DNA of 64,000 nucleotides from Candidatus Poribacteria bacterium (GTDB taxonomy: Bacteria > Poribacteria > WGA-4E > WGA-3G), in the NCBI GenBank assembly GCA_028820635.1, contig JAPPIG010000131.1, forward strand, positions 62,001-126,000, given 5' to 3'. This document shows, in pieces, positions 1 to 64,000 of this stretch. The notes under the pieces are model-generated. The model worked only from the letters and a program-made list of their open reading frames with translations, was not told the DNA's origin and searched no databases. Position 1 is the first letter of the stretch; each line of letters starts with the position of its first letter. Position numbers and translations under genes: made by a program.

Positions 1-221
1 TCACAAAGTGCCGTTTGTAGTCGCGCAATTCATTGCGCCTCTTTGAACTTGTGGACGGCACACGGCGTGTGCCTACTACCTTTAAGCGCATATTTAAATC
101 GGAATTATTTATGCACACCCCTCAATTAAGTAATAGTATGCTTCACTTAACTACTGAATTGTTGTAATTTATACCATATTTTGGCGATATATGGTAATTT
201 CGTTTTGACTAATCAATACAC
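1..221. other. intergenic left edge with a short palindrome
   Basis: No gene is seen. The stretch has a small hairpin (gcgcaattcattgcgc, about 23-38). It also has a variant of the GGCAC(A/G)C..G(C/T)GTGCC-CTACTAC repeat at 54-80, which recurs at 15561 and 37487. It lies downstream of the minus-strand PorV-like gene. Confidence 0.5.
54..80. repeat. short palindromic repeat, GTGCC-type, copy 1
   Basis: The core is GGCACACGGCGTGTGCC followed by TACTACC. It is a variant of the GGCACGCGGAGCGTGCC-TACTAC unit at 15561-15587 and 37487-37513. I read it as a REP-like dispersed palindrome. It sits downstream of a minus-strand gene end. Confidence 0.5.
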
Positions 222-1358
222 TTAAAAATTTAGTCCTAAGCTGACACGATGAGCATTTTGTAGATAGTCAAAGTCCGCATAAGCGTAATCGAGAGAAAGC
301 GTGGTTTGGTGGAATTTTAGGTGGATGCCTAAACCGAGCGTAAGTCCTTCTTCATCATCACTCCGATCGGGCCCTAATCGGAATTTGTACCCCGCACGAA
401 TCGCCGCCATCCTTTTGTACCAGTATTCTAAACCGAGATTCAGGCGTTCGCTGTTATCATTCGGATGATTACCGTCAAGCGCAATCGTGAGAAGGTTACT
501 TTCATTATCAACTAAGTCGTAAGCGACACCGAGCCGGAAATTGGATGGCAACGGATATTCAATAGTGTCCAACTCTGCTTTTCGCGTTGGATTTGTCGTA
601 TCTGGATAGGGGTGATAATCCGCTGTTCGTTCATCGCCTGCTTCTTCAACACCGGTTTCAAGGTCGGGCCCGCTGAAACTCATTTCAGGTCCGAAGTTTG
701 AGAACGACATGCCGATACGTAAACTCCGCCAACCTGTGTGATATAAAGTGCCGATGTCTATAGCAACACCCCTTGCACTTTCCCGATGGATCTGTTGGTG
801 GATATATTTCGCATTGATGCCAAATGAGAGATTAGCACCAGATTCTTTCTGATAGAGTTCCCTTGAATACGCTAACGACACTGCAGTATCCCATGCTGAA
901 TACCAAAGACCTGTGCCATCTGGTTTCGCCAGGGTTGTGATTTCTGTGTCAGGAACGTTGAGGAAGGTAACGCTGGCACCCAATGTGCCGACCTTTTCTA
1001 TTGGGGTGGCAAACGCGAGATAATTGTATCGGACATCTGCAAGCCATATCGTGTGCGTATCTGAGAAACTTGTCTTTTCAAGTTGGCTTAACCCTGCTGG
1101 ATTCCAATAGATGGTGGTAACATCGTTAGCGATTGCACCGAATGCCCCGCCTAAACTATCCACTCGTGCACCTGGTCCAATTTTAAGAAATTGTGCCCCT
1201 GCAGTACCCACATTCGTGGTTGCATAACCGGGGACTGTCAATGAAAGCATAGTAGTCGCTAATAGCAAGATTAAAAGAAAGGAAATATAACGGCGCGGTG
1301 TGTCCGTCTTTCTTATCTTTGCTGTACAATAACCCTGAAAAAAAATAATATTGTGCAT
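222..1358 (-). CDS. PorV/PorQ-family outer membrane beta-barrel protein
   Basis: The product is a predicted outer membrane barrel of the PorV/PorQ type. In type IX secretion PorV is the shuttle that carries cargo to the surface sortase. After an unusually long basic N-region and a hydrophobic core (about residues 24-46) comes the family opening GAQFLKIGPGARVDSLGGAF, then IYWNPAGL. The C-terminus ends in an aromatic residue (SLGLNF), as expected for an outer membrane strand. The length, 378 aa, is typical. An AGGAG site lies 7 bases before the ATG. It lies 25 bp downstream of the secreted 999-aa protein, so the two are probably cotranscribed and the barrel may export that neighbour. The family assignment is firm; the pairing is inference. 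Confidence 0.85.
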   Translation of the reverse strand: MHNIIFFQGYCTAKIRKTDTPRRYISFLLILLLATTMLSLTVPGYATTNVGTAGAQFLKIGPGARVDSLGGAFGAIANDVTTIYWNPAGLSQLEKTSFSDTHTIWLADVRYNYLAFATPIEKVGTLGASVTFLNVPDTEITTLAKPDGTGLWYSAWDTAVSLAYSRELYQKESGANLSFGINAKYIHQQIHRESARGVAIDIGTLYHTGWRSLRIGMSFSNFGPEMSFSGPDLETGVEEAGDERTADYHPYPDTTNPTRKAELDTIEYPLPSNFRLGVAYDLVDNESNLLTIALDGNHPNDNSERLNLGLEYWYKRMAAIRAGYKFRLGPDRSDDEEGLTLGLGIHLKFHQTTLSLDYAYADFDYLQNAHRVSLGLNF

Positions 1359-1383
1359 GTGTTTCTCCTAAAACGTGGGTGCC

Positions 1384-4383
1384 TTATCGAATGATGGCAA
1401 ACCGACCTATCTTATTTCCGATAACATCGTTCTTTTCATCTTGTGCTTCAACATGGAAGATATAAACACCACTTGCCAATGCCTGATTGTAACGGTTGAG
1501 CAGATCAAATTCCGCTGTGCCGCCCTTGTCTCCCTGTGCTAACCGTTCATCAGGGTTGAAGGAATCAGCACTTTCGTGTTTGATTTCGCGCACCAATTCA
1601 CCCACTAACGTATAGATACGTATTGTGCATCGTGGTGGTAGATGTGTGAAAAACACCTTATCCGTTCCTTCTGAGGTTACCGCTCTGTTTGTGACAAAGT
1701 ATGGATTTGGCACGACGCGAATTTTACTCAGATCGTCTTTGATGTCCTCAGCATCAAGCGACTCGCCCTGTGTTTTCAACAGCAGTTCATCTCCGTCTTG
1801 TGGCGCAGCAACGCCTCCCATCTTAACAGTAAATACATCACCAGACGAAATCTCACCGTTAGGATCAAAGATATAGACGTAAGCACCGCGGATAAAAATG
1901 CGGAAGAAACCTGGTGTCCCCTCTGGGTTATATTCATCACTCCAACCGGCATCTGTGAGAATAGCATACCCATCAGCGCGTTGGTCGTTGAATTTGATTT
2001 CTTCACCCGTATCTTCGTCTACCACTTTGACGTGTGTATCATCAGTAAACGTGATAGAGTAGGTATGCGGACGGAAATACGTTGTCCACCAGACGTTTGG
2101 CCAAGTATTCTCACCAAAGCCAGGGGACTGCCTATTTACCGACCAGTCTGAGACTGTGCCTGCTGTCAGTTTAACATCCTCAATTGTGTTTTCATCTGGA
2201 CTTCCGTAAGACACGTTAACCCCTGTTAGTTTCAAGATGACTCCATCAAACATCGGGGTAAGGATCTCAACTGCCTCTTGATGTTCTGGATCATACCAGC
2301 CAAACGTCTGCTTTTCCACCACCGTCTGATTTGTTGTAGTGTCAACTATCTCATAAGCTGGGGGTTGATATCCGGGACCTGTAATATATGCGCCGGGGTC
2401 AGTTTGTTTGGCACCGTACCAGACGACCTTATATTGATGTCCCGTAACTTTGTCTGGTGCAAGCACCATTGGCTCAACGGTGACAGCTAACTTTTCTTGT
2501 CCTTCCACATCAACAGTAGGTTCTTTATATCCGGCGGGATGTGCACGCGGAACAACATGAACCATTGTTTCAATCTGACTACTCTCCATCGCTGGCAATC
2601 CTTTTTTGGGATTACCTGAATCGTAAGAGGTAACAGCATAGGTATATTGCAGACCGTTTGTTAATCCCGTGTCAGAAAAGAAATTCTTGATACCGACATC
2701 TTCACCGAGTGCTTGCGATGGTGTAGAAACAACGCGGAAGATATCACCCGCTACAGGCGGACCTGAGGGACCATCAGTGATTTTCACGTAGAGTCCACCA
2801 AAATATATCTGTTCGCCAGACCGGTACGTCCCATCCGGATACGGTTCACCTGTAGCAGGGTCCTTCACAACAACATACCCGCCGCCATCTGCTGGGAATT
2901 CGGCATTATATGCCATCACTTCCCATAAGGTTGTGTTTATCACCTCAAAACTTGTGCTGGAATTGAATTTGATAGCATAGGTTGCACTCTTGAAGAAATC
3001 AGCAAAGAAAGGTTCATCACCCATGCTTTCAATTGTAGCATCAGACTGCTTGCCGACGTGCGAGACCGTGAAGAAATTACCGGTAGCACTCGGTTTGTCA
3101 AACTCCATCAACAATTCCCAGTCTTCAACAGGATTGCCAGTGTTTTCATCGTAAGCGGTATCCCGTCTATAAACTCTGTAGCCCTCAAAGATTTTCTCTG
3201 GGTCAGTTACGTCAACATACTCTTCAATACTTTTGTTAACGCCATTATCAACCCATCGTCCAGCACTTTCCCATAAGAGTGAAACTTGTCCGTCTGCGGG
3301 ATAGGCCGTTACGAGTGGTGAAGGCGGTGGTGCTGGGGCGACATATTCATCATCATATAACTTCTGTGCCCAGTCAGAAGCTGCTTGCAAACCAGCCAAC
3401 CCTTCGCCGATAGCCACTGCGATAATAACATTGAATGTCTCGCCAGGTGCAAGCGATTCAATTGGACCGTAGGACTGGATAAAACGTTGATCATCGTAGT
3501 TTGCTGGAAGTGGTTCAACGCCAGGGGTGCTGATGAGTGCGTACATCTCCGCATCGGTTGTTGGGTCTGTATCTATGGTAATCCGTTTGTGTGCGGTAAA
3601 AGGCAGCTTTGCAGCATCATCCTCTGAGTCGTCTCCCATATAGGCATCCAATACGCGTAAACCGATGTATCCTGGTGCAGACGCGTTTGAAAATCCATAA
3701 GAGAGGTAACGGTTTGGATGATCGTCGGGATTAAGTCCATCTGGTGTCTGATCCAGTGCGACAAAATCATCAGCCGAGTAGCTTGCGGTGCCTGTTTCGT
3801 TACTGGAAACATCCACGTCATACCGAAACGCCATAAACACATCTTCAAGTGTGTCTTCTCCAACGTTTTTGACGTTATACTCAAGGATAAAAAAGTCGTA
3901 GAGTGGTGCGTAACTCCACTGAAATCCGTTGACTTCAATTTCTAAACCGAGAATCACTCCTTTATTTACTTCGTCATTGGTATCGGAACATTTGAACCTA
4001 ATCGCTTGGTTTGTCGGTGTGCCTTTTGTCGTTACACCGGGTTTTTTGGAAAGAATGTCAACTAAAGCACCAGTATCTGGATCTTCAATTGGGACTGGCC
4101 AAATTTCGCTCTGTCTACCGTCTGCCTCAGCAACGCCGACTTCGCCATTCTTTTTAGCACCGATCCAAATATCTCCCTCATAGATGTAGGAATCATTTGT
4201 TCCTGCGGGCCACCATCCTGAAGGGTTTTGTGTTGGATTGCTCGGGTAACCGACAACTGCGGTGTTGAATATAGCGGATGATAGGTTTCCGACATCAAGT
4301 GCTTTCCACTCTACACCTGCATTTACTGACAACGCAGTGAATGCTAAGACCGTCCATAAAAGACTATATCGCAGTAATTTCAT
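1384..4383 (-). CDS. large secreted protein with C-terminal sorting-like domain
   Basis: This is a 999-aa protein with a signal peptide (residues 1-22, ending VNA). The body is rich in beta-strand-like, acidic and aromatic segments and contains a fibronectin-like stretch (VTAYPADGQVSLLWE, near residue 360). The last 100 residues hold VVPNPY, IRIYTLVGELVREI and LASGVYIFHVEA. That is the layout of FlgD-like/type IX C-terminal domains seen in proteins sorted to the surface in FCB-group bacteria. No catalytic motif is recognised, so its job outside the cell is unknown. A good AGAGG site precedes the ATG. The PorV-like gene follows after 25 bp. I infer a cell-surface or released protein exported with that barrel. 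Confidence 0.75.
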   Translation of the reverse strand: MKLLRYSLLWTVLAFTALSVNAGVEWKALDVGNLSSAIFNTAVVGYPSNPTQNPSGWWPAGTNDSYIYEGDIWIGAKKNGEVGVAEADGRQSEIWPVPIEDPDTGALVDILSKKPGVTTKGTPTNQAIRFKCSDTNDEVNKGVILGLEIEVNGFQWSYAPLYDFFILEYNVKNVGEDTLEDVFMAFRYDVDVSSNETGTASYSADDFVALDQTPDGLNPDDHPNRYLSYGFSNASAPGYIGLRVLDAYMGDDSEDDAAKLPFTAHKRITIDTDPTTDAEMYALISTPGVEPLPANYDDQRFIQSYGPIESLAPGETFNVIIAVAIGEGLAGLQAASDWAQKLYDDEYVAPAPPPSPLVTAYPADGQVSLLWESAGRWVDNGVNKSIEEYVDVTDPEKIFEGYRVYRRDTAYDENTGNPVEDWELLMEFDKPSATGNFFTVSHVGKQSDATIESMGDEPFFADFFKSATYAIKFNSSTSFEVINTTLWEVMAYNAEFPADGGGYVVVKDPATGEPYPDGTYRSGEQIYFGGLYVKITDGPSGPPVAGDIFRVVSTPSQALGEDVGIKNFFSDTGLTNGLQYTYAVTSYDSGNPKKGLPAMESSQIETMVHVVPRAHPAGYKEPTVDVEGQEKLAVTVEPMVLAPDKVTGHQYKVVWYGAKQTDPGAYITGPGYQPPAYEIVDTTTNQTVVEKQTFGWYDPEHQEAVEILTPMFDGVILKLTGVNVSYGSPDENTIEDVKLTAGTVSDWSVNRQSPGFGENTWPNVWWTTYFRPHTYSITFTDDTHVKVVDEDTGEEIKFNDQRADGYAILTDAGWSDEYNPEGTPGFFRIFIRGAYVYIFDPNGEISSGDVFTVKMGGVAAPQDGDELLLKTQGESLDAEDIKDDLSKIRVVPNPYFVTNRAVTSEGTDKVFFTHLPPRCTIRIYTLVGELVREIKHESADSFNPDERLAQGDKGGTAEFDLLNRYNQALASGVYIFHVEAQDEKNDVIGNKIGRFAIIR

Positions 4384-4633
4384 ATTTCTTTACCTCTATA
4401 TTGCGGGTTTGATGATAAATCGTTCCCTTCTGAAAATATTATAATTTACCAAAATCCTCAAAGTGCGATGTGATATATGGTAGATTTAGAATTATTTGTA
4501 CACTTTGCCCCAAAGCGAGGTTAGGAAACCTCGCCTACCGAGGGATGAAGGTGTTTATTTGTTTTTATAATTCACCATAAATCACATGCGCGCATTATAC
4601 CATAACATCAGGGTTGTCCTTCAGTAAATTTAG
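4384..4633. other. intergenic region with hairpin
   Basis: No gene is seen. An AT-rich leader lies upstream of the 999-aa gene. The palindrome gcgaggttaggaaacctcgc sits near 4510-4530 and has a near-identical partner at 47851-47872. A motif, ttataattcaccataaat, also resembles part of the 63-bp repeat at 27597 and 56845. Confidence 0.5.
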
Positions 4634-6535
4634 TCACTGTGTCTCCGTGATTTCATAAATGCGGTACCTTTGTTTCTTATCGTTACCTACATCTACCTCG
4701 CCTTCCATGAGCAGTGGATAACTGTATTCAGTTTCTTTAACTGAAAAAAGATAGGGGATTGCCCCTGCTTCCCTTGCTTCTTTTGCTTGGCGTGCCACAT
4801 TGCGCGGTGATTTCGCGTGAACGTTATTAATCTGATATGTTGATCTATCAGCGTAATACATCAGATCAAAGTGTGCACCGGTCCGCTCATCATCAAGGAA
4901 GAAACAAACATTTTCGGGCAACTCTCGTTGGATTCGTTCACCACTTACTACATACAGCGGAATCTGTGCATTTCGTTCAGTGACTCTGTATGCTTTGTGA
5001 ACATAACGTCCCGCGTAAAGAACAGCAATTACGAGTGCTACTATGCGAACGCCAAGCCATATCCATTTTTGCCATTCTTTTTTGGTTATCAGACAAATAC
5101 CAACGAAAAATGCAAGCAGTCCACCAAATGCGATGAGTTGCTCAATAATCCAAAAATGTTTATGAATGAAAGGAGCAAAACTCCTTATGCCATCAATCGG
5201 AATCATATTTCGAATTTGGATATTTCCTTTAGTTTGTGCTGCTATCGCAGTAATGCCAACAATAGACAACATTGATGCCCCCCAAATTGCTGTGTAAAGC
5301 CAATCCCTTCGTTGCCATGCCCTGCTAATGACCGCTGCTATACAAATTAGTAAAGGTGGCACAGCGATCATCGTTGCCGATGGTGTTTTCGTCTCCGCGA
5401 GTACGTGTGGAACAATAACACCGATAGCCCATGCCAACACAAATAATTCAGGTAATCGCCAATGTTTGAACATCACTACCAGCAGACATAACACAACAGC
5501 AAAGAGTGCGGCGTAAAAGAACGGATAGAACAGCGGCATATACTCAAATAGTGGTCTGTCCCATGATGCTGCCCAATTTTCAACATTCGTATTAAGATGA
5601 TCAATAACCCGTTTGTGTTCCCACAAGAATTCTTGAGGATATTTGATTAGGCAATAAATTGCCCACGGTGCAACAGTTAGGATTCCTACCAGAAGTTGTA
5701 AACCGACATCACTGAGTCTAATTCGTATGTCTTCTGTATCGGACAAAATATGATTCGATTTTTGTGTCTCAACAGGTACAACATTGTCAGTATTAGGTTT
5801 GATACGACGTTTTATCCATTTGAAACACCTAACAATCAAATCAATTATTGAGACCCCTATTTTCCGTTTGTACCACGCGACAAACCAAACAACAAACGCA
5901 ATCCCAAAAGTGATAAGTGCCAGATAACTTTTTGAGAGATAGGCTATCCCCATCGCCACACCCGATAAGATATAATTCCTCCTTTTTCCACTCCGAATTC
6001 CGCGAAGCAAAAACCAACATGAAACTTGAACCCAGAGCAATAGTGCGATGTCAATGTGATCCGAAAAGCGATAGCCGTGAACAGATTCAAACAGAAACGG
6101 ATTAAATGCCTGAAGAAACGCTGCAATCAGACCTGCACGTTTATCAAAAAGATCGGAAGCGATTCTATATGTCAACCATGCGGACAACACAAGACTGATA
6201 GCAGATGGCAAGCGAAGCGCGAAAGCGTTGATGCCGAAGATAAAATGCGAAATACAGATTTTCCACATCGCTACAGGCGGTTTATGTAGCCATATATGGT
6301 TCTCCCCCCAACTTTTGTAATTATATTCCAGCCACGGTTGGTCATATAGTGTGAACTTTAACGGATGTTTTGTTAAATTCCGCGCGACCATCGCGTGGAA
6401 TCCTTCGTCCCAATAGTGAATCTTGCTATGCCCGAGATTTCGCAATACCAAAGTAAAGGAGGTAATCAGGATACAAAATAGGATGATTTTTATGAGTATT
6501 GATTGACTTTTTACGTTTGAGTTTTCAAAAATCAT
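4634..6535 (-). CDS. membrane glycosyltransferase, GT39/ArnT-like (PMT_2 type)
   Basis: The 633-aa polytopic membrane protein has an N-terminal helix, then HYWDEGFHAMVARNL. Asp43-Glu44 match the catalytic acidic motif in the first periplasmic loop of ArnT/PMT-type enzymes, which use polyprenyl-phosphate sugars. About a dozen hydrophobic segments follow, with a soluble tail of roughly 90 residues. A charged cytoplasmic loop (about residues 225-275, KRKIGV...RRIKPN) is longer than in most relatives. An AGGA site lies 8 bases before the ATG. The acceptor (lipid A, protein or glycan) cannot be read from the sequence. It stands beside a sugar-type oxidoreductase 51 bp upstream, which may share the transcript. 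Confidence 0.8.
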   Translation of the reverse strand: MIFENSNVKSQSILIKIILFCILITSFTLVLRNLGHSKIHYWDEGFHAMVARNLTKHPLKFTLYDQPWLEYNYKSWGENHIWLHKPPVAMWKICISHFIFGINAFALRLPSAISLVLSAWLTYRIASDLFDKRAGLIAAFLQAFNPFLFESVHGYRFSDHIDIALLLWVQVSCWFLLRGIRSGKRRNYILSGVAMGIAYLSKSYLALITFGIAFVVWFVAWYKRKIGVSIIDLIVRCFKWIKRRIKPNTDNVVPVETQKSNHILSDTEDIRIRLSDVGLQLLVGILTVAPWAIYCLIKYPQEFLWEHKRVIDHLNTNVENWAASWDRPLFEYMPLFYPFFYAALFAVVLCLLVVMFKHWRLPELFVLAWAIGVIVPHVLAETKTPSATMIAVPPLLICIAAVISRAWQRRDWLYTAIWGASMLSIVGITAIAAQTKGNIQIRNMIPIDGIRSFAPFIHKHFWIIEQLIAFGGLLAFFVGICLITKKEWQKWIWLGVRIVALVIAVLYAGRYVHKAYRVTERNAQIPLYVVSGERIQRELPENVCFFLDDERTGAHFDLMYYADRSTYQINNVHAKSPRNVARQAKEAREAGAIPYLFSVKETEYSYPLLMEGEVDVGNDKKQRYRIYEITETQ

Positions 6536-6586
6536 CTGTTATGTCCTGAAAGGTATCATCTGTTTTAGCATCAAACGATATTTCGC

Positions 6587-7588
6587 TTATACCCACCCGT
6601 CCTCAATCATCAATGTTAATGGCGATTCCATCTCTTCCATGGGTAGTTGTACTCGCTGTCGTTTCCGAGATGACTCATAGATTGCCATGAGCAGTTCAAG
6701 CGTAGCGTATCCACAATGTCCACTTGAGCGATGTTCTCGGTCCTCCTCAATGACTGCGATGAGGTCTTGCACAGGGGTAATTTCGGGAGTTAGTTCAGGT
6801 GTTGCCCATTCGCCACCGGTCTCTTGGTTGCGATAACGAATACCGGGTCCACCTGGGGCAGCGAGTTCAATTTCACCTTCTGTGCCGTAGCAGTAGATGT
6901 GGTGATAACCCGGGGCGGTGTCGTTCCCCGATTCTATGATGCCTCGCACATTGTCTTCAAACTTGAAGTATCCGATAGCGAAATCCTCTGAGTGCAAATC
7001 GTATTTGGTCGGTGTGCCGATACGTTCAATCTGTCCAATCACCCAACTGACAGGACGGTCGCCGTAGACGTAAAGCATAAGATCAACGGTATGCGTGGCA
7101 TTATCCTTCAAATCACCGCCGCCACAGATGCCGTGTATACGAAAGATGTCCCCAATAGCACCGTCGGCAATCATCTGTTGTGCGTGCTGATAGGGTGCAC
7201 TAAACCGAACTTGATGGTCAATTGCCAACTTTACACCGTGCTGTGAACAGGACTCAAGCATCGCCTTCCCTTGTCCAAGATTTTCTGCCATCGGTTTTTC
7301 AGACAAAATACCTTTGACACCGTGTTTTGCCGTTTCAATTACCAGCGGCGCATGCAGTTTCGGGCGCGTACAGACTGAAACGAGATCAATTTCTTCTGTT
7401 TCAAGCATTTTAATGTAATCGGTGTAAGGTTTTTCGACCTCATACCGTTCGGCATAAGCTTTTAGACGTTCTTCGTCAAGATCAGCAATTGCGGTTATAG
7501 TTGTCCTCGGTTCGTTCACATACCAACCAGCGTGCATGTGAGAAATGCCACCGCATCCGATGATTGCTACCTTATAATTTTTGTCCAT
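6587..7588 (-). CDS. Gfo/Idh/MocA-family NAD(P)-dependent oxidoreductase
   Basis: The 333-aa cytoplasmic enzyme has an N-terminal Rossmann fold with AIIGCGGISHMHAG (Gly11, Gly13, Gly14). The family's EKP motif (SEKPMAENLG, near residue 96) marks the active site. The C-terminal GFO_IDH_MocA alpha/beta domain carries GGGDLKDNATHTVDLMLY, with the usual catalytic His in the NATH segment. It acts on sugars, inositols or related polyols; the substrate cannot be told. AGAGGA lies 8 bases before the ATG. Genes of this family are abundant in Poribacteria and planctomycetes, which is one hint to the host. Confidence 0.9.
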   Translation of the reverse strand: MDKNYKVAIIGCGGISHMHAGWYVNEPRTTITAIADLDEERLKAYAERYEVEKPYTDYIKMLETEEIDLVSVCTRPKLHAPLVIETAKHGVKGILSEKPMAENLGQGKAMLESCSQHGVKLAIDHQVRFSAPYQHAQQMIADGAIGDIFRIHGICGGGDLKDNATHTVDLMLYVYGDRPVSWVIGQIERIGTPTKYDLHSEDFAIGYFKFEDNVRGIIESGNDTAPGYHHIYCYGTEGEIELAAPGGPGIRYRNQETGGEWATPELTPEITPVQDLIAVIEEDREHRSSGHCGYATLELLMAIYESSRKRQRVQLPMEEMESPLTLMIEDGWV

Positions 7589-7701
7589 AAATAATTCCTC
7601 TTTTTGTCAGTTGAGAAGTTGAAGAAAATTGTCCCACACTAACCATCCGTTACTTGCCGTAAAAACTTGATTCTTCATTTTGATTCACCTTCTAATGAGA
7701 A

Positions 7702-8529
7702 CTACAAGCCAGATTCGTTAATTTTATTGTAGATGTCGGTGCCCATATTGACTAATTTTTCTCGGATTTCATCCCAATCGTCTTGGTCGATTTTCCCTTT
7801 GTTTAGGACAGGAAATTGTACTCTTATCTGCTTCGGAGAATCGTTATAGTCATAAGAGTAATCCGATTCCGGAAATAACTCCATTACACTGTCTCTACGT
7901 TCCAAAGGATTTTCTCCTCGGAAGTACAACTGAACATAACATCGCTGGTTGGTAACAAAAAGCCAGACACCAATATTGCGAATATCTTTCGGTATCCAAC
8001 CATCATTACTAAGAGGGACGGGTTTTCCCGCAAATAACTCACCAAATTTACCTTCTCGAATCGGAGACCAAAACTCGCTATATCCAACATCAGGTTTTTT
8101 CTCAGTTTGGATATCTATTGCGGGGCGAGCAACGTGGTGAAAGGAGAGCTCTTCGTGTGAATTTGCTTCAGCTTGAATCAGATACCAGTTGACGTTACTG
8201 TCTTCATTGCGTAGATTACACGTAACAATCATCAGTTCTTCAAAATCTTCAGCCACTAAAACCGCTACATCAGCTTCCTTTAGGCGAGCGTAAGCCTCAA
8301 GCCTTCCCCAGTGATCCCAATTCGCTTTATCAAACTGATTTTCGACAACAAGTGTCCCATCTTCTCCGACTGCAACAATGTCTGCTTTGCGCGTGCCAAC
8401 GTTTGCTTCTGTTTCAGCGTCTTCAAATTTGCCGACATTGAGTGCGTCAAGTGTATTAGCGAGATCCGCTGAGAAATCCTCTTCTCGTGTATAGATATCT
8501 GATAATGGTATCGTTTTTTGTAGGTTCAT
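7702..8529 (-). CDS. DUF4268-type protein with PD-(D/E)xK nuclease-like N-terminal domain
   Basis: Residues 1-100 look like a restriction-endonuclease-like fold. TRKADIVAV (Asp50) is followed by a strand VVENQFDK (Glu63, Gln65), a variant of the D...ExK core with Gln in place of Lys, then DHWGRLEAYA. That signature is typical of DUF4268 proteins, which hold a nuclease-like domain plus a C-terminal domain (FAGKPVPLS.. to RVQFPVL) of unknown role. AGGA lies 7 bases before the ATG. The next gene upstream, an HhH-GPD-like protein, is 25 bp away on the same strand, so the two are probably one operon. Whether it cuts DNA is not shown by the sequence; a role in DNA restriction or repair is inference. 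Confidence 0.65.
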   Translation of the reverse strand: MNLQKTIPLSDIYTREEDFSADLANTLDALNVGKFEDAETEANVGTRKADIVAVGEDGTLVVENQFDKANWDHWGRLEAYARLKEADVAVLVAEDFEELMIVTCNLRNEDSNVNWYLIQAEANSHEELSFHHVARPAIDIQTEKKPDVGYSEFWSPIREGKFGELFAGKPVPLSNDGWIPKDIRNIGVWLFVTNQRCYVQLYFRGENPLERRDSVMELFPESDYSYDYNDSPKQIRVQFPVLNKGKIDQDDWDEIREKLVNMGTDIYNKINESGL

Positions 8530-8554
8530 TTGAGTTTCCTATACACAATTCTTG

Positions 8555-9439
8555 TTATTGCTCATGATAAATATTTAGGTGTTTAGCATCATCCATGACT
8601 TTTAATACGAATCGTAATGCTTCATTAACGGCTTCTTCATTCGGAAAAGCATCGGCGACATCTGGATCAAGACGAACAATGTTTGTACCAGCAGCGTATT
8701 GCTCCGCATATTTTCCACGGATACCATTTTTGAGTAAAGTTTCGTCATACTCAGGACGTAATTCGTCATTAAGCTCGGTTTTGCCCGTGGTTTTTGCTGG
8801 TCGTGCACCTCTTTTCCAAATGAAACTGTCAACAGCTTGAACTGAAAGTCCTACTTGTTTTGAGGCTGCTTCCAAGAGAAGAAGTGCCTCAATATCTGAC
8901 ACGTTTCGATTTAATATATTAGATACAAACCTAATGATGTGTACATCAGGTTTAGTTGTGTCTGCCCCAAAGAGTATTCGCAGGTATTGAAAACCAGCCA
9001 TCGCAAAATATTTAATATTAAGCGTATAGCACTCCTGAGGATTAGCTTGCATTGCCCATTCTTTCAAATTTTCTTCTTCAGGAATGCTCGGTGTTTTCTG
9101 AGCGATTTGGCAAAGGTATTTTACTACTTGCTGTAGCATTTTTGCTTTACGCTCGGAATTGTAGTTAAGCTCTTGTTGAATGAATTTATAGGGCGTTGGA
9201 TAACTTGCCATGAGATTTGCTAAATCAGTGACTTGTTGTGTGTCAGGATGTTTACCCCTAAAATTCTTGAGTCGAGGAATTACGACTTTGTCATAACTTG
9301 TACGAAGCGAAAGGACACAGTCAATGACCTTGATAGCAGGAGATCTCAAATCAGGGTCTACGGGTTTGCAAAAAGAGGCAATTTGTTCTAATTTATTCGC
9401 TATAGCAGCTATATCTGCCTTATCAATATTGGTTTCCAT
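8555..9439 (-). CDS. HhH-GPD-like protein with C-terminal antitoxin-like segment
   Basis: The 294-aa protein is not confidently recognised. I start it at ATG 9439 (METNIDK), because AAGAGG lies about 12 bases upstream and the 22 codons further out belong to an unrelated sequence (a receptor-gene copy read in another frame). Residues 140-210 contain KPDVHIIRFV and VDSFIWKRG, which resemble the DxH and LDxxLW parts of HhH-GPD DNA glycosylases; no clear GxG hairpin is seen. Residues 237-280 (NGIRGKYAEQY, GTNIVRLDPDVADAFP, VNEALR) match a short motif I know from small free-standing antitoxin-like proteins. It is thus a possible fusion. It forms an operon with the DUF4268 gene. The function is inference; the two-part layout is what I see. 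Confidence 0.5.
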   Translation of the reverse strand: METNIDKADIAAIANKLEQIASFCKPVDPDLRSPAIKVIDCVLSLRTSYDKVVIPRLKNFRGKHPDTQQVTDLANLMASYPTPYKFIQQELNYNSERKAKMLQQVVKYLCQIAQKTPSIPEEENLKEWAMQANPQECYTLNIKYFAMAGFQYLRILFGADTTKPDVHIIRFVSNILNRNVSDIEALLLLEAASKQVGLSVQAVDSFIWKRGARPAKTTGKTELNDELRPEYDETLLKNGIRGKYAEQYAAGTNIVRLDPDVADAFPNEEAVNEALRFVLKVMDDAKHLNIYHEQ

Positions 9440-9456
9440 TAGTAAAAATTTACCTC

Positions 9457-9606
9457 TTAAAAATCCATACTCACACCCACCATAACCAAACGCGACGAAC
9501 TCCACGACAACGGATGTGAATGCTTCTTATCGTCAAGTAGGATATGGGGTCCCAACTCCTTGACGTAACGTTTAACAAGACAACTACTATCCATATAGTA
9601 GATCAT
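9457..9606 (-). pseudogene. truncated PIN toxin fused in frame to the 3' end of a TonB-receptor gene
   Basis: This is a 49-codon open frame. Its first 19 residues, MIYYMDSSCLVKRYVKELG, are the opening of a VapC-like PIN RNase with the first catalytic Asp (Asp6). From about residue 31 it reads HPLSWSSSRLVMVGVSMDF and stops, which matches the C-terminus of the receptor encoded at 10142 (SPRLVMVGVSLDF). The other three PIN acidic residues are gone, so it cannot be an active nuclease. Its ATG overlaps the stop of the antitoxin-like gene by four bases (9603-9606), the usual TA coupling. By hand count about 63 of the first 72 bases match 10142-10213. Confidence 0.8.
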
Positions 9607-9851
9607 CGCCTATTCCGCTCCTCAATAATTGTTTCTGAGACAGGTTTCCCCTTGATATCGATGAGTTGGCGTTCAATCGTGGCAGTGCCATGAGATTTCT
9701 TCACTTCTTTAACTAAGCCTTGCGACAGCAGGACTTGATGAAATACTGCCAGTTTATCAGCTTCCTCCTGCTCTTTCGATAGTTTCCGTAAGTGATACCG
9801 ATCAGTGGGACTTAATGTTTTTATGGTTTCTATGATTTCTTGAATTCGCAT
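9603..9851 (-). CDS. antitoxin-like protein of a PIN-type toxin-antitoxin pair
   Basis: The 82-aa protein has a helical N-terminus (IQEIIETIKTLSPTDRYHLRKL). It ends GKPVSETIIEERNRR, a tail I associate with small proteins encoded just upstream of PIN toxins. The SD GGAGA lies close before the ATG. Its stop codon overlaps the ATG of the truncated toxin (ATGA). With the toxin broken, it is an orphan antitoxin. Its own promoter would have to lie in or beyond the inverted-repeat element that begins about 20 bp upstream. Antitoxin identity rests on the tail motif and the coupling. Confidence 0.6.
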   Translation of the reverse strand: MRIQEIIETIKTLSPTDRYHLRKLSKEQEEADKLAVFHQVLLSQGLVKEVKKSHGTATIERQLIDIKGKPVSETIIEERNRR

Positions 9852-9871
9852 TGTTTGTCTCCTTATTATCT

Positions 9872-10131
9872 TAACCTAAGTTGCTACCTTATAGCACAAT
9901 CTGTATGAAGTTTAAATAAATATTTCGGTAATCCAGTCCATAAAAATGATCGTAGGGGCGGGGTTTCCTCGCCCGCATATTACCGAATTAATAACTTAAT
10001 CTTCATTTAGATTGTGCCTGTGAGTGCGCAAACTGACAGTTTGCGCTACAAAATATTGGTTAATTATCAGCATTTTTTCATTAAAGACGGTGTTTCCATG
10101 TCTAAAAACTTATAGGTAGCAACTTGGGTTA
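9872..10131. repeat. 260-bp inverted-repeat element (MITE-like)
   Basis: The ends are an 18-bp inverted repeat: TAACCTAAGTTGCTACCT at 9872-9889 and its complement at 10114-10131, with 17 of 18 matching. A second nested pair, AGCACAATCT..ATGAAG at 9893 and its complement at about 9996-10018, lies inside. A GGGCGGGG-TTT-CCTCGCCC hairpin sits near 9955-9975. No coding capacity is seen. The element fills the gap between the antitoxin gene and the TonB-receptor stop codon. Confidence 0.7.
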
Positions 10132-10141
10132 TCTTATTCAA

Positions 10142-13100
10142 CTAAAAATCCAAACTCACACCCACCATAACCAAACGCGGCGAACTCCATGAAATCGGAC
10201 TGGAATGCTTCTGGGCAGTCAACGGAATACCGTACCGATCATACGTAACGGCATCAAGCAGATTATCCAAGTTCTTTGTGTTGAAGATGTTCCGAATATC
10301 CGCAAAGAAGGTATACGTTATCCCACTAATCGTACTCCGTTTACTAACCAGGGCATCAACATTGTAAGTCGCTGGATAACGTTTTGAGTTGATAGCAGGT
10401 TTTATCGGTGCCCTCGGATTTGGCGTGTATGGCAAACCGCTGGCGTATCTACCGACAAAATTAACAGCAGAAGTAAAGGGTAGCTGAATGTCTAAAAATG
10501 CGGAAATAATATGACGCTGATCCCATGCTAATGGATGGCTTTCGGTTACTTCAGGTTGCTGTCGGTAATAGGTGAGGTACCCCAAATTCCGACTGGAGCC
10601 TTTGCCCTTCGCAACAGAATAGGTATAACTGAGCATACCGGAAACCGGACCTCCCCCTGTGCGCCACTTACGGATTGAAAGTTCAACCCCTTGAACGCGT
10701 CCATAGATGTCGTTGATGAAATAACTATAATCGTTTGTGATGTCAACATGCACACTACTCACAAGGTTATCAATATCCTTTGTAAATCCGGTGATGTCAA
10801 AAGTTAAGTCATCGGTGAACTGCTGGGCTATCCCGACTTCATAAGCGATAGTTCTCTCTGGTTCCAGGTCGGGGTTGCCTCTTCTTCGGATTGCACCACG
10901 CATATCAAAACTAAGGTTTTCATAGAGGTCATCACCTCGTGGTATCTGATAGTAATGCCCGTAGGTAAAGTGTAATTTCGCCCGGTCAGTAACTGGGAAA
11001 GAGATACCGAGACGCGGTGCGATCATGTGTTTAACAGACGCTTCAACCGGATCTTTGATAACCGGTAGTCCAACGTTATAGGTATCGTAGTCCAGTTTGA
11101 TTGTGCCATCATCTTCGTTCAGTTCAAGCGGCTCTAACGGATCTTTTGGTGAGATACCATCCGGGTCATATATATCATATCGTAACCCTGCGTTCACAAT
11201 CATACCTTCATATTCCATCTTATCTTGGGCATATAGACTGATAGATGTAGGCGTTACGTCATAATACTCCACATAGAGATTTGAACTTCCATAATTTGTT
11301 GTACCGAGATTGTAGAGATGGTTTGTTGAAAATTCAATCCCTGTTTGGATTTGATGGTTTTCCGTAACTTGGCTCGCAAAAACGCCTTTGAAAATTGATG
11401 TCGTGGAATTGCGGTCAGTCCAGAAATTGTTATCTCCCGCGACGTCGTAGGTTGTGTCGTTATATGCCTGTTGTGCTGGATTTCTAATCCTACCTTCTTC
11501 CTGATTTTGATCAAAGGATTTTTCAGGATCATAAGCATTTTCTTCAAACGTTTTATTCAAAGGATCCCACACTTTTCCGGGTTGATGACTGGCATAAGAA
11601 CGGTGGAATTGTCCAAAAGTCAAGGTATAGAAAGTGCCTGAGTTGATATTGTGTGAAAGCTGAACGGAAAGACTCCGACCATCCCTATTGTCAACTTCAA
11701 TTGCACCGGGTACAAAACGTAAACTCCCACCGTAGTTGTTGAATTCCCGCACATCATAGAGTCCACTTGCAGTGAGTTTGAGTTCGGGTGTTATTTCAAA
11801 CTTGAGTTTGCCTTGGAGTGTGTGTCCTCCGCTGCCACTATTGGGCAGATAACTCTCATCTCGCCGCAACTGGCTGGCGAAGGAGAACGTCAACCGATTA
11901 CCCCATATCGGTCCGCTGAGTGCTAATTCTCCGATATGACTCGGAGATAACTTATACTCTTTTGTATCGTTGAACTGCCCGCTGTACTGCTCCAAATCCA
12001 CAATGTAGCCATCTAACAGTGTGACCTGTTTGTTTTCATAATCAATTACGGTGCCGTCCGCGTCCTTGAATGGTTGGCGTTCCATAATGACTTCACCCGT
12101 TTCTTCATTTACCTTAGGTTCGCCTGTTTCCGTATCAATAACCGGCTGCAACGGGTTTTCTGTTCTATCTGCATACACACCGGGAGCAATTTCTGTGAAT
12201 TCTACCTTATCATCACCTTCTCGTTCTGCCAATTCCCCAACTGTTACAGATTTTCCACGATAAGGTGTTTGATAATCGTAAGGTTTACCGATGAATATAC
12301 CTCTGAAAGGTTCAAGTGCCACTGGTCGGAAACCTTCGTCCGGGTCTAACCAGGGTCCATATATTGGATCGCCATGGTGTTGTCCCCATTGACCAACCCG
12401 ATATCTAACCCTACCAGTAAATTTATGTGTCCCAGCCTTCGTAATGAGATTAATTATACCGGATTGTGCATCCCCATGTTCCGCATTGAATCCGCCCGTG
12501 ATGACTTCCATCTGTTCAAGCGCGTTTGTGCTAATTTGCAGCCCTAAACCCCTACCAATCGGATCATTAACTGGGATACCGTCAATAAGATATTTAATCT
12601 CCATTGACCTACCACCACGAATATGGAGCGAGCCAGATGAATTTAGCACAGCCACACCTGCCTGTGTTTGAAGAATGCCATTTACGGTGTCGCGTGGCAT
12701 AGAGGCGATTTCGTCCGCTTCAATTATCCGTGTTGTTTGCGTAACATCCTTCTTGATGAGCGGTTTTTGAGCAGTTACCGTTATGCCTTCAATTTCAACG
12801 ACTTCAGAAACCTCCAGAGCGAAGTTTATAGTTGTGGTGAGTCCAGCGAAAACCGTCGTTGCTTGAACGGTCTTGGAACGGTAGCCAGTGAGTTCAACTT
12901 GGACATCATATCCGCCTGGATCAATGTTTGTCATAACATAATAGCCAGAATCGTTTGTTGTTGCAGTAGTACTTGTCCCAACAATTGTCACTTTGGCGTT
13001 TGCTAACGGTTGTTTTGTCGCTTCTGCGGTGACGATACCGGAAATTTTACCGATTGTGGCAGCAAACGCACTATGAGTCCCGACGATTGCTATACATGTG

Positions 13101-13150
13101 AAAATACTTAGGAAAAACAGTAATGTTTTGAAGATATTATCTACTTTCAT
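10142..13150 (-). CDS. TonB-dependent receptor with N-terminal carboxypeptidase-regulatory-like domain
   Basis: The 1002-aa outer membrane receptor has a signal peptide of about 30 residues (ends SAFA). A CarboxypepD_reg-like beta-sandwich follows (about 32-115: GKISGIVTAEATKQPLANAKV..). Next come a plug domain (about 135-235, with LHIRGGRSMEIKYLIDGIPV) and a long 22-strand-type barrel ending MVGVSLDF with terminal Phe. This is the SusC/Oar-like architecture used for uptake of siderophores, glycans or peptides; the ligand is unknown. No TonB box was picked out with confidence. It lies 59 bp downstream of recO with a small hairpin (cacgctatgcaagcgtg) in between, so it probably has its own promoter. 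Its last 72 bp are duplicated at 9457. Confidence 0.9.
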   Translation of the reverse strand: MKVDNIFKTLLFFLSIFTCIAIVGTHSAFAATIGKISGIVTAEATKQPLANAKVTIVGTSTTATTNDSGYYVMTNIDPGGYDVQVELTGYRSKTVQATTVFAGLTTTINFALEVSEVVEIEGITVTAQKPLIKKDVTQTTRIIEADEIASMPRDTVNGILQTQAGVAVLNSSGSLHIRGGRSMEIKYLIDGIPVNDPIGRGLGLQISTNALEQMEVITGGFNAEHGDAQSGIINLITKAGTHKFTGRVRYRVGQWGQHHGDPIYGPWLDPDEGFRPVALEPFRGIFIGKPYDYQTPYRGKSVTVGELAEREGDDKVEFTEIAPGVYADRTENPLQPVIDTETGEPKVNEETGEVIMERQPFKDADGTVIDYENKQVTLLDGYIVDLEQYSGQFNDTKEYKLSPSHIGELALSGPIWGNRLTFSFASQLRRDESYLPNSGSGGHTLQGKLKFEITPELKLTASGLYDVREFNNYGGSLRFVPGAIEVDNRDGRSLSVQLSHNINSGTFYTLTFGQFHRSYASHQPGKVWDPLNKTFEENAYDPEKSFDQNQEEGRIRNPAQQAYNDTTYDVAGDNNFWTDRNSTTSIFKGVFASQVTENHQIQTGIEFSTNHLYNLGTTNYGSSNLYVEYYDVTPTSISLYAQDKMEYEGMIVNAGLRYDIYDPDGISPKDPLEPLELNEDDGTIKLDYDTYNVGLPVIKDPVEASVKHMIAPRLGISFPVTDRAKLHFTYGHYYQIPRGDDLYENLSFDMRGAIRRRGNPDLEPERTIAYEVGIAQQFTDDLTFDITGFTKDIDNLVSSVHVDITNDYSYFINDIYGRVQGVELSIRKWRTGGGPVSGMLSYTYSVAKGKGSSRNLGYLTYYRQQPEVTESHPLAWDQRHIISAFLDIQLPFTSAVNFVGRYASGLPYTPNPRAPIKPAINSKRYPATYNVDALVSKRSTISGITYTFFADIRNIFNTKNLDNLLDAVTYDRYGIPLTAQKHSSPISWSSPRLVMVGVSLDF

Positions 13151-13209
13151 TTACAACTCCTTTTCTTCTGTAGACACGCTATGCAAGCGTGCTTGGCGTT
13201 TGTCAAATA

Positions 13210-13992
13210 TTACACTTCTAACACACTTTCAATAAATTTAAGACTTTTTAGATTACGTTCCGTATGGTATTGAATGAAACTACTGAGAACAAGTTTCAGT
13301 TCACGATGATTACGCGTAGAGGCACGAATCCGACTTAACTTGTCCAATTCTGATTTCCGTAATGTCTTCAAAAGTTCACAACTTCCGGGGGCTATTGAAA
13401 ATGCGGAGGTGTCTCTGTGTTGGCAATCTCCGCAAAGCAGCCCACCGTGTCGAACGCTGAAGAACATCATAGTTGTACCCTGCGTATTTTTGACAGTTGA
13501 AGCAGTCACAACCGCACCGCAGTTCGCACACTGAGAAAGTTGGGGTGCGTACCCCGCGAGGTCGAGAAACTTTATCTCAAAAACCCGAGCGAGCAACGCG
13601 ACATCATCAGTATCCGTTAAAAATTGGTATGTATTTCGTAGTAAATCGAAAATATCAGGGTTTGCGTCACCTTCTGATGCGATAGCATCAACTAATTCTG
13701 CTAAATAGCATCCGTAAGTAATTCGCGCAAAATCGGTTCGGATTCCGTCAAAACCTTCAATGAGATCAAAACCTGTAAGGCTTTGCAAATCTCGGTTTTC
13801 GCGATAGTTAAAAAGAAGCATGCCGTGATTGAGCAGTTCTAAACTACCGCTCAGCTTGCTTTTAGGGCTTTTTACGCCATAAGCCATAGTTTTTATTTTG
13901 CCAAAATCGGGGGTATAGAAAGTGATGATTTTATGGGCTTCGCGTAAGGAAAAAGCACGAATTACAATTGCTTGTGTTTTTTGAGTAGGCAT
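13210..13992 (-). CDS. recO: DNA repair protein RecO
   Basis: The 260-aa protein has the RecO N-terminal OB fold (TQAIVIRAFSLREAHKIITFYTPDFGKIK). A helical C-terminal domain follows, with a zinc ribbon Cys155-x2-Cys158 ... Cys187-x2-Cys190. RecO loads RecA onto SSB-coated DNA with RecR in gap repair. The length is usual. The SD is weak. It closes the phoH-ybeY-corC-recO block common in many bacteria. A tRNA-Pro gene stands between it and corC. Confidence 0.93.
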   Translation of the reverse strand: MPTQKTQAIVIRAFSLREAHKIITFYTPDFGKIKTMAYGVKSPKSKLSGSLELLNHGMLLFNYRENRDLQSLTGFDLIEGFDGIRTDFARITYGCYLAELVDAIASEGDANPDIFDLLRNTYQFLTDTDDVALLARVFEIKFLDLAGYAPQLSQCANCGAVVTASTVKNTQGTTMMFFSVRHGGLLCGDCQHRDTSAFSIAPGSCELLKTLRKSELDKLSRIRASTRNHRELKLVLSSFIQYHTERNLKSLKFIESVLEV

Positions 13993-14047
13993 GTTTTTAT
14001 GTGTAGGAGCAATGATTTACAATCATTCAGTATAAGGCGGGATAAGA

Positions 14048-14122
<75 letters not shown>

Positions 14123-14171
14123 TTCTCCCCTTAATTATACGGCATTTTAGGAACTTTGTCAAATCTTTTTA

Positions 14172-15458
14172 TTATTCTGAATCTACATCACCGTTAGCGT
14201 TTTTCGGCATCTGAATTTGAATACGATGAATCCTTCGTGCGTCTGCTTCTAATACCGTGAAACTTATACCGCGGTAAGTAAAAACGACACCCTTTTCAGG
14301 GACTCGTCCAAGATGATCTACCACAAACCCACCGATGGTATCAATATTTTCCGCTTCAAATTCTGTGCCAAGTTTTTCGTTTAATTCTACAAGATTTAGT
14401 CTGGCATCAACTGAGTAGGTATCTGGACTAATTTGAATGTAGGCATCCTGCTCATCTGCTTCGTCTTCGTCTTGGATTTCACCCACAATCTCCTCAATAA
14501 TGTTTTCAAGCGTTACAATCCCCGCTGTGCCACCGTACTCATCTACAACAATAGCGATATGTTGTTTGTGTTCTCGCAGTTCTCGGAACAATTCAGAAAT
14601 CTTTTTACTCTCTGGGGTAAAAAAAGGTGTGCGACCAACAATAAGTTCACTGAGGGTAATCGGTTTCTCCTCTGCCCAACAATCTAACATGTCCTTAACA
14701 TGCAAAATTCCGACAATGTTATCAATTGTCTCTTCATATATCGGAATACGTGTATGCCTACATGCAATTGTTGTCTGTAAGACTTCGGCAGCTGGCGTTC
14801 CGACCTCAAGACATACCATATCAGTTCGTGCCACCATGATTTCTCGGACCACTTTATCTGGCAGGTCCAAAATCCGAGCAATCATTTCTCGGTCATCTGG
14901 CTCTAAAATCTCTTGGCTATCTGCAACATTATCTAAGGTTTCTAACACTTCTGGAGATACAAGACTATCTTGTGCTGACGTAACCTTGCCGCCGCAGATA
15001 CGCACAATCAGATTCACAAGAAAATTTAAGGGGATTAAAATTAGAAAACCGCCCCAATAAACGATACGTAAGGCACGTAACGCATGAATAGTTGTTCCGC
15101 TGGGACTATTTTGGACGTAGTTTTTAGGAAATAATTCTGTAAAAACGACAAGAAGCAGGGCAGCAAGTCCACCGCTCAATATGGGATTTTCCCAGAATGT
15201 CGCAAATAGGACAACGGTTGCCACCATCAGCAGCGTCTTTGCTGTAATAATAGTCAATGAATAGCGGCGCGGGTGGCGCAAAAGCGATGTTAAGACTTCG
15301 TAGCGTTTTCCACCTTCCTCTGCGAATTCCAGAATATCCGACCGCGTCAAACGAGCCAGCAAAGCTTCTGCCGCTGAAAAGAGTGCATTTAAAATTAACA
15401 GAATTCCTAAACAAACTAATCTTATAGCTATATGTTGCTCATCCAAGCGTAAAATCAC
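14172..15458 (-). CDS. CorC/HlyC-type transporter-like protein (CNNM, CBS pair, CorC_HlyC)
   Basis: This 428-aa inner membrane protein has a CNNM/DUF21 membrane domain (about 1-165, with VVFTELFPKNY). A CBS pair follows (about 195-320, with GILHVKDMLD and VVDEYGGTAGIVTLENIIEEIVGEI). The CorC_HlyC domain is at about 335-418. Family members are linked to Mg2+/Co2+ efflux or homeostasis. The likely start is uncertain: GTG at 15458 stands almost on its SD (GGAGGT), while TTG at 15446 has wider spacing. It is downstream of phoH and ybeY, as in many genomes. Confidence 0.9.
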   Translation of the reverse strand: MILRLDEQHIAIRLVCLGILLILNALFSAAEALLARLTRSDILEFAEEGGKRYEVLTSLLRHPRRYSLTIITAKTLLMVATVVLFATFWENPILSGGLAALLLVVFTELFPKNYVQNSPSGTTIHALRALRIVYWGGFLILIPLNFLVNLIVRICGGKVTSAQDSLVSPEVLETLDNVADSQEILEPDDREMIARILDLPDKVVREIMVARTDMVCLEVGTPAAEVLQTTIACRHTRIPIYEETIDNIVGILHVKDMLDCWAEEKPITLSELIVGRTPFFTPESKKISELFRELREHKQHIAIVVDEYGGTAGIVTLENIIEEIVGEIQDEDEADEQDAYIQISPDTYSVDARLNLVELNEKLGTEFEAENIDTIGGFVVDHLGRVPEKGVVFTYRGISFTVLEADARRIHRIQIQMPKNANGDVDSE

Positions 15459-15559
15459 ACCTCCGTTATATCTTTAACACGTTATATCTTTAACAAGAAT
15501 TTCTGTAATTAACTGTCAATACCTGAACATTTCCACTTAAGAAACTACTTTGAACTCGA

Positions 15560-16015
15560 TTACGGCACGCGGAGCGTGCCTACTACTTTTAAATGTTTTA
15601 AAATGGTTTCTTGTTTATTAAACATAGCAGCGGCTTCCTCTTGTGTTTGATGGTCATATCCGAGTAGATGAAGCATACCGTGTACAGTTAGAAATGCGAC
15701 CTCTTCTTCAAGCGAATGTTTTTCAGTTGTTGCATGGCGTTCTGCGGTTTCTAAAGATATGACAACATCCCCAAGAATAGTGGATAGCATCATCTCACTA
15801 TCTTCACCTTCACGCATAGCGAACGCTAATACATCCGTTGGTGCATCAATTCCACGATACTCAAGATTTAGTTCTGTCATGTGGAGATCATCTGTTAACA
15901 AAATGCTTACTTCATAATCTTCTATATTATGTGCATCTAATGTCGCTAAAACGGCTTTTTGGGCAATTTGGATATCAAACGTGGTATTGCTGCTGGCATT
16001 GGTAACATCAATCAA
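15560..16015 (-). CDS. ybeY: endoribonuclease YbeY with a repeat-encoded C-terminus
   Basis: The 151-aa protein carries the metal-binding motif HGxxHLxGYDH (His112, His116, His122) of YbeY, the single-strand RNase used in 16S rRNA maturation and ribosome quality control. The start is TTG, 5 bp after the phoH stop, so translation is coupled. The last residues, GTLRVP, and the stop codon are read from a GGCACGCGGAGCGTGCC palindrome that also occurs outside genes. The native end was therefore replaced or extended by a repeat. The catalytic part is complete. Confidence 0.93.
   Translation of the reverse strand: MIDVTNASSNTTFDIQIAQKAVLATLDAHNIEDYEVSILLTDDLHMTELNLEYRGIDAPTDVLAFAMREGEDSEMMLSTILGDVVISLETAERHATTEKHSLEEEVAFLTVHGMLHLLGYDHQTQEEAAAMFNKQETILKHLKVVGTLRVP
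15561..15587. repeat. short palindromic repeat, GTGCC-type, copy 2 (overlaps ybeY 3' end)
   Basis: The sequence TACGGCACGCGGAGCGTGCC followed by TACTACT has a 7-bp stem and a 3-base loop. It shares its core with 37487-37513 and, with changes, with 54-80. Here it lies inside the last codons and stop of ybeY. Confidence 0.65.
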
Positions 16016-16020
16016 ACCCG

Positions 16021-17031
16021 TTAACCTTCAGATTCTTCGGCTTCTGCTAATACCTGTTTTACATTTGGGGGTGGAGTTGAATTTTCATAAGCCTCAATGA
16101 TACGCTGCACCAATTCATGCCGCACAACATCAGTCTTTGAGAAGTAAATAAATTGGATTCCCTTGATTCCAGAAAGCACTTCTTGTGCATCTGCGAGTCC
16201 CGATACTTTATGCGTTGGCAGGTCTGTTTGTGTGATGTCACCCGTTACAACGGCTTTTGAGTCAAACCCGAGCCGTGTGAGGAACATTTTCATCTGTTCG
16301 ATTGTTGCATTTTGTGCCTCATCAAGAACAACAAAAGAATTATTGAGAGTTCTACCTCGCATAAAAGCAATCGGTGCAACTTCAATGATATTGCGTTCAA
16401 TGTAATTGTCAAGCGTATCAGGTGGTATCATATCGTACAACGCATCATATAGTGGTCGTAGATAAGGATGTACTTTCTCGGCTATATCACCGGGTAAAAA
16501 TCCGAGACGTTCACCCGCTTCAACGGCAGGTCGAGTTAGGATAATACGACTCACCTGCCCATTTTTAAGCGCAGAAACAGCCATTGCCATTGCAAGGTAG
16601 GTTTTCCCTGTGCCAGCAGGTCCAATGCCAAACACAAGATCGTTGTGTTTTATCGCTTCAACATACCGTTTTTGTCCAGCAGTTTTCGGACGAATTACAC
16701 CTCGTTTTGAAAACACAGGTATAGATTCTGGCGAACTTTGATCTAAAATAGTTGTTTCATCTGCTTCTGTCGCACGGATGACGTAGTTAACATCGGTTGC
16801 CTGAATTCGTTCACCTTTTCGGATACGGTGGAGTAGTGATTCCAACACCGTTACGACTCTGTTGACATTTTTTTGGTTTTCACCAAGGACAGCAATGCTA
16901 TCGCTTTTCAAAACAACACGGACGTTAAAATCATCTTCAATGATTTTTAAAAAGGCATCGCTTTGTCCAAAAAGTGCTTGAACTTCAGCGTTGTTTTGAA
17001 TAGGGACACCCTTCAATTCTTGTTTTTGCAA
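16021..17031 (-). CDS. phoH: PhoH-family ATPase
   Basis: The 336-aa cytoplasmic protein has an N-terminal KH-like region (about 15-75). The PhoH domain carries Walker A GPAGTGKT (137-144) and Walker B FVVLDEAQN. The start is TTG, with GGAGG about 12 bases upstream. PhoH proteins (PhoL/YbeZ type) sit beside YbeY and are thought to act with it in RNA metabolism. The 5-bp gap to ybeY fits that. It is first in the phoH-ybeY-corC-recO block. Confidence 0.93.
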   Translation of the reverse strand: MQKQELKGVPIQNNAEVQALFGQSDAFLKIIEDDFNVRVVLKSDSIAVLGENQKNVNRVVTVLESLLHRIRKGERIQATDVNYVIRATEADETTILDQSSPESIPVFSKRGVIRPKTAGQKRYVEAIKHNDLVFGIGPAGTGKTYLAMAMAVSALKNGQVSRIILTRPAVEAGERLGFLPGDIAEKVHPYLRPLYDALYDMIPPDTLDNYIERNIIEVAPIAFMRGRTLNNSFVVLDEAQNATIEQMKMFLTRLGFDSKAVVTGDITQTDLPTHKVSGLADAQEVLSGIKGIQFIYFSKTDVVRHELVQRIIEAYENSTPPPNVKQVLAEAEESEG

Positions 17032-17214
17032 TCGGGTTTTGATCCTCCAAGAATGTTATGTGCTAAACTTAACACGGTTTTGTAGAAAAAGTCAAGCAAT
17101 AGGTTTATGGATGCAATATTAAGACAGATTCTGGCGAGAAATCTAAGTGATTAGTTCACATTGTAGCAAGTTTGTATATTATACAATTTCGTGAAACTAA
17201 ATTCAAGCAGTTTC

Positions 17215-17844
17215 TTACATCCGCTCGTAAATCTTCACCTCTCGAATTTTTGCCCCTTTTAAAGGCGTAACAATTCCATAAGAAAAGCGACGGTCGTCAC
17301 TCTCAACGCGCGTCTGTCCTTTCCGATCTTCAATGCCGTCTGCGGTTATCCGCAGATATAACACTTCTTGTCTAATCGGTAACCACACCTTCTGCTGGTT
17401 TTTCACATCTCTGTGTCGTCTATCCTGCACTGCGACAAACGAATTACGCCACTTCAGTGATTTTTCCTCTGCTGTAAAATCAAGAGCCAACTTTGGAATA
17501 TCAGAACCCGGATAAATTTCTATGTAAGCCACATACGTTGGTTTATCCAGTTTTATCAGTGTTTCTGTTTTAAGAGTACCATCATGATTTATCTGATAAC
17601 GCTTCGGATTAGCGTTAAATTCAACCGTCCCTTCCTCAAAATACATCTTCCGAATAGAACCGTGTGCTTGGAATGTTCCTACTGTTTCCAAATTTCCATC
17701 TACCATATTTGGGTTAGCGTCACACGTGAGGCGAGATGGAGGGAGTTCCGCGACAGGTGGATTTTGAAGTAAAGCACACCCCGTAATACTAAAAACTATT
17801 AACAATAAACTACTTGCAATCCATCTCCATTTTCTAACGGGCAT
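17215..17844 (-). CDS. lipoprotein, paralogue of its upstream neighbour
   Basis: The 209-aa protein has a lipoprotein signal peptide and lipobox SITGC (Cys23). It then has an LxCDANPNMVDGN-LETVGTFQAHG segment and a body of beta-type sequence ending KGAKIREVKIYERM. The same layout (NPEFVDGN-VDTISTFEVKG ... KGASIREVKFYAR) occurs in the gene at 17834, so the two are tandem paralogues. The fold may be discoidin/F5-8-like, since NxxxVDGN-xxTxxxF plus a closing strand recalls those domains; this is a guess. The genes overlap by 11 bp and the SD (GGGAGG) lies inside the neighbour's end, so they are cotranscribed. Confidence 0.7.
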   Translation of the reverse strand: MPVRKWRWIASSLLLIVFSITGCALLQNPPVAELPPSRLTCDANPNMVDGNLETVGTFQAHGSIRKMYFEEGTVEFNANPKRYQINHDGTLKTETLIKLDKPTYVAYIEIYPGSDIPKLALDFTAEEKSLKWRNSFVAVQDRRHRDVKNQQKVWLPIRQEVLYLRITADGIEDRKGQTRVESDDRRFSYGIVTPLKGAKIREVKIYERM

Positions 17845-18469
17845 AAAATTTTACCTCCCGAATAGAAGCACCTTTCAGCGGAATCTGAATACGTTCGTCT
17901 CTGTTTATTTTTGTGTTTTTATCTTTTTTGACATTTCTATCTCTTTTTTCACGAACGGCACTCTGTTTATCCTCTATTGCATCCGCTGACAAACGTAAGT
18001 AGAGTATCTCTCGATTAATTTCGAATCTGACTGGTAATTTTCCTTCCACGTTGACATGTTGTTTGCCTTGCGCCATCACAAACGACGACTTAAACCGCGG
18101 TGGATCTTCCATTGTTGACGTTACTGACAAATTGGGAATGCGGGATGCAGGATAAATTTCAATATAAGATATATATGTAGGCACATCTAATTTAATTACT
18201 GCTTCTGTTCGACGGTACCCTTGCCCCTGAGTCAAATATATCCGTTGTCTTTCACCGCGAGTGCGACCGGCAACAGGAATATTTTTGTAGCTTTTTTCAA
18301 TATGCCCTTTTACTTCAAATGTACTGATTGTATCCACATTTCCGTCAACGAATTCGGGGTTAGTTTGACTCGTAAGGCGTGAGGAATCAATTTCAAAAGT
18401 TGGTTGATTTAGAACAGCACAACCTAAAACACTAATAAACATAACGGATAAAACGCTAAAAATTCTCAT
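17834..18469 (-). CDS. lipoprotein, paralogue of the downstream gene
   Basis: The 211-aa protein has lipobox SVLGC (Cys17) and TNPEFVDGN-VDTISTFEVKG near the N-terminus. A basic stretch (about 170-200, REKRDRNVKKDKNTK) is absent from its paralogue. It closes with KGASIREVKFYAR. AGGAG lies 7 bases before the ATG. Function is unknown; a surface or periplasmic lipid-anchored protein is expected. It is 33 bp downstream of the Ldh-type dehydrogenase gene. Confidence 0.7.
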   Translation of the reverse strand: MRIFSVLSVMFISVLGCAVLNQPTFEIDSSRLTSQTNPEFVDGNVDTISTFEVKGHIEKSYKNIPVAGRTRGERQRIYLTQGQGYRRTEAVIKLDVPTYISYIEIYPASRIPNLSVTSTMEDPPRFKSSFVMAQGKQHVNVEGKLPVRFEINREILYLRLSADAIEDKQSAVREKRDRNVKKDKNTKINRDERIQIPLKGASIREVKFYAR

Positions 18470-18502
18470 TTGTTTTCTCCTTTGACTGATAAGTTCAGAG
18501 AT

Positions 18503-19558
18503 TTAGGTTTGAAGAACCTTGGGGGTGGCAACATCAAAACGTTCTGCAGCCTCAACGAGTCGATCCCACGTAGGTTCTTCTATCAGTATTCCCTCTTTTA
18601 GTCGTTTCTCACGGCTTCGTTGTTCAAATTCTCCTGGCACATAGATTTCGTCAATTCCTGGCAATCTCGCTGATGACTTAACCCACTCCGCAAGATATTC
18701 AATCTCCTGTTCATAGTCGGCTAAATCAATAAAATCCTCAATTTTAATTGCAAACATAACAATGCCGCTTGCGCCGCGCGTAGGTTGTTCACGGCTACAC
18801 CCTGCCCAAGAAAGACCGCCTGCAATGGCATCAATCATTACACCGAGTCCAAACCCTTTGTGCCCAAACTGAAATCCTCCGAGTGGCATGACAGCGGTAT
18901 CATTTGGTCGTTCACGAAACACGTTTGGGTCTGTTAAAGGGTTGCCGTCGGAGTCTATCATCCATCCTTCTGGTATTGGTTCACCCCGTGCAGACTGTAC
19001 GAGAAGTTTGCCGCCTGCGACTACGCTGAGCGTCATATCTAACAGAAGCGGTTCACCATTTGCCCGAGGCACGGATATGGCAATAGGATTAGGTGGTAGC
19101 CTTCGTGAAGTGCCGCCGTGTGGATGCATAAACCTACCTCCACCATTTAGCAAAACAATACCGATCATTCCTTCCCGTGCTGCAATTGGCGGATATTCAC
19201 CCATTCGTCCTGCATGCCCGCACCGATGTAAACCGACTGCACCGATGGTACAGGTTTTTGCCTTTTCGACTGCCATCTCCATTGCTTTGCGTGCAGCAAC
19301 CATTCCGAGTGCCCCGTTCACGTTGATAACTGTCGCGGCACCACTCTCTCTAACAATCTCCATTTTCTCTGCTGCCGGACCGCCAGCCATTCCACCGATA
19401 TAGTTCGGCGCGTTGATCACACCGTGTGAATCATGTCCCGCTAAATTAGAATCGACAACATGGTCACTGACGATGCGTGCATCTTCTTCGGTGCCACCTG
19501 CCCCCCGATAAATATCGTATACAAATTTTCTTAACACAACGTGAGATACAATCGGCAT
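18503..19558 (-). CDS. Ldh-family (malate/L-lactate/ureidoglycolate type) NAD(P)-dependent dehydrogenase
   Basis: The 351-aa cytoplasmic enzyme is of the LDH2/MDG2 family, which is distinct from classical LDH. The N-terminus has SDHVVDSNLAGHDSHGV with the family's His-Ser-His active segment. Then come ATVINVNGALGMVAARKAM and GLHRCGHAGRMGEYP. PLGGFQFGHKGFGLGVMIDAIAGGLS closes the nucleotide-binding part. The substrate is a 2-hydroxy acid not determinable here. AGGAG lies 6-7 bases before the ATG. No clear pathway partners are adjacent. Confidence 0.88.
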   Translation of the reverse strand: MPIVSHVVLRKFVYDIYRGAGGTEEDARIVSDHVVDSNLAGHDSHGVINAPNYIGGMAGGPAAEKMEIVRESGAATVINVNGALGMVAARKAMEMAVEKAKTCTIGAVGLHRCGHAGRMGEYPPIAAREGMIGIVLLNGGGRFMHPHGGTSRRLPPNPIAISVPRANGEPLLLDMTLSVVAGGKLLVQSARGEPIPEGWMIDSDGNPLTDPNVFRERPNDTAVMPLGGFQFGHKGFGLGVMIDAIAGGLSWAGCSREQPTRGASGIVMFAIKIEDFIDLADYEQEIEYLAEWVKSSARLPGIDEIYVPGEFEQRSREKRLKEGILIEEPTWDRLVEAAERFDVATPKVLQT

Positions 19559-20001
19559 AAATGTCTCCTTGCCGGAAATTTGGATTTACAAGATAAATTA
19601 GCCCAGTTTGCAAATGAGATTGCAGGTTTTGTAAGTATAGCATGTAGTGGAGAAATTTGCAACAGATTGTAAAAAGGACGGTATGTAAAATTTTGTCAAA
19701 GCCCACACATCTCTTATTGTAGGGTCAAATCAAGCTGAATGTGTATATGGTATTTGTGTTAATTCGCTCAGACAAATAATGTGTTAGTGCGGGGGATCAC
19801 ATCTCCCCCGCAAGGAGGAATAACAACTCTAAATGAATAGTTATTCGAGAGATTTTTGTTAGAACGCTAAATCAAGCGGCACACCTGTCGGCATTCCGCT
19901 TGTTTAGCATTGTCGCCTCTCCCATAGCGAGGTGTATACGTCTTTTGCAACATCGTCATCAACAGGAAGTCCGAATCGGCTCTTGGACTTTGCGCTACAT
20001 T
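19559..20001. other. 443-bp intergenic region with two hairpins
   Basis: No convincing gene is seen. GCGGGGGA-loop-TCCCCCGC lies at about 19788-19810. The inverted pair GCTAAATCAAGCGG / CCGCTTGTTTAGC lies at about 19868-19908. Neither is followed by a run of T in the direction of transcription, so I do not call terminators. The minus strand of 19910-19990 could encode a short peptide (FGLPVDDDVAK...) with no usual start. Confidence 0.45.
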
Positions 20002-21210
20002 TTAAAGCGATTCAAGAAAAGTGATGACCGCCTTTTGTTCTGTTTCAGATAGGTTGAAAAACGCTTCCTTCGCGTTTTGAGCCTCACCCCCATGCGCCCG
20101 GATAGCACCTTCAAGGGTGGTAGCGCGACCATCATGTAGGTAAAACGGTGTTCCACCAAGAAATTCCGCTACCAAGCGAGTGCCCCAAAGTGGTGCAGTC
20201 CGCCATTCTCTACCAGTTGCAGAACCATCAGGACGGTTGTCCGCCAACTCCTCTCCCATATCATGCAAAAGCAGGTCGGAGTAAATATGGGCATCAACTC
20301 TATCCAAAGCGGGTATAGAAGACGGTCCCGTCTGCATTGTTGGAACATGGCAAGCAGCACACTGAATCTTGCTGAAAAGTTTCTCTCCCTGCCTAACTTC
20401 TTCTGTTATCTCACCACGCGATGGTGGCGAAAGCAAACGCATGAAAACAACAATATCTATAACGGTTGCACTATCAACCTCTGGATCGGGAACTGAATCA
20501 CCAGTGTCGGAAGGTTCCTTTTCTAAAAAACCGTTGGTAATCCCCATGTCTTGCTGGAAAGCCGTCGCGGTCTGTTGGACTAAAGATGTAACTGCTGCTT
20601 TTCGTCCAAACCTACCCAGTTGTTCACCTGGTCCACCACCAATTTCAGTAGTTGGAACAAAATCGGATGGGATACCCCAGTGCGGTCTACCAGAAATACC
20701 GTCGCCATCAGCATCAAACTCATCGGCGTAAGATAAGATCGTTTCAACTGGAATATTTTCTATAAGTCCCAGACCGAAAACAGGTGGCGGGAGTCGCGTT
20801 GATTTATCAACACCCGCGGGAAGAACTTCGTAAGGAACGCCGGGAATGGTTTTGTCTTGGAACTGAGGACCACCCATATCAATCATAAGATCGTGTCCTC
20901 TGCTAAATCGTATGAGTGCTAAATCTGGTGTGCCTCTGCCGTTTTCTGGATGGCAACCTACACAACTCATATTATTGAAGATTGGACCTAACCCTTCTTC
21001 CACTAAAAATGCCTTCTGGAATGCCTCCTCTCCCCGTATGAATGTTGCATTCAAATCATAGGACAGCATACCAAAAGGCGTCGTAAAATTATCTCTTTCA
21101 AATTCACCTTCGTCTATAATTATCGGTAACTTAATATTAATCCTATCACTACATCCAGTAACACTTATGAGTGCCGAAAAAACAATAAATAGTGTGCAAA
21201 AACTTTTCAA
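20002..21210 (-). CDS. DUF1111 di-haem oxidoreductase-like lipoprotein
   Basis: The protein is about 402 aa and lipid-anchored (lipobox SVTGC). It has two c-type haem sites, SCVGCH (about residue 83) and QCAACH (about 285). DUF1111 proteins resemble di-haem peroxidases (MauG/CcpA-like) and are often found with iron or biopolymer metabolism. The open frame begins at TTG 21216, but that codon is only 2 bases from the GGGGAGG site. TTG 21210 (MKSFC) has 8 bases and a better signal peptide, so I chose it. It is exported and acts in the periplasm or on the outer face. Confidence 0.85.
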   Translation of the reverse strand: MKSFCTLFIVFSALISVTGCSDRINIKLPIIIDEGEFERDNFTTPFGMLSYDLNATFIRGEEAFQKAFLVEEGLGPIFNNMSCVGCHPENGRGTPDLALIRFSRGHDLMIDMGGPQFQDKTIPGVPYEVLPAGVDKSTRLPPPVFGLGLIENIPVETILSYADEFDADGDGISGRPHWGIPSDFVPTTEIGGGPGEQLGRFGRKAAVTSLVQQTATAFQQDMGITNGFLEKEPSDTGDSVPDPEVDSATVIDIVVFMRLLSPPSRGEITEEVRQGEKLFSKIQCAACHVPTMQTGPSSIPALDRVDAHIYSDLLLHDMGEELADNRPDGSATGREWRTAPLWGTRLVAEFLGGTPFYLHDGRATTLEGAIRAHGGEAQNAKEAFFNLSETEQKAVITFLESL

Positions 21211-21216
21211 TCCCAA

Positions 21217-21661
21217 TACCTCCCCTGCATTATAGAATTTAGATTTGTAGTGCCGCGGTTGATTAAACGCGGCACGTATGATAAAATGTCTTTCAGATCC
21301 GGCGGATAAACATCAAAATCCCGCCTTCTACAGAAAACTAAACCTCAAGACTACATTAAGACAACCTTAATTAATAATATATCAAAATTATTGATATAAC
21401 TCAATACGGCTAATTGTATTCCTGTTTACCCTAAAAGTCAAATTAAATCTGCCAAAAATGTTAGATTTGCTTGAAAAAACACATAATTTTAGAATTTTAA
21501 GCGTTAAGAACTTTAAGAAATTTAGTAGTTTTGTCGGACGCAAGAAAACTTGATTAAAAAAAGATCTTTTGATATAATTTAGTTAATTCTATTCTAAATG
21601 TGTCTATTTAGCCGAAATTAGTAGTGTTAGGAACCACAGCTTCCATATTGTCTTTTCTATC
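21217..21661. other. 445-bp AT-rich intergenic region between divergent genes
   Basis: It separates the minus-strand DUF1111 gene from the plus-strand primase-like gene. A GTGCCGCG / CGCGGCAC hairpin lies at 21251-21276. The rest is markedly AT-rich, unlike its surroundings, with one good promoter at 21550-21578. Confidence 0.6.
21550..21578 (+). promoter_or_regulatory. sigma-70-type promoter for the primase-like gene
   Basis: TTGATT (21550-21555), a 17-base spacer and a perfect TATAAT (21573-21578) lie 84 bp before the ATG of the primase-like gene. Seen by eye; no start-site data. Confidence 0.6.
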
Positions 21662-23029
21662 ATGAATCCCTTAAAAGATCTTATTCAACGTTGTCATCAA
21701 CGACATAAAAACCCGCTTCGCCAGCGGAAGACAGTGGTAGCACCCGCACTGTACAATAAGGGTTATCCCTATCACTTCACAGTGTATTGCGCGCACAGAT
21801 ACCCAATGCTACTCACTGATTTGGAAACAGCAAACATCTCATTCATGCCCATAGGACAGGCACCAGATAGCGATCATGGTCCACGGACCTTGGGCGGCGA
21901 ATCTTTCTTAAGACGTCAGGGAACACAAGACTGGGGAATGAGACGATGGCATGCATCCTGGGGTATTCAGGTTTATACTGGTATTCCATCCGAACGCGAG
22001 GGCGCACGATGGCATGACTTTGATTTTACATATAAGGCTATTTGTGTTTCCCCTGATGCTATTCTCACGTGTATTGAGGCACTTGTTGACACTGTTCCAA
22101 ACCCATTATTAACGATGTCAAAATCTGGAGGATTACGCTTTTCTTGCCGGGTGCCGAATTACCTGCATCCAAATACCGAGAAAGCGAAACTTTACATCTA
22201 TAAACACACGCCAACTTCGGATAAATCTGACCAACGCGATCTGTATCTTGAAATCTTTGGTGAAGAAGGTTACAATCGTTGGGATGCGCGTTATGAAATT
22301 CTGCTTGGCAATCTGTTTGACCCACCTATTGTTGATAAAGAGGTTGTCTTTGCCCCTATTGATGCGCTTCGTGCTGCACTGCATGAACCCGCCCCCGAAA
22401 AAATAACAGAAAAACAAATTGCCACTGAAGTTCCATTTTCTCTGGGTTCGCATAATCTTGATCTTGCAAAAGAGACACTTGTAAAGCACGGTTTTTCTTA
22501 TGTCCGACAAGATAACGGTTCCCATCTTTGGATCCCACCTAATAGTGAGGTTGACGACAAATACATATCGCTATGGGAAAATGAAGAGGCGGTATGGTTA
22601 CGTGCCTCAACCACCGATATAGGACTTCCTACGCAATCAACACCAATAACGGATATATGGCACGACACAGGAATTATGCCACCGGCACCTCTTGCTGGTA
22701 TACCAGTGCCTGATAAGGTGCAAATAGTTCGGGAAGGAAAACTTAGTCCATTATCGATAAAACGCCCTTCTCCTGTGTTGTACAAGTCAGAACAAACAGA
22801 AAAAGTTTATAAGACACTCGAAAAGAACGGCGTTCAGATACAGGAAATTTTTGACCGGACAGACCGCATCCTCGGACTGATTGCGGAGGCAGGCACAGAA
22901 AAACACTACGATGCAGTATCCGATGCCAGCAACGGTGGTACAACTTGCTTAAACATGCCAACCTACAAATTAGCTGAAAAGATAGAAAACCGTTATCAAA
23001 ACCAAAACATTCCATTATACGAACGCTGA
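21662..23029 (+). pseudogene. N-terminal half of a primase-helicase-like gene, ended by TGA
   Basis: The 455 codons hold a PrimPol/AEP-like region. WHDFDF (Asp119, Asp121) fits the DxD metal motif, and SKSGGLRF (about 153-160) stands where AEP enzymes have their second motif. RWDARYEILLGNLFDPP follows. The last 50 residues (FDRTDRILGLIAEAGTEKHY) look like the start of a helicase: G411-T-E-K-H415 is where Walker A GTGKT would be, so it is degraded. The frame ends at TGA 23027-23029. After three more sense codons an ATG opens the next reading frame in the same phase. I therefore read it as one gene of about 1127 codons with one nonsense codon. A two-gene operon with a split helicase is the alternative. 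Confidence 0.6.
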
Positions 23030-23038
23030 AAACCTCGA

Positions 23039-25045
23039 ATGTACCTGTGGGAGCAGGTGAAAAAGATACCTATCGACGTTCGCATGGCAACACCATTTCA
23101 ATTGGGTAATGTCTGTGAAGATCCGGAAAGGTGCGATGCGATTGAAGAAAAAGGGGGCGATGCGCGCGAAAGTATCTGTCCACAATGTCCTGTCTATACG
23201 CAATGCCAACAGCGCGGATTTTTATCACAAGCATCCACATTAAAACACGCCAAAACGCAGATAGTAGCACTTCCCGAACTTTTTTTCGATCCACAACACG
23301 CTGAAATGGCAGAAGAAATCCTCATACAGATGGATGAGAAGGAAAGGCTTTGCATTATCGACAGAACACAAGCGTACAAACTGTTTCCCGTATGTAAGTT
23401 ATCCCAAAAATTATTGAAAGAATGGAGTGTGAACTGGCAAGGGACTGCCTTGGGAAATTTTGCTAAAGCGTTGATGCATGCCGTAGAAATCAAAAACAAA
23501 CCGCATGCGAATGCTGTTAAGCGAATCCGCACAGTAATACAAGCGTTTGAATGGCAACAAGAAAGACTCATCAAACAGATGTGTCAAGTCAATGTGAGAG
23601 GGAAGGTGATTGAACAGGGTTTTGTCGATCCCGATACAGGAAAGCAATTAGCACAATTTACTATTGAGTTTGAAGGGGACGCTTTTGCGTATATTCCTAT
23701 TGACAAAAACGCTGAAAAGAAACTTACAGCAATGAAACTGCCTGTTTTTGGCTTCAAGCGTTTTGCCCTTAATGAAGAAATAAAAATATTGATGTCCATG
23801 GCGCAAGCGATCCAATTGGGTATTTTTGCTGTAGAAACCGTCAAAGACATTCGGAAATTACCGACAATCTGCCCAGATTCAAACTGGACGTTTTGGCATC
23901 AACTCAAAAGTTTCTTCGCACACTACACGCGGGATGCCGATGCACCAATACGGTGGAATGGAAAAACCTTGAGGTTCTGGGTACCACCAGTGCTGCACCC
24001 AAACGTAAAACGTCTGTTGTTAATGTCGGTAAACCTCTCCGAACAACATCTTCGTAGAGCATTCCCAAATGAGAAAATTGAGGTGCATCACACCGAACCA
24101 ACAGCATGGGTTGCGGAAAACAAAGTCTTTCAGATTCGCACAGGCACCTATCCACGAAAAACGATTTTAGATTACAACAGTAACTGGGACCTCATCGGTT
24201 TGTCTAAAATGGGACAGCGCTTTTTCCGTGGTATCCGGGCTGAAATTGAAAGCGATCCAAGCGTTAAACATTCAATCATCACTTATAAGTCAATTGCCAC
24301 ACGGTTATCAGACGTCGAAAAAAAGAAGAATGTTTGTTTCGTAACACATTTCGAAATGATGGACAGTTTGCACACCGCTTTTGAAGAGACACATGTTCTC
24401 TGGATCATCGGCACACCCGAACTACGACAAGAACTTATTTGGCAGCGAGCACAAATCTTATTCGGAAACGACAAAGATCCTCTTTCCTATGAAGAAGACA
24501 TAGAATTCGGCCATTATAAAGACGAACGTATCCAGAGTGTTTATGAGCAGAATGTCGTCGCCAAACTCTCGCGTATTGTAAAGCGTGCCAAGTTAGATCA
24601 GTTACCGAATAAGAAAGTTATATTAGTCTCCAGTTTGGCACTGCCCCAAATCACCGACAAACCTGAAACACTTCTTTTTGACTGGGAAGACTTTGAAGTT
24701 GCTGGTGGACTTGACAAACTGCCGGAAGTGATAGCGACGCGCGAACGTTTTGAAACAGAACGCGATAATTTGACTGTTGAATCCAGCAGAGAAAAAGTGG
24801 AGGAAATCTTAGGATGCTCAGCGAGACAAGCAAACCGTGTGCTACAAAAACTTAGGGGAGGCACCCCACTTCGAATTCCCTTCCGAGAGCAAATCCTATC
24901 CCTCCTTGCCGATGGCGAGAAAAAAACAGCAGAATTTATTGATACTATTGAAGGACATCCAAAAGCAATAAAAAATGAACTCAGTCGTCTTGTAGATACG
25001 GGTGAAATTGTACGGGTTCAATGGGGTATTTACACCCTTCCGTAA
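23039..25045 (+). CDS. C-terminal helicase-like half, with Cys cluster and winged-helix tail
   Basis: The 668-aa frame is in the same phase as the preceding one. It opens at what would be the middle of a helicase: Cys26, 32, 47, 50 and 56 (CPQCPVYTQC) recall the Fe-S cluster of XPD/DinG helicases. CIIDRTQA (Asp109) stands at the DEAH position. RIVKRAK (512-518) stands at the QxxGRxR motif VI position. All three differ from the consensus at key residues. After WEDFEVAGGL comes a C-terminal winged-helix pair (about 570-668, REQILSLLADGEKKTAEFI). Without Walker A it should not hydrolyse ATP. No SD is evident at the ATG. Family placement is inference from motif order. Confidence 0.5.
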   Translation: MYLWEQVKKIPIDVRMATPFQLGNVCEDPERCDAIEEKGGDARESICPQCPVYTQCQQRGFLSQASTLKHAKTQIVALPELFFDPQHAEMAEEILIQMDEKERLCIIDRTQAYKLFPVCKLSQKLLKEWSVNWQGTALGNFAKALMHAVEIKNKPHANAVKRIRTVIQAFEWQQERLIKQMCQVNVRGKVIEQGFVDPDTGKQLAQFTIEFEGDAFAYIPIDKNAEKKLTAMKLPVFGFKRFALNEEIKILMSMAQAIQLGIFAVETVKDIRKLPTICPDSNWTFWHQLKSFFAHYTRDADAPIRWNGKTLRFWVPPVLHPNVKRLLLMSVNLSEQHLRRAFPNEKIEVHHTEPTAWVAENKVFQIRTGTYPRKTILDYNSNWDLIGLSKMGQRFFRGIRAEIESDPSVKHSIITYKSIATRLSDVEKKKNVCFVTHFEMMDSLHTAFEETHVLWIIGTPELRQELIWQRAQILFGNDKDPLSYEEDIEFGHYKDERIQSVYEQNVVAKLSRIVKRAKLDQLPNKKVILVSSLALPQITDKPETLLFDWEDFEVAGGLDKLPEVIATRERFETERDNLTVESSREKVEEILGCSARQANRVLQKLRGGTPLRIPFREQILSLLADGEKKTAEFIDTIEGHPKAIKNELSRLVDTGEIVRVQWGIYTLP

Positions 25046-25506
25046 CGAAAAGACAAAGTAAACATCTTTCCTACCTCTTTTAAACCCATCCCAAAACCAC
25101 ATAGGCGGGTTTGTAATACCATTTCTAAATAATGGGACATTATTTCATAAATCGGTTTGTCCGAATGCAACCCCCTCTTCTGTGGGAGCGACCTCCTGGT
25201 CGCGACCAGGAGGTCGCTCCTACAAAGAAACTCAAGATCGGAATGATACTTTATCAATTAGAAATGGTATTAGAAACCCTCCAACAAGAGTTGTCGGGTG
25301 TCGTTTCGCTCTACCCGACCTACAATACTGCGAATCTTGTTTATTCAGTCTGATAGATGCGATTTTCTAATCGCATCTACCGGGGGTATTCACTAATTGG
25401 ACTTTACCATAAAAACAAACGCCTATAATCAGGAACACTCGTTTGCAAATCTTGATATTTCAAGGTATACTTAATAAAAAACAAATAGATAGGTAGGATC
25501 CAAATA
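25046..25506. other. 461-bp intergenic region built from palindromic repeats
   Basis: No gene is seen. It holds the element at 25114-25272, a GTCGGGT..GCTCTACCCGAC repeat at about 25306-25328, and the hairpin AGATGCGATT-TTCT-AATCGCATCT at about 25356-25379. An AT-rich leader of the ArsA-type gene follows. Confidence 0.6.
25114..25272. repeat. 159-bp inverted-repeat element with a perfect 36-bp central palindrome
   Basis: The ends TAATACCATTTCTAA (25114-25128) and its exact complement (25258-25272) enclose a perfect 36-base palindrome at 25185-25220. One arm is GGAGCGACCTCCTGGTCG. The structure suits a MITE or REP pair. Similar GGAGCGA(C/T)CTCC units occur at 27605 and 56886. Confidence 0.75.
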
Positions 25507-26685
25507 GTGCGTATTATTTTTTACACAGGCAAAGGAGGTGTCGGTAAAACAACCATCTCTGCTGCAACAGGCATTAAGTTAGCATCACTCGGATATAAAA
25601 CGATTGTCATCTCACTTGACGTGGCACATTCACTCCGCGATTCTTTTGATAATGAGGCACTTCTCATTGCACAGCCTACTGAAAAACAGATACAAATTCA
25701 GGAGAACCTCTGGATACAAGAAATCAATGTTCAAGAAGCCATTGTTGAATACTGGGATGAAGTCTACAACTACATCCGTTCTCTACTGAATCGTTCAGGT
25801 CTGGAAACGCTCGTGGCAGAAGAGATAGCGGTGTTTCCGGGGATGGAGGAGATATGTGCACTTCTTTACATTAACCAGTATGTCCGTGAAAATACGTACG
25901 ATGTTATTATCCTGGACTGCGCGCCGACTGGTGAATCGCTGCGGTTCGTTAGTATCCCAACGACGCTTGAATGGTATATGAACCGCATCTTCAAATTAGA
26001 ACGTAACCTCGCCAAACTTGCAGGACCTATTATTGAAACAGTTAGCTCTGTCCCAATACCAAAGGACGCATATTTCCAAAATATACAGAACCTTTTCAAT
26101 AAATTAGAAGGTATTGATACTGTGCTAACAGATCCGAAAATCACAACAGTGCGCTTGGTAACAAATCCAGAAAAAATTGTCATCAAAGAAACACAACGAG
26201 CATTTATGTACTTCTGCCTTTACGGGTTATGCATTGATGCGGTCATCATCAATCGTATTTTCCCTGAAGGCATTGATGCCAAGTTTTTTGAAATCTGGAA
26301 ACAGACACAACAGCAATATATAGAGGAAGCCGAAAACTATTTTTCGGGTGTACCGATATGGAAGGTAAATCTTTTTGATGATCAAATTATTGGAGAAACA
26401 GGACTCCGTAGATTGGGAGACATCCTCTATCCGAACCTTGACCCAGCAGAAAAGTTCTCCGAACAGAGTCCGTATCAATTCCGGAAAGTTGATGATGTTT
26501 ATCAACTTGTGATGCAACTCCCGTTTTTAACCAAGCAAGAGGTTCACCTCACCAAACATGGCGATGAGTTAATCGTTACGATTGGCGGTTTTAAGAGACA
26601 TGTTGCGCTGCCACGAAGCCTTGCAAGTACCAAAACAACAGGAGCAAAACTCACCGAACGCCAACTGGTTATCACGTTTCAATAA
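25507..26685 (+). CDS. ArsA/GET3-family ATPase with C-terminal HSP20-like domain
   Basis: The 392-aa protein starts at GTG and has the deviant Walker A GKGGVGKTT (8-16). Switch segment LDVAHSLRDSF is followed by LDCAPTGESLRF. Instead of a second ATPase half it ends with a short ArsA_HSP20-like beta domain (about 345-392, LTKHGDELIVTIGGFKRHV). Bacterial single-domain ArsA proteins with this tail have no proven role. Arsenite export is unlikely, as no arsB or CxxC metal site is seen. Tail-anchored or membrane-protein handling is possible. A membrane protein gene follows 47 bp on. Confidence 0.85.
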   Translation: MRIIFYTGKGGVGKTTISAATGIKLASLGYKTIVISLDVAHSLRDSFDNEALLIAQPTEKQIQIQENLWIQEINVQEAIVEYWDEVYNYIRSLLNRSGLETLVAEEIAVFPGMEEICALLYINQYVRENTYDVIILDCAPTGESLRFVSIPTTLEWYMNRIFKLERNLAKLAGPIIETVSSVPIPKDAYFQNIQNLFNKLEGIDTVLTDPKITTVRLVTNPEKIVIKETQRAFMYFCLYGLCIDAVIINRIFPEGIDAKFFEIWKQTQQQYIEEAENYFSGVPIWKVNLFDDQIIGETGLRRLGDILYPNLDPAEKFSEQSPYQFRKVDDVYQLVMQLPFLTKQEVHLTKHGDELIVTIGGFKRHVALPRSLASTKTTGAKLTERQLVITFQ

Positions 26686-26732
26686 ACTTTCAGTAAAGTT
26701 ACACGTCTCATATTGCGCCTTTAAAGGAACAA

Positions 26733-27428
26733 ATGTTTATCAAAACAGATAAAGCGGTACTTACTGTAGTCTTTACAACATTTTTGACGTTCTTATTACT
26801 GTTTCTACTGCCGATCAGGGACTTAGGAATTGGTGCTATTTGGTGGCTTTATCCAAACTTGCTGCTGGCAATCGGATGGTTCGGTTATCTCATTCAATTT
26901 AATCGAAATACCACTGGGGATGAATCGTCTCAACTACTGCTACATAGCGTATTGTTTGGATTCTCTGCAACGGTAACATATCTACCAATGGACTGGCTAT
27001 TTTCAAGAAAATTGCAGTTTATCGTCTACCGTAGTTCAGACTTTTTGGGAAATGTAACGACCCCGATTGCGTTGATAATATCTTGGGGGCTTTTTGCTAC
27101 GTTAGTTGTCTACTGCTACCACCGACTTCAAATGCTTAGTCTACACCATTTTGTTGCTTCAGGCATAACCGGGTTAATAGCGGCAATCGGGAGTATCGTT
27201 ATTTACGGATTAGGAAAAGAATTATGGGAATGGAACGCCTTGCGTGTTGAAAATATTCCGAACATCGCATCAGTCCCAATCTTTATACCGATTACATTTT
27301 TGCTTACTTTCACCCTCTGTCCTTATTATTTCCACCGCCAGCAGCATGCATTGATAGCTGGAATAAGGTGTGGGCTTTTCATGGGGATAGTGATGTTTTT
27401 GAGTTTTCTCATCTTTTGGAGGCTATAA
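26733..27428 (+). CDS. polytopic membrane protein of unknown function
   Basis: The 231-aa protein is not recognised. About seven hydrophobic helices span nearly all of it: 8-28, 31-55, about 70-90, 105-128, 135-158, about 180-200 and 208-229. No enzyme motif is visible. It follows the ArsA-type ATPase by 47 bp on the same strand, so the two may be cotranscribed and work together at the inner membrane; that link is inference. Confidence 0.6.
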   Translation: MFIKTDKAVLTVVFTTFLTFLLLFLLPIRDLGIGAIWWLYPNLLLAIGWFGYLIQFNRNTTGDESSQLLLHSVLFGFSATVTYLPMDWLFSRKLQFIVYRSSDFLGNVTTPIALIISWGLFATLVVYCYHRLQMLSLHHFVASGITGLIAAIGSIVIYGLGKELWEWNALRVENIPNIASVPIFIPITFLLTFTLCPYYFHRQQHALIAGIRCGLFMGIVMFLSFLIFWRL

Positions 27429-27596
27429 AGCAAATTAGTTATAGTTAACGGATGACAAATTACAGATTAGACATGTGGATTTTAACTCAACCATCTTTAG
27501 AATTTTGGCTTGAAAGAACCAATAATGGTAGATTTTAGACTTAATTAGACATTATTCACCTATAGGGAACACCGATTCCCGACTACGAATGGCTTG

Positions 27597-27659
27597 GTCG
27601 CGATTCGGAGATCGCTCCTACAAGTGAGGTGTATAATTATTTCAATAATTCACCATAAA
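27597..27659 (-). repeat. 63-bp dispersed repeat, copy A (in hslV leader)
   Basis: In reverse orientation this matches 56845-56907 at about 58 of 63 positions with no gap. It contains ATTATTTCAATAATTCACCAT and an AGCGATCTCCGAATCGCGAC block. It ends immediately before the hslV ribosome site, so it forms part of the hslV leader. Confidence 0.75.
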
Positions 27660-27672
27660 GTTAGGAAAAAAC

Positions 27673-28233
27673 ATGAACTTACTCGAAAAGAAAAGTATGC
27701 GTTCAACAACAATATTGGCGGTACGCCGAAATGGGCAGATCGCTATTGGTGGAGACGGTCAGGTCACGTTAGGTGATACAGCTATTAAACATAGTGCTCG
27801 CAAAATTCGCAAAATTTATCAGGATAGTGTGCTTATTGGGTTTGCGGGTTCTGGTTCAGATGCGCTTACTCTCTATGAAAATTTAGAGAAAAAATTGGAA
27901 CAGTACCGTGGCAACCTGCAGAAAGCTTCGGTTGAACTCGCAAGGGATTGGCGTAGTGATCGGATTCTTAGGCGTGCGGACGCTTTGATGATAGCAATCA
28001 ATGAAAACGATAGCTACCTGATTTCAGGTAACGGCGATCTCATCATCCCTGACGACGACATTCTCGCTATCGGTTCAGGTGGTTCTATTGCGCTCTCCGC
28101 TTCCAGAGCATTACTCAAATACTCAAAACTAACCGCCGCTGAGGTTGTCGCTGAAGCATTAAAAATTACGAGTGAAATCTGCATCTACACGAACGCACAG
28201 ATTGAAATTGAATCAATTGAGACTGAAGAATAG
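27673..28233 (+). CDS. hslV: ATP-dependent protease subunit HslV (ClpQ)
   Basis: The 186-aa peptidase subunit forms the HslVU (ClpQY) protease. The catalytic Thr12 opens TTILAVRRNGQIAIGGDGQVTLG, so an 11-residue propeptide must be removed. GSGGSIALSASRALL near residue 138 is the conserved second half. AGGA lies 7 bases before ATG 27673; a later ATG (27697) would leave only three residues before the Thr. hslU follows 68 bp on. Confidence 0.95.
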   Translation: MNLLEKKSMRSTTILAVRRNGQIAIGGDGQVTLGDTAIKHSARKIRKIYQDSVLIGFAGSGSDALTLYENLEKKLEQYRGNLQKASVELARDWRSDRILRRADALMIAINENDSYLISGNGDLIIPDDDILAIGSGGSIALSASRALLKYSKLTAAEVVAEALKITSEICIYTNAQIEIESIETEE

Positions 28234-28301
28234 GATACTCAAAATTTCTGTTATTTTGGTTCCAGCACAGAGGAGTGCTCACCACCTTTTAGGAGGTTAC
28301 A

Positions 28302-29804
28302 TTGGAGAAATCAGCTGTTGAAACGAAAATCTTGGCAGACGCACTAACCCCACGGCAGATTGTTGAAGAGCTTGATAAATACATTATCGGGCAGTTTGAG
28401 GCAAAGCGGAGCGTTGCGATTGCGCTGCGCAATCGCGCTCGTCGGCAGATGCTTACAGACGATATGCAAGATGAAGTTTCACCGAAAAATATCATCATGA
28501 TTGGCTCAACCGGTGTCGGTAAGACAGAAATTGCACGTCGCCTTGCGCGCCTTGTTGATGCCCCGTTCATCAAAGTTGAAGCGTCAAAGTATACTGAAAT
28601 TGGTTATGTTGGTCGCGACGTAGAATCGATGATTCGTGACCTTACAGAACTCTCGGTCAGCAAAGTAAAAGCAGAACAGACTACTGCTGTTGAAGAAGCT
28701 GCATTAGAATTGGCAGAAGAACGTCTGTTAGACTGTTTATTGCCGATGCCGCGGGCATTAAAAAGTCAGTCTCGTAGCAAACCGACTGATGAATTTGATG
28801 TTGACGAAGACATTGATATTGATGACATTGATATTGACGAAGATGAAGACGAAATTCAATTGCCGTTTGAATTTGAAACAACTGATGAACAAAACGAAGC
28901 TTTAGAAAAACAACGAGAACGACACCTTAAGACACGGGAAAAGTTACGGCAGCAGTTGAAGGAAGGCAAATTTGAAGATAGACCTGTTGAAATTAATATG
29001 AAAAGTAGAAGCATGCCGTTCGTTGAAATATTTTCGCCCGGTGGCATTGAGGAGATGGATATAAATTTCAAAGATATGTTCAGCAACATCCTCCCGAATC
29101 AGACAAAAAAACGACGAGTGCCTGTCTCCGAAGCGCGACAAATCTTGATGCAAGAGGAAGCGGAAAAATTGATTGATATGGATGCTGTCATCAGTGATGC
29201 AATTGAACGTGTTGAAAATTCTGGGATCGTCTTCTTAGACGAAATTGATAAAATCGCAGGACGAGAATCTCGGCAGGGACCCGATGTTTCCCGCGAAGGT
29301 GTGCAACGTGATATTTTGCCCATCATTGAGGGAAGCACAGTCGCAACAAAATATGGAGCGGTGCGTACACACCACATTTTATTTATCGCTGCGGGTGCTT
29401 TCCACGTCTCTAATCCATCAGACCTTATTCCTGAACTTCAGGGGAGGTTTCCTATCCGCGTTGAACTCAAAAGTCTAAATAAAAGCGACTTTCAGTCTAT
29501 TCTGACGGAGCCGAAAAATGCGTTAGTCAAACAGTATACGGCACTCCTCCAGACCGAGGGGATAGAGGCAACTATTACTGAAGATGCAATTGATGAAATC
29601 GCTGCGCTCGCGTTTCAGGTAAACGAGTCTGTGGAAGATATCGGCGCACGTCGTCTACACACCATCATGGAAAAACTTTTTGAAAATCTGTTTTTTGATG
29701 CACCTGATCTTGAGAAGAAGAGTGTTACCGTTGATGCGGATTATGTTAGAGGGGAATTGGCAGAAATCGTTAAGGATCAGGATTTGAGTAGGTACATTCT
29801 TTAG
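28302..29804 (+). CDS. hslU: ATPase subunit HslU (ClpY) with acidic insert
   Basis: The 500-aa AAA+ unfoldase is the partner of HslV. The start is TTG 7 bases past AGGAGG. Walker A is GSTGVGKT (68-75) and Walker B is [12 protein letters not shown]. The C-terminus ends in the usual YIL-type tail (RYIL) that docks into HslV. In the I-domain, residues 163-184 are almost all Asp/Glu alternating with Ile/Val ([19 protein letters not shown]). This makes the protein some 50 residues longer than E. coli HslU. The rest matches the family closely. Confidence 0.95.
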
Positions 29805-30055
29805 GTTAGATATCGCAGGTCGTAGGTTGGTTAGAGCGGCAGCGAAACCCATAACTGTCAATTTTAGCGGTTCGACACCCGGTAGGCGCGTTTTGTAAAC
29901 GCGCCGAGCCATAAATCAGACGCTATAAACGGCGCGTTTACAAAACGCGCCTACTTTAGGGTAATAAATCGAGGTTAGAAACCCCTCCAACAAGAAAGAT
30001 TAGACACTAAATTGACACTTATAGGTAGAGCGGAAGCGAAACCTAACTTATAGGT
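29805..30055. other. intergenic region with palindromic repeats
   Basis: No gene is seen. It lies between the convergent hslU and TPR-lipoprotein genes. Two copies of the AGAGCG-AGCGAAACC repeat (about 29845 and 30026) flank the long inverted repeat at 29884-29952. Confidence 0.6.
29884..29952. repeat. perfect 23-bp inverted repeat, 23-bp loop
   Basis: AGGCGCGTTTTGTAAACGCG (continuing CCG) at 29884-29906 is exactly complementary to 29930-29952. Each arm itself contains CGCGTTT..AAACGCG, giving a cruciform-capable unit. It could act as a bidirectional terminator between convergent genes, though no T-run follows. Confidence 0.8.
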
Positions 30056-30970
30056 TTACCTATTACCCGAAGTCTGACGCAACCGTTTAGCAGTAAGATA
30101 TTGTTTTTCAAAGCGAGGTATACCTTCTGCCTTTTCAAGAAATGTGTCTAAATAGCGGTTCATCATAACGTGATCCGTTTTTTTCTGATAGGCAAGCGCA
30201 AGACGATAGTAAACCTCTACTTCATCAGCATCTAAAGATACACCTTTCTCATAGGCTTGGATAGCGCTGAGAACTTCGTCGGTTTCTTCGTAAGCCAGAC
30301 CAAGGTTAAAATAGACTGTAGCATCTCCGTCATCAAGTTCTATTCCTGCTTTGTAATACTGAATAGCCTCCGAATAAGATTCTCGGTTTAAATAAGCATC
30401 CGCAAGGTTGTAATAGGTATCCACAAATGTTGGATCGGAATCAAGAGCATTGCGGTAAGCCTCTAATGCTTCATCAAACCTGTCTGACATATCGTAAGCA
30501 TAACCAAGATTATTATAAAAGGCAGGGTTTTCTGGTGCTATTTCAAGCGCCGCTTGAAACATGTTTATTGCTAAGACAAATAAACGGAGGTCAATGTAAA
30601 CTAAACCCATGTTATTATAGGCGTGCTGATGTTTGTCGTCAAGCGACAGTGCTGTTTGGAAGGATTCTATCGCCTTTTCATGTTCACCTAACTGGTGATA
30701 GATTTTTCCTAACGCGACATGCCCTTCCGGATCAATCGGATTGAGTTCTTGCCCCATTTCGAGTTTTAAAGCATCGCGCTGAAGTTCTCTTCGCTGCTGT
30801 TGTGCCTCATCGGGAGCAGGGCATCCGTATAGAAAACAGCTTAACAGTAAGACGAATAGCAGCGTTGAGACACTTGGTAACCCCCCTGCCCCCCTTATCA
30901 GGTGGGAAAAGCGGTCTGGTTTCCTTACAATTTTAGAGGAGTACTGATGATTATTGACACACATACGCAT
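30056..30970 (-). CDS. TPR-repeat lipoprotein
   Basis: The open frame is 304 aa. A hydrophobic segment ends in a lipobox (FLYGC, about residue 50). Then come six to seven tetratricopeptide repeats from about residue 75 to 290 (AYNNMGLVYIDL, AFYNNLGYAYDM, VDTYYNLADAYL, VYFNLGLAYEE). It is likely outer- or inner-membrane anchored and acts as a protein-binding scaffold. The start is unsure: ATG 30970 would overlap the divergent amidohydrolase by 24 bp and gives a long N-region. No better start with an SD was found between it and the signal core. Confidence 0.75.
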   Translation of the reverse strand: MRMCVNNHQYSSKIVRKPDRFSHLIRGAGGLPSVSTLLFVLLLSCFLYGCPAPDEAQQQRRELQRDALKLEMGQELNPIDPEGHVALGKIYHQLGEHEKAIESFQTALSLDDKHQHAYNNMGLVYIDLRLFVLAINMFQAALEIAPENPAFYNNLGYAYDMSDRFDEALEAYRNALDSDPTFVDTYYNLADAYLNRESYSEAIQYYKAGIELDDGDATVYFNLGLAYEETDEVLSAIQAYEKGVSLDADEVEVYYRLALAYQKKTDHVMMNRYLDTFLEKAEGIPRFEKQYLTAKRLRQTSGNR

Positions 30971-31783
30971 TTTTATGACCCGACACGACCAGAAGGTGTG
31001 CCGTGGCCGAACCCTAATGACGATCTGCTTTACCGAAAGGTCATGCCGGACGATTACAAAAAACTTGCTGTGCCTGAAGGTGTAACAGGGACTGTAGTCG
31101 TTGAGGCAAGCAAGTGGGTTGAAGACAACCAGTGGATTCTTGACCTTGCTGCAAATGAGCCGTTTATTGTTGGATTCGTTGGTAATTTAAACCCGAACGA
31201 TGCCGATTTTGAAGAGAACCTAACTCGGTTTTCTGCTCACCCGCTTTTCCGAGGAATACGTCTCGGTGGTGGACACCTGCAGTCACTTAACGACGCAGAC
31301 TTCATGAAAAATATTGAGAAATTGGCAGAGAAGGAACTCACCTTAGACCTGCTCATAAACCCTGATGCACTACGAAACGTGCCTGCCTTAGTTGAACATA
31401 CACCAACGATGCGGGTTGTGATTAATCACGTCGCTGGCGTTCGTGTTGATGGTAATCCACCTGATGCCGCGTGGGTTTCAGCCATACAAGAGGTTGCGCG
31501 CTATCCGAATGTTTACTGCAAGGTATCAGGTTTAGCCGAACACACAGGACAAACTCCTGCACCTGAAGATGTCGCCTACTACACACCAACAATTGATGTT
31601 TTATGGAAAGCGTTTGGTGAAGACAGACTCATCTACGGAAGCAACTGGCCCGTATCCGAACGTTTCGCGCAGTATAAAGTCGTGCAAAAGATTGTAAACG
31701 ACTACTTCAGTGCGAAAGGCGATGAAGTTATGGCAAAGTTCTTCTGGCAAAATGCAAAGGCAGCGTACCAATTATCGGTTTAA
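30947..31783 (+). CDS. amidohydrolase-family TIM-barrel hydrolase
   Basis: The 278-aa metal-dependent hydrolase starts MIIDTHTHFYDP, the HxH metal motif of the amidohydrolase-2 (ACMSD/PDC lactonase-like) family. FRGIRLGGGH, VVINHVAG (metal His) and YGSNWPVSE (catalytic Asp position replaced by Asn-Trp-Pro) follow in order. I chose ATG 30947 because GAGGAG lies 6 bases before it. Members open lactones or decarboxylate; the substrate is unknown. It is divergent from the TPR lipoprotein. Its stop codon overlaps that of the convergent nitroreductase by four bases (TTAA). Confidence 0.85.
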   Translation: MIIDTHTHFYDPTRPEGVPWPNPNDDLLYRKVMPDDYKKLAVPEGVTGTVVVEASKWVEDNQWILDLAANEPFIVGFVGNLNPNDADFEENLTRFSAHPLFRGIRLGGGHLQSLNDADFMKNIEKLAEKELTLDLLINPDALRNVPALVEHTPTMRVVINHVAGVRVDGNPPDAAWVSAIQEVARYPNVYCKVSGLAEHTGQTPAPEDVAYYTPTIDVLWKAFGEDRLIYGSNWPVSERFAQYKVVQKIVNDYFSAKGDEVMAKFFWQNAKAAYQLSV

Positions 31784-32349
31784 GCCACCCAGCGAATAAA
31801 TTCAGCCGCAGCCTTCCGTTTCGGTTCTTTTATCTCTGCAGGATAACCGGTATAGAAAAAACCGATGATGTATTCCTGCGATGAATCTATCCCAAGCAAC
31901 TGATAGGTCTTTTCTTCCATCGTGATTCTGCCGGTGCTCCATTGCATGCCGACACCTGCATCCCACGCAGCGAGTTGGACGTTCTGCATTGCACAACAGG
32001 CAGCGGCATAGTCTTCACGTTGCCTTTGTTCGTCTCCGTCTTGGACACATGACACAGCAATAATCGTTGGTTTAGACATGAATTTTTCGTAAGCCAATTC
32101 GCCTATCTTGGCAAGATTTTCTGCATCAACGTGGTCTGGTGTGTCCTCCATCTTGATTTCTCGGTAACGTTGTGCAAGGGTCAACTTTGTTTTTTCACCG
32201 ATTACGGTGAACCGCCACGGCTCTGTGACATGGTGATTCGGTGCCCATATCCCATAACTGAAGATCTGTTCAATTACGTCGTTCGGTACGGGTTCCTGTT
32301 TGAATTTGAAAATGGTTCGTCTTGAAAGTATTGCGTCTTTTACGTCCAT
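31780..32349 (-). CDS. nitroreductase-family FMN enzyme
   Basis: The 189-aa enzyme has ILSRRTIFKFKQEPVP (FMN phosphate-binding Arg pair) and SYGIWAPNHHVTEPWRF, the usual nitroreductase start. AGVGMQWSTG comes later. It is soluble, probably a homodimer using NAD(P)H. Substrates could be nitroaromatics, quinones or flavin. AGGAG lies before the ATG. Confidence 0.88.
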   Translation of the reverse strand: MDVKDAILSRRTIFKFKQEPVPNDVIEQIFSYGIWAPNHHVTEPWRFTVIGEKTKLTLAQRYREIKMEDTPDHVDAENLAKIGELAYEKFMSKPTIIAVSCVQDGDEQRQREDYAAACCAMQNVQLAAWDAGVGMQWSTGRITMEEKTYQLLGIDSSQEYIIGFFYTGYPAEIKEPKRKAAAEFIRWVA

Positions 32350-32383
32350 GAAATTCTCCTTTTTGATTTATAATCATTCACAT

Positions 32384-33673
32384 CTATGGATGCTTTAACA
32401 TTGCAGCGATGTCTTTCGGCACTTTAACGTCATTTCTCCGTTCAAACGCCTCAACGTCTTTATAATCGTTATGAAACGATGTAACGATATCAACTCCCAT
32501 GTCTTTAGCAACTTTTAAGTCTGACCGTGCTTCATCCCATTCCTTAAGATGTAACCATGCTTCACCGCGATTATTATATGCTTCACCAAGTTCTGAATTT
32601 AATTCTATTGTCTTGCTATAGTCTTTGATGGCTTTATCAAAATTGCCTTTGCGAAGGTAAACATTACCACGATTATAATAGGGATGAAAGAGTTTTGGAT
32701 TCAAATCTACCGCCTTACTATAGTCTTTGATGGCAAGATCCAATTCGCTCTTTTCATGGTAAGCAAGACCACGGTTGTAATACGCTTCAACAAAATTCGG
32801 GTTTAGTTTTATCGCTATGTCATAGTCTTCAATAGCGCGCTCAATCTCACCTTTATTGCGGTAAACAGCACCGCGATTGCAATAGGGTTCGGCATAATCG
32901 GATTTCAGTTCTATCGCTTTGTTGCAGTCTTCAATGGCTTTATCATACTTGCCTTTGCTGCGATAGACAGCACCACGATTATTATAGGCTAACTCATAGT
33001 CTGGTTCAAGCTCAATCGCTTTGGTAAAATCTTTAATGGCAAGATCATGCTCACCTTTTTCGCCGTAATCAACACCTCGATTATTATAGATTTTAGCATC
33101 ATTCGGATTAAAATAAATTGCTTTAGAGTAAGCCTTTATCGCCATGTTTTTTTGCCCAAGAAGAGTCTGAACGTTCCCATATTGGAACGCCAATTCTGCT
33201 TGTAGTTTTTCACTGGATTTTCTGGAAGAATCCTCCTGAAACTGCAATTTGTTAATGGTTTGTCGGATACCTTCTACTACATTTTGCCAGCCAGCACTCT
33301 TATGTTCCCATTCGCTAATGGGTTTACCTCTGTCCGGAAGTGCCTGAAAGTCACTGAGTTTGTGATATAACCAATCACAAGACTCCAAGATAATTGGGAT
33401 AACCTTTATATCAGCGTTTAATGCTTCTGCCAATTCCTTATTGCAGTTTTCAGAGGCAAGACTGTAAGCAGAAACAAGATAAAGAAGGATATCCGAATCG
33501 TCGAGATTACTGAAAATTGCATCGCGCCAAATATCACCTGCTGTGATTTCATTGTCATTCCAGATGCTTATTAAACCGTCACTTTTCATTACACCAAGGC
33601 GCGTTATTAATTCGTCCTTGGCTTTGGTATCTTTATGTGCATAGGTAATGAATATCTTTAGTGGTCTGCTCAT
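32384..33673 (-). CDS. TIR-domain protein with TPR array
   Basis: The protein is 429 aa from ATG 33673 (MSRPLKIF), preceded by AGGA; an earlier in-frame ATG adds 25 unrelated residues. Residues 5-140 form a TIR domain: KIFITYAHKD opens it, and SENCNKEL carries Glu80 at the position of the catalytic Glu of TIR NADases. A linker and about seven TPRs follow (about 175-400, YNNRGAVY-type units). TIR-TPR proteins may sense a partner through the TPRs and cleave NAD+, or act as signalling adaptors. No CBASS, Thoeris or STAND partner lies alongside, so a defence role is only a possibility. Confidence 0.8.
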   Translation of the reverse strand: MSRPLKIFITYAHKDTKAKDELITRLGVMKSDGLISIWNDNEITAGDIWRDAIFSNLDDSDILLYLVSAYSLASENCNKELAEALNADIKVIPIILESCDWLYHKLSDFQALPDRGKPISEWEHKSAGWQNVVEGIRQTINKLQFQEDSSRKSSEKLQAELAFQYGNVQTLLGQKNMAIKAYSKAIYFNPNDAKIYNNRGVDYGEKGEHDLAIKDFTKAIELEPDYELAYNNRGAVYRSKGKYDKAIEDCNKAIELKSDYAEPYCNRGAVYRNKGEIERAIEDYDIAIKLNPNFVEAYYNRGLAYHEKSELDLAIKDYSKAVDLNPKLFHPYYNRGNVYLRKGNFDKAIKDYSKTIELNSELGEAYNNRGEAWLHLKEWDEARSDLKVAKDMGVDIVTSFHNDYKDVEAFERRNDVKVPKDIAAMLKHP

Positions 33674-33763
33674 CACTTTTCTTTTTCCTGATGCATGTTT
33701 GTCGGAATTCCCAGCGAGAATCAGTACTATGTCGGCATAAACTGACAAACAGTACGTTACGAT

Positions 33764-36661
33764 TTATTTTTTGCGACCAAGGGCTTTTAGTGTCAAATCC
33801 ACGCCATAGCGAGCGTGTGGGACAATATCATCCTTTGGGTGTTCTTTAATGGCTTTTTGATACCAACTTAAAGCATGTTTTAACGTTTCTATCGCTTGCT
33901 GTTTTTGTCCCGCGTTATTTTGTTTTGTGCCCAGTTTGTAATAGGCCTCACCTATCTGATAGGTACAGTAAGGGATGTAATCGCTAACTTCTTTATGATC
34001 ATTAAGAATCCGTTTATACGCTGTGACAGCTTCACTCCAGCTTTCCATGTGGAAATGACTATCCGCTATACCGAGTTTTGCTTCGGCAATAAAATGACTA
34101 TCTGGATATCTTTCGAGGAGATTCGTATACGAAACAATTGCGTTTTTATATTTCCCCTGGTCAAAGTAAATCCTTCCAATAGCAGACTGAACTTCTGCTT
34201 GAAGTCCCCAGTCAGAGGTACTTTGGAGTGCTAACTTGTAATTTGCTCTCGCTTTATCGTAGTCCTTCCGCTGAGTATAAATCGCCCCTTGATCAAAGTA
34301 CGCCGCAGTGATAAGTTCATGTTCTGGAAATTGCGCGATGAACTTGGTATAACGACCAAGTGCTTCATCGTTCTTATTCAACTGATGCAAACAGTACGCG
34401 GCTTTATACATAGATTCGGCATGCAGGTCAGGGTAATTTTTAAACTCCTCAGTCGCGAATTTATCGAATTCCGGGTAAGCCTGATCATAATTGTTTTCAT
34501 CAAGGAACGATTGTGCTATTAGAAGCTGCGCATCGTCCTTGAATTCAGAATTAGGAAAGTTAACAAGAATGTTATTGAAAGCAGTTCGAGAATCTTGATA
34601 GTTTCCTAACTTATAATTCAATTGTCCAATAGCGTACCATGCATTTTCTACTTGAGGACTATTTGGAAAATTTTCTATCAACTGTTTAAACTTTGTTTCC
34701 GCAAGTGTAAATTGCTCTGTTTGATAGAGAACATGTCCCCAGAGATACGTTAACCCTTCTTGATGTTTAGGAATAGTTGCGTTAGGAGCGGAATTTTCAA
34801 TGAATTGAATCGCAGTTTCATAATGATTAACTTCATCTGTCTGTTCAGCAAGTCTATAATAAGAAACCGCTATTTTAAAGTTGGCGAGCGTAGTGAAATC
34901 CTTATCAATCACTTCGGTTTTCACACCATGCTTTCTTGATTCTTCAAGAGCCTTAGTATACTTGATGATCGCCCCTTCATAATCTGCTTGCCCAGATAAC
35001 TCTTCAGCAGCTTGGAAGAGTTGTTCAACAAAACTTGGAGATCTACCTAAATTCAGCGCTGAAATCACCATGTCAAACTGTGAATCCCATGCATCCCGCT
35101 TAACACTCCCTTTCTCAACTCCAAGAACCAGCAACCCCACATTCTGCAATATACTATTCTCACGAATCTTTTTCAGAAAATAATCCGTTTCTAATCCTAC
35201 CTCTGCTGCAGCGTGTGCTGCATCAAGCGGTCCCTCAAACTGCTTGACGAGTTGCTGTATCGGTTCACTTCCACCAAAAACACCGCCAGCCGCTGCAATC
35301 GCTTGCCGATAACGCGCAATATCCGCGCTGACAAGACGATCCATTGTTGACTTTTCGGTATAGAGACGTAACGCTTGTGCTTTGTCGTAAGACGGGTTTA
35401 GATTCTGCTCAATAACCGTGCGTATTCCATCTGCGAACGTCTTCATTCCTTCTGTGTGGCAGCCCATGCACGATAGTCCATTGCGAACAACAGGGTCTCG
35501 CGACCCCGCATCTGACACTATGTTAATCGGTGCTTCGTCAAGTCGTTCACCTGTGGCAGTGGAGAGATAGTATGCCTGCAATCCATTGGGCAGGTTGAAG
35601 ATAATCTCACCGCCATCATGCGTAAAATCAAGCGGATGTGTAAAGATATTCTGTTTGCCGACATTCCCCGCAAAGTCGTAGGATTTCCAATACGCACCGT
35701 ACCGCGATTTGTGGCGTTCCACAATGCGGTTGTTGACTGATACACCAGATTCGCTAAAACCTGCGCGCCAGACGCGAACACCTGGTGCATTCTTGAGGTT
35801 TTCGGCAATGTTTACCTCAAGTTGTGTTTCTAATTCTCGGTCTGTTTTCGGCAAGTCAAGAATATCGTGATAAAGCGGTGGTAGTGAAGCAGTAGCGATA
35901 AACCAATCAGCACGGATAAACGGCAATTCGCAATCTGTCTCTTCACATAACGTTGTGTATGTTGCAGACTTTAACTGAACACCATAGGGATATGCCTGCT
36001 CAATTTTATACCACTTATCAGTTTTGATGTCCCACTCATAGTTTCGGAGGTCTATGTAAAAGATGGTCTCCTCTTGGTCAATCGGTTTCGGTTTGATTAC
36101 CTCGGCACCCCAAGAGAGACTATTTATGAGTTTTGATAAGGCAATCCGATAGGCACGGAGGTTAGCATCTGTTGCACCTGCATTGTAAAGATGCGTGAGT
36201 GTGAAATAGCGTGCAAAGGAACGGTCAAAGTCAGAAAGCGATGTCACATGGGTATGAATGGATTTGAGCATCGCCTCGGTAGTGATGAAGTCGCGTTTAG
36301 GTTTGGGAATTGCCTCCCAATCTGGCGCGCCTGCTTCAATCCAGCGGCGAATGGTGGCGATTGCCTCAGTGTCTAACGGGTCTTGTCCTAACGGCATTTG
36401 CGAACCGTTATCGGTATCACCAAGTAAGCGCAGATAGAATTCGGAGGCATCAGGTTGGCGCGGAAGGACTGATTTGTCTTCAATTAAATTGGAATGCTTA
36501 ATCGTGAGAATATCTGCATAAGACCCGAATTCACCGTGGCAGTCAAGGCAGTGCTGTTCAAAAATAGTGAACGCTTGCTGTGCAATATTTTGTTGAGCAT
36601 GTGCAATTTGATGGTTTAAAACAAACATCAGTAAGCAAAAAATCATGTAACGGTTCTTCAT
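33764..36661 (-). CDS. exported di-haem cytochrome c-like protein with C-terminal TPR array
   Basis: The 965-aa protein has a signal peptide ending IAHA (about residue 22). CLDCH (38-42) is a cytochrome c site like those of planctomycete PSCyt1 domains, and GSQMPLG and IRRWIEAGAPDW follow. A second haem motif, CMGCH, is near residue 396. From about 540 to 950 it is a tandem TPR/YbgF-like array (ENAWYAIGQLNYKLGNYQDSRTAF). Joining a redox part to a long scaffold is unusual. It should lie in the periplasm. AGAGGA precedes the ATG. It ends 91 bp before the TIR-TPR gene on the same strand; whether they are linked is unknown. Confidence 0.8.
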   Translation of the reverse strand: MKNRYMIFCLLMFVLNHQIAHAQQNIAQQAFTIFEQHCLDCHGEFGSYADILTIKHSNLIEDKSVLPRQPDASEFYLRLLGDTDNGSQMPLGQDPLDTEAIATIRRWIEAGAPDWEAIPKPKRDFITTEAMLKSIHTHVTSLSDFDRSFARYFTLTHLYNAGATDANLRAYRIALSKLINSLSWGAEVIKPKPIDQEETIFYIDLRNYEWDIKTDKWYKIEQAYPYGVQLKSATYTTLCEETDCELPFIRADWFIATASLPPLYHDILDLPKTDRELETQLEVNIAENLKNAPGVRVWRAGFSESGVSVNNRIVERHKSRYGAYWKSYDFAGNVGKQNIFTHPLDFTHDGGEIIFNLPNGLQAYYLSTATGERLDEAPINIVSDAGSRDPVVRNGLSCMGCHTEGMKTFADGIRTVIEQNLNPSYDKAQALRLYTEKSTMDRLVSADIARYRQAIAAAGGVFGGSEPIQQLVKQFEGPLDAAHAAAEVGLETDYFLKKIRENSILQNVGLLVLGVEKGSVKRDAWDSQFDMVISALNLGRSPSFVEQLFQAAEELSGQADYEGAIIKYTKALEESRKHGVKTEVIDKDFTTLANFKIAVSYYRLAEQTDEVNHYETAIQFIENSAPNATIPKHQEGLTYLWGHVLYQTEQFTLAETKFKQLIENFPNSPQVENAWYAIGQLNYKLGNYQDSRTAFNNILVNFPNSEFKDDAQLLIAQSFLDENNYDQAYPEFDKFATEEFKNYPDLHAESMYKAAYCLHQLNKNDEALGRYTKFIAQFPEHELITAAYFDQGAIYTQRKDYDKARANYKLALQSTSDWGLQAEVQSAIGRIYFDQGKYKNAIVSYTNLLERYPDSHFIAEAKLGIADSHFHMESWSEAVTAYKRILNDHKEVSDYIPYCTYQIGEAYYKLGTKQNNAGQKQQAIETLKHALSWYQKAIKEHPKDDIVPHARYGVDLTLKALGRKK

Positions 36662-36768
36662 ATCTTTTCCTCTATTCGTCTATCTGATAAGTAACACTTA
36701 CCTATATTTTCAGTTAGCAGGAAGACGAAAATGCCCGGAAGGAGCCAGTTATTAGCATAAGTTTTGAA

Positions 36769-37146
36769 TTAAGCATCAAGGATAGGAATGTTATATGCTC
36801 TCAGTCTCGAATCACGGGTAACAAGCATCAGGTTTTCAACTTTGGTCTTGGCGACTAACAGTCTATCAAACGGATCATCATGGTGAAATGGTAAGTCTTG
36901 CACCTCCCAGACATGTTTATAATTGATAGGGATTAACGTAAATCCTGCATCCCCTATCATCTGCTTAAGGTTGTCAGGAGCTTCAAGTTTACCGAGTGTC
37001 TTTTTAATTGCAATCTCCCATGCCGATACCACACTGACAATAACTTCGTTATTGGTGTCTTTTATGGATGTCAATGCCTGTTCGGATAATAGTGTTGGGT
37101 CATCAAGCCACCACAACAAAACGTGGGTATCTAATAGCAGATTCAT
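36769..37146 (-). CDS. VapC-type PIN toxin (RNase)
   Basis: The 125-aa PIN domain protein opens MNLLLDTHVLLWW. The four acidic residues Asp6, Glu44, Asp94 and Asp112 are in the expected places (SAWEIAIKK, DPFDRLLVA, VTRDSRL). The toxin is an endoribonuclease that needs Mg2+. Its ATG overlaps the antitoxin stop by four bases. The pair looks intact, unlike the broken pair at 9.5 kb. Confidence 0.93.
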   Translation of the reverse strand: MNLLLDTHVLLWWLDDPTLLSEQALTSIKDTNNEVIVSVVSAWEIAIKKTLGKLEAPDNLKQMIGDAGFTLIPINYKHVWEVQDLPFHHDDPFDRLLVAKTKVENLMLVTRDSRLRAYNIPILDA

Positions 37147-37385
37147 TCGTTTTTCCCGAGAAAAGCAGCCATAAACGATTCAGGCAATTCATCAAAATCT
37201 TCGGCAATCTTCACTTTTCCCTTCCACTGTCCACCACGGCGAGGTTTCTTGTCATCTTGCTTTAAAGGTATTAATTTGGCAACGGAAGTGCCGTTGCTAT
37301 CAAATATAATCTCCTCTCCAGCGACAGCTCGCTTGACTAACTGTGCCAAATAATCTTCTGTCTGTTCATGTATATCAATGTGCAT
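37143..37385 (-). CDS. Phd/YefM-type antitoxin
   Basis: The 80-aa protein begins at ATG 37385 (MHIDIHEQ), with AAGAGG 8 bases before it; the longer frame has no SD. Residues 5-40 (EQTEDYLAQLVKRAVAGEEIIFDSNGTSVAKLIPL) match the Phd/YefM DNA-binding fold. The tail (GGQWKGKVKIAEDFDELPESFM) is the usual toxin-wrapping part. It should repress its own operon. Confidence 0.9.
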   Translation of the reverse strand: MHIDIHEQTEDYLAQLVKRAVAGEEIIFDSNGTSVAKLIPLKQDDKKPRRGGQWKGKVKIAEDFDELPESFMAAFLGKNE

Positions 37386-37486
37386 TTGTCTTACCTCTTG
37401 TCCGTTTGCATAATATTGTACTACATACACCGCAGGAATACAACACGTTTAGAATTAGAATGTTTGTCAACTTATAGTAAAATGGC

Positions 37487-37513
37487 TACGGCACGCGGAG
37501 CGTGCCTGCTACC
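37487..37513. repeat. short palindromic repeat, GTGCC-type, copy 3
   Basis: TACGGCACGCGGAGCGTGCC followed by TGCTACC, differing from 15561-15587 by few bases. It ends four bases from the stop codon of the prepilin peptidase gene. Like the ybeY copy it sits at a gene's 3' end. Confidence 0.65.
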
Positions 37514-37516
37514 ATG

Positions 37517-38320
37517 TTAATTCCACCCAGCCAACTGCAAGTATTTTGTCCAGAGTGGGTCGCCCCATAGTAGAACAACCACTGCAGCACCAGCAAGGAA
37601 GGGTCCATAAGGGATCGGACTTTGCCGACTTTTCTTGCCAGTTGCGATAAGCAGCGTCCCGATAACGGCACCACTGAAGGCAGACAACGCTATCACCATA
37701 GGCAGTTCGGGCCACGCGCCAAGAAACAATCCGATGATCGCCATCAATTTGATGTCTCCACCCCCCATCGCTTTCTTCCGCAGAATTGCACTGCCAACAA
37801 ACGCAATTAACCATAATACCAAACCACCTGCTACAAACCCGATGAGTCGCATCTTTAAATAATCTATATCTTTATTCTGGTATGCTATTGCAGACACTAT
37901 TCCCAACCCAAGTATGAGTCCTGTGAGGCTAATCACATTCGGAATGATATAGTGCTGCGCATCAATTACAAAAATCGGTATCAACAGAGACACAAAAATG
38001 AGTGCATGCAGAAAATCCAGTGTTCTTCCGAATTGGTAATACATCACGAGAAATAGTCCCGCTGTGGCAAGTTCAACTATCGGATAGAGAACGGTTATTT
38101 TCGCTTTACAATGCCGACACTTTCCGCGTAAAAATAGATAACTTAAAAGTGGGATATTGTCATAAAACTTTATTGATTGATTACATTCAGGACAAAAGGA
38201 GCGGCGCGGCGAATAAATCGACATATCTGAACGGGGGATACGGTAGATACAGACATTGAGGAAACTGCCAATTGCTAAACCTAAGAAAAAAATGATGATT
38301 TGTATCCAAATATCGTCCAC
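37517..38320 (-). CDS. prepilin peptidase (A24 family)
   Basis: The 267-aa inner membrane aspartyl protease has the N-methyltransferase region with the CPEC ... CRHC zinc pair (about residues 43-46 and 69-72). The A24 domain follows, with FVIDAQHYIIPN (first catalytic Asp) and GGGDIKLMAIIG (GxGD motif, second Asp). It cleaves and N-methylates type IV pilins and pseudopilins. The start is GTG, 3 bp after the pseudopilin stop, so the two are tightly coupled. Confidence 0.93.
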   Translation of the reverse strand: MDDIWIQIIIFFLGLAIGSFLNVCIYRIPRSDMSIYSPRRSFCPECNQSIKFYDNIPLLSYLFLRGKCRHCKAKITVLYPIVELATAGLFLVMYYQFGRTLDFLHALIFVSLLIPIFVIDAQHYIIPNVISLTGLILGLGIVSAIAYQNKDIDYLKMRLIGFVAGGLVLWLIAFVGSAILRKKAMGGGDIKLMAIIGLFLGAWPELPMVIALSAFSGAVIGTLLIATGKKSRQSPIPYGPFLAGAAVVVLLWGDPLWTKYLQLAGWN

Positions 38321-38323
38321 AGA

Positions 38324-38743
38324 TTACCACCAATATTTTTCGCCTTGTGCAGCGTTCGCGTGATAAACCCTACTAATTTCAGCAATCCCACCTATGCAAT
38401 ATTTTGCTGGGACACGCGAATGATTTTTTGCAATTCCTACTTTATAGTTTTCTTGCATTAACGCATAGTTTCCACCCCAAGGTGTTTTTGGAACGGATTT
38501 CAGATATGTGCCACGCCATCCTTCCACGCCCGGATCAGTTACAAGTTGATCCAAACTTGTTGGATATGTCTGCGTGTGTTTGTAGTATTTCTTTATTCCT
38601 ATTGCGAGCACTTCAACGTCAATATCTGCTTGACTGACTTTTTTGTATTCTGCCCAAGGAGGATAAGAAAGCACGCCAATCACAATCACAACTACAAGCA
38701 ATATAAGAAGTTGAATGCGAGTCATGCCGCTGTTTTTGTGCAT
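38324..38743 (-). CDS. type IV pilin/GspG-like pseudopilin with Gln at position 5
   Basis: The protein is 139 aa from ATG 38743. Leader MHKNSG precedes MTRIQLLILLVVVIVIGVLS, the class III signal and hydrophobic helix. The expected Glu5 after cleavage is Gln here. The body resembles GspG (KYYKHTQTYPTSLDQL, PKTPWGG). It is directly upstream of the prepilin peptidase, which would process it, and downstream of an NtrC-type regulator. The upstream ATG at 38791 adds a segment with no signal character. Confidence 0.75.
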   Translation of the reverse strand: MHKNSGMTRIQLLILLVVVIVIGVLSYPPWAEYKKVSQADIDVEVLAIGIKKYYKHTQTYPTSLDQLVTDPGVEGWRGTYLKSVPKTPWGGNYALMQENYKVGIAKNHSRVPAKYCIGGIAEISRVYHANAAQGEKYWW

Positions 38744-38819
38744 ATTTTCATTGTGGCTATCAGTTATCAGTTTTGGAGCGTAGGCAGGCACAGATGTCCG
38801 CCCTACGACCTAAAGCAAT

Positions 38820-40199
38820 TTAACCTGAATCTGGGCGAGCAATATTGTATTTGTTCATCTTTTTATACAGATTGCTTCTTTCAACTTCCAATACTTCAGC
38901 GGTTTTCCGTATGTTCCAATCATTCTCTTTCAAAGCTGCCAGAATACATTCTGCTTCAGCTGAATCTACCATTGTGCTCAGTGGTGTATTCGATTGATAG
39001 GCAGCAGCGGTGCCGTATATTTCTGTTTGATCCATTTCGATCGGCAAGACTTCAGCAACATCAGTCGGCAGAATTATCTCTCTATTTACCATAATTAGTA
39101 AGCGTTCAACGATGTTTTTTAATTCACGGATGTTGCCGGGCCAGCCGTAAGATTGGAAAATGGGGTACGCTTCTGAGGCAAACGTTTTCGGTGCAGAAGC
39201 CATATTCATTTGCAACCTCTCTGCAAAGTATTTTACAAGTATTGGGATATCTTCTAATCGTTCCCGTAGCGGTGGCACCTCAATAGGCACAATCTTGAGG
39301 CGATAATACAGGTCCGTTCGAAACTCTCCCCGTTCAATTTCCTGCGGGAGGTCCTTGTTCGTTGCAGCAATAATTCGTACATCAACATTCCGAATCTGCT
39401 GGCTGCCGAGTCGTTCAACCTCTCCATATTCAAGCACGCGTAGGACTTTTGCCTGTGCCTTCAAAGTCATATCGCCTATTTCATCAAGGAAAAGTGTGCC
39501 GCCATCGGCAAGTTCAAATCGTCCTTGCCGCATAGAATCCGCACCAGTAAACGCGCCGCGTTCATGCCCAAAAAGTTCGCTTTCAACAAGTTCTTCAGGT
39601 AAGGCTGCACAGTTTAATGGGATAAAGGGATTGTCAGCCCGTTTGCTATGTCTATGGATTGCATTCGCAACGAGCTGCTTACCAGTCCCGTTTTCACCGG
39701 AGATAAGGACACCAAGATCGCTTGCAGCGACCTGACGAATTTCGGCGCGAAGTTTGAAAATGGCATCACTCTCACCTACCATTTCGTCATCAATAACAAT
39801 TTGCGACTTGAGAATCTCATTTTCTTTTGCTAAGCGCGAGAGTTCTAAAAACGGCTCAATATTAGATAGAATTTTATCCATACCCACCGGCTTTGTGACA
39901 TAACGTCTTGCACCAAGTTCCATCGTCTTAGCGGCGATTTCAACATCCTGCTGTGCCGACATCATTACAACATTGAGTTGCGGGTGTTGTTCAAGTAATT
40001 TTCTCAACGTTTCAACACCATCTATGCCGTTTTCCATCATAATATCTAACAGCACAAGATCAATGTCTTCAGATATACAAAGTTGTAACGCTTCTTCTCC
40101 ACTTGAGGCAGTTAAGGTATTGTAACCTTTAATGCTTAGACCTTGGGAAAGCATTTTTAGAATGTTCTTTTCGTCATCTACAATAAGGATTGTATTCAT
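38820..40199 (-). CDS. sigma-54-dependent response regulator (NtrC/PilR family)
   Basis: The 459-aa protein has a receiver domain (1-120) with Asp8-Asp9, phospho-acceptor Asp52 and Lys103. An AAA+ sigma-54 activation domain (about 140-375) follows with Walker A GENGTGKQ (168-175) and GAFTGA (215-220), the loop that contacts sigma-54. The C-terminal Fis-type helix-turn-helix (about 415-455, RKTAEVLEVERSNLYKKM) binds DNA. GAGG lies 8 bases before the ATG. The histidine kinase gene is 46 bp upstream. It likely activates sigma-54 promoters, possibly those of the adjacent pilin genes. Confidence 0.95.
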   Translation of the reverse strand: MNTILIVDDEKNILKMLSQGLSIKGYNTLTASSGEEALQLCISEDIDLVLLDIMMENGIDGVETLRKLLEQHPQLNVVMMSAQQDVEIAAKTMELGARRYVTKPVGMDKILSNIEPFLELSRLAKENEILKSQIVIDDEMVGESDAIFKLRAEIRQVAASDLGVLISGENGTGKQLVANAIHRHSKRADNPFIPLNCAALPEELVESELFGHERGAFTGADSMRQGRFELADGGTLFLDEIGDMTLKAQAKVLRVLEYGEVERLGSQQIRNVDVRIIAATNKDLPQEIERGEFRTDLYYRLKIVPIEVPPLRERLEDIPILVKYFAERLQMNMASAPKTFASEAYPIFQSYGWPGNIRELKNIVERLLIMVNREIILPTDVAEVLPIEMDQTEIYGTAAAYQSNTPLSTMVDSAEAECILAALKENDWNIRKTAEVLEVERSNLYKKMNKYNIARPDSG

Positions 40200-40245
40200 A
40201 TTTCTTCGCCTCTAAATTCAGGATAGTTCATAAGTTATCCACCTA

Positions 40246-42171
40246 CTAACCCTCTTGCATGTCACTCGTTGGTTCGGTTTCATGTGGCATTATAGCAGGT
40301 GCGCTCTCGGTAAGGTATGATGATTCGTTAAAAGTTATCCGTATCGTTGTTCCAGCGTTTTCTTCTGATTCAACTGCTATCTCTCCGCCATGGACGGTAA
40401 CAATGCGGCGGACAATTGCCATACCGAGACCTGTCCCGTAAGACTTAGTCGTATAGTCAGCTGCAAAAAGGTTTTGTTGGGTCTCTTCAGACATGCCGTG
40501 TCCGGTATCTTGCACTTCAAGCGAGATGTTTCTGCTTTTTTTAAATGGTGCAGAAGAAGTTCTAAGACTTAGCGTTCCTCCGTCCGGCATCGCTTCAATT
40601 GCATTCTTAACAAGATTTCCCACTGCCCGTTCCATCTGTTCTTGGTCTAACGAGAGGGGTGGCAGCGGACTCAACTGTTTTTCAACCTTAATATTTTGCG
40701 CTTGAGACAACTCCATATACAATTTTGAAACGGCATTTACAATATCGTTCAAATTAACTGGGTGTCGGTCAGGGACAGGCAATCTTGCATATTGGTGAAA
40801 CTCATCTATTAGTCCACGTATACGGTCAACTTCTTCAATAATTGTTTCTGTGCATTCACCAAAGATTTTCTCAAAAATTGCCGGTTGATCTTTTGCAGCT
40901 TGCAAATTCTCAACAGAGAGTCGAATTGGAAATAGGGGATTTTTAACTTCATGTGCAAGTTGACGTGCAACATCACGCCACACGGCGATTCTTTCTGCTG
41001 CCCGATGCTCCTCCAAACTTCGCTTCAACTCAAGTGCCATTTGGTTAAATCCGTCAGCGAGTGCGCCGACTTCGCCCTTAGATTGAACTGCTATCTGATA
41101 AGTTAAGTTCCCCGCACCGATCTCATTTACCCCTTGCTGAAGTTGTGCAATAGGTCGGGTGATTCGTCGGCTTACGAGATAACTGCTGCAGTATACTAAA
41201 GCAGCCCCGCCACCAATGCTCCACAGCAAAATTACTCTCATCTGATTTTGCCACTGGATACGATACTGATGTGAATAGGCAATAATTAATTCCACAAAAG
41301 GCGATTGATGTGTATCTAAAAAAGGTTTACTGAGGATATCAGCACGGACAACTGTAAAAGTGGGCGTGCGCAAACCGTCATCTGAGGCTTCTGGGGCATC
41401 CGATTGCTGCATATTCTTCAAAGTGACTACCAAATTCTCAATAGGTTTACCTTCCTTCTGATTCACCTGCATTTGCTGCTCCCATTCAGCTTTCAGAGTC
41501 GGTGTACGGTACGCAATATTGTTTAAGGGTATCCACTCCTCCTGTTTATCCATTCTTTTCACCAGAAAAATTGGATGTTCCTCTGGTTGGCTGAGCATAG
41601 CACCTACTAACCATTTTTCGAGAGACTTGCCCCCGGTGACAAACCCCCAATCTAACCATTGCGTAACTTCAACAACCAACTGCGGTTCCTCATCGGTTTT
41701 GATTATCCGCTCACGAATTGTACCTTTTCCCTCTCTGAATGCTGCATCTTCTTTCGCATTTGCTATATCAATATCTTTACTCCCGATACGCGGTTCGTCT
41801 GTCCGCTTACTTAGCACCAATATCCCTTCAGTGTTACCACATTCAAAAACATCAAAATTCGCTGCGGGAAAGACTCTACCACCTCCTCTCTCTGCTCTTC
41901 CTACGGCACTACGCACATCTTGATCTTCACCTTTTGCTTCTACCTCTTTTCGCACTGTATCAACAAACTGCACATACATACGCGAAATGATTGAACTTAA
42001 GGTGAATACATCTTCATCAAGTTGCGCATTAAAAGCACGATCAATCAGAATACTGGCAATTCCAAAGATAACGGCAAACATCAGTAGGAATACCAGACTA
42101 TAAGTAAAAAAAATTTTGTTCTGGAGACGTAGTGTGGATAATTTGTTGAGAACTTTATGAACATATCTCAT
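40246..42171 (-). CDS. membrane sensor histidine kinase with HAMP domain (NtrY-like)
   Basis: The kinase is 641 aa from ATG 42171 (AGGG upstream). TM1 is at about 25-48. A large extracytoplasmic sensor of about 280 residues follows, then TM2 at about 335. HAMP (RRITRPIAQLQQGVNEIGAGNL) comes next, then HisKA with AHEVKNPLFPIRLSVENL (the phospho-acceptor His) and HATPase_c with NLVKNAIEAMPDGG, DTGHGM and GTGLGMAIVRRIV. It pairs with the NtrC-type regulator downstream. The signal is unknown. Confidence 0.93.
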   Translation of the reverse strand: MRYVHKVLNKLSTLRLQNKIFFTYSLVFLLMFAVIFGIASILIDRAFNAQLDEDVFTLSSIISRMYVQFVDTVRKEVEAKGEDQDVRSAVGRAERGGGRVFPAANFDVFECGNTEGILVLSKRTDEPRIGSKDIDIANAKEDAAFREGKGTIRERIIKTDEEPQLVVEVTQWLDWGFVTGGKSLEKWLVGAMLSQPEEHPIFLVKRMDKQEEWIPLNNIAYRTPTLKAEWEQQMQVNQKEGKPIENLVVTLKNMQQSDAPEASDDGLRTPTFTVVRADILSKPFLDTHQSPFVELIIAYSHQYRIQWQNQMRVILLWSIGGGAALVYCSSYLVSRRITRPIAQLQQGVNEIGAGNLTYQIAVQSKGEVGALADGFNQMALELKRSLEEHRAAERIAVWRDVARQLAHEVKNPLFPIRLSVENLQAAKDQPAIFEKIFGECTETIIEEVDRIRGLIDEFHQYARLPVPDRHPVNLNDIVNAVSKLYMELSQAQNIKVEKQLSPLPPLSLDQEQMERAVGNLVKNAIEAMPDGGTLSLRTSSAPFKKSRNISLEVQDTGHGMSEETQQNLFAADYTTKSYGTGLGMAIVRRIVTVHGGEIAVESEENAGTTIRITFNESSYLTESAPAIMPHETEPTSDMQEG

Positions 42172-42247
42172 AAATTTGACCCTGTTGGATTTCACACCGT
42201 TCAAAACAACTGACCAAATTCAACCAAATAATTGGCTTTAAACTCAG

Positions 42248-43681
42248 CTAACGCCTTTTCATTTCACGTGCGATTTGTTCGGTGCGCTGTTTATATCCCT
42301 CAACAGCCGATTGATGGTAGGTTAATTCTTCCGAAAGCATCAAAATACCGTCAGTAAGATGAAGAGCCTGTAATTTGCCTTTTACAGCGACGGTATCCAT
42401 TAGCGTCCGCATCAATTGACACACATTGCTAATATCCCGACTCGGCAAAGTTAGCGTAACATTCGGAATATCTTTATCGGTAAAATCCATCTCTGTTCCA
42501 CGATAGGATGCAGTCTGGCTGTCGTTCATTGAAAGCCCTTCAAACGCTTCTAATCCATCACCCTCATTTCCACTGGGGATTGCTAAATCCGGACCGAGAT
42601 CCTCCCAATGAACAAAAACAACTGCCTTATCCTTCGGTCCAGCAAGGATACCGTTGAGGATAGAATGATTACTCGTAGGGCCTTTCGCAGCAATTACGTT
42701 AGACCCGATACCGCGTTCCTGAATCGATTCAGTATAGAGTTGAACAAACCATTCACCAAGACGACTATTGTCAGCGTAATTATAGAAAACAATGCTACCT
42801 GCACCGTAATATTTCTCAACAGAATCAAGCCATAGAGCAAGATGGTATGCAGTGTTATTGGGATGCGCATAAGGCAGCTGAAAGTTCTTATCTGCGCGTT
42901 GAACACCATCAATCGCAGCGTTTATCCTATCCTCCGAATTCTCCTCAATTCCTGCTGTCATCGCCAAAAAGAATAAACCGACAAGGGAAAAAGCAGAAAA
43001 ACGACCACCGACACCTTCCGGAACAGGAAGTATACCGTAAAACGAATATTCTTGATGAAATTGATAAAGCAGGCTTTTTTCAGTCAAGCCAGTGGTTGCA
43101 ACAATCTGGTTTCGCCACTCTCCGAATTCTTGCTGAAGCCTATCCCGAATAATCATTAACGTCGCGAGAGTTTCACCTGTTTTCCCTGATTTGCTAATCA
43201 CATTAAAAAGTGTTTTGTGTAGCAAGTTGCGCGATTTCAGCATCTCAAGCAATGCTTTCAACCGAACTGGATCAAAGGTATCACCTGTAAAGTAAACCTC
43301 TGGTGCACCACCCCGCTCGGAAGTTGACAACAAATTATGGTACGGATGATTGGCGATTTCGTGGAATACGCGGGCACTCAAATCGGACCCACCAATCCCA
43401 ACAGTTACAAAAGCAGAGAAATCGTTTCTTGCTTTGGTAGACAGGGCAAGGACTTGCTGGATATGTTCTGTTTGTAGATGGCTGCGAGTCCATGCACGTA
43501 GATTTTGTTCTAAGACAGAAAGCGGTGCGTCTACTTCCGCTTTGAACAATGCTTGAATATCTTCTAAACGCGGGTCAACCAGTGTATGTTCATCTTGATC
43601 CTCTGTTTCCGCACAAACGACCATTTTGAGTCTCAAGCCTGAATCGCTTCCCAATTCTATCTGTTTTATCCTTGAATCCAT
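42248..43681 (-). CDS. pgi: glucose-6-phosphate isomerase
   Basis: The 477-aa enzyme interconverts glucose-6-P and fructose-6-P. It has VGIGGSDLSARVF, NVISKSGKTGETLATL (the SIS sugar-phosphate loop), GVGGRFSAFSLVG and ESIQERGIGSNV with the catalytic Glu region. It is shorter than the E. coli enzyme and similar to the short bacterial/archaeal form. It is 76 bp upstream of the histidine kinase gene; no functional link is evident. Confidence 0.92.
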   Translation of the reverse strand: MDSRIKQIELGSDSGLRLKMVVCAETEDQDEHTLVDPRLEDIQALFKAEVDAPLSVLEQNLRAWTRSHLQTEHIQQVLALSTKARNDFSAFVTVGIGGSDLSARVFHEIANHPYHNLLSTSERGGAPEVYFTGDTFDPVRLKALLEMLKSRNLLHKTLFNVISKSGKTGETLATLMIIRDRLQQEFGEWRNQIVATTGLTEKSLLYQFHQEYSFYGILPVPEGVGGRFSAFSLVGLFFLAMTAGIEENSEDRINAAIDGVQRADKNFQLPYAHPNNTAYHLALWLDSVEKYYGAGSIVFYNYADNSRLGEWFVQLYTESIQERGIGSNVIAAKGPTSNHSILNGILAGPKDKAVVFVHWEDLGPDLAIPSGNEGDGLEAFEGLSMNDSQTASYRGTEMDFTDKDIPNVTLTLPSRDISNVCQLMRTLMDTVAVKGKLQALHLTDGILMLSEELTYHQSAVEGYKQRTEQIAREMKRR

Positions 43682-44074
43682 TTATATGCTCTTTATTACC
43701 TCCAAGAATTCGATTTCTTTACAGTAAAATCCTAAATATGTGAATCCTGCCTTGTTAGGTGCGGTTTGAAACAGTGCCATAGATGTCAATTTAAGAACAT
43801 GTCTCTTGTTAGATGTCCTTGTAAACCCGATTTTAGTCCAACACCTTTCGCACCGCTGGTGCTTTGAGTTTGGGGTGATACGGGTTCTATACACATTCCG
43901 CACCGCTGGTGCTGAGATATGATTGACCATAGCCTCGGAGAGGCGAAAGGTGTATAGAAAACGTTGATCCCGCCAAGAGCAAGCCCCAGAGGGGGCGACA
44001 AGTGAATCAGATACACAAACGTTACTCACTAAATTGACGCCTATGGTGAGGTTTGAAACAGTGCCTACAAATAT
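43682..44074. other. 393-bp intergenic region with a cluster of short palindromes
   Basis: No gene is seen. CGCACCGCTGGTGCT occurs at 43852-43866 and again at 43902-43916. GCCTCGGAGAGGC is at 43935-43947 and GCCCCAGAGGGGGC at 43986-43999. The region is bracketed by the direct repeat GGTG(C/A)GGTTTGAAACAGTGCC (about 43758 and 44045). Confidence 0.7.
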
Positions 44075-44854
44075 CTATCTTGTCTTTAGCTTTGCCCAAG
44101 TAGTGGTGAGTTTGCCGTGCGCTTCCACTTTAAGCGTGTCTGGCAACAACTTCTTAATCTCCGCCTGACTAAGAACAGCAGCATAGATCCGTGAATCTTC
44201 AATGTGAACGTCAAGATCGCCGGGACCTCCACCTAAACCACCGTGGCGTTTACCCCAAATAGCCTCAGCATCGTTTGTAGCAAAAGACACAAATTGACCA
44301 AATGTGTAGCCACCGATTTTGTCTCCGTTCCGGTATAGTTTCACGTGTGCAGTACCGTTATCATTTTCATACGAAATCGCCATCATTATCAACTCCCCTG
44401 TTTTCTTTTCCTCAAAACCGGGTTCAGGGTCTTGGGTGCGGTGAAACCATCCGCTCCCTGCCATCCAACGACGATTCTGACGTTCCCCAAAAACAATTGC
44501 GTCAAATGTAGGATCAGATAGGCGGTCAATGGTTAATATTGAGCCTTTCTGTACGTCAAGGTTATCCATGATAGCCCACGACACCAGCGTTTTTTCTTCA
44601 ATATCCGGCCCATCATAGCCACTTGCAATTGCCCATTTTCCGGGGTCAACGTTCAATTGCCCATCCTTAATTTCAGCTCCCATGAGGGTAATATCAGCAA
44701 AGTTACCGGTTATATCTTCCAATTCAACACCCTTCTCAAATGTCCAATGTCCTACAAGATTTTCTGCTTGCTCGCCTTGTCCAAACCCTAACACAGTAAA
44801 GTTAAACAACAGAACAGTACAGAAACAGAAGTGAAAGTATTTCAGGTGATTCAT
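44075..44854 (-). CDS. secreted LamG/concanavalin A-like domain protein
   Basis: The protein is 259 aa from ATG 44854, with GAGGAG 6 bases upstream. The signal peptide ends at about GFG. LVGHWTFEKGVELEDITGN opens a LamG-like laminin/pentraxin sandwich, and HVKLYRNGDKIGGY and EDSRIYAAVLSQAEIKKL close it. Such domains bind glycans. Exported, but no anchor is seen; the ligand is unknown. Confidence 0.75.
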   Translation of the reverse strand: MNHLKYFHFCFCTVLLFNFTVLGFGQGEQAENLVGHWTFEKGVELEDITGNFADITLMGAEIKDGQLNVDPGKWAIASGYDGPDIEEKTLVSWAIMDNLDVQKGSILTIDRLSDPTFDAIVFGERQNRRWMAGSGWFHRTQDPEPGFEEKKTGELIMMAISYENDNGTAHVKLYRNGDKIGGYTFGQFVSFATNDAEAIWGKRHGGLGGGPGDLDVHIEDSRIYAAVLSQAEIKKLLPDTLKVEAHGKLTTTWAKLKTR

Positions 44855-44938
44855 GGTTGTCTCCTCAATTGTCAATTCGGGTTAAGATTTCCAAACCTAT
44901 TGAAATTCAAGTTTAGACTCAATAATCACATCTTCCTT

Positions 44939-45313
44939 TTAAACTCTTCCATATTTATCGTCAAGTCGGACAATGTCTTCCTCATCAAATTGTCCGAAAG
45001 CAATTTCGAGTATCCTATAATCTTTGGCTTCGCCGATGAGTTGATGCTTCGCACCTTGCGGAATAAAAACCGGCTCCATCGGATCGGGGCGTAGCACTTC
45101 ATCCTCAAGTCGAATACATGCACCTTCGTCAAGCGGTATCCACAACTCACTCCGATGGTGATGATACTGATAACTTACCTGTTCACCAGCATGTATTTCC
45201 AAAATTTTGACGGTTACCGGTTGGTTCAGGACGTATTGGATAAAACGTCCCCAAGGTTTTTCTGTTGTCAATATCTCTGCTAAAACTTTAGATGGGTCTT
45301 TTATAGATGGCAT
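44939..45313 (-). CDS. cupin protein, phosphomannose isomerase type II-like
   Basis: The 124-aa single cupin has KPWGRFIQYV, then YQYHHHRSELWIPLDEG with the metal-binding His cluster and Glu, then PVFIPQGAKHQL with the second-motif His. It matches the C-terminal isomerase domain of bifunctional mannose-1-P guanylyltransferase/mannose-6-P isomerase, here free-standing. It may isomerise sugar phosphates for nucleotide-sugar synthesis. Confidence 0.8.
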   Translation of the reverse strand: MPSIKDPSKVLAEILTTEKPWGRFIQYVLNQPVTVKILEIHAGEQVSYQYHHHRSELWIPLDEGACIRLEDEVLRPDPMEPVFIPQGAKHQLIGEAKDYRILEIAFGQFDEEDIVRLDDKYGRV

Positions 45314-45510
45314 CTGTTTCCCAAGACGGTTTTGCCATAGTTTACCACAACTTCAACGGGTAAGGCAAGCACAAAAAATAGGGCGAACAAGGATTCACAG
45401 AATTACAAGATTCACTGAATTATAACATTCCCTACTTGATTTCATTCATCGTAAAAATCAACTATACAATCTATTGACACCGGACAAAAAATAAGATAAA
45501 CTGATGAGTG

Positions 45511-46569
45511 ATGACTGCTAACGCAATTTCAACACTCATTGAACAGAAAATCACCGAAAAGATATTCCCTGGTGCTGTTGTCGCTATCCTCAAAAAAGAC
45601 AGAGTTATCTATCATGCAGCATTTGGACATCGCATCATAACACCGAAGCATGCACCAATGCTCCACGATACGTTGTTTGACCTCGCCTCCCTAACAAAAC
45701 CTATCGTCATCGGAACACTTACCATGCAGTTAGTTACATCTGGTAAGTTGTCGTTAGATGAACCCGCACAGACATACCTACCCGCGTTCAAACAACCGAG
45801 CATTACATGTCGCCACCTTCTTGCACATACCTCCGGTTTACCTGCTTGGAAACCGCTCTATATTGAAACAGATTCACCCAAAGATGTGACAGAACATTTG
45901 GGAAACATGCCGCTTGAAGCTGCCCCTGGTGAGAAGGTTAACTATAGCTGCTTAGGATATATTCTTATGGGGAAACTTATCTCTAACGTCACAGGAGAAG
46001 CGTTAGACAGTTTAGCACATAACGCTATCTTCAAACCACTCAGCATGAACCGCACCTTATACAATCCACCGCAACAGATGCACGATAACTGCGCAGCAAC
46101 AGAAGATTCAAATAGTTTTGAACGTAGAATGGTAAAATCAGGTCAGCACGGTCACTATTATCGTGGTCATAACTGGCGCGAAGGTGTTATTGTCGGGGAG
46201 GTCCACGATGAAAATGCGAATTTCCTTGGTGGTGTTTCGGGTAATGCGGGACTTTTTTCTAATGTGAGAGACCTCATCACCTTTTGCCAAATGTTACTCC
46301 AAGATGGTGGCACGTTTTTATCTCCTGATAGCGTAAAGGCATTGGCAACACCACAAACACCACGTGGTGCCTCCGAACAACGGAGTATTGGGTGGCACAT
46401 CCTTGCTGACGGTTCAATGTATCACACCGGCTTCACTGGCACCTCAATACGGATTGATCTTGAAAAGGGTATAGCTGCGATCTTGCTGACAAATCGGGTT
46501 CATCCGGATGCACAACGCACAGGCATCATTGAATGTCGGAATGAATTCCATAGGATAGTCTTTGGATGA
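45511..46569 (+). CDS. beta-lactamase-fold serine hydrolase, AmiE-like
   Basis: The protein is 352 aa from ATG 45511 (GTG 45508 is adjacent and also possible). It has the SxxK motif SLTK (Ser60, Lys63), then Tyr145-Ser-Cys (YxN position), then HTG near residue 310. No clear signal peptide is seen, unlike penicillin-binding proteins. Its stop overlaps the NamZ start (ATGA). In Bacillus subtilis the serine hydrolase AmiE (MurNAc-L-Ala amidase) is encoded with NamZ, so I infer an amidase for peptidoglycan fragments; esterase is the alternative. Confidence 0.8.
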   Translation: MTANAISTLIEQKITEKIFPGAVVAILKKDRVIYHAAFGHRIITPKHAPMLHDTLFDLASLTKPIVIGTLTMQLVTSGKLSLDEPAQTYLPAFKQPSITCRHLLAHTSGLPAWKPLYIETDSPKDVTEHLGNMPLEAAPGEKVNYSCLGYILMGKLISNVTGEALDSLAHNAIFKPLSMNRTLYNPPQQMHDNCAATEDSNSFERRMVKSGQHGHYYRGHNWREGVIVGEVHDENANFLGGVSGNAGLFSNVRDLITFCQMLLQDGGTFLSPDSVKALATPQTPRGASEQRSIGWHILADGSMYHTGFTGTSIRIDLEKGIAAILLTNRVHPDAQRTGIIECRNEFHRIVFG

Positions 46570-47735
46570 TAAAACTCGGTATAACCCACCTACTAACAGA
46601 AAAGCAGGAATGGTTTGATGGAAAATCTGTCGGTCTGCTAACCAACCACACTGGCGTTGATGAAAATTTGACATACACAATTGAATTGTTAAGTAAATTC
46701 AATTTGGTCTCGCTTTTTTCACCGGAACATGGATTGTGGGGTGCAGCACAAGATGGGGTAAAGATAGTAGATTCAACATATAACCAAAATCATGAGACAA
46801 CAAAAACACAAAAGCAGGCACTACAAGTCTATAGCCTATATGGAACAACGCCGCTTGCATGGACTGAAGTACTCCAAACTTTAGATGTGATCATCTACGA
46901 TATACAAGATGTGGGGGCGCGGTATTACACCTATCTTGGTACGTTGTTGGAGGTGATGAAAGCACTCGAATGGACAATGGAGTCGGGTAAATGTGTTGAG
47001 TGTATTGTTGCGGATCGCCCAAATCCTATTGGCGGAACCAGCATAGAGGGACCAATGTTAGAATCCGACTACACATCTTTAGTCGGACCTTATCCGATAC
47101 CTGTTCGGTACGGTATGACAATTGGTGAAGTCGCGAGGCTTTTTCATTCGGAACAAGGATTTAACTTCCCACTTAAGGTAGCTGGGCTGCAAGGGTGGCA
47201 TCGGGAAATGTGGTATAGTGAAACAGGTTTACCTTGGGTGCCGCCTTCTCCAAATATGCCTACACTTGAAACAGCAACGTTATATCCCGGAACATGTCTA
47301 TTTGAAGGCACGAATGTGAGCGAAGGACGAGGCACGACAAAACCTTTTGAATATATTGGCGCACCGTGGATAGATAAAGAGAAATTGGCAACTCAATTGA
47401 ACGAGCGCGAGTTTCCGGGGGTGCTTTTCCGTCCAATTGTGTTCACACCACAGTTCTCCAAATATGATGGTGAAGTGTGCCACGGCGTTGCAATACATAT
47501 TACCAATCCAAAGCAGGTGGTACCGATTGAAATTTTAGTATGGATGTTAAGAATACTAATTGATGAACACTCCAGTGAATTTGAATTTAGAGAAACACAT
47601 TTTGATAGATTGGCTGGCAGTTCAACACTCCGAAAAACACTGTTAAGAGGAACTCCGTGCGATGAAATTATTGAAACGTGGGCAATTGACGAGAAACAAT
47701 TCCGCGCAAGACGAGAACCTTATCTGTTGTATTAG
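46566..47735 (+). CDS. namZ: exo-beta-N-acetylmuramidase NamZ (DUF1343)
   Basis: The 389-aa protein has the DUF1343 hallmarks GLLTNHTGVDENL, FSPEHGLWG, YDIQDVGARYYTYLGTL and DRPNPIGG. NamZ releases terminal MurNAc from peptidoglycan fragments. No signal peptide is visible, so it would act in the cytoplasm unless exported otherwise. It is translationally coupled to the serine hydrolase upstream. AnmK is encoded 237 bp downstream. Confidence 0.88.
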   Translation: MIKLGITHLLTEKQEWFDGKSVGLLTNHTGVDENLTYTIELLSKFNLVSLFSPEHGLWGAAQDGVKIVDSTYNQNHETTKTQKQALQVYSLYGTTPLAWTEVLQTLDVIIYDIQDVGARYYTYLGTLLEVMKALEWTMESGKCVECIVADRPNPIGGTSIEGPMLESDYTSLVGPYPIPVRYGMTIGEVARLFHSEQGFNFPLKVAGLQGWHREMWYSETGLPWVPPSPNMPTLETATLYPGTCLFEGTNVSEGRGTTKPFEYIGAPWIDKEKLATQLNEREFPGVLFRPIVFTPQFSKYDGEVCHGVAIHITNPKQVVPIEILVWMLRILIDEHSSEFEFRETHFDRLAGSSTLRKTLLRGTPCDEIIETWAIDEKQFRARREPYLLY

Positions 47736-47972
47736 TTTTCAGTCGTCTGCTAAACATAATCAACATTGCGGGCATCTTTCATTGATAATATAATTGCGTT
47801 GAATTCATAACATACATCATCTTATAGTAAAATCCACAATTACCTTTACATTGGCGAGGTTAGGAAACCTCGCCAGCGCGAGCGTAGGGATTGTTGTTCA
47901 TTAAAGTGTGAACATATTTTCGGATTATACTATAACTGAAAACCGACAACTGACATCTGATAACTATAAACC
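47736..47972. other. intergenic region with GGCGAGGTT hairpin
   Basis: No gene is seen. GGCGAGGTT-AGGA-AACCTCGCC (47851-47872) is a perfect 9-bp stem. Its twin lies near 4510-4530. The preceding CTTATAGTAAAATCC also occurs near 37472 beside another repeat. Confidence 0.55.
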
Positions 47973-49148
47973 ATGAAACCATTTTACGATCTGCTACAGA
48001 AAGAAAAAAAGAAAATTATCGGCTTAATGAGCGGAACGTCTGCGGATGGAGTGGATGTTGCCATCGTTGAAATTACAGGATTAGGACTAACTACGAAAAT
48101 AGACTTGATAGCGTTTGAAACAGTGCCATATCAATCTCAGACGCGCAAGAGAATTTTTGACCTTTTTAGTGTTGAAACCGCACGGGTTGATGAAATTTGT
48201 ACAATGAATTTCGTATTGGGCAAGCTATTTGCAGAAAGCACTTTGGCAGTGCTGGAAAAAGTTAGCATAGAACCGACACAAATTGACCTCATCGGATCCC
48301 ACGGACAAACAATTCATCACATGCCTACAGCATCAGTCCCTGGAACACTACAGATTGGTGAACCTGCCGTGATAGCACATGAGACAGGCATCCCGACCAT
48401 TGCTGATTTCCGTGTGGCAGACGTCGCAGCAGGCGGAGAAGGCGCACCTTTAATTGCCTATCCCGATTTTTTAGTATTTCGCCACCCTATGCAGACTATT
48501 GGACTGTTGAATATCGGGGGAATTGCAAATCTGACGGTACTGCCAGCAGGTTGTGGTATAGAAACGGTGCAGGCATCAGATACAGGTCCCGGCAATATGG
48601 TCTTAGATGCGTGCGTTGAAAAGATAACAGATGGGGAAAAGCAATTTGATAAAAATGGAGAATTGGCACGTCAAGGAACGGTTTGCAAAAACCTTTTAGA
48701 AACATGGCTTACACATCCGTTTTTTGAGTTATCTCCACCCAAAACGACAGGACGTGAGATGTTTGGAACAATATTTGCTGATACTTGCATGCAACAGATT
48801 AATAAGCAGGGAATTTCAGAGTCCGATGGGTTGGCAACACTTACAGCATTAACAGTTGAGAGTATTGCCCGATATTATAAGCATTTTGTTGAGGCAAAAT
48901 CGCCACTGGATATTCTATACGTCAGCGGTGGCGGCGCACAAAACCCTCTTATGATGCACGGTCTTGCCGACGCGTTTGATCCTATTCCAGTTGTAGATGT
49001 GACGGAAAAGGGAATTTCGGGCGATGCAAAAGAGGCGATTGCTTTTGCTATCCTCGCCAACGAAGCAGTGCATGGGAATTTCGGTAATGTGCCGAATGCG
49101 ACTGGGGCATCGTGTGGGAAAGTATTAGGGAAGTTTGTTTGTCCATAA
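47973..49148 (+). CDS. anmK: anhydro-N-acetylmuramic acid kinase
   Basis: The 391-aa cytoplasmic kinase hydrolyses 1,6-anhydroMurNAc and phosphorylates it to MurNAc-6-P. It has GLMSGTSADGVDVAIVEI, GSHGQTIHH, DTGPGNMVLDA and SGGGAQNPLM in the family order. The length is usual. It completes a recycling set with the AmiE-like and NamZ genes on the same strand. No murQ etherase is in the window. Confidence 0.95.
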   Translation: MKPFYDLLQKEKKKIIGLMSGTSADGVDVAIVEITGLGLTTKIDLIAFETVPYQSQTRKRIFDLFSVETARVDEICTMNFVLGKLFAESTLAVLEKVSIEPTQIDLIGSHGQTIHHMPTASVPGTLQIGEPAVIAHETGIPTIADFRVADVAAGGEGAPLIAYPDFLVFRHPMQTIGLLNIGGIANLTVLPAGCGIETVQASDTGPGNMVLDACVEKITDGEKQFDKNGELARQGTVCKNLLETWLTHPFFELSPPKTTGREMFGTIFADTCMQQINKQGISESDGLATLTALTVESIARYYKHFVEAKSPLDILYVSGGGAQNPLMMHGLADAFDPIPVVDVTEKGISGDAKEAIAFAILANEAVHGNFGNVPNATGASCGKVLGKFVCP

Positions 49149-49245
49149 ATGGCTATCGGCAGTCGGCTATCGGCATTTAGCCATCGGAGTTGTTCCCTTA
49201 TAGCCATAATTGATTGTTCATCCAACCTATAAAATAAATACTACC

Positions 49246-50250
49246 TTAAAATCTGACGCGGAGGGACAGACGGTTGCTGATGCCTAAATCTGGTTGCCGT
49301 TGATAGGCATAATCAACATGGAATGCAGCGCCGGTAACGAATCGGAGTTGGAGACCAGCACCTGCGGTGAAGTACATCGCGCGGGACGTACCATTTCGTC
49401 CATCAAATCCGCAACGGAGTGCTAATAGGTCAAAGAGGATGTATTCAGCACCCGTGTGAAATTCATAGTCGTTGCGGGTGTCAACATCTGCTGCTATGGT
49501 GAGTTTACTGTTGAAAATAGCGAGTTTCTGGTGGTAAGCGACACCTATTTTAAAGCGCGGCAATAACGTCTCTGTGTGAGGCGATTCACCCTCGTTTTCT
49601 GGCGGTGTGTTCCAATAGAGCTTGGTTGTGAAAAAATCACTGGCCACGATACCCATCGAAAAAGCAGTTGATTTATCTTCGTCCGTTTTTGCAAGGATAC
49701 CGAGATCGCTTCCACCACCGATAGCATTGGTATTACGATATGCAGCGATATAGATCAGCTTGAGACTGGCACCGAGATGGATAGAAATGTCTCTCGGTAA
49801 AGTTGTGAGATGCCGCGCCCCACTGAGTAGAAAGGCATTACTTGTATTGCTAAAGGTGCCAAGGACATAAGGACGGTTGTTAGGACCAATGGCTCTACTG
49901 GTAACGGGAATCCCAGTAATCGGTATATCATCCACACCAACACGTAACCAACTGATACCGAAGGTTGTCTTTGGGGAAAATGGATAAATGTAACTTGCGA
50001 CATCATATGCAGCAAGGTCTGCAAGCGTGGCATGCATAAAATTAAACTCATGATGTGTCAACTGTGCAATACCAGCAGGATTGTAGTAGGTAGTGCTCGC
50101 TTCATCAGCAATAGCGGTAAAGGCATTGCCCATACCTAACGGACGCGCACCTGTCCCGAATGTCAGGAAATCTGCTGTATACGTCTGTTCAGCTGCAGCG
50201 GGTAGTATTATGTATATAAAAAGGAAACATATAACAATAAATTTTTTCAT
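49246..50250 (-). CDS. PorV/PorQ-family outer membrane beta-barrel protein (second)
   Basis: The 334-aa protein has a signal peptide ending PAAA, then ADFLTFGTGARPLGMGNAFTAIADEASTTYYNPAGIAQL, the PorV/PorQ opening. It ends SLRVRF with terminal Phe. It lies 77 bp downstream of the giant C25 peptidase gene. In type IX systems PorV binds the C25 sortase PorU, so the pairing fits an attachment complex; that is inference. Confidence 0.87.
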   Translation of the reverse strand: MKKFIVICFLFIYIILPAAAEQTYTADFLTFGTGARPLGMGNAFTAIADEASTTYYNPAGIAQLTHHEFNFMHATLADLAAYDVASYIYPFSPKTTFGISWLRVGVDDIPITGIPVTSRAIGPNNRPYVLGTFSNTSNAFLLSGARHLTTLPRDISIHLGASLKLIYIAAYRNTNAIGGGSDLGILAKTDEDKSTAFSMGIVASDFFTTKLYWNTPPENEGESPHTETLLPRFKIGVAYHQKLAIFNSKLTIAADVDTRNDYEFHTGAEYILFDLLALRCGFDGRNGTSRAMYFTAGAGLQLRFVTGAAFHVDYAYQRQPDLGISNRLSLRVRF

Positions 50251-50327
50251 AATTCTAAAAGACTATCAGCAACCAGTTTCGTAAAAGTTTGATCAGAAAC
50301 CGACTGCTGAGTGCCAACTGCCGATGG

Positions 50328-53300
50328 CTATTTCAATTTCATCATTTTCAAAATGTGCGTCTGGTCATCTTCATCCGCATCATCACTTTTAACAATTATT
50401 TTCCCAAAATAAACCCCATTAGCAACCTCGTTGCCATCATCATCTTTTCCATCCCACTCAAGCTTTATAAATCCAGCAGGTGCATCAGTTTTTAATTCTC
50501 TAATGAGTCTGCCGGTAACGGTATATATTTTCACAGTGAGTGACTCAGCGGGTTTTGTCAACTCACATGTCACTGTAGTATCTCGTGTAAACGGGTTCGG
50601 ATAATTCAAGGGTTCTACTAATTGAAGTTTGCCATGCACCTGAAAGGTAATCTCACTCTCCCCTTCATTTCCATCAAGGTCACTCGCGGTGAGTCGGAGC
50701 TGGTATTCTCGAGGTTCAAGTTCAGGAGAATTGTATGTCAAAATAAGTTGTGTTGAACCTGGATGCTGTGTGAGTTTGTATTCAGTTTCGGCAATAGTTT
50801 CAAATTCTCCAAATCTTCCTAAGGCAAGTTGAATAGGACGTGTGATATAATCAATACCACGCGCATCAGTAAGTGTTGCTTGGATAAGCGGGGATGCGTC
50901 AACTGAAGCACCAGAAGTAAAATGTTGTTGGTCACCAATCGTTAACTGAATGTCGGGAGGCACCGCATCTTCACTCCGGAGGCAAGTAACTGTGCCTAAA
51001 TATGAGGTTTTTGCTTGAATTGTTCCCACCGTAGTGGTTTCAAACAAGAATCGATCACCTGCGGTAAAGGTCCGGGGCCCCTGTGTTATTAGCAGATTCA
51101 ACCCGTAATCACTGTGTTCAAAAGGTTTGCCGACTGTACCATATATCGGTTCTCCATTCTTTGTTAAAACCCCGGTATTTTTTCCTTCAATCTGAAACTC
51201 CGTTGCGGAAACAAACATGATGAGCCAAGTATCCTGTGGAATTGTTGTCTCTGGTGACAGCTCAAGATATTGGACGGCTCCGTCCCCTCTGTTCCTACTG
51301 GCAAAAGAAGACGTATAAAATTCGTTACTCTGTTCACCCGGCACTTCAATTTGCGTGACACCGAAGCGTAACACATCACCGAATTGAAAAGGGGTTTCTC
51401 CATCTTCAAAGTCAATCGTAAGTCCGGAAATAGCGTTTTGGGTTGTGCCGAAATTATTATTGAAAGATGTGATGGGAATTCCTCTCTCAATTACTTCTAA
51501 TTGATGATTATCTAACGGCACTTCCTGATCAGATTCTTCAGGTATAAAAAGAAGTCTATAGGTCCGCGCAGTCTCAAAAAGGACTATCCAGTGGCCTGTT
51601 TCAGCACCTTCTGACTGAATAAAAACATCTCTAATTATTCCATCACCAGCATTATCGTTCTGGACTTGGGTGGCGCGGGTAGTCGTATAGATGTCGCCAT
51701 TGGGACGCCTTTTGATTTCAGAATCAAGCCGTGTCCAGTTAGCTAAAGTGTTGAGCCAAAGATATGTGCCTATATTCCGTGCTCGCACCTCTACAGCAGC
51801 ATTAAGGGTTTCATCTATAGCAGGCATCTCGTTTGACACATCCATCTCACTACCAAAAAGCTCTCTTACTACCTCTTGTTGTAGTGCTGTAAAATCAAAA
51901 TCGAGCTCAACCGCAACCGGTGCTTGAAGTTTAAAAGAATGCCAAAGATCATCAGATTCAGTTTGGTTTAAGTGCAGTGTGTAACCGAGTAGGGATGAAT
52001 GTGTTGGTAATGTTACTGGGAAAAGTATCCCTGTTTTTAGATTGTCTTTTCGTTCACTCCCAATAATAGGAAGCGGTAGTTCTGGTGTGGGACTCCTTGC
52101 CTCTCCTGTGCCGCCAACAAAGTATTCGGACTCAGTATTCACAACATCTGAAACTATCGGGAGAACATTGAGAAATGAAGATTTTTCTTGGATAACACCC
52201 GCAGGCGTTATGATGCGGATACCATCATCAGCACTGGCAACTCGCGCGGGTCCTTCCCCAATTATGTTGCCGGAAACAGTAATCTGCCTATACCCGATAT
52301 TATCTTGCTCATAATTTTCGCGTACTTTTCCATGTTGATCCGCATCACTAAAGATAGGATCGACATAGACAAACACATCGTGTATGCCGCTACGTAGAGA
52401 TACTGGAATAGCAACAGTCGCAATAGGATTGGTATTAAGCGGATCAGGTGTATAAGCGTTGGACTTTTGAATTAACGGATTTCGGACAACCCAGTCATCT
52501 GGTTTTATTTGGGTTTTACCAAGTAGGTTGGCATCAGCATCAACGATACGATTTCCGTCTATGTCAGGATTACCGCTAAAAAAGGCTACTTCTACATCAA
52601 CATCGGAAAGTCCAAGTGCTGAGATCAGATTATTGTCAGAAATAATAGCATCGTTAGAATTAGTAGACCCCTCAACTTCAATATCAACAGACAAAGAATG
52701 CCCCTGTGCAGCATCTTTAGGATCGCTCAACTTATAATTGATCTGTCCAACTTTTTCCCTACGTTTAGAAACCACTGAAAGATTCGGATATTTATACGGA
52801 TAGAATCGGTAATAATCGGACTGTACAACAAACCCATCCGTATCCGTAACTTCAAAATCGTATCGAAAAGCAGAACCATCAGTTGGAGCAGGTAAAGGTG
52901 CCGGAAGTTCCCACCACCTTGCATTAGATTCTGATTCAGTATCTATTTCGACTGGTTCTAAGGGAACTTTTTCCCACGTGTGCGTTTCCGGATTTCGCCA
53001 CTCTAACACAACAGAATCTACAGCGTTTTCATCATCAGAGATGTTTACAGAGATATCAACCATCTCCTCTCCCGTTGAGGTTGTAACCAACTCGGTTTTT
53101 ATATCAAGTATTTTCGGCACTTCAACAGTGAAACCGTCGCCTCCAACAGCAATTTCGGTGGCGTTTTCTGCATAATATTCTACGTGTGCATCACCCGGTG
53201 AAATGTTTTCTGGCACATCTATTGCAACTTCAGGATAACTACCACGCTTCACTTGTAGCGTCTTTGTAACAGGAACATCACCGGAGTAGAACTCTCTTCG

Positions 53301-56300
53301 GGCACCGGTTTTATCAACACCGACAGATTGTTGTCCTGGGAAAATAACTTTTACTGTTAGTTCTCCATCAAAATTGGTATTACGTGTAAAAACCTTCTTG
53401 TTCGTTTCAATATCGTAGCGTGCAGTTTGAATGAATCCGGATGCGATCTTGAGTTTATCGCCTGCTTTGACCGTCTTTGTCTCAATTACAGGAAGGATTT
53501 CGTAATCTGCCATAGCAATCTGCATCGCTGGATCACCAAAAAGCGTATATTCAAGCATGATATCAAGCTGCGATGTGCCTTGAGTCAAGAGATACTCAAG
53601 TTTAGAATCAAAGCTGAGAGGACCGATTTGTCGGATATCGCGTTGGAATAGCATATCAAAGATAATTCGGTTAAGATCCTCGTTACCGTCACCGTAAGTG
53701 AGTCGTGTAGCACTCAGCATCCCGATGATACCACCTCTCTCTTTACGGAGCAACTTTTCCGCCATGCTCGGTTCACCCGGCTTGTCAAAATATCCGTTAT
53801 AACAACTCAGCACCAACATAAAAGGTAAATTCCCAGTCTCTTCAATTTTATCAATAGAGGCGTTATCAAAGATAGATTCGTGTGCCCAGACAATACGTCC
53901 ACCGTGCCCCGCGTACTGTGCAATGGCAGATCCTTCACTTAAAGCATTAATAATTCTCTCTTTTGCTACGTGTCGAGGAAGCTTTCCAGGGAATTGTTCC
54001 GGATTCGCTTCAACTTCATCTATGATATCTTCGAGATAAATTTCGACAGTTTCGTAGCCGAGTCGTGTATGATCTTTGGCAATTTCATTGAGGCTCTTTT
54101 TAAAGATATGATCACCAGAATTGCTCACCTCATCATCCGCAACAGAGATAATTCGGCGTCTCCATGCCCCATTAGATGGTTGCGCTTCATAATTGATAAT
54201 CTTGTCAACAATACCTTCAGCTTCCGCCTCAGTTTCAACGCTTAATCTGCCAAGATAAAAATCAACAAATTCATCGTGTCCCGAAACTGTTGCATACCAA
54301 TGGTCTGCAGAAGTTCTACCGAAGGAATCAGTTGTAATATAGTGAGGCGGTATATAGCCTGAAAGTTCTGGCGGTTCACTATAGATTTTTTTATCTATAC
54401 CTCGAAAATCGAAGGTGCCATCGCCGAGGAACACTACATACGAGAGTGCTGGTGGAGCCCAATTTTGGTATGCATATCTTAGAAAATCTTTTATCCAGAC
54501 CGGATGAACTTTTCCATCGCCAAAAGTGTTGTAAACATCGGTTATATCAACAACTTTGGTTCGGTATCCACCCCCTCCTGCTGTTGATCGCCAATTTGCC
54601 AATCTTTCGGCTGCATCTCGAAATCTGGAATGTGTTAAGATGAGGTAGTCTGCTCCGTTCAATGGGTTTTGTAAATCGCTTGGTGGAACGGTTTCAATCT
54701 GAACAGGTTTGCGAAGTGCGGTATCTGAGACCGCTATAAACTCGGTTGATCGGGTATCCGGTATCTGAAAAGTTGCTGTGTAGGTGCTATTTGGTACAGC
54801 TCTGAGGTCCCCAGAATTCAATGCTCTGAGACGCGCGCGCATGTTATCATCGGTTGCACGTCTCGTAACATCAACGCCTTGAAGTTTTGCCGTAAGCGTA
54901 TTCCCATCCGTTTCAAAAACAGAAATCTGTGGATCAAGGAATGCATCAATCCGAAATTGATGTGTAACACCTTTATTTTCATCGTCTTGGCTTGCTTTGA
55001 CAGGAGTGCCAAAACGGAGTTGATCGTTCACAGCAAAAAAGAGGCGCGTATAATCAACCCAAAATCGGTTGAGATAAATATGATACGGATAACGTGTTGT
55101 GTCCTCTTCAAAAGTGTCGTCAATACGTGTTAAAGATAGAACGTTTGTTTCACCCTGTGCAGCATCTTTGAGGTTATTCCAAACACGGAGATTCTCTGAG
55201 AGGGTCACTTGTGCTTGACTTTCCCACGTTGCACGCTCAATTTGAACACTATTGATTGATGCATAAATCTCATGTGTCACAGGTGTTCCACCTTGTAGAA
55301 CGACCTGTATTTGTGGCGGGTCAAAACTTTTCGCCACGTCATAAAGTGGAAACTCAAGTCGTAGTTCTCCGATATCGCTTGCATTTTTGATACCGTCCCA
55401 GTACCAAAAATCTAAAGCATCAAACCATTTGTGTTTTTCACCAGCATCGACTGTGTCCGGATGAACAAATTCAAGGTTGTTGCTAAGATGATCCTCTTCA
55501 AAAACGACGCGCGATCGGAAGGTTGGAACTTGAACTGCCGTTGCATCGCTGGGACTCGCTTCAATTTGCGGCACACGCACAGAATGTTGTCCTTCAGTAG
55601 CAATACTAAGCCAATATATGTTCCATAATGTATAGGCATTCTTTGGAAAAGGACTTTCGGGATCAGTAGAACTGTGCGCTAAGAAAAAGATTGCATCCTC
55701 CGCGTCAAAGCTGCCATCTACTGCCCCGCTGACATAAAGTGGAATTTCTTGGTCTCCATGTGTGAGGCGAATTTTTCGTGGATCAACACCTATCAGGTCA
55801 ATACCCCAATCGGTACGGAGAGATGCCGCAGTAACTTTATATATACCAGTTTCATCAATATAAAGTTTGTAACGGGTCTGAAGCGATTTATCTGTAAGTC
55901 CTGGCGCAGCAGGAGCAGATGGGAGCGGTCCCATACCGGATTGCAAAGTTCGCGCTCTCTCCAAATCAACATTGAAAACCTGACGATAGTCCGCGTAGTT
56001 GAAAATGTGCTGTGTAAAAGTTCGTTTAAAAGGAGATAGAGTCTGATTTAAGCTTGCGGATGCTGAATTGAATGCCGCATCTGTCGCACGGGTTTTCAAT
56101 TGAGAATTAAAAGGAATGAAAACGGTGAGGCTACTATAAGAGCGAAGTTCGCTCGTTGCGGCATTATAATGTACTGGATGTAAAGCCAAACTAATGACAC
56201 GTTGGGAACGAATTTTACCATCCATCTCTATGCGGGCAAGGACTGCCGGATACAGTTTGGAACTGGAATTAGAGTTCGTCTCTTTTTTATTTTGGAGCAG

Positions 56301-56762
56301 TTTCACACCACTGCGGGTTTGTGTTGCACCCGTATTAACAGAAATATCAGCGTTGCTCAATTGGGCATCTGAAGGAATAGCTAACAGAACACGCGTGACG
56401 GGCAATTTGGGGTGCCCGGGTTCTTGAAGCCAATCACACTCTAAATATCTTGCCGTATGGTATACACCACTTGCCTCCACACTTTTTAAATCGGAGTCTG
56501 GTTTAACTTGTGCAACGTGAAGTTGTGGAAGTTTGAAATTTACAGTAATACCATCTGCAGTGGTCACTTGCGTCACTTCAGCAATTGCAGCAACACTAAA
56601 AACTAACAGAACCGATGCAAAAATGAGCCAGTACGCACACACAGCACGCACTGAAATTCTGGGAGACATTTTCAAAAATCTCTGTATTGTGCCCAACAAA
56701 GCGTTCACAATAAGACTTATTGATCTCCTATTCCAATGTCCATTTGAGAGCATTATTATCAA
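50328..56762 (-). CDS. giant C25-family (gingipain/PorU-type) cysteine peptidase
   Basis: This is a 2144-aa exported protein. The first ATG is 56762; ATG 56669 (MSPRISVRA) would place the hydrophobic signal nearer the N-terminus, and neither has a strong SD. A pro/beta region (about 60-700) is followed by the C25 domain (about 735-1100). QYAGHGG carries His953 and LSCYNGYF carries Cys987, 34 apart, like the His-Cys dyad of gingipains. A long tail of beta-type repeats follows, with CARDB-like stretches (about 1330-1520). The FlgD-like C-terminus has YPNPFTRDT, LTVKIYTVTGRLIREL and GNEVANGVYF. It could be a sortase, a surface protease, or both. Confidence 0.85.
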   Translation of the reverse strand: MIIMLSNGHWNRRSISLIVNALLGTIQRFLKMSPRISVRAVCAYWLIFASVLLVFSVAAIAEVTQVTTADGITVNFKLPQLHVAQVKPDSDLKSVEASGVYHTARYLECDWLQEPGHPKLPVTRVLLAIPSDAQLSNADISVNTGATQTRSGVKLLQNKKETNSNSSSKLYPAVLARIEMDGKIRSQRVISLALHPVHYNAATSELRSYSSLTVFIPFNSQLKTRATDAAFNSASASLNQTLSPFKRTFTQHIFNYADYRQVFNVDLERARTLQSGMGPLPSAPAAPGLTDKSLQTRYKLYIDETGIYKVTAASLRTDWGIDLIGVDPRKIRLTHGDQEIPLYVSGAVDGSFDAEDAIFFLAHSSTDPESPFPKNAYTLWNIYWLSIATEGQHSVRVPQIEASPSDATAVQVPTFRSRVVFEEDHLSNNLEFVHPDTVDAGEKHKWFDALDFWYWDGIKNASDIGELRLEFPLYDVAKSFDPPQIQVVLQGGTPVTHEIYASINSVQIERATWESQAQVTLSENLRVWNNLKDAAQGETNVLSLTRIDDTFEEDTTRYPYHIYLNRFWVDYTRLFFAVNDQLRFGTPVKASQDDENKGVTHQFRIDAFLDPQISVFETDGNTLTAKLQGVDVTRRATDDNMRARLRALNSGDLRAVPNSTYTATFQIPDTRSTEFIAVSDTALRKPVQIETVPPSDLQNPLNGADYLILTHSRFRDAAERLANWRSTAGGGGYRTKVVDITDVYNTFGDGKVHPVWIKDFLRYAYQNWAPPALSYVVFLGDGTFDFRGIDKKIYSEPPELSGYIPPHYITTDSFGRTSADHWYATVSGHDEFVDFYLGRLSVETEAEAEGIVDKIINYEAQPSNGAWRRRIISVADDEVSNSGDHIFKKSLNEIAKDHTRLGYETVEIYLEDIIDEVEANPEQFPGKLPRHVAKERIINALSEGSAIAQYAGHGGRIVWAHESIFDNASIDKIEETGNLPFMLVLSCYNGYFDKPGEPSMAEKLLRKERGGIIGMLSATRLTYGDGNEDLNRIIFDMLFQRDIRQIGPLSFDSKLEYLLTQGTSQLDIMLEYTLFGDPAMQIAMADYEILPVIETKTVKAGDKLKIASGFIQTARYDIETNKKVFTRNTNFDGELTVKVIFPGQQSVGVDKTGARREFYSGDVPVTKTLQVKRGSYPEVAIDVPENISPGDAHVEYYAENATEIAVGGDGFTVEVPKILDIKTELVTTSTGEEMVDISVNISDDENAVDSVVLEWRNPETHTWEKVPLEPVEIDTESESNARWWELPAPLPAPTDGSAFRYDFEVTDTDGFVVQSDYYRFYPYKYPNLSVVSKRREKVGQINYKLSDPKDAAQGHSLSVDIEVEGSTNSNDAIISDNNLISALGLSDVDVEVAFFSGNPDIDGNRIVDADANLLGKTQIKPDDWVVRNPLIQKSNAYTPDPLNTNPIATVAIPVSLRSGIHDVFVYVDPIFSDADQHGKVRENYEQDNIGYRQITVSGNIIGEGPARVASADDGIRIITPAGVIQEKSSFLNVLPIVSDVVNTESEYFVGGTGEARSPTPELPLPIIGSERKDNLKTGILFPVTLPTHSSLLGYTLHLNQTESDDLWHSFKLQAPVAVELDFDFTALQQEVVRELFGSEMDVSNEMPAIDETLNAAVEVRARNIGTYLWLNTLANWTRLDSEIKRRPNGDIYTTTRATQVQNDNAGDGIIRDVFIQSEGAETGHWIVLFETARTYRLLFIPEESDQEVPLDNHQLEVIERGIPITSFNNNFGTTQNAISGLTIDFEDGETPFQFGDVLRFGVTQIEVPGEQSNEFYTSSFASRNRGDGAVQYLELSPETTIPQDTWLIMFVSATEFQIEGKNTGVLTKNGEPIYGTVGKPFEHSDYGLNLLITQGPRTFTAGDRFLFETTTVGTIQAKTSYLGTVTCLRSEDAVPPDIQLTIGDQQHFTSGASVDASPLIQATLTDARGIDYITRPIQLALGRFGEFETIAETEYKLTQHPGSTQLILTYNSPELEPREYQLRLTASDLDGNEGESEITFQVHGKLQLVEPLNYPNPFTRDTTVTCELTKPAESLTVKIYTVTGRLIRELKTDAPAGFIKLEWDGKDDDGNEVANGVYFGKIIVKSDDADEDDQTHILKMMKLK

Positions 56763-56844
56763 AACCTTAAAATGATATAATGTTAAGATGCAATGATTTA
56801 GTTTTTAGTTGCAAACCGATTTAGTTTTCTTCAAAAAATGTGAA

Positions 56845-56907
56845 TTTATGGTGAATTATTGAAATAATTGGATACCTCACCTGTTGGAGCGATCTCCGAA
56901 TCGCGAC
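56845..56907 (+). repeat. 63-bp dispersed repeat, copy B
   Basis: This is the opposite-orientation partner of 27597-27659, with about 58 of 63 matching. It lies between the C25 gene and the IS4-type remnant. A GGTCGGGTTTCGCTTCGCTC repeat follows at about 56932. Confidence 0.75.
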
Positions 56908-56952
56908 GAATTTCACTGATAGTGAGTTGTAGGTCGGGTTTCGCTTCGCTCT

Positions 56953-57797
56953 ACCCATAAATCAACGGTATGAATGTCATTAGGCATTCCCCGGGTGTCA
57001 ACTTAAGAAAATATTCTGTATGTATTAAGTGTTTAAAAAAGTGTTGCAAAGTGGAGACACCTCTTGCATAATGTAGAAAACAACTTTACTTATTTCTACA
57101 AAGAGGTGTTCCAATGTCTATACTAACACAGGTTTCCGATAAAATGCAAGATATACTTCAAACGACTGCTACTGCTTCATTGGAGCGAAGAAACGCCTGT
57201 CAGCACGCCTTGTTGTGCTGCGATGTTCCAAGCAAGAAGCAAACAAGCGTCGCCGACACATCAGACGCGATGCTAAACGCAGATGGCGAACCCCCTCACA
57301 ACAATGGTTACAACTTGCCGGTTGGGACATCTACATTACAAATATTGATACGACTTACCCCTGAACAACTTGCCACTATCACCGGGATCGATGGCAAATT
57401 GAGTTGATGTTTAAGTGCTTCAAAGACGTCGGTAAGGTGAATACATCCCGCAGCACCAAACCTGAGCGTATCTTATGTGAGGTGTATGCTAAACTCATCG
57501 CACAACTGATAAGACACTGGATTATGTTAGCAACTGGATGGAAATGTATACTACACGATCTCATCAAAACAGCAAAACTTATTGGGAGGCACGCACGCAC
57601 ACTCACAATGAGTTTTCACAAATCTAAAACAGCTTTTTATAGAACACTTAGATACATAAAACAGGATTTACAATACAGCGACTATGGAAAACATAGAGCA
57701 GGAAAACATACAACTTACAGACAACTAAAAAATGTTGAAACCCTTAAGTTGACACCCGGGGAATGCCTAATGGCATTCATACCGTTAATTTATGGGT
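56953..57797. mobile_element. internally deleted IS4-family element with 54-bp terminal inverted repeats
   Basis: The left end 56953-57006 and right end 57744-57797 are inverted repeats of 54 bases with two mismatches by hand. They read ACCCATAAAT(C/T)AACGG inward, ending GTGTCAACTTAA. Between them lie remains of a transposase (57114-57811). At 845 bp it is too short for a full IS4 member (about 1.2-1.6 kb), so it is a MITE-like deletion derivative. No clear target duplication was made out just outside the ends. Confidence 0.85.
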
Positions 57798-57811
57798 TGA
57801 ACCGAAGGTGA
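57114..57811 (+). pseudogene. IS4-family transposase remnant
   Basis: The start (MSILTQVSDKMQDILQTT) is in one phase. From 57194 another phase gives RLSARLVVLRCSKQE and GWDIYITNID. A short return to the first phase reads LTPEQLATI. From 57389 the second phase reads RWQIELMFKCFK, then RSTKPERILCEVYAKLIA. The R-x3-E-x6-K spacing is the IS4 YREK signature. The middle, with the first two DDE Asp residues, is missing, so it is dead. The last codons run into the right inverted repeat. Confidence 0.85.
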
Positions 57812-57860
57812 AACCCAACATTTCTAGTCTGTAAAAGCGTTTCATGTTCAAATCAACGCC

Positions 57861-57888
57861 AAATGCGCTTCTTGGCATTTGGCGGGTT
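57861..57888. repeat. hairpin CGCCAAATGC / GCATTTGGCG
   Basis: A perfect 10-bp stem with an 8-base loop lies between the IS remnant and the small membrane protein gene. There is no T-run, so it is more likely a REP unit than a terminator. Confidence 0.6.
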
Positions 57889-58027
57889 TCGTGCCTCAAC
57901 CCAACTTACATCTATATTCAATCCAATTATCAAACTCACGTTAATAATAATAATTAGTAAATGAGAGGTGAAAAAAATAATCGTAGTAGATTGAATGGTT
58001 CTAATCTCAAGTTTTTGTTCTGTCAAT

Positions 58028-58342
58028 TTATGGCGGCGTATCCTTCTGCAAAGATCGTTTACGTCGAAACATAGAAACGACAAGTGCTTTGATGACCTTA
58101 ACAACAATCAATATTACTATAATGACTATTCCGATCAGAATCACCCAATCTATCAGACTCAGCAGATCATTCATAAATTCTGCTCTGGAAATTTCCATGC
58201 GTTGCCTCCTGCTTGGACCTGACCATCCTGGAACATCAACACGAAATAGAGATTTTTCAAATCCAAAGAAATGTAGATATAACATTCCCACTGCAGCTGT
58301 CGCTAATCCACTAAGGATTAAAAATAACTTATTTTTTCCCAT
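58028..58342 (-). CDS. small two-helix membrane protein of unknown function
   Basis: The protein is 104 aa from ATG 58342 (MGKNKLF), 7 bases after GAGG. Helix 1 is at about 4-24. A soluble stretch with PGWSGPSRRQRMEIS follows, then helix 2 at about 59-85 (VILIGIVIIVILIVVKVI), then a basic tail (FRRKRSLQKD). Not recognised. It follows the SolA-like oxidase gene by 14 bp on the same strand. Confidence 0.6.
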   Translation of the reverse strand: MGKNKLFLILSGLATAAVGMLYLHFFGFEKSLFRVDVPGWSGPSRRQRMEISRAEFMNDLLSLIDWVILIGIVIIVILIVVKVIKALVVSMFRRKRSLQKDTPP

Positions 58343-58356
58343 CAGACAACCTCTTT

Positions 58357-59478
58357 TCACCTTTTAATACGAAAAGGACTGATATCAAATTCAGTTTCCC
58401 CTGTCAATGCCAATTCACTCATAATACGTCCGACAAGAGAACAAAACTTAAAGCCATGCCCAGAAAAACCAGCAGCTATCAGCAGATCAGAGCAGAGCGG
58501 ATGTGCGTCAATAAGGAAATCTTCGTCCGGTGTTTCTGTGTAGAGACAAACTTCTGAGTGAACAGTATTACCAAGTTCGGGGATACGTTCGCCCAAATAG
58601 ACATCCATTCGTTCAATATAATCCGAATCGGGAGAACGGTTACATGTATCTGGTGAAACGGTCTGTCCCATTCCATGCCGTGCGACCTTTACCCCATTTC
58701 TGCCAAAATATGGTATACCATACATAAATTCGTTTTTAGGTGTAATCTCTGTAAAGACTGGGAACCGTTTTGGTTCGAACATTGCTGTGTTGGAAGGTTT
58801 GTAATAGCAGACCTGCTGCTTTGTCACTGTGAGAGGTAAGTCCAGTTCTGTGAGTAGAGAGGATGTCCAAGCACCTGCCGTCACGATGACTTTTCTACCA
58901 TGAAACTGGTTATCTTTAGTATGGACGGTTGGGACATCTGCTTGCCAATCTATTCGGGTGACAGGTGTTTTTTCGCGAACATCAGCTCCGCGTTTTTCCG
59001 CCAATTGCAGGTGAGTTAAAACACATTCGGAAGCGTAAAGAAAACCGGTATCTTTCTGCCAGAGAATATCCATATCATTAGACACTCGGAATTGTGAGAA
59101 CCGTTCTGTCAATTGTTTCGCATCCCACCACTCTGATTCAACGCCTACAGCGTCTAAACTTTGCCGAACTGAAATCATGTATGGATTTCCACTCTCACCT
59201 AAATTGACGCTTCCGGTAATGAACAGCAATTGCTTCCCTGACACTGACTCAAGATCGCGCCATTCGGAATATGCGGTTTTCATCAATTCGGTATAAAAAG
59301 GTTTATCGTAAAAGAAGCGGATGATGCGCGTTTCCCCGTGTGAACTACCCAATGTATGTCCACGCTGGAATTGTTCTAAAAGAAGCACATCCGCGCCAAA
59401 TTTGGCAAGATGATACGCGGTTGCACTCCCCATGCCACCTGCGCCAATGACGATTGCGTCGTAGATATGAGATTGCAT
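58357..59478 (-). CDS. FAD-dependent oxidase, SolA/monomeric sarcosine oxidase-like
   Basis: The 373-aa enzyme has the FAD-binding Rossmann motif VIGAGGMGSATAYHLAKFGADVLLLE. The family segment HTLGSSHGETRIIRF follows. Near the C-terminus, CLYTETPDEDFLID and AAGFSGHGFKF are typical of N-methyl-amino-acid oxidases. It demethylates N-methylated amines, giving formaldehyde and H2O2. The same-strand neighbours are a phytanoyl-CoA dioxygenase and a creatininase-type hydrolase. With creatininase, a creatinine-sarcosine route is conceivable, but creatinase is not seen. Confidence 0.9.
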   Translation of the reverse strand: MQSHIYDAIVIGAGGMGSATAYHLAKFGADVLLLEQFQRGHTLGSSHGETRIIRFFYDKPFYTELMKTAYSEWRDLESVSGKQLLFITGSVNLGESGNPYMISVRQSLDAVGVESEWWDAKQLTERFSQFRVSNDMDILWQKDTGFLYASECVLTHLQLAEKRGADVREKTPVTRIDWQADVPTVHTKDNQFHGRKVIVTAGAWTSSLLTELDLPLTVTKQQVCYYKPSNTAMFEPKRFPVFTEITPKNEFMYGIPYFGRNGVKVARHGMGQTVSPDTCNRSPDSDYIERMDVYLGERIPELGNTVHSEVCLYTETPDEDFLIDAHPLCSDLLIAAGFSGHGFKFCSLVGRIMSELALTGETEFDISPFRIKR

Positions 59479-59537
59479 TCTTTGTCTTTGTAGTTTAGGG
59501 TTTGGTGCTTTTACAAAACGCCCTACAGCAGATAAAT

Positions 59538-60299
59538 TTATCCGTTTTGCGGGAATGGATTTGGTACGGTGGTAAAATTCTGATACCGATCTTCACCACG
59601 CAATAAAATCGGTTTCCACGGACGTTTCAGTGAATTATCCTCTGCCTGTTTCACTGATGGTGGGATATATCGGATTGTTAAACCGCAGCGCCTACGCGTA
59701 GAATGGTTTGGCAGACTACCGTGAATTATCTGTCCGTGATGAATAGACATCTCACCTGCCTTTAAAATTAAATCTACAGCAGTCTCTGCATCCGCTTCGG
59801 TTACTGGGACTTCCTGATTGATGCTCAGCAGATTTCCTTCCTGTTCAGATTTGCCGTGCTCTTGAACACCTTGACGGTGGCTACCCGGAATTACTCGCAT
59901 ACATCCGTTTTCTATATCGCTGTCATCAATAGCATACCAAGCAGTAATCGCATCAGGTGGTTCAAGTCCCCAATATGTCACATCTTGATGCCATGCAACA
60001 AACTTTTCACGCGGACCATATTTACAGAAGAAGTGCGTTGCTAACAGCATCACATCCGGACCGATAAGTGCTTCAATAACATCAACAATTTTGGGGTGTG
60101 ATGCAAGTTCCCAGATAAATTTATAGTCAAAATGCCAATCAATGAGACCAATTTCACATTTCTCTGCACCGACCTCTCCTTCTAATGCATCGTATTCTTT
60201 ACGAAAATGTGAGGTTTCAGCATCTTCAGCAACGTGAATACCAGTTAAAAATCCATCTTTTTGGTAATTTTCAGCGAGTTGTGTGTTTGTCGTTTCCAT
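59538..60299 (-). CDS. phytanoyl-CoA dioxygenase-family (PhyH) Fe(II)/2-oxoglutarate oxygenase
   Basis: The protein is 253 aa from ATG 60299 (METTNTQ), 7 bases after GAGAGGA. The facial triad is His104-x-Asp106 (WHQDVTYWG) and the distal His near 187 (SIHHGQIIHGSLPNHS), with Arg202 for 2-oxoglutarate. The enzyme hydroxylates a small molecule; bacterial members act on varied substrates. It starts 13 bp after the creatininase-type gene, so the two are cotranscribed. Confidence 0.9.
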   Translation of the reverse strand: METTNTQLAENYQKDGFLTGIHVAEDAETSHFRKEYDALEGEVGAEKCEIGLIDWHFDYKFIWELASHPKIVDVIEALIGPDVMLLATHFFCKYGPREKFVAWHQDVTYWGLEPPDAITAWYAIDDSDIENGCMRVIPGSHRQGVQEHGKSEQEGNLLSINQEVPVTEADAETAVDLILKAGEMSIHHGQIIHGSLPNHSTRRRCGLTIRYIPPSVKQAEDNSLKRPWKPILLRGEDRYQNFTTVPNPFPQNG

Positions 60300-60312
60300 A
60301 CGATGTCCTCTC

Positions 60313-61200
60313 TTATGAAAGTTCTGGAAGTTTCCATTGGCGGAACCATTGTGAATCTTCAGGAGGCGGTTCACCTGTATTTTGCATCGTCTTAAAGGTT
60401 TTCAAAGCAGGTGTCACATGTTCTGTCCAAATCTTTTCAACTTCTTCAAAGGTTACGGATTGACGTTCGGTAATATTCTGTTGTGCGTAAGCATCAAGCA
60501 ATTCCTGCATCTTGTTGCCAAGCCATTCAACTTCATCGTTCACCATGCGCTCACCGATACGACGGTCTGAGTCATAGGCATTGCCACCCATTGCAAAATG
60601 TGGTCCTGGTTCATCTTTTGCTGGCATCCGAGACATATCAACGCAGTCTGGTTCTAATGCCCACAATAATGAGGTTTCAACTCTACCCGCGTGGTCTCCA
60701 CCGTCGCCTTGCTTACTAAATCCAAGGTGGTTAGCCTCAAAATCAGGCAGTCCATATAAACGCATCTCAAAATGAGGTTGAATTAATTCAAGCAGTGTTT
60801 TGAGGTCTTGCCAATTCGGTCCATAATGACCGGTTAGGAAGATAGCAGCGTGGAATCCGAGTGCATCCGCAGCACGGACATGATAGCACACATTTTTGAA
60901 ATGTTGCCATGCGGGCATAGCAGTAAGCCAACTTCGCACTTCACCGACATTCTGCTGTGCCCAGTTCGCATACATCCCATGCTCATGGATGTGCCAATAG
61001 TCGGGTGGTGCAACAATGCCACCGTGCATCTGTGCTGTACGACAAGCAATTGCGTGCGCCTTAAGTGCATCAAGCCCAACAGTATTTTGCGGCCCGTGCG
61101 GTTCGCAAAGCCCATAAGTAAAATAGACACCTGGGCAAGCCTCAAAAGCAGCTTCTAATTCATCAGGGAACATCCGTTCCCAACGTACTTCTTTTCGCAT
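60313..61200 (-). CDS. creatininase-family amidohydrolase
   Basis: The 295-aa protein has the metal motif CEPHGPQNTVGLDALKAHAI (Glu33, His35, Asp44) and GHYGPNWQDLK. GDGGDHAGRVETSL has a metal-binding pattern similar to creatinine amidohydrolase. Members open cyclic amides (creatinine, FAPy, mycofactocin precursors). AAGGAA precedes the ATG. It is the first gene of a three-gene set with PhyH and SolA-like genes; a shared catabolic route is inference. Confidence 0.85.
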   Translation of the reverse strand: MRKEVRWERMFPDELEAAFEACPGVYFTYGLCEPHGPQNTVGLDALKAHAIACRTAQMHGGIVAPPDYWHIHEHGMYANWAQQNVGEVRSWLTAMPAWQHFKNVCYHVRAADALGFHAAIFLTGHYGPNWQDLKTLLELIQPHFEMRLYGLPDFEANHLGFSKQGDGGDHAGRVETSLLWALEPDCVDMSRMPAKDEPGPHFAMGGNAYDSDRRIGERMVNDEVEWLGNKMQELLDAYAQQNITERQSVTFEEVEKIWTEHVTPALKTFKTMQNTGEPPPEDSQWFRQWKLPELS

Positions 61201-61239
61201 TAGGATTTCCTTAATATATAGACGATTCAGATTGCTATT

Positions 61240-61431
61240 CTACTCTTTCCAATCCTTAAAAACAACACCACATTTTGGACACTGTGTTGACCAACCCGTT
61301 TGCCGCTGCCCGCAATTCGGACATAACCATTTAACACCCTTACGGCGAGCATAAATCAATATCGCCACCTGGAAACCAATTATTAAAATAAATGCCAGTG
61401 CAATAAAGATTATTTCAGTCATTTCACCCAT
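61240..61431 (-). CDS. small membrane protein with zinc ribbon
   Basis: The protein is 63 aa from ATG 61431; a TTG 18 bases upstream is possible. One transmembrane helix (about 6-26) is followed by a basic turn (YARRKG) and a zinc ribbon CPNC-x10-CPKC. It may be a membrane-tethered nucleic-acid or protein-binding module. Not recognised further. Confidence 0.65.
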   Translation of the reverse strand: MGEMTEIIFIALAFILIIGFQVAILIYARRKGVKWLCPNCGQRQTGWSTQCPKCGVVFKDWKE

Positions 61432-61462
61432 AGTGTCATCTTTCAACAAAATAACTTTAAAT

Positions 61463-62350
61463 CTAAGATACCACTTGCTGATTTCCTATATTCAAAGTTT
61501 GACAGATCTTCTTAGCACCAGGAAGATTAGGTTGCAGTTCAAACGCCAAAAGCAAAACCTCTCGTGCCTCTGTGAATAGATTGATTTCAACATAGAATTC
61601 AGCAATCTTTTTATACATCCATGCCGTTTCCCGTTTCGGCAGTTCTAATGTCTGAATTTTCGTTAATGGAAGCTGATCCATCTGTTCAAATCCTTCCACA
61701 CTGAAATGATAGAGATAGATTCTTTTGAGACGTTCTTTGACCTCTTTGATAAAGTGCTTGAAACAGGGCCGTTGCCCTTCCGCGGATAACAGAGACTCAT
61801 AAATTTGCATCGCCAACTCTATTTTCCTGTGCCGTTCGGAAATAGAACCATTTCCGTTAGAAAAACCGAGATTCTGATATGCTTCAGCAATAAGAAACTC
61901 ACAATCCCGGCTATCTTCGTAGTTGAAGAAATCGTCAATACACCATTTAGTGCCTTTCTTTTCACACCTTTGGCACAGCTGTTCGTAAATGGAGATGCCA
62001 GTCTCGTAGTTTTGATGTAATAATGCTTGGAACAATAATTCTAACTTAGCATAGTCCTGATCCAGTCTACTGTGTCTGTCAAAATACGAGTGGTATGATT
62101 TCTTCTGACGTTCAATGTTCTGAAGTATCCGATCATAGTCAGATTTGCGTTTTTCGTCTTGCAGTACATCGTAGGCGTTACAAATCTCCCGGAATTTATG
62201 TTTGCCATGTGCTACCTCATCTGGTCCAAAGTTGATGTGAAGTTTATCGGGATGGTATCGTTTGGCAAGTTTGCGGAAGGCTCGTTTTATTTCGGACGCA
62301 GTCGCATTTCGACCAATCTCTAAAATTTGATAGTAGTTTGGAATTTGCAT
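61463..62350 (-). CDS. J-domain (DnaJ-like) protein
   Basis: The protein is 295 aa from ATG 62350 (MQIPNYYQILE), which is the natural J-domain start; the longer frame adds 21 residues. HPD (33-35) is in RYHPDKL, the residue set that stimulates Hsp70. There is no Gly/Phe or zinc-finger region. The C-terminal 220 residues are helical and contain TPR-like units (EIFLTEAREVLLLAF). It is likely a co-chaperone with a private client. Confidence 0.85.
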   Translation of the reverse strand: MQIPNYYQILEIGRNATASEIKRAFRKLAKRYHPDKLHINFGPDEVAHGKHKFREICNAYDVLQDEKRKSDYDRILQNIERQKKSYHSYFDRHSRLDQDYAKLELLFQALLHQNYETGISIYEQLCQRCEKKGTKWCIDDFFNYEDSRDCEFLIAEAYQNLGFSNGNGSISERHRKIELAMQIYESLLSAEGQRPCFKHFIKEVKERLKRIYLYHFSVEGFEQMDQLPLTKIQTLELPKRETAWMYKKIAEFYVEINLFTEAREVLLLAFELQPNLPGAKKICQTLNIGNQQVVS

Positions 62351-62540
62351 GGGTATACTAAGTCTACTGAATAGATATAGTATTATAATTCCATGTATTG
62401 TCGGATTTGTCAAGTGGAAATTTGGAAGGTGGAAAGTATAAAAGGGAGGAAATTGACTGTTAAAAAGATTAATGTGTTCTGGCAGTATTCTTACTAATGT
62501 TGAATCTAATCAAGGTTTAGGTTCTATTAAGCCTTCTAAT

Positions 62541-62942
62541 TTATGAGGTTACCTGCCAAAGAAGAACAAACCCAATCACAAGCATAATTGGGATATAGAA
62601 AGGCAGAAGTGTCTTTGAAAAAACGGCTTTTATCCAGTCCCCATTCTGCTTATAAGAAGCGGTATCCATAGAGAAGTCTATCTCACCTTCGTCTATTTCT
62701 CTAATGGCATCGTATAACCTACGAAATAGCCGTTCTTGGTTAAGATAAAACCCGTCCAATAGCCAAAAAGAGACGGTAGGAATCGCAGCTAACCAAACAT
62801 AGATAGGTTTTGAATCTTTTGTAGCAAAGCCTAAAACGGCAGCAACAAAAATTACCGTCCATCCTTTTAAGAAAAAGGAACTATTTGCCAACCGATTGAT
62901 GACATTTTGAATTAGTTCTAAATGCTTTAGTTTTTTTTCCAT
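62541..62942 (-). CDS. small membrane protein of unknown function
   Basis: The 133-aa protein has an N-terminal amphipathic helix (LKHLELIQNVINRLANSS), helices at about 23-43 and 48-67, a soluble loop (LFRRLYDAIREIDEGEIDFSM) and a last helix at about 111-131. This resembles a widespread bacterial family with a 2+1 helix layout, loosely like SLATT proteins. AGGA precedes the ATG. No partner is obvious. Confidence 0.6.
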   Translation of the reverse strand: MEKKLKHLELIQNVINRLANSSFFLKGWTVIFVAAVLGFATKDSKPIYVWLAAIPTVSFWLLDGFYLNQERLFRRLYDAIREIDEGEIDFSMDTASYKQNGDWIKAVFSKTLLPFYIPIMLVIGFVLLWQVTS

Positions 62943-63068
62943 GGATGTATCCTACCTTTTCCCAGCAAGGACTCTTCAAGTTGCAACTTTACATTTAAGG
63001 TGAATTCTCAACTAAACCATTGTTGCAATTATATTACAAGTGATTCAAAATATCAAGAAAAATGATGG

Positions 63069-63093
63069 CGCGTTCCTAAGCTAACGGAACGTT
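63069..63093 (-). terminator. weak terminator-like hairpin after uvrA
   Basis: A CGTTCC / GGAACG stem downstream of the uvrA stop is followed on the minus strand by ATTTTTC about 10 bases on. The stem is short, so confidence is low. Confidence 0.3.
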
Positions 63094-63111
63094 GGAGACT
63101 TTTGGATTATC

Positions 63112-64000
63112 TTACAACACGGAGCGTAGGAACCTTGCAGTATGCGATTCCTTCACTTCAGCAACTTCTTCAGGAGTACCCATCGCAACAAGATTGCCAC
63201 CACCCTCGCTGCCCTCAGGACCTAAATCAATAACCCAGTCTGCGGATTTAATGATGTCTATATTGTGTTCTATAGCAACAATCGTATTCCCCGCATCAAC
63301 GAGTTTATTCAGCACGTTAAGTAGTTTTTGGACATCATCAAAGTGCAAGCCTGTTGTCGGTTCATCCATAATATAGAGGGTTGTTCCGGTTTGACGGCGA
63401 GCAAGTTCTTTCGCAAGTTTAACGCGCTGCGCTTCGCCTCCTGATAGCGTTGTCGCTGCTTGCCCCAATTGGATATAATCTAAACCAACATCCGCTAACG
63501 TTTGGAGTGGACGTTTAATCCGATTGATGTTACTAAATAACTCCAGTGCTTCCTGCACCGTCATCTGTAATACTTCTGCGATGTTTTTGCCCTTGTATCG
63601 AACTTCAAGCGTTTCAGCATTATACCCAGTGCTGTTACAGTTTTCGCACGGTATCCATACATCAGGAAGGAAGTGCATCTCTACCCGATTGAAACGTTGC
63701 CCATCACACACTTCGCACTGCCCGTAGGAGAGGTTGAAACTGAAACGTCCTCGGTTAAATCCACGGAGTTTTGCGTCAGGCAACTCTGCAAACATTTCTC
63801 GAATTTTGGTAAATAGGTCGGTATAAGTTGCTGGGTTTGAACGGGGGGTTTCACCTATCGGTTTTTGATCTATGTGGATAAGCCGTTCAATTGAACTGGT
63901 CCCTTGAATGCTATCGTACAGTGCTGTTCCATAAGAACTATCCGTCTGTTCGTTTCCCTTTCTAATTGAACGTCGGGCTTCCAAGGCTGGCCGTAACGTA
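63112..64000 (-). CDS. uvrA: UvrA, excinuclease ABC subunit A (C-terminal part, runs off the window)
   Basis: The last 296 codons or so of UvrA; the gene continues past 64000, since upstream codons (LRPALEARR) are open and in phase. The zinc finger CEVC-x17-CENC, ABC signature [12 protein letters not shown], Walker [13 protein letters not shown] and the switch His region [11 protein letters not shown] are all there. UvrA finds bulky DNA lesions with UvrB. The end ([10 protein letters not shown]) is normal. Confidence 0.95.

Follow-up and report, generated by a model that had tools for sequence, protein, structure and literature searches.

Why should a gene keep a stop codon in its middle while the reading frames on both sides of it stay open? 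The question is raised by a locus on the + strand of a Candidatus Poribacteria contig, at 21662..25045 of the window (the whole stretch of 64,000 nucleotides analysed). Here an N-terminal half of 455 codons (21662..23026) is followed by an in-frame TGA (23027..23029), a C-terminal half of 671 sense codons in the same phase (23030..25042) and a TAA at 25043-25045. The original prediction joined the two frames (21662-23029 and 23030-25045) into one gene and offered three readings of it: a recent pseudogene, a domesticated non-helicase or a TGA-recoded gene. The last is the best supported, as the TGA is shared, both sides are under purifying selection, a SECIS-like hairpin follows the codon and the hosts encode selenocysteine (Sec) machinery.

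One ancestral gene with a shared TGA

The joining of the frames is upheld by intact relatives, each of them one uninterrupted frame of about 1,130 amino acids that is colinear with both halves. By this comparison, the gene is ancestrally one encoding a protein of about 1,130 residues, and its homologues do not always occur as two separate genes, most of them being uninterrupted. The “good promoter” described upstream survives in part: TTGATT-17-TATAAT at 21550-21578 agrees with 10 of 12 consensus positions, but promoter-like sites around the gene are no more frequent than in shuffled sequence (10 found against a mean of 9.6).

A survey of the family gave 107 near-full-length matches in 58 genomes, seven of them with an internal stop. 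Three are singletons at other sites (a TAG in G034, a TAA in G080:C325 and a TAA near the start in G010:C103). The other four carry the same TGA between the same flanks, YER*KPR, in the genomes G000, G002, G008 and G010; the codon of the window copy thus recurs in three further species of its genus and is not a chance event. All four full-length members of the clade have it, and at the same locus in G017 the gene has decayed to a truncated, frameshifted remnant without the site. The four TGA genes are monophyletic with support 1.0 in trees of either half, and they share their neighbour genes in G002 and G008, whose contigs extend far enough to show it. They represent two lineages, the window copy and a trio, so that their independent support is thin.

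Among 60 long relatives the residue at the TGA site is Trp in 45 and Cys in none, and all nine members of the sister clade have Trp. The alignment indicates that Trp is the ancestral residue. Selenoproteins nearly always have Cys relatives, according to excerpts of two papers (PMC13188914; PMC1914089).

The hairpin and the reading of the UGA codon

Twelve nucleotides past the TGA, all four genes have a hairpin (UACCUGU-GGGA-GCAGGUG, 23042..23059) of 7 bp with a GGGA loop. Rules for bacterial SECIS elements (bSECIS), taken from an excerpt of PMC13188914, ask for a loop of 3-9 nt, a stem of 4-16 bp, a G in the first two loop bases, a distance of 16-37 nt from the UGA and an energy of -7.5 or lower. 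The hairpin conforms in loop, stem and distance (19 nt to the start of the loop) and in its energy of -8.0 to -8.3, computed for the isolated stem, a measure by which only 1 of 32 selD hairpins reaches -7.5. The best hairpin among the 45 Trp-bearing relatives has an energy of only -2.7, and none comes near the rules. Two of the 60 relatives, L035 and L068, with neither a stop nor Trp at the site, do satisfy them through a different hairpin (-7.9). L116 and L122, which have Arg there, form a 7-bp stem with a GGGA loop as in the TGA genes, with energies of -5.9 and -5.6. Such hairpins are thus not confined to TGA genes, and those of L035 and L068 slightly lower the odds of selenocysteine. An equally strong hairpin arises in 0.9-1.7% of synonymous-recoding draws. 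Behind other long-frame stops the base rate at -7.5 is 2/66 for TGA, 5/194 for TAA and 2/133 for TAG, and both TGA cases are the tRNA-Sec gene behind selB. Synonymous sites over the hairpin are mildly constrained (22 of 368 windows score lower), and the stem codons for Y, L, E and Q are all fixed (P 0.063).

The hosts appear equipped to use such a signal. Of the four TGA genomes, G000, G002 and G008 have tRNA-Sec(TCA), and each of these three also has SelB and SelD. SelB scores above its cut-off in 52 of 57 genomes, and selD is found in 51 of 56, each match with one TGA that is internal in all 32 sequences fetched. In G010, which is 73% complete, none of tRNA-Sec, SelB and selD exceeds the cut-off.

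These observations suggest, at roughly even odds, that the TGA is a conserved, functional recoding site at which selenocysteine would be inserted through the hairpin and SelB, with products of 455 and 1,127 residues. The hairpin would recruit host SelB carrying Sec-tRNA(UCA); a fraction of ribosomes would place selenocysteine at the ancestral Trp site and complete the 1,127-residue protein, while the remainder would terminate at the UGA and yield the N-terminal part of 455 residues. A single mRNA would in this way give two products, whose ratio should track the selenium supply. The shared TGA, the selection on both halves and directly past the codon, the hairpin and the host Sec machinery are read from the sequences themselves. 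From them we infer read-through of the UGA, with selenocysteine as the likeliest residue; the two products, their dependence on selenium and their function are likewise proposed. The gene resembles bSECIS selenoproteins such as FdhF and SelD in its in-frame UGA, in having host tRNA-Sec, SelB and selD, and in a hairpin 16-37 nt past the UGA whose small apical loop has a G among its first two bases. It differs in that its relatives mostly have Trp at the site and never Cys, in lying outside the known redox enzyme families, and in that its Sec is predicted from sequence.

The missing Cys (0 of 60 relatives) and the prevalence of Trp count against selenocysteine and would also suit simple misreading by tRNA-Trp. 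In this rival explanation, unlikely but the strongest of those considered, ordinary tRNA-Trp(CCA) would read the UGA at a low, useful rate and restore the ancestral Trp; the same two isoforms would arise without selenium, and the hairpin, if relevant, would merely slow termination. TGG becomes TGA in a single step, and the weaker hairpins of similar form in two relatives without a stop also favour it. Known read-through of stops by canonical residues is comparable in that a UGA occupies an ancestral Trp codon and that one mRNA may give two isoforms, an idea voiced in an excerpt of PMC1914089. The same excerpt calls such read-through quite rare in prokaryotes, and here the TGA is kept across species together with a SECIS-type hairpin, which would have to be a coincidence. 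In G000, G002, G008 and G010, moreover, tRNA-Trp has an ordinary anticodon stem of 5 bp, as read by the author, not the 4-bp form that an excerpt of PMC13092985 links to UGA reading. Within the selenocysteine reading, a tentative history, held to be somewhat less probable than the recoding itself, is that Sec replaced Trp and not Cys in a DNA-handling protein: one step from TGG to TGA, with a SECIS hairpin drawn from synonymous codons, would have been kept as a selenium-sensitive switch between isoforms of 455 and 1,127 residues.

Selection across the TGA and the remaining explanations

The gene might instead have become two, with the C-terminal half starting alone by termination-reinitiation and the two proteins acting as a split pair. 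The TGA does fall past the Walker A position and before the Cys cluster; it is followed in the window by KPR and then, 9 nt past the stop, by an ATG (23039..23041), and a later ATG at codon 19 (23084..23086) is the first common to all four genes. In the remaining orthologues the nearer ATG is replaced by ATC (two genes) or ATA (one), so that it is not a conserved start. Of the 18 codons before the shared ATG, codons 1-17 evolve as coding sequence, with nine synonymous and three non-synonymous changes (a scripted count in which ties were decided against synonymy; P 7e-05 to 7e-04 for a stretch that is not translated), and codons 1-3 alone have four and none. Reading phase and spacing across the TGA are retained in all four, and the junction has no promoter-like site on the + strand, the nearest upstream being at 22248 and 22305. 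Because changes in the codons behind the TGA are mostly synonymous and the near ATG is not conserved, two separate genes fit poorly, and this explanation is improbable.

Still less credit can be given to a pseudogene that was already decaying when the nonsense mutation arose. Single nonsense alleles do occur in the family (those of G034, G080:C325 and G010:C103), as does the truncated remnant in G017, but this TGA is common to four species, and none of the four copies has a frameshift or a second internal stop. The comparison of dN/dS proposed earlier, now carried out across the four orthologues, points to purifying selection on both halves at 0.10-0.15 (0.117-0.147 for the N-terminal and 0.100-0.130 for the C-terminal half, at dS of 0.17-1.47). 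The combined range of 0.100-0.147 lies at or below that of uninterrupted relatives (0.136-0.257 in the 25 closest of 120 pairs), so that selection is not relaxed. Recent exchange of the four copies would revive the reading, and dS values of up to 1.47 speak against it. On these comparisons the split gene is not a recent pseudogene, and that part of the original prediction is refuted for the window copy.

A genome-wide reassignment of UGA to Trp, to which the TGA at a Trp site might point, can be rejected almost outright. TGA closes this gene itself in G008 and G010, it accounts for 70 of 397 distinct ends of long frames (unfiltered frames, the four sites included), and the anticodon of tRNA-Trp is CCA.

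A Poribacteria family with degraded ATPase motifs

The gene belongs to a multi-copy family, found only in Poribacteria in the searches made. The protein combines a primase-like N-terminus (by motif only), a region that contains a five-Cys cluster and, in some relatives, P-loop ATPase motifs, and an end resembling a winged helix. The degenerate motifs described for the window copy are all present. Its Walker A position reads GTEKHY (22892..22909), where some relatives have AETGAGKS/T; its Walker B position is IIDRTQA (23354..23374), where several P-loop-bearing relatives have IIDE; and RIVKRAK (24572..24592) is the degenerate counterpart of QIIGRxGLNR in some P-loop bearers. The five-Cys cluster (23114..23206), with Fe-S-like spacing by eye, is a putative metal-binding site. 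The ATPase motifs are indeed lost, though not in this copy alone: by the family alignment the loss is a property of the lineage. Relatives with an intact Walker A do exist, 12 of the 60 long ones keeping [AG]xxxxGK[ST]. A domesticated non-helicase is compatible with this pattern and does not exclude recoding.

The label “primase-helicase-like” comes from such motifs and could not be confirmed: the motifs are there, but no meaningful similarity to either half came out of Pfam, NCBIfam, PHROG or PDB. When the halves, relatives and sub-domains were compared with Pfam, PHROG, NCBIfam, PADLOC and PDB, the only hit over a curated cut-off was the winged helix at the C-terminal end of two relatives. 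At that end (24953..25042) the window copy has an AbiEi-type match (PADLOC AbiEi, E=1.4e-05), and Pfam AbiEi_4 is below its cut-off here and above it in L017 and L114. A match of the N-terminal half to NCBIfam phenyl_P_beta (E=4e-4; 18.9 bits, where the cut-off is 469) was taken as chance. Viral contigs, plasmids and phages, searched with one or two queries per collection, gave no relative. A neighbour gene in L019 is a Dam methylase by Pfam.

Two known groups invite comparison. As in DinG/XPD-like Fe-S SF2 helicases, the order is Walker A, a Cys cluster with CPxCPVYxxC, IIDE and a SATL-like motif; the best local alignment to DinG-like proteins is on the Cys segment, and PADLOC PprDinG matches one relative at E=0.06. 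The window copy, however, has no intact Walker A or B, and a profile comparison with DinG (hhalign) was not significant (probability 0.6%, against 0.3% for a reversed control and 1.2% for a SelD control). The Asp of WHD and the KSGGLRFS and WDAR stretches resemble, as judged by eye, motifs of AEP/PrimPol proteins. Of the claimed DxD, here WHDFDF (22010..22027), a candidate metal-binding motif, the first Asp is conserved in 59 of 60 relatives, whereas the second position is D in only 20, unlike in AEP/PrimPol, and no Pfam or PDB profile matched.

Since the ATPase motifs are gone in the TGA lineage, the long form would probably be a DNA-binding or scaffold protein. The locus brings to notice a large, uncharacterised Poribacteria family with repeated loss of ATPase motifs. 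If the UGA is read by tRNA-Trp instead, the gene would be a rare case of bacterial read-through conserved across species. If it is read as selenocysteine, the gene would show that Sec can enter proteins by a further route, which searches for Cys/Sec pairs are bound by their design to overlook.

The interrupted gene and its clade

The gene at 21662..25045 (+) was originally predicted to be a primase-helicase-like gene split by one TGA, with its key helicase motifs degraded. The window covers 62001-126000 of contig C134 in genome G000. The split frame is borne out, as 455 codons lead to the TGA at 23027-23029 and 671 in-phase sense codons follow to the TAA at 25043-25045; the motifs named are likewise found when the sequence is read. 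Genes for an ArsA ATPase and for HslV and HslU adjoin this copy (the latter names assigned by eye), and the ArsA-membrane protein-HslV-HslU neighbourhood is common to the orthologues of two related Poribacteria, G002 and G008; in a third, G010, the contig ends just past the gene. Downstream of the gene lies a perfect 36-base palindrome, GGAGCGACCTCCTGGTCGCGACCAGGAGGTCGCTCC (25185-25220).

The three orthologues share the TGA in the context YER*KPRIYLWEQVKKIP[IT]DVRM, which reads YER*KPRMYLWEQVKKIPIDVRM in the window. In midpoint-rooted trees of both the N and C halves the four genes group together (support 1.0). A wider clade of 13 adds nine uninterrupted sequences, supported at 0.976 in the C-half tree and at 0.823 in the N-half tree. 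All nine have Trp at the TGA site. Across 60 distinct relatives longer than 1,050 aa, a smaller set than the 107 family matches listed, which includes one with a TAA near its start (L068), the site holds W in 45, R in 5, L in 3, Y in 2, H and F in one each, and a gap in 3. The closest relative at the window locus, in G017, is frameshifted and retains only roughly the final quarter (L065:1-1000, contig G017:C109), the first 107 bases of its contig giving no match to the gene. Since dN/dS between this remnant and the window gene is still low (0.057/0.377), the loss is probably recent.

A stop is reported in 10 of the 107 matches listed. Three are terminal (G061:C159, G031:C102, G000:C20:7917) and seven internal: those of the four TGA orthologues, a TAA in G080:C325, a TAA close to the start in G010:C103, and, in G034, a singleton TAG where residue 91 would be Trp. 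This single in-frame TAG (L027:394-396, about L081:4897-4899) lies in a paralogue with an intact Walker A in a chromosome-level MAG. Outside the 107, the copy in G006:C132 is broken by a TAA and a change of frame. The TGA is the sole internal stop common to several species among the matches listed. In all DNA scanned, 20 pairs of same-frame runs (at least 150 codons each) are parted by one stop, by TGA in exactly the four genes of the clade.

Selection and a hairpin behind the TGA

The dN/dS comparison that the original prediction had proposed (NG86) gave 0.117-0.147 for the N half and 0.100-0.130 for the C half among the four TGA genes (dS 0.17-1.47), against 0.136-0.257 for uninterrupted relatives (25 closest of 120 pairs, 16 sequences); the TGA genes are thus at or below the uninterrupted ones. 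The first ATG after the TGA common to all four is preceded by 18 codons, and over codons 1-17 parsimony, resolving ties against synonymy, counts 9 synonymous changes and 3 non-synonymous ones. For untranslated DNA, the probability of at least 9/12 synonymous changes is 7e-05 to 7e-04 under transition biases of 1 to 8. Codons 1-3 have 4 synonymous changes and no non-synonymous one, and the window ATG at 23039 is ATC, ATC and ATA in the other three genes. Given this synonymous bias and the unconserved ATG, in-phase translation of the stretch directly behind the TGA is most likely, and with it read-through of the TGA.

In all four genes a hairpin, UACCUGU-GGGA-GCAGGU[G/A], begins 12 nt behind the TGA, with an energy of -8.0 to -8.3 kcal/mol computed as an isolated hairpin. 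It agrees with the bacterial SECIS rules in the Fig. 2A legend of PMC13188914, where the energy cut-off is -7.5. None of the 60 relatives reaches -8.0, a cut set at the window's own value; L035 and L068 pass the published -7.5 with another hairpin and L050 is third at -6.8, these being the three relatives that are gapped at the site. Two relatives with Arg there (L116, L122) form the same hairpin shape at -5.9 and -5.6, and the best hairpin in Trp-bearing relatives is -2.7. An equally strong hairpin occurs at 8 of the 1,106 codon positions of the window gene, the real one counted, and random synonymous recoding of two peptides matches it in 0.9% and 1.7% of 5,000 draws. With the residues conserved, the stem codons for Y, L, E and Q would all be kept as they are with a probability of 0.063. 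Behind long-frame stops, -7.5 is reached at 6/70 TGA (the four clade genes and two tRNA-Sec genes behind selB), 5/194 TAA and 2/133 TAG.

Selenocysteine or tryptophan at the site

Five genomes were searched for tRNA-Sec, which was found with anticodon TCA in the window genome (G000), G002 and G008 and was not above the cut-off in G010 and G017. SelB is above cut-off in 52/57 genomes; selD, with one TGA inside each of its matches, is so in 51/56. This TGA is internal in all 32 selD loci inspected (L127-L131, L154-L180), each with a hairpin carrying GGG in or beside its loop about 15-17 nt behind it (type GCUCC-GGG-GAGC); in these Poribacteria, selD itself thus seems to encode a selenoprotein. 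As isolated stems, only 1/32 of these hairpins reaches -7.5, so energy as computed here sets a higher bar than the host's own control needs.

The hairpin, the host machinery and the lack of a strong hairpin in Trp-bearing relatives count for selenocysteine. Tryptophan is favoured by the Trp ancestry of the site and the lack of any Cys relative there. The tRNA-Trp anticodon stem is a normal 5 bp in G000, G002, G008, G009 and G010, five genomes of the window's genus (read by eye), so the 4-bp mechanism described in PMC13092985 does not apply there. A 4-bp stem, with a C27-A43 mismatch, occurs in G023 of the sister genus (L149:1469-1544), whose family copy retains TGG at the site. Either answer would be unusual, since PMC1914089 describes selenoproteins without Cys homologues as scarce and prokaryotic read-through with a canonical residue as quite rare. 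Literature searches listed two papers for Poribacteria together with selenocysteine, none for Poribacteria with selenoprotein and, judging by titles and abstract openings, no selenoprotein case involving helicases, primases or Trp codons; a term search of the main text of PMC13188914 returned no mention of helicase, primase, tryptophan or Poribacteria. With selenium sufficient, 30-40% of E. coli ribosomes recode a Sec UGA, according to PMC4513850; by analogy the window gene may yield two products, this figure serving only as a guide.

Family and function of the protein

The window genome encodes five more paralogues, uninterrupted and 965-1,143 aa long, and one distant relative, L019 (1,048 aa, with TPAQTGKTT). 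With an uninterrupted relative as query, scoring the best 12 or fewer candidates per genome, E <= 1e-150 is reached in at least 46/58 genomes of the taxonomic family among matches listed, and by our own count at least 107 of these span at least 1,090/1,134 residues. The window C half matches in 30/59 genomes (3/19 by genus), with a single marginal match beyond the taxonomic family (E 7.9e-4). Two named relatives came up, JAJEDN010000056.1 and OX638352.1, both of them MAGs of Candidatus Poribacteria. Beyond a winged-helix end, Pfam, PHROG, NCBIfam and PDB gave no meaningful match, and one or two queries each of phages, viral contigs and plasmids gave no relative. ParA-like genes near some paralogues (L018, L020) and a Rep_3 initiator near L018 hint at a mobile-element, plasmid-like origin of family members.

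The motif order is like that of DinG/XPD, but a profile comparison gave a probability of 0.6%, no better than controls. The same approach relates the N-terminal and ATPase regions clearly to L019 (100% and 97.6%), a protein that may stand nearer to the active ancestral form. L019:5333-8479 also has a possible zinc-finger insert (by eye) and a Dam methylase gene nearby. Relatives with an intact GKT motif, which the original prediction had proposed to seek, do exist: Walker A is whole (AETGAGKS/T and similar) in 12/72 sequences, all within the 60 long ones, and most of ten aligned intact members have IIDE or VIDE. G034 reads AETGSGKS. All five cysteines are invariant in the alignment of ten P-loop members with L019; over the 60 long relatives four are invariant and the fifth is Cys in 53. 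With the ATPase motifs gone in the window lineage, a DNA-binding or scaffold role would be the likeliest for the window protein, a reading we hold with low confidence.
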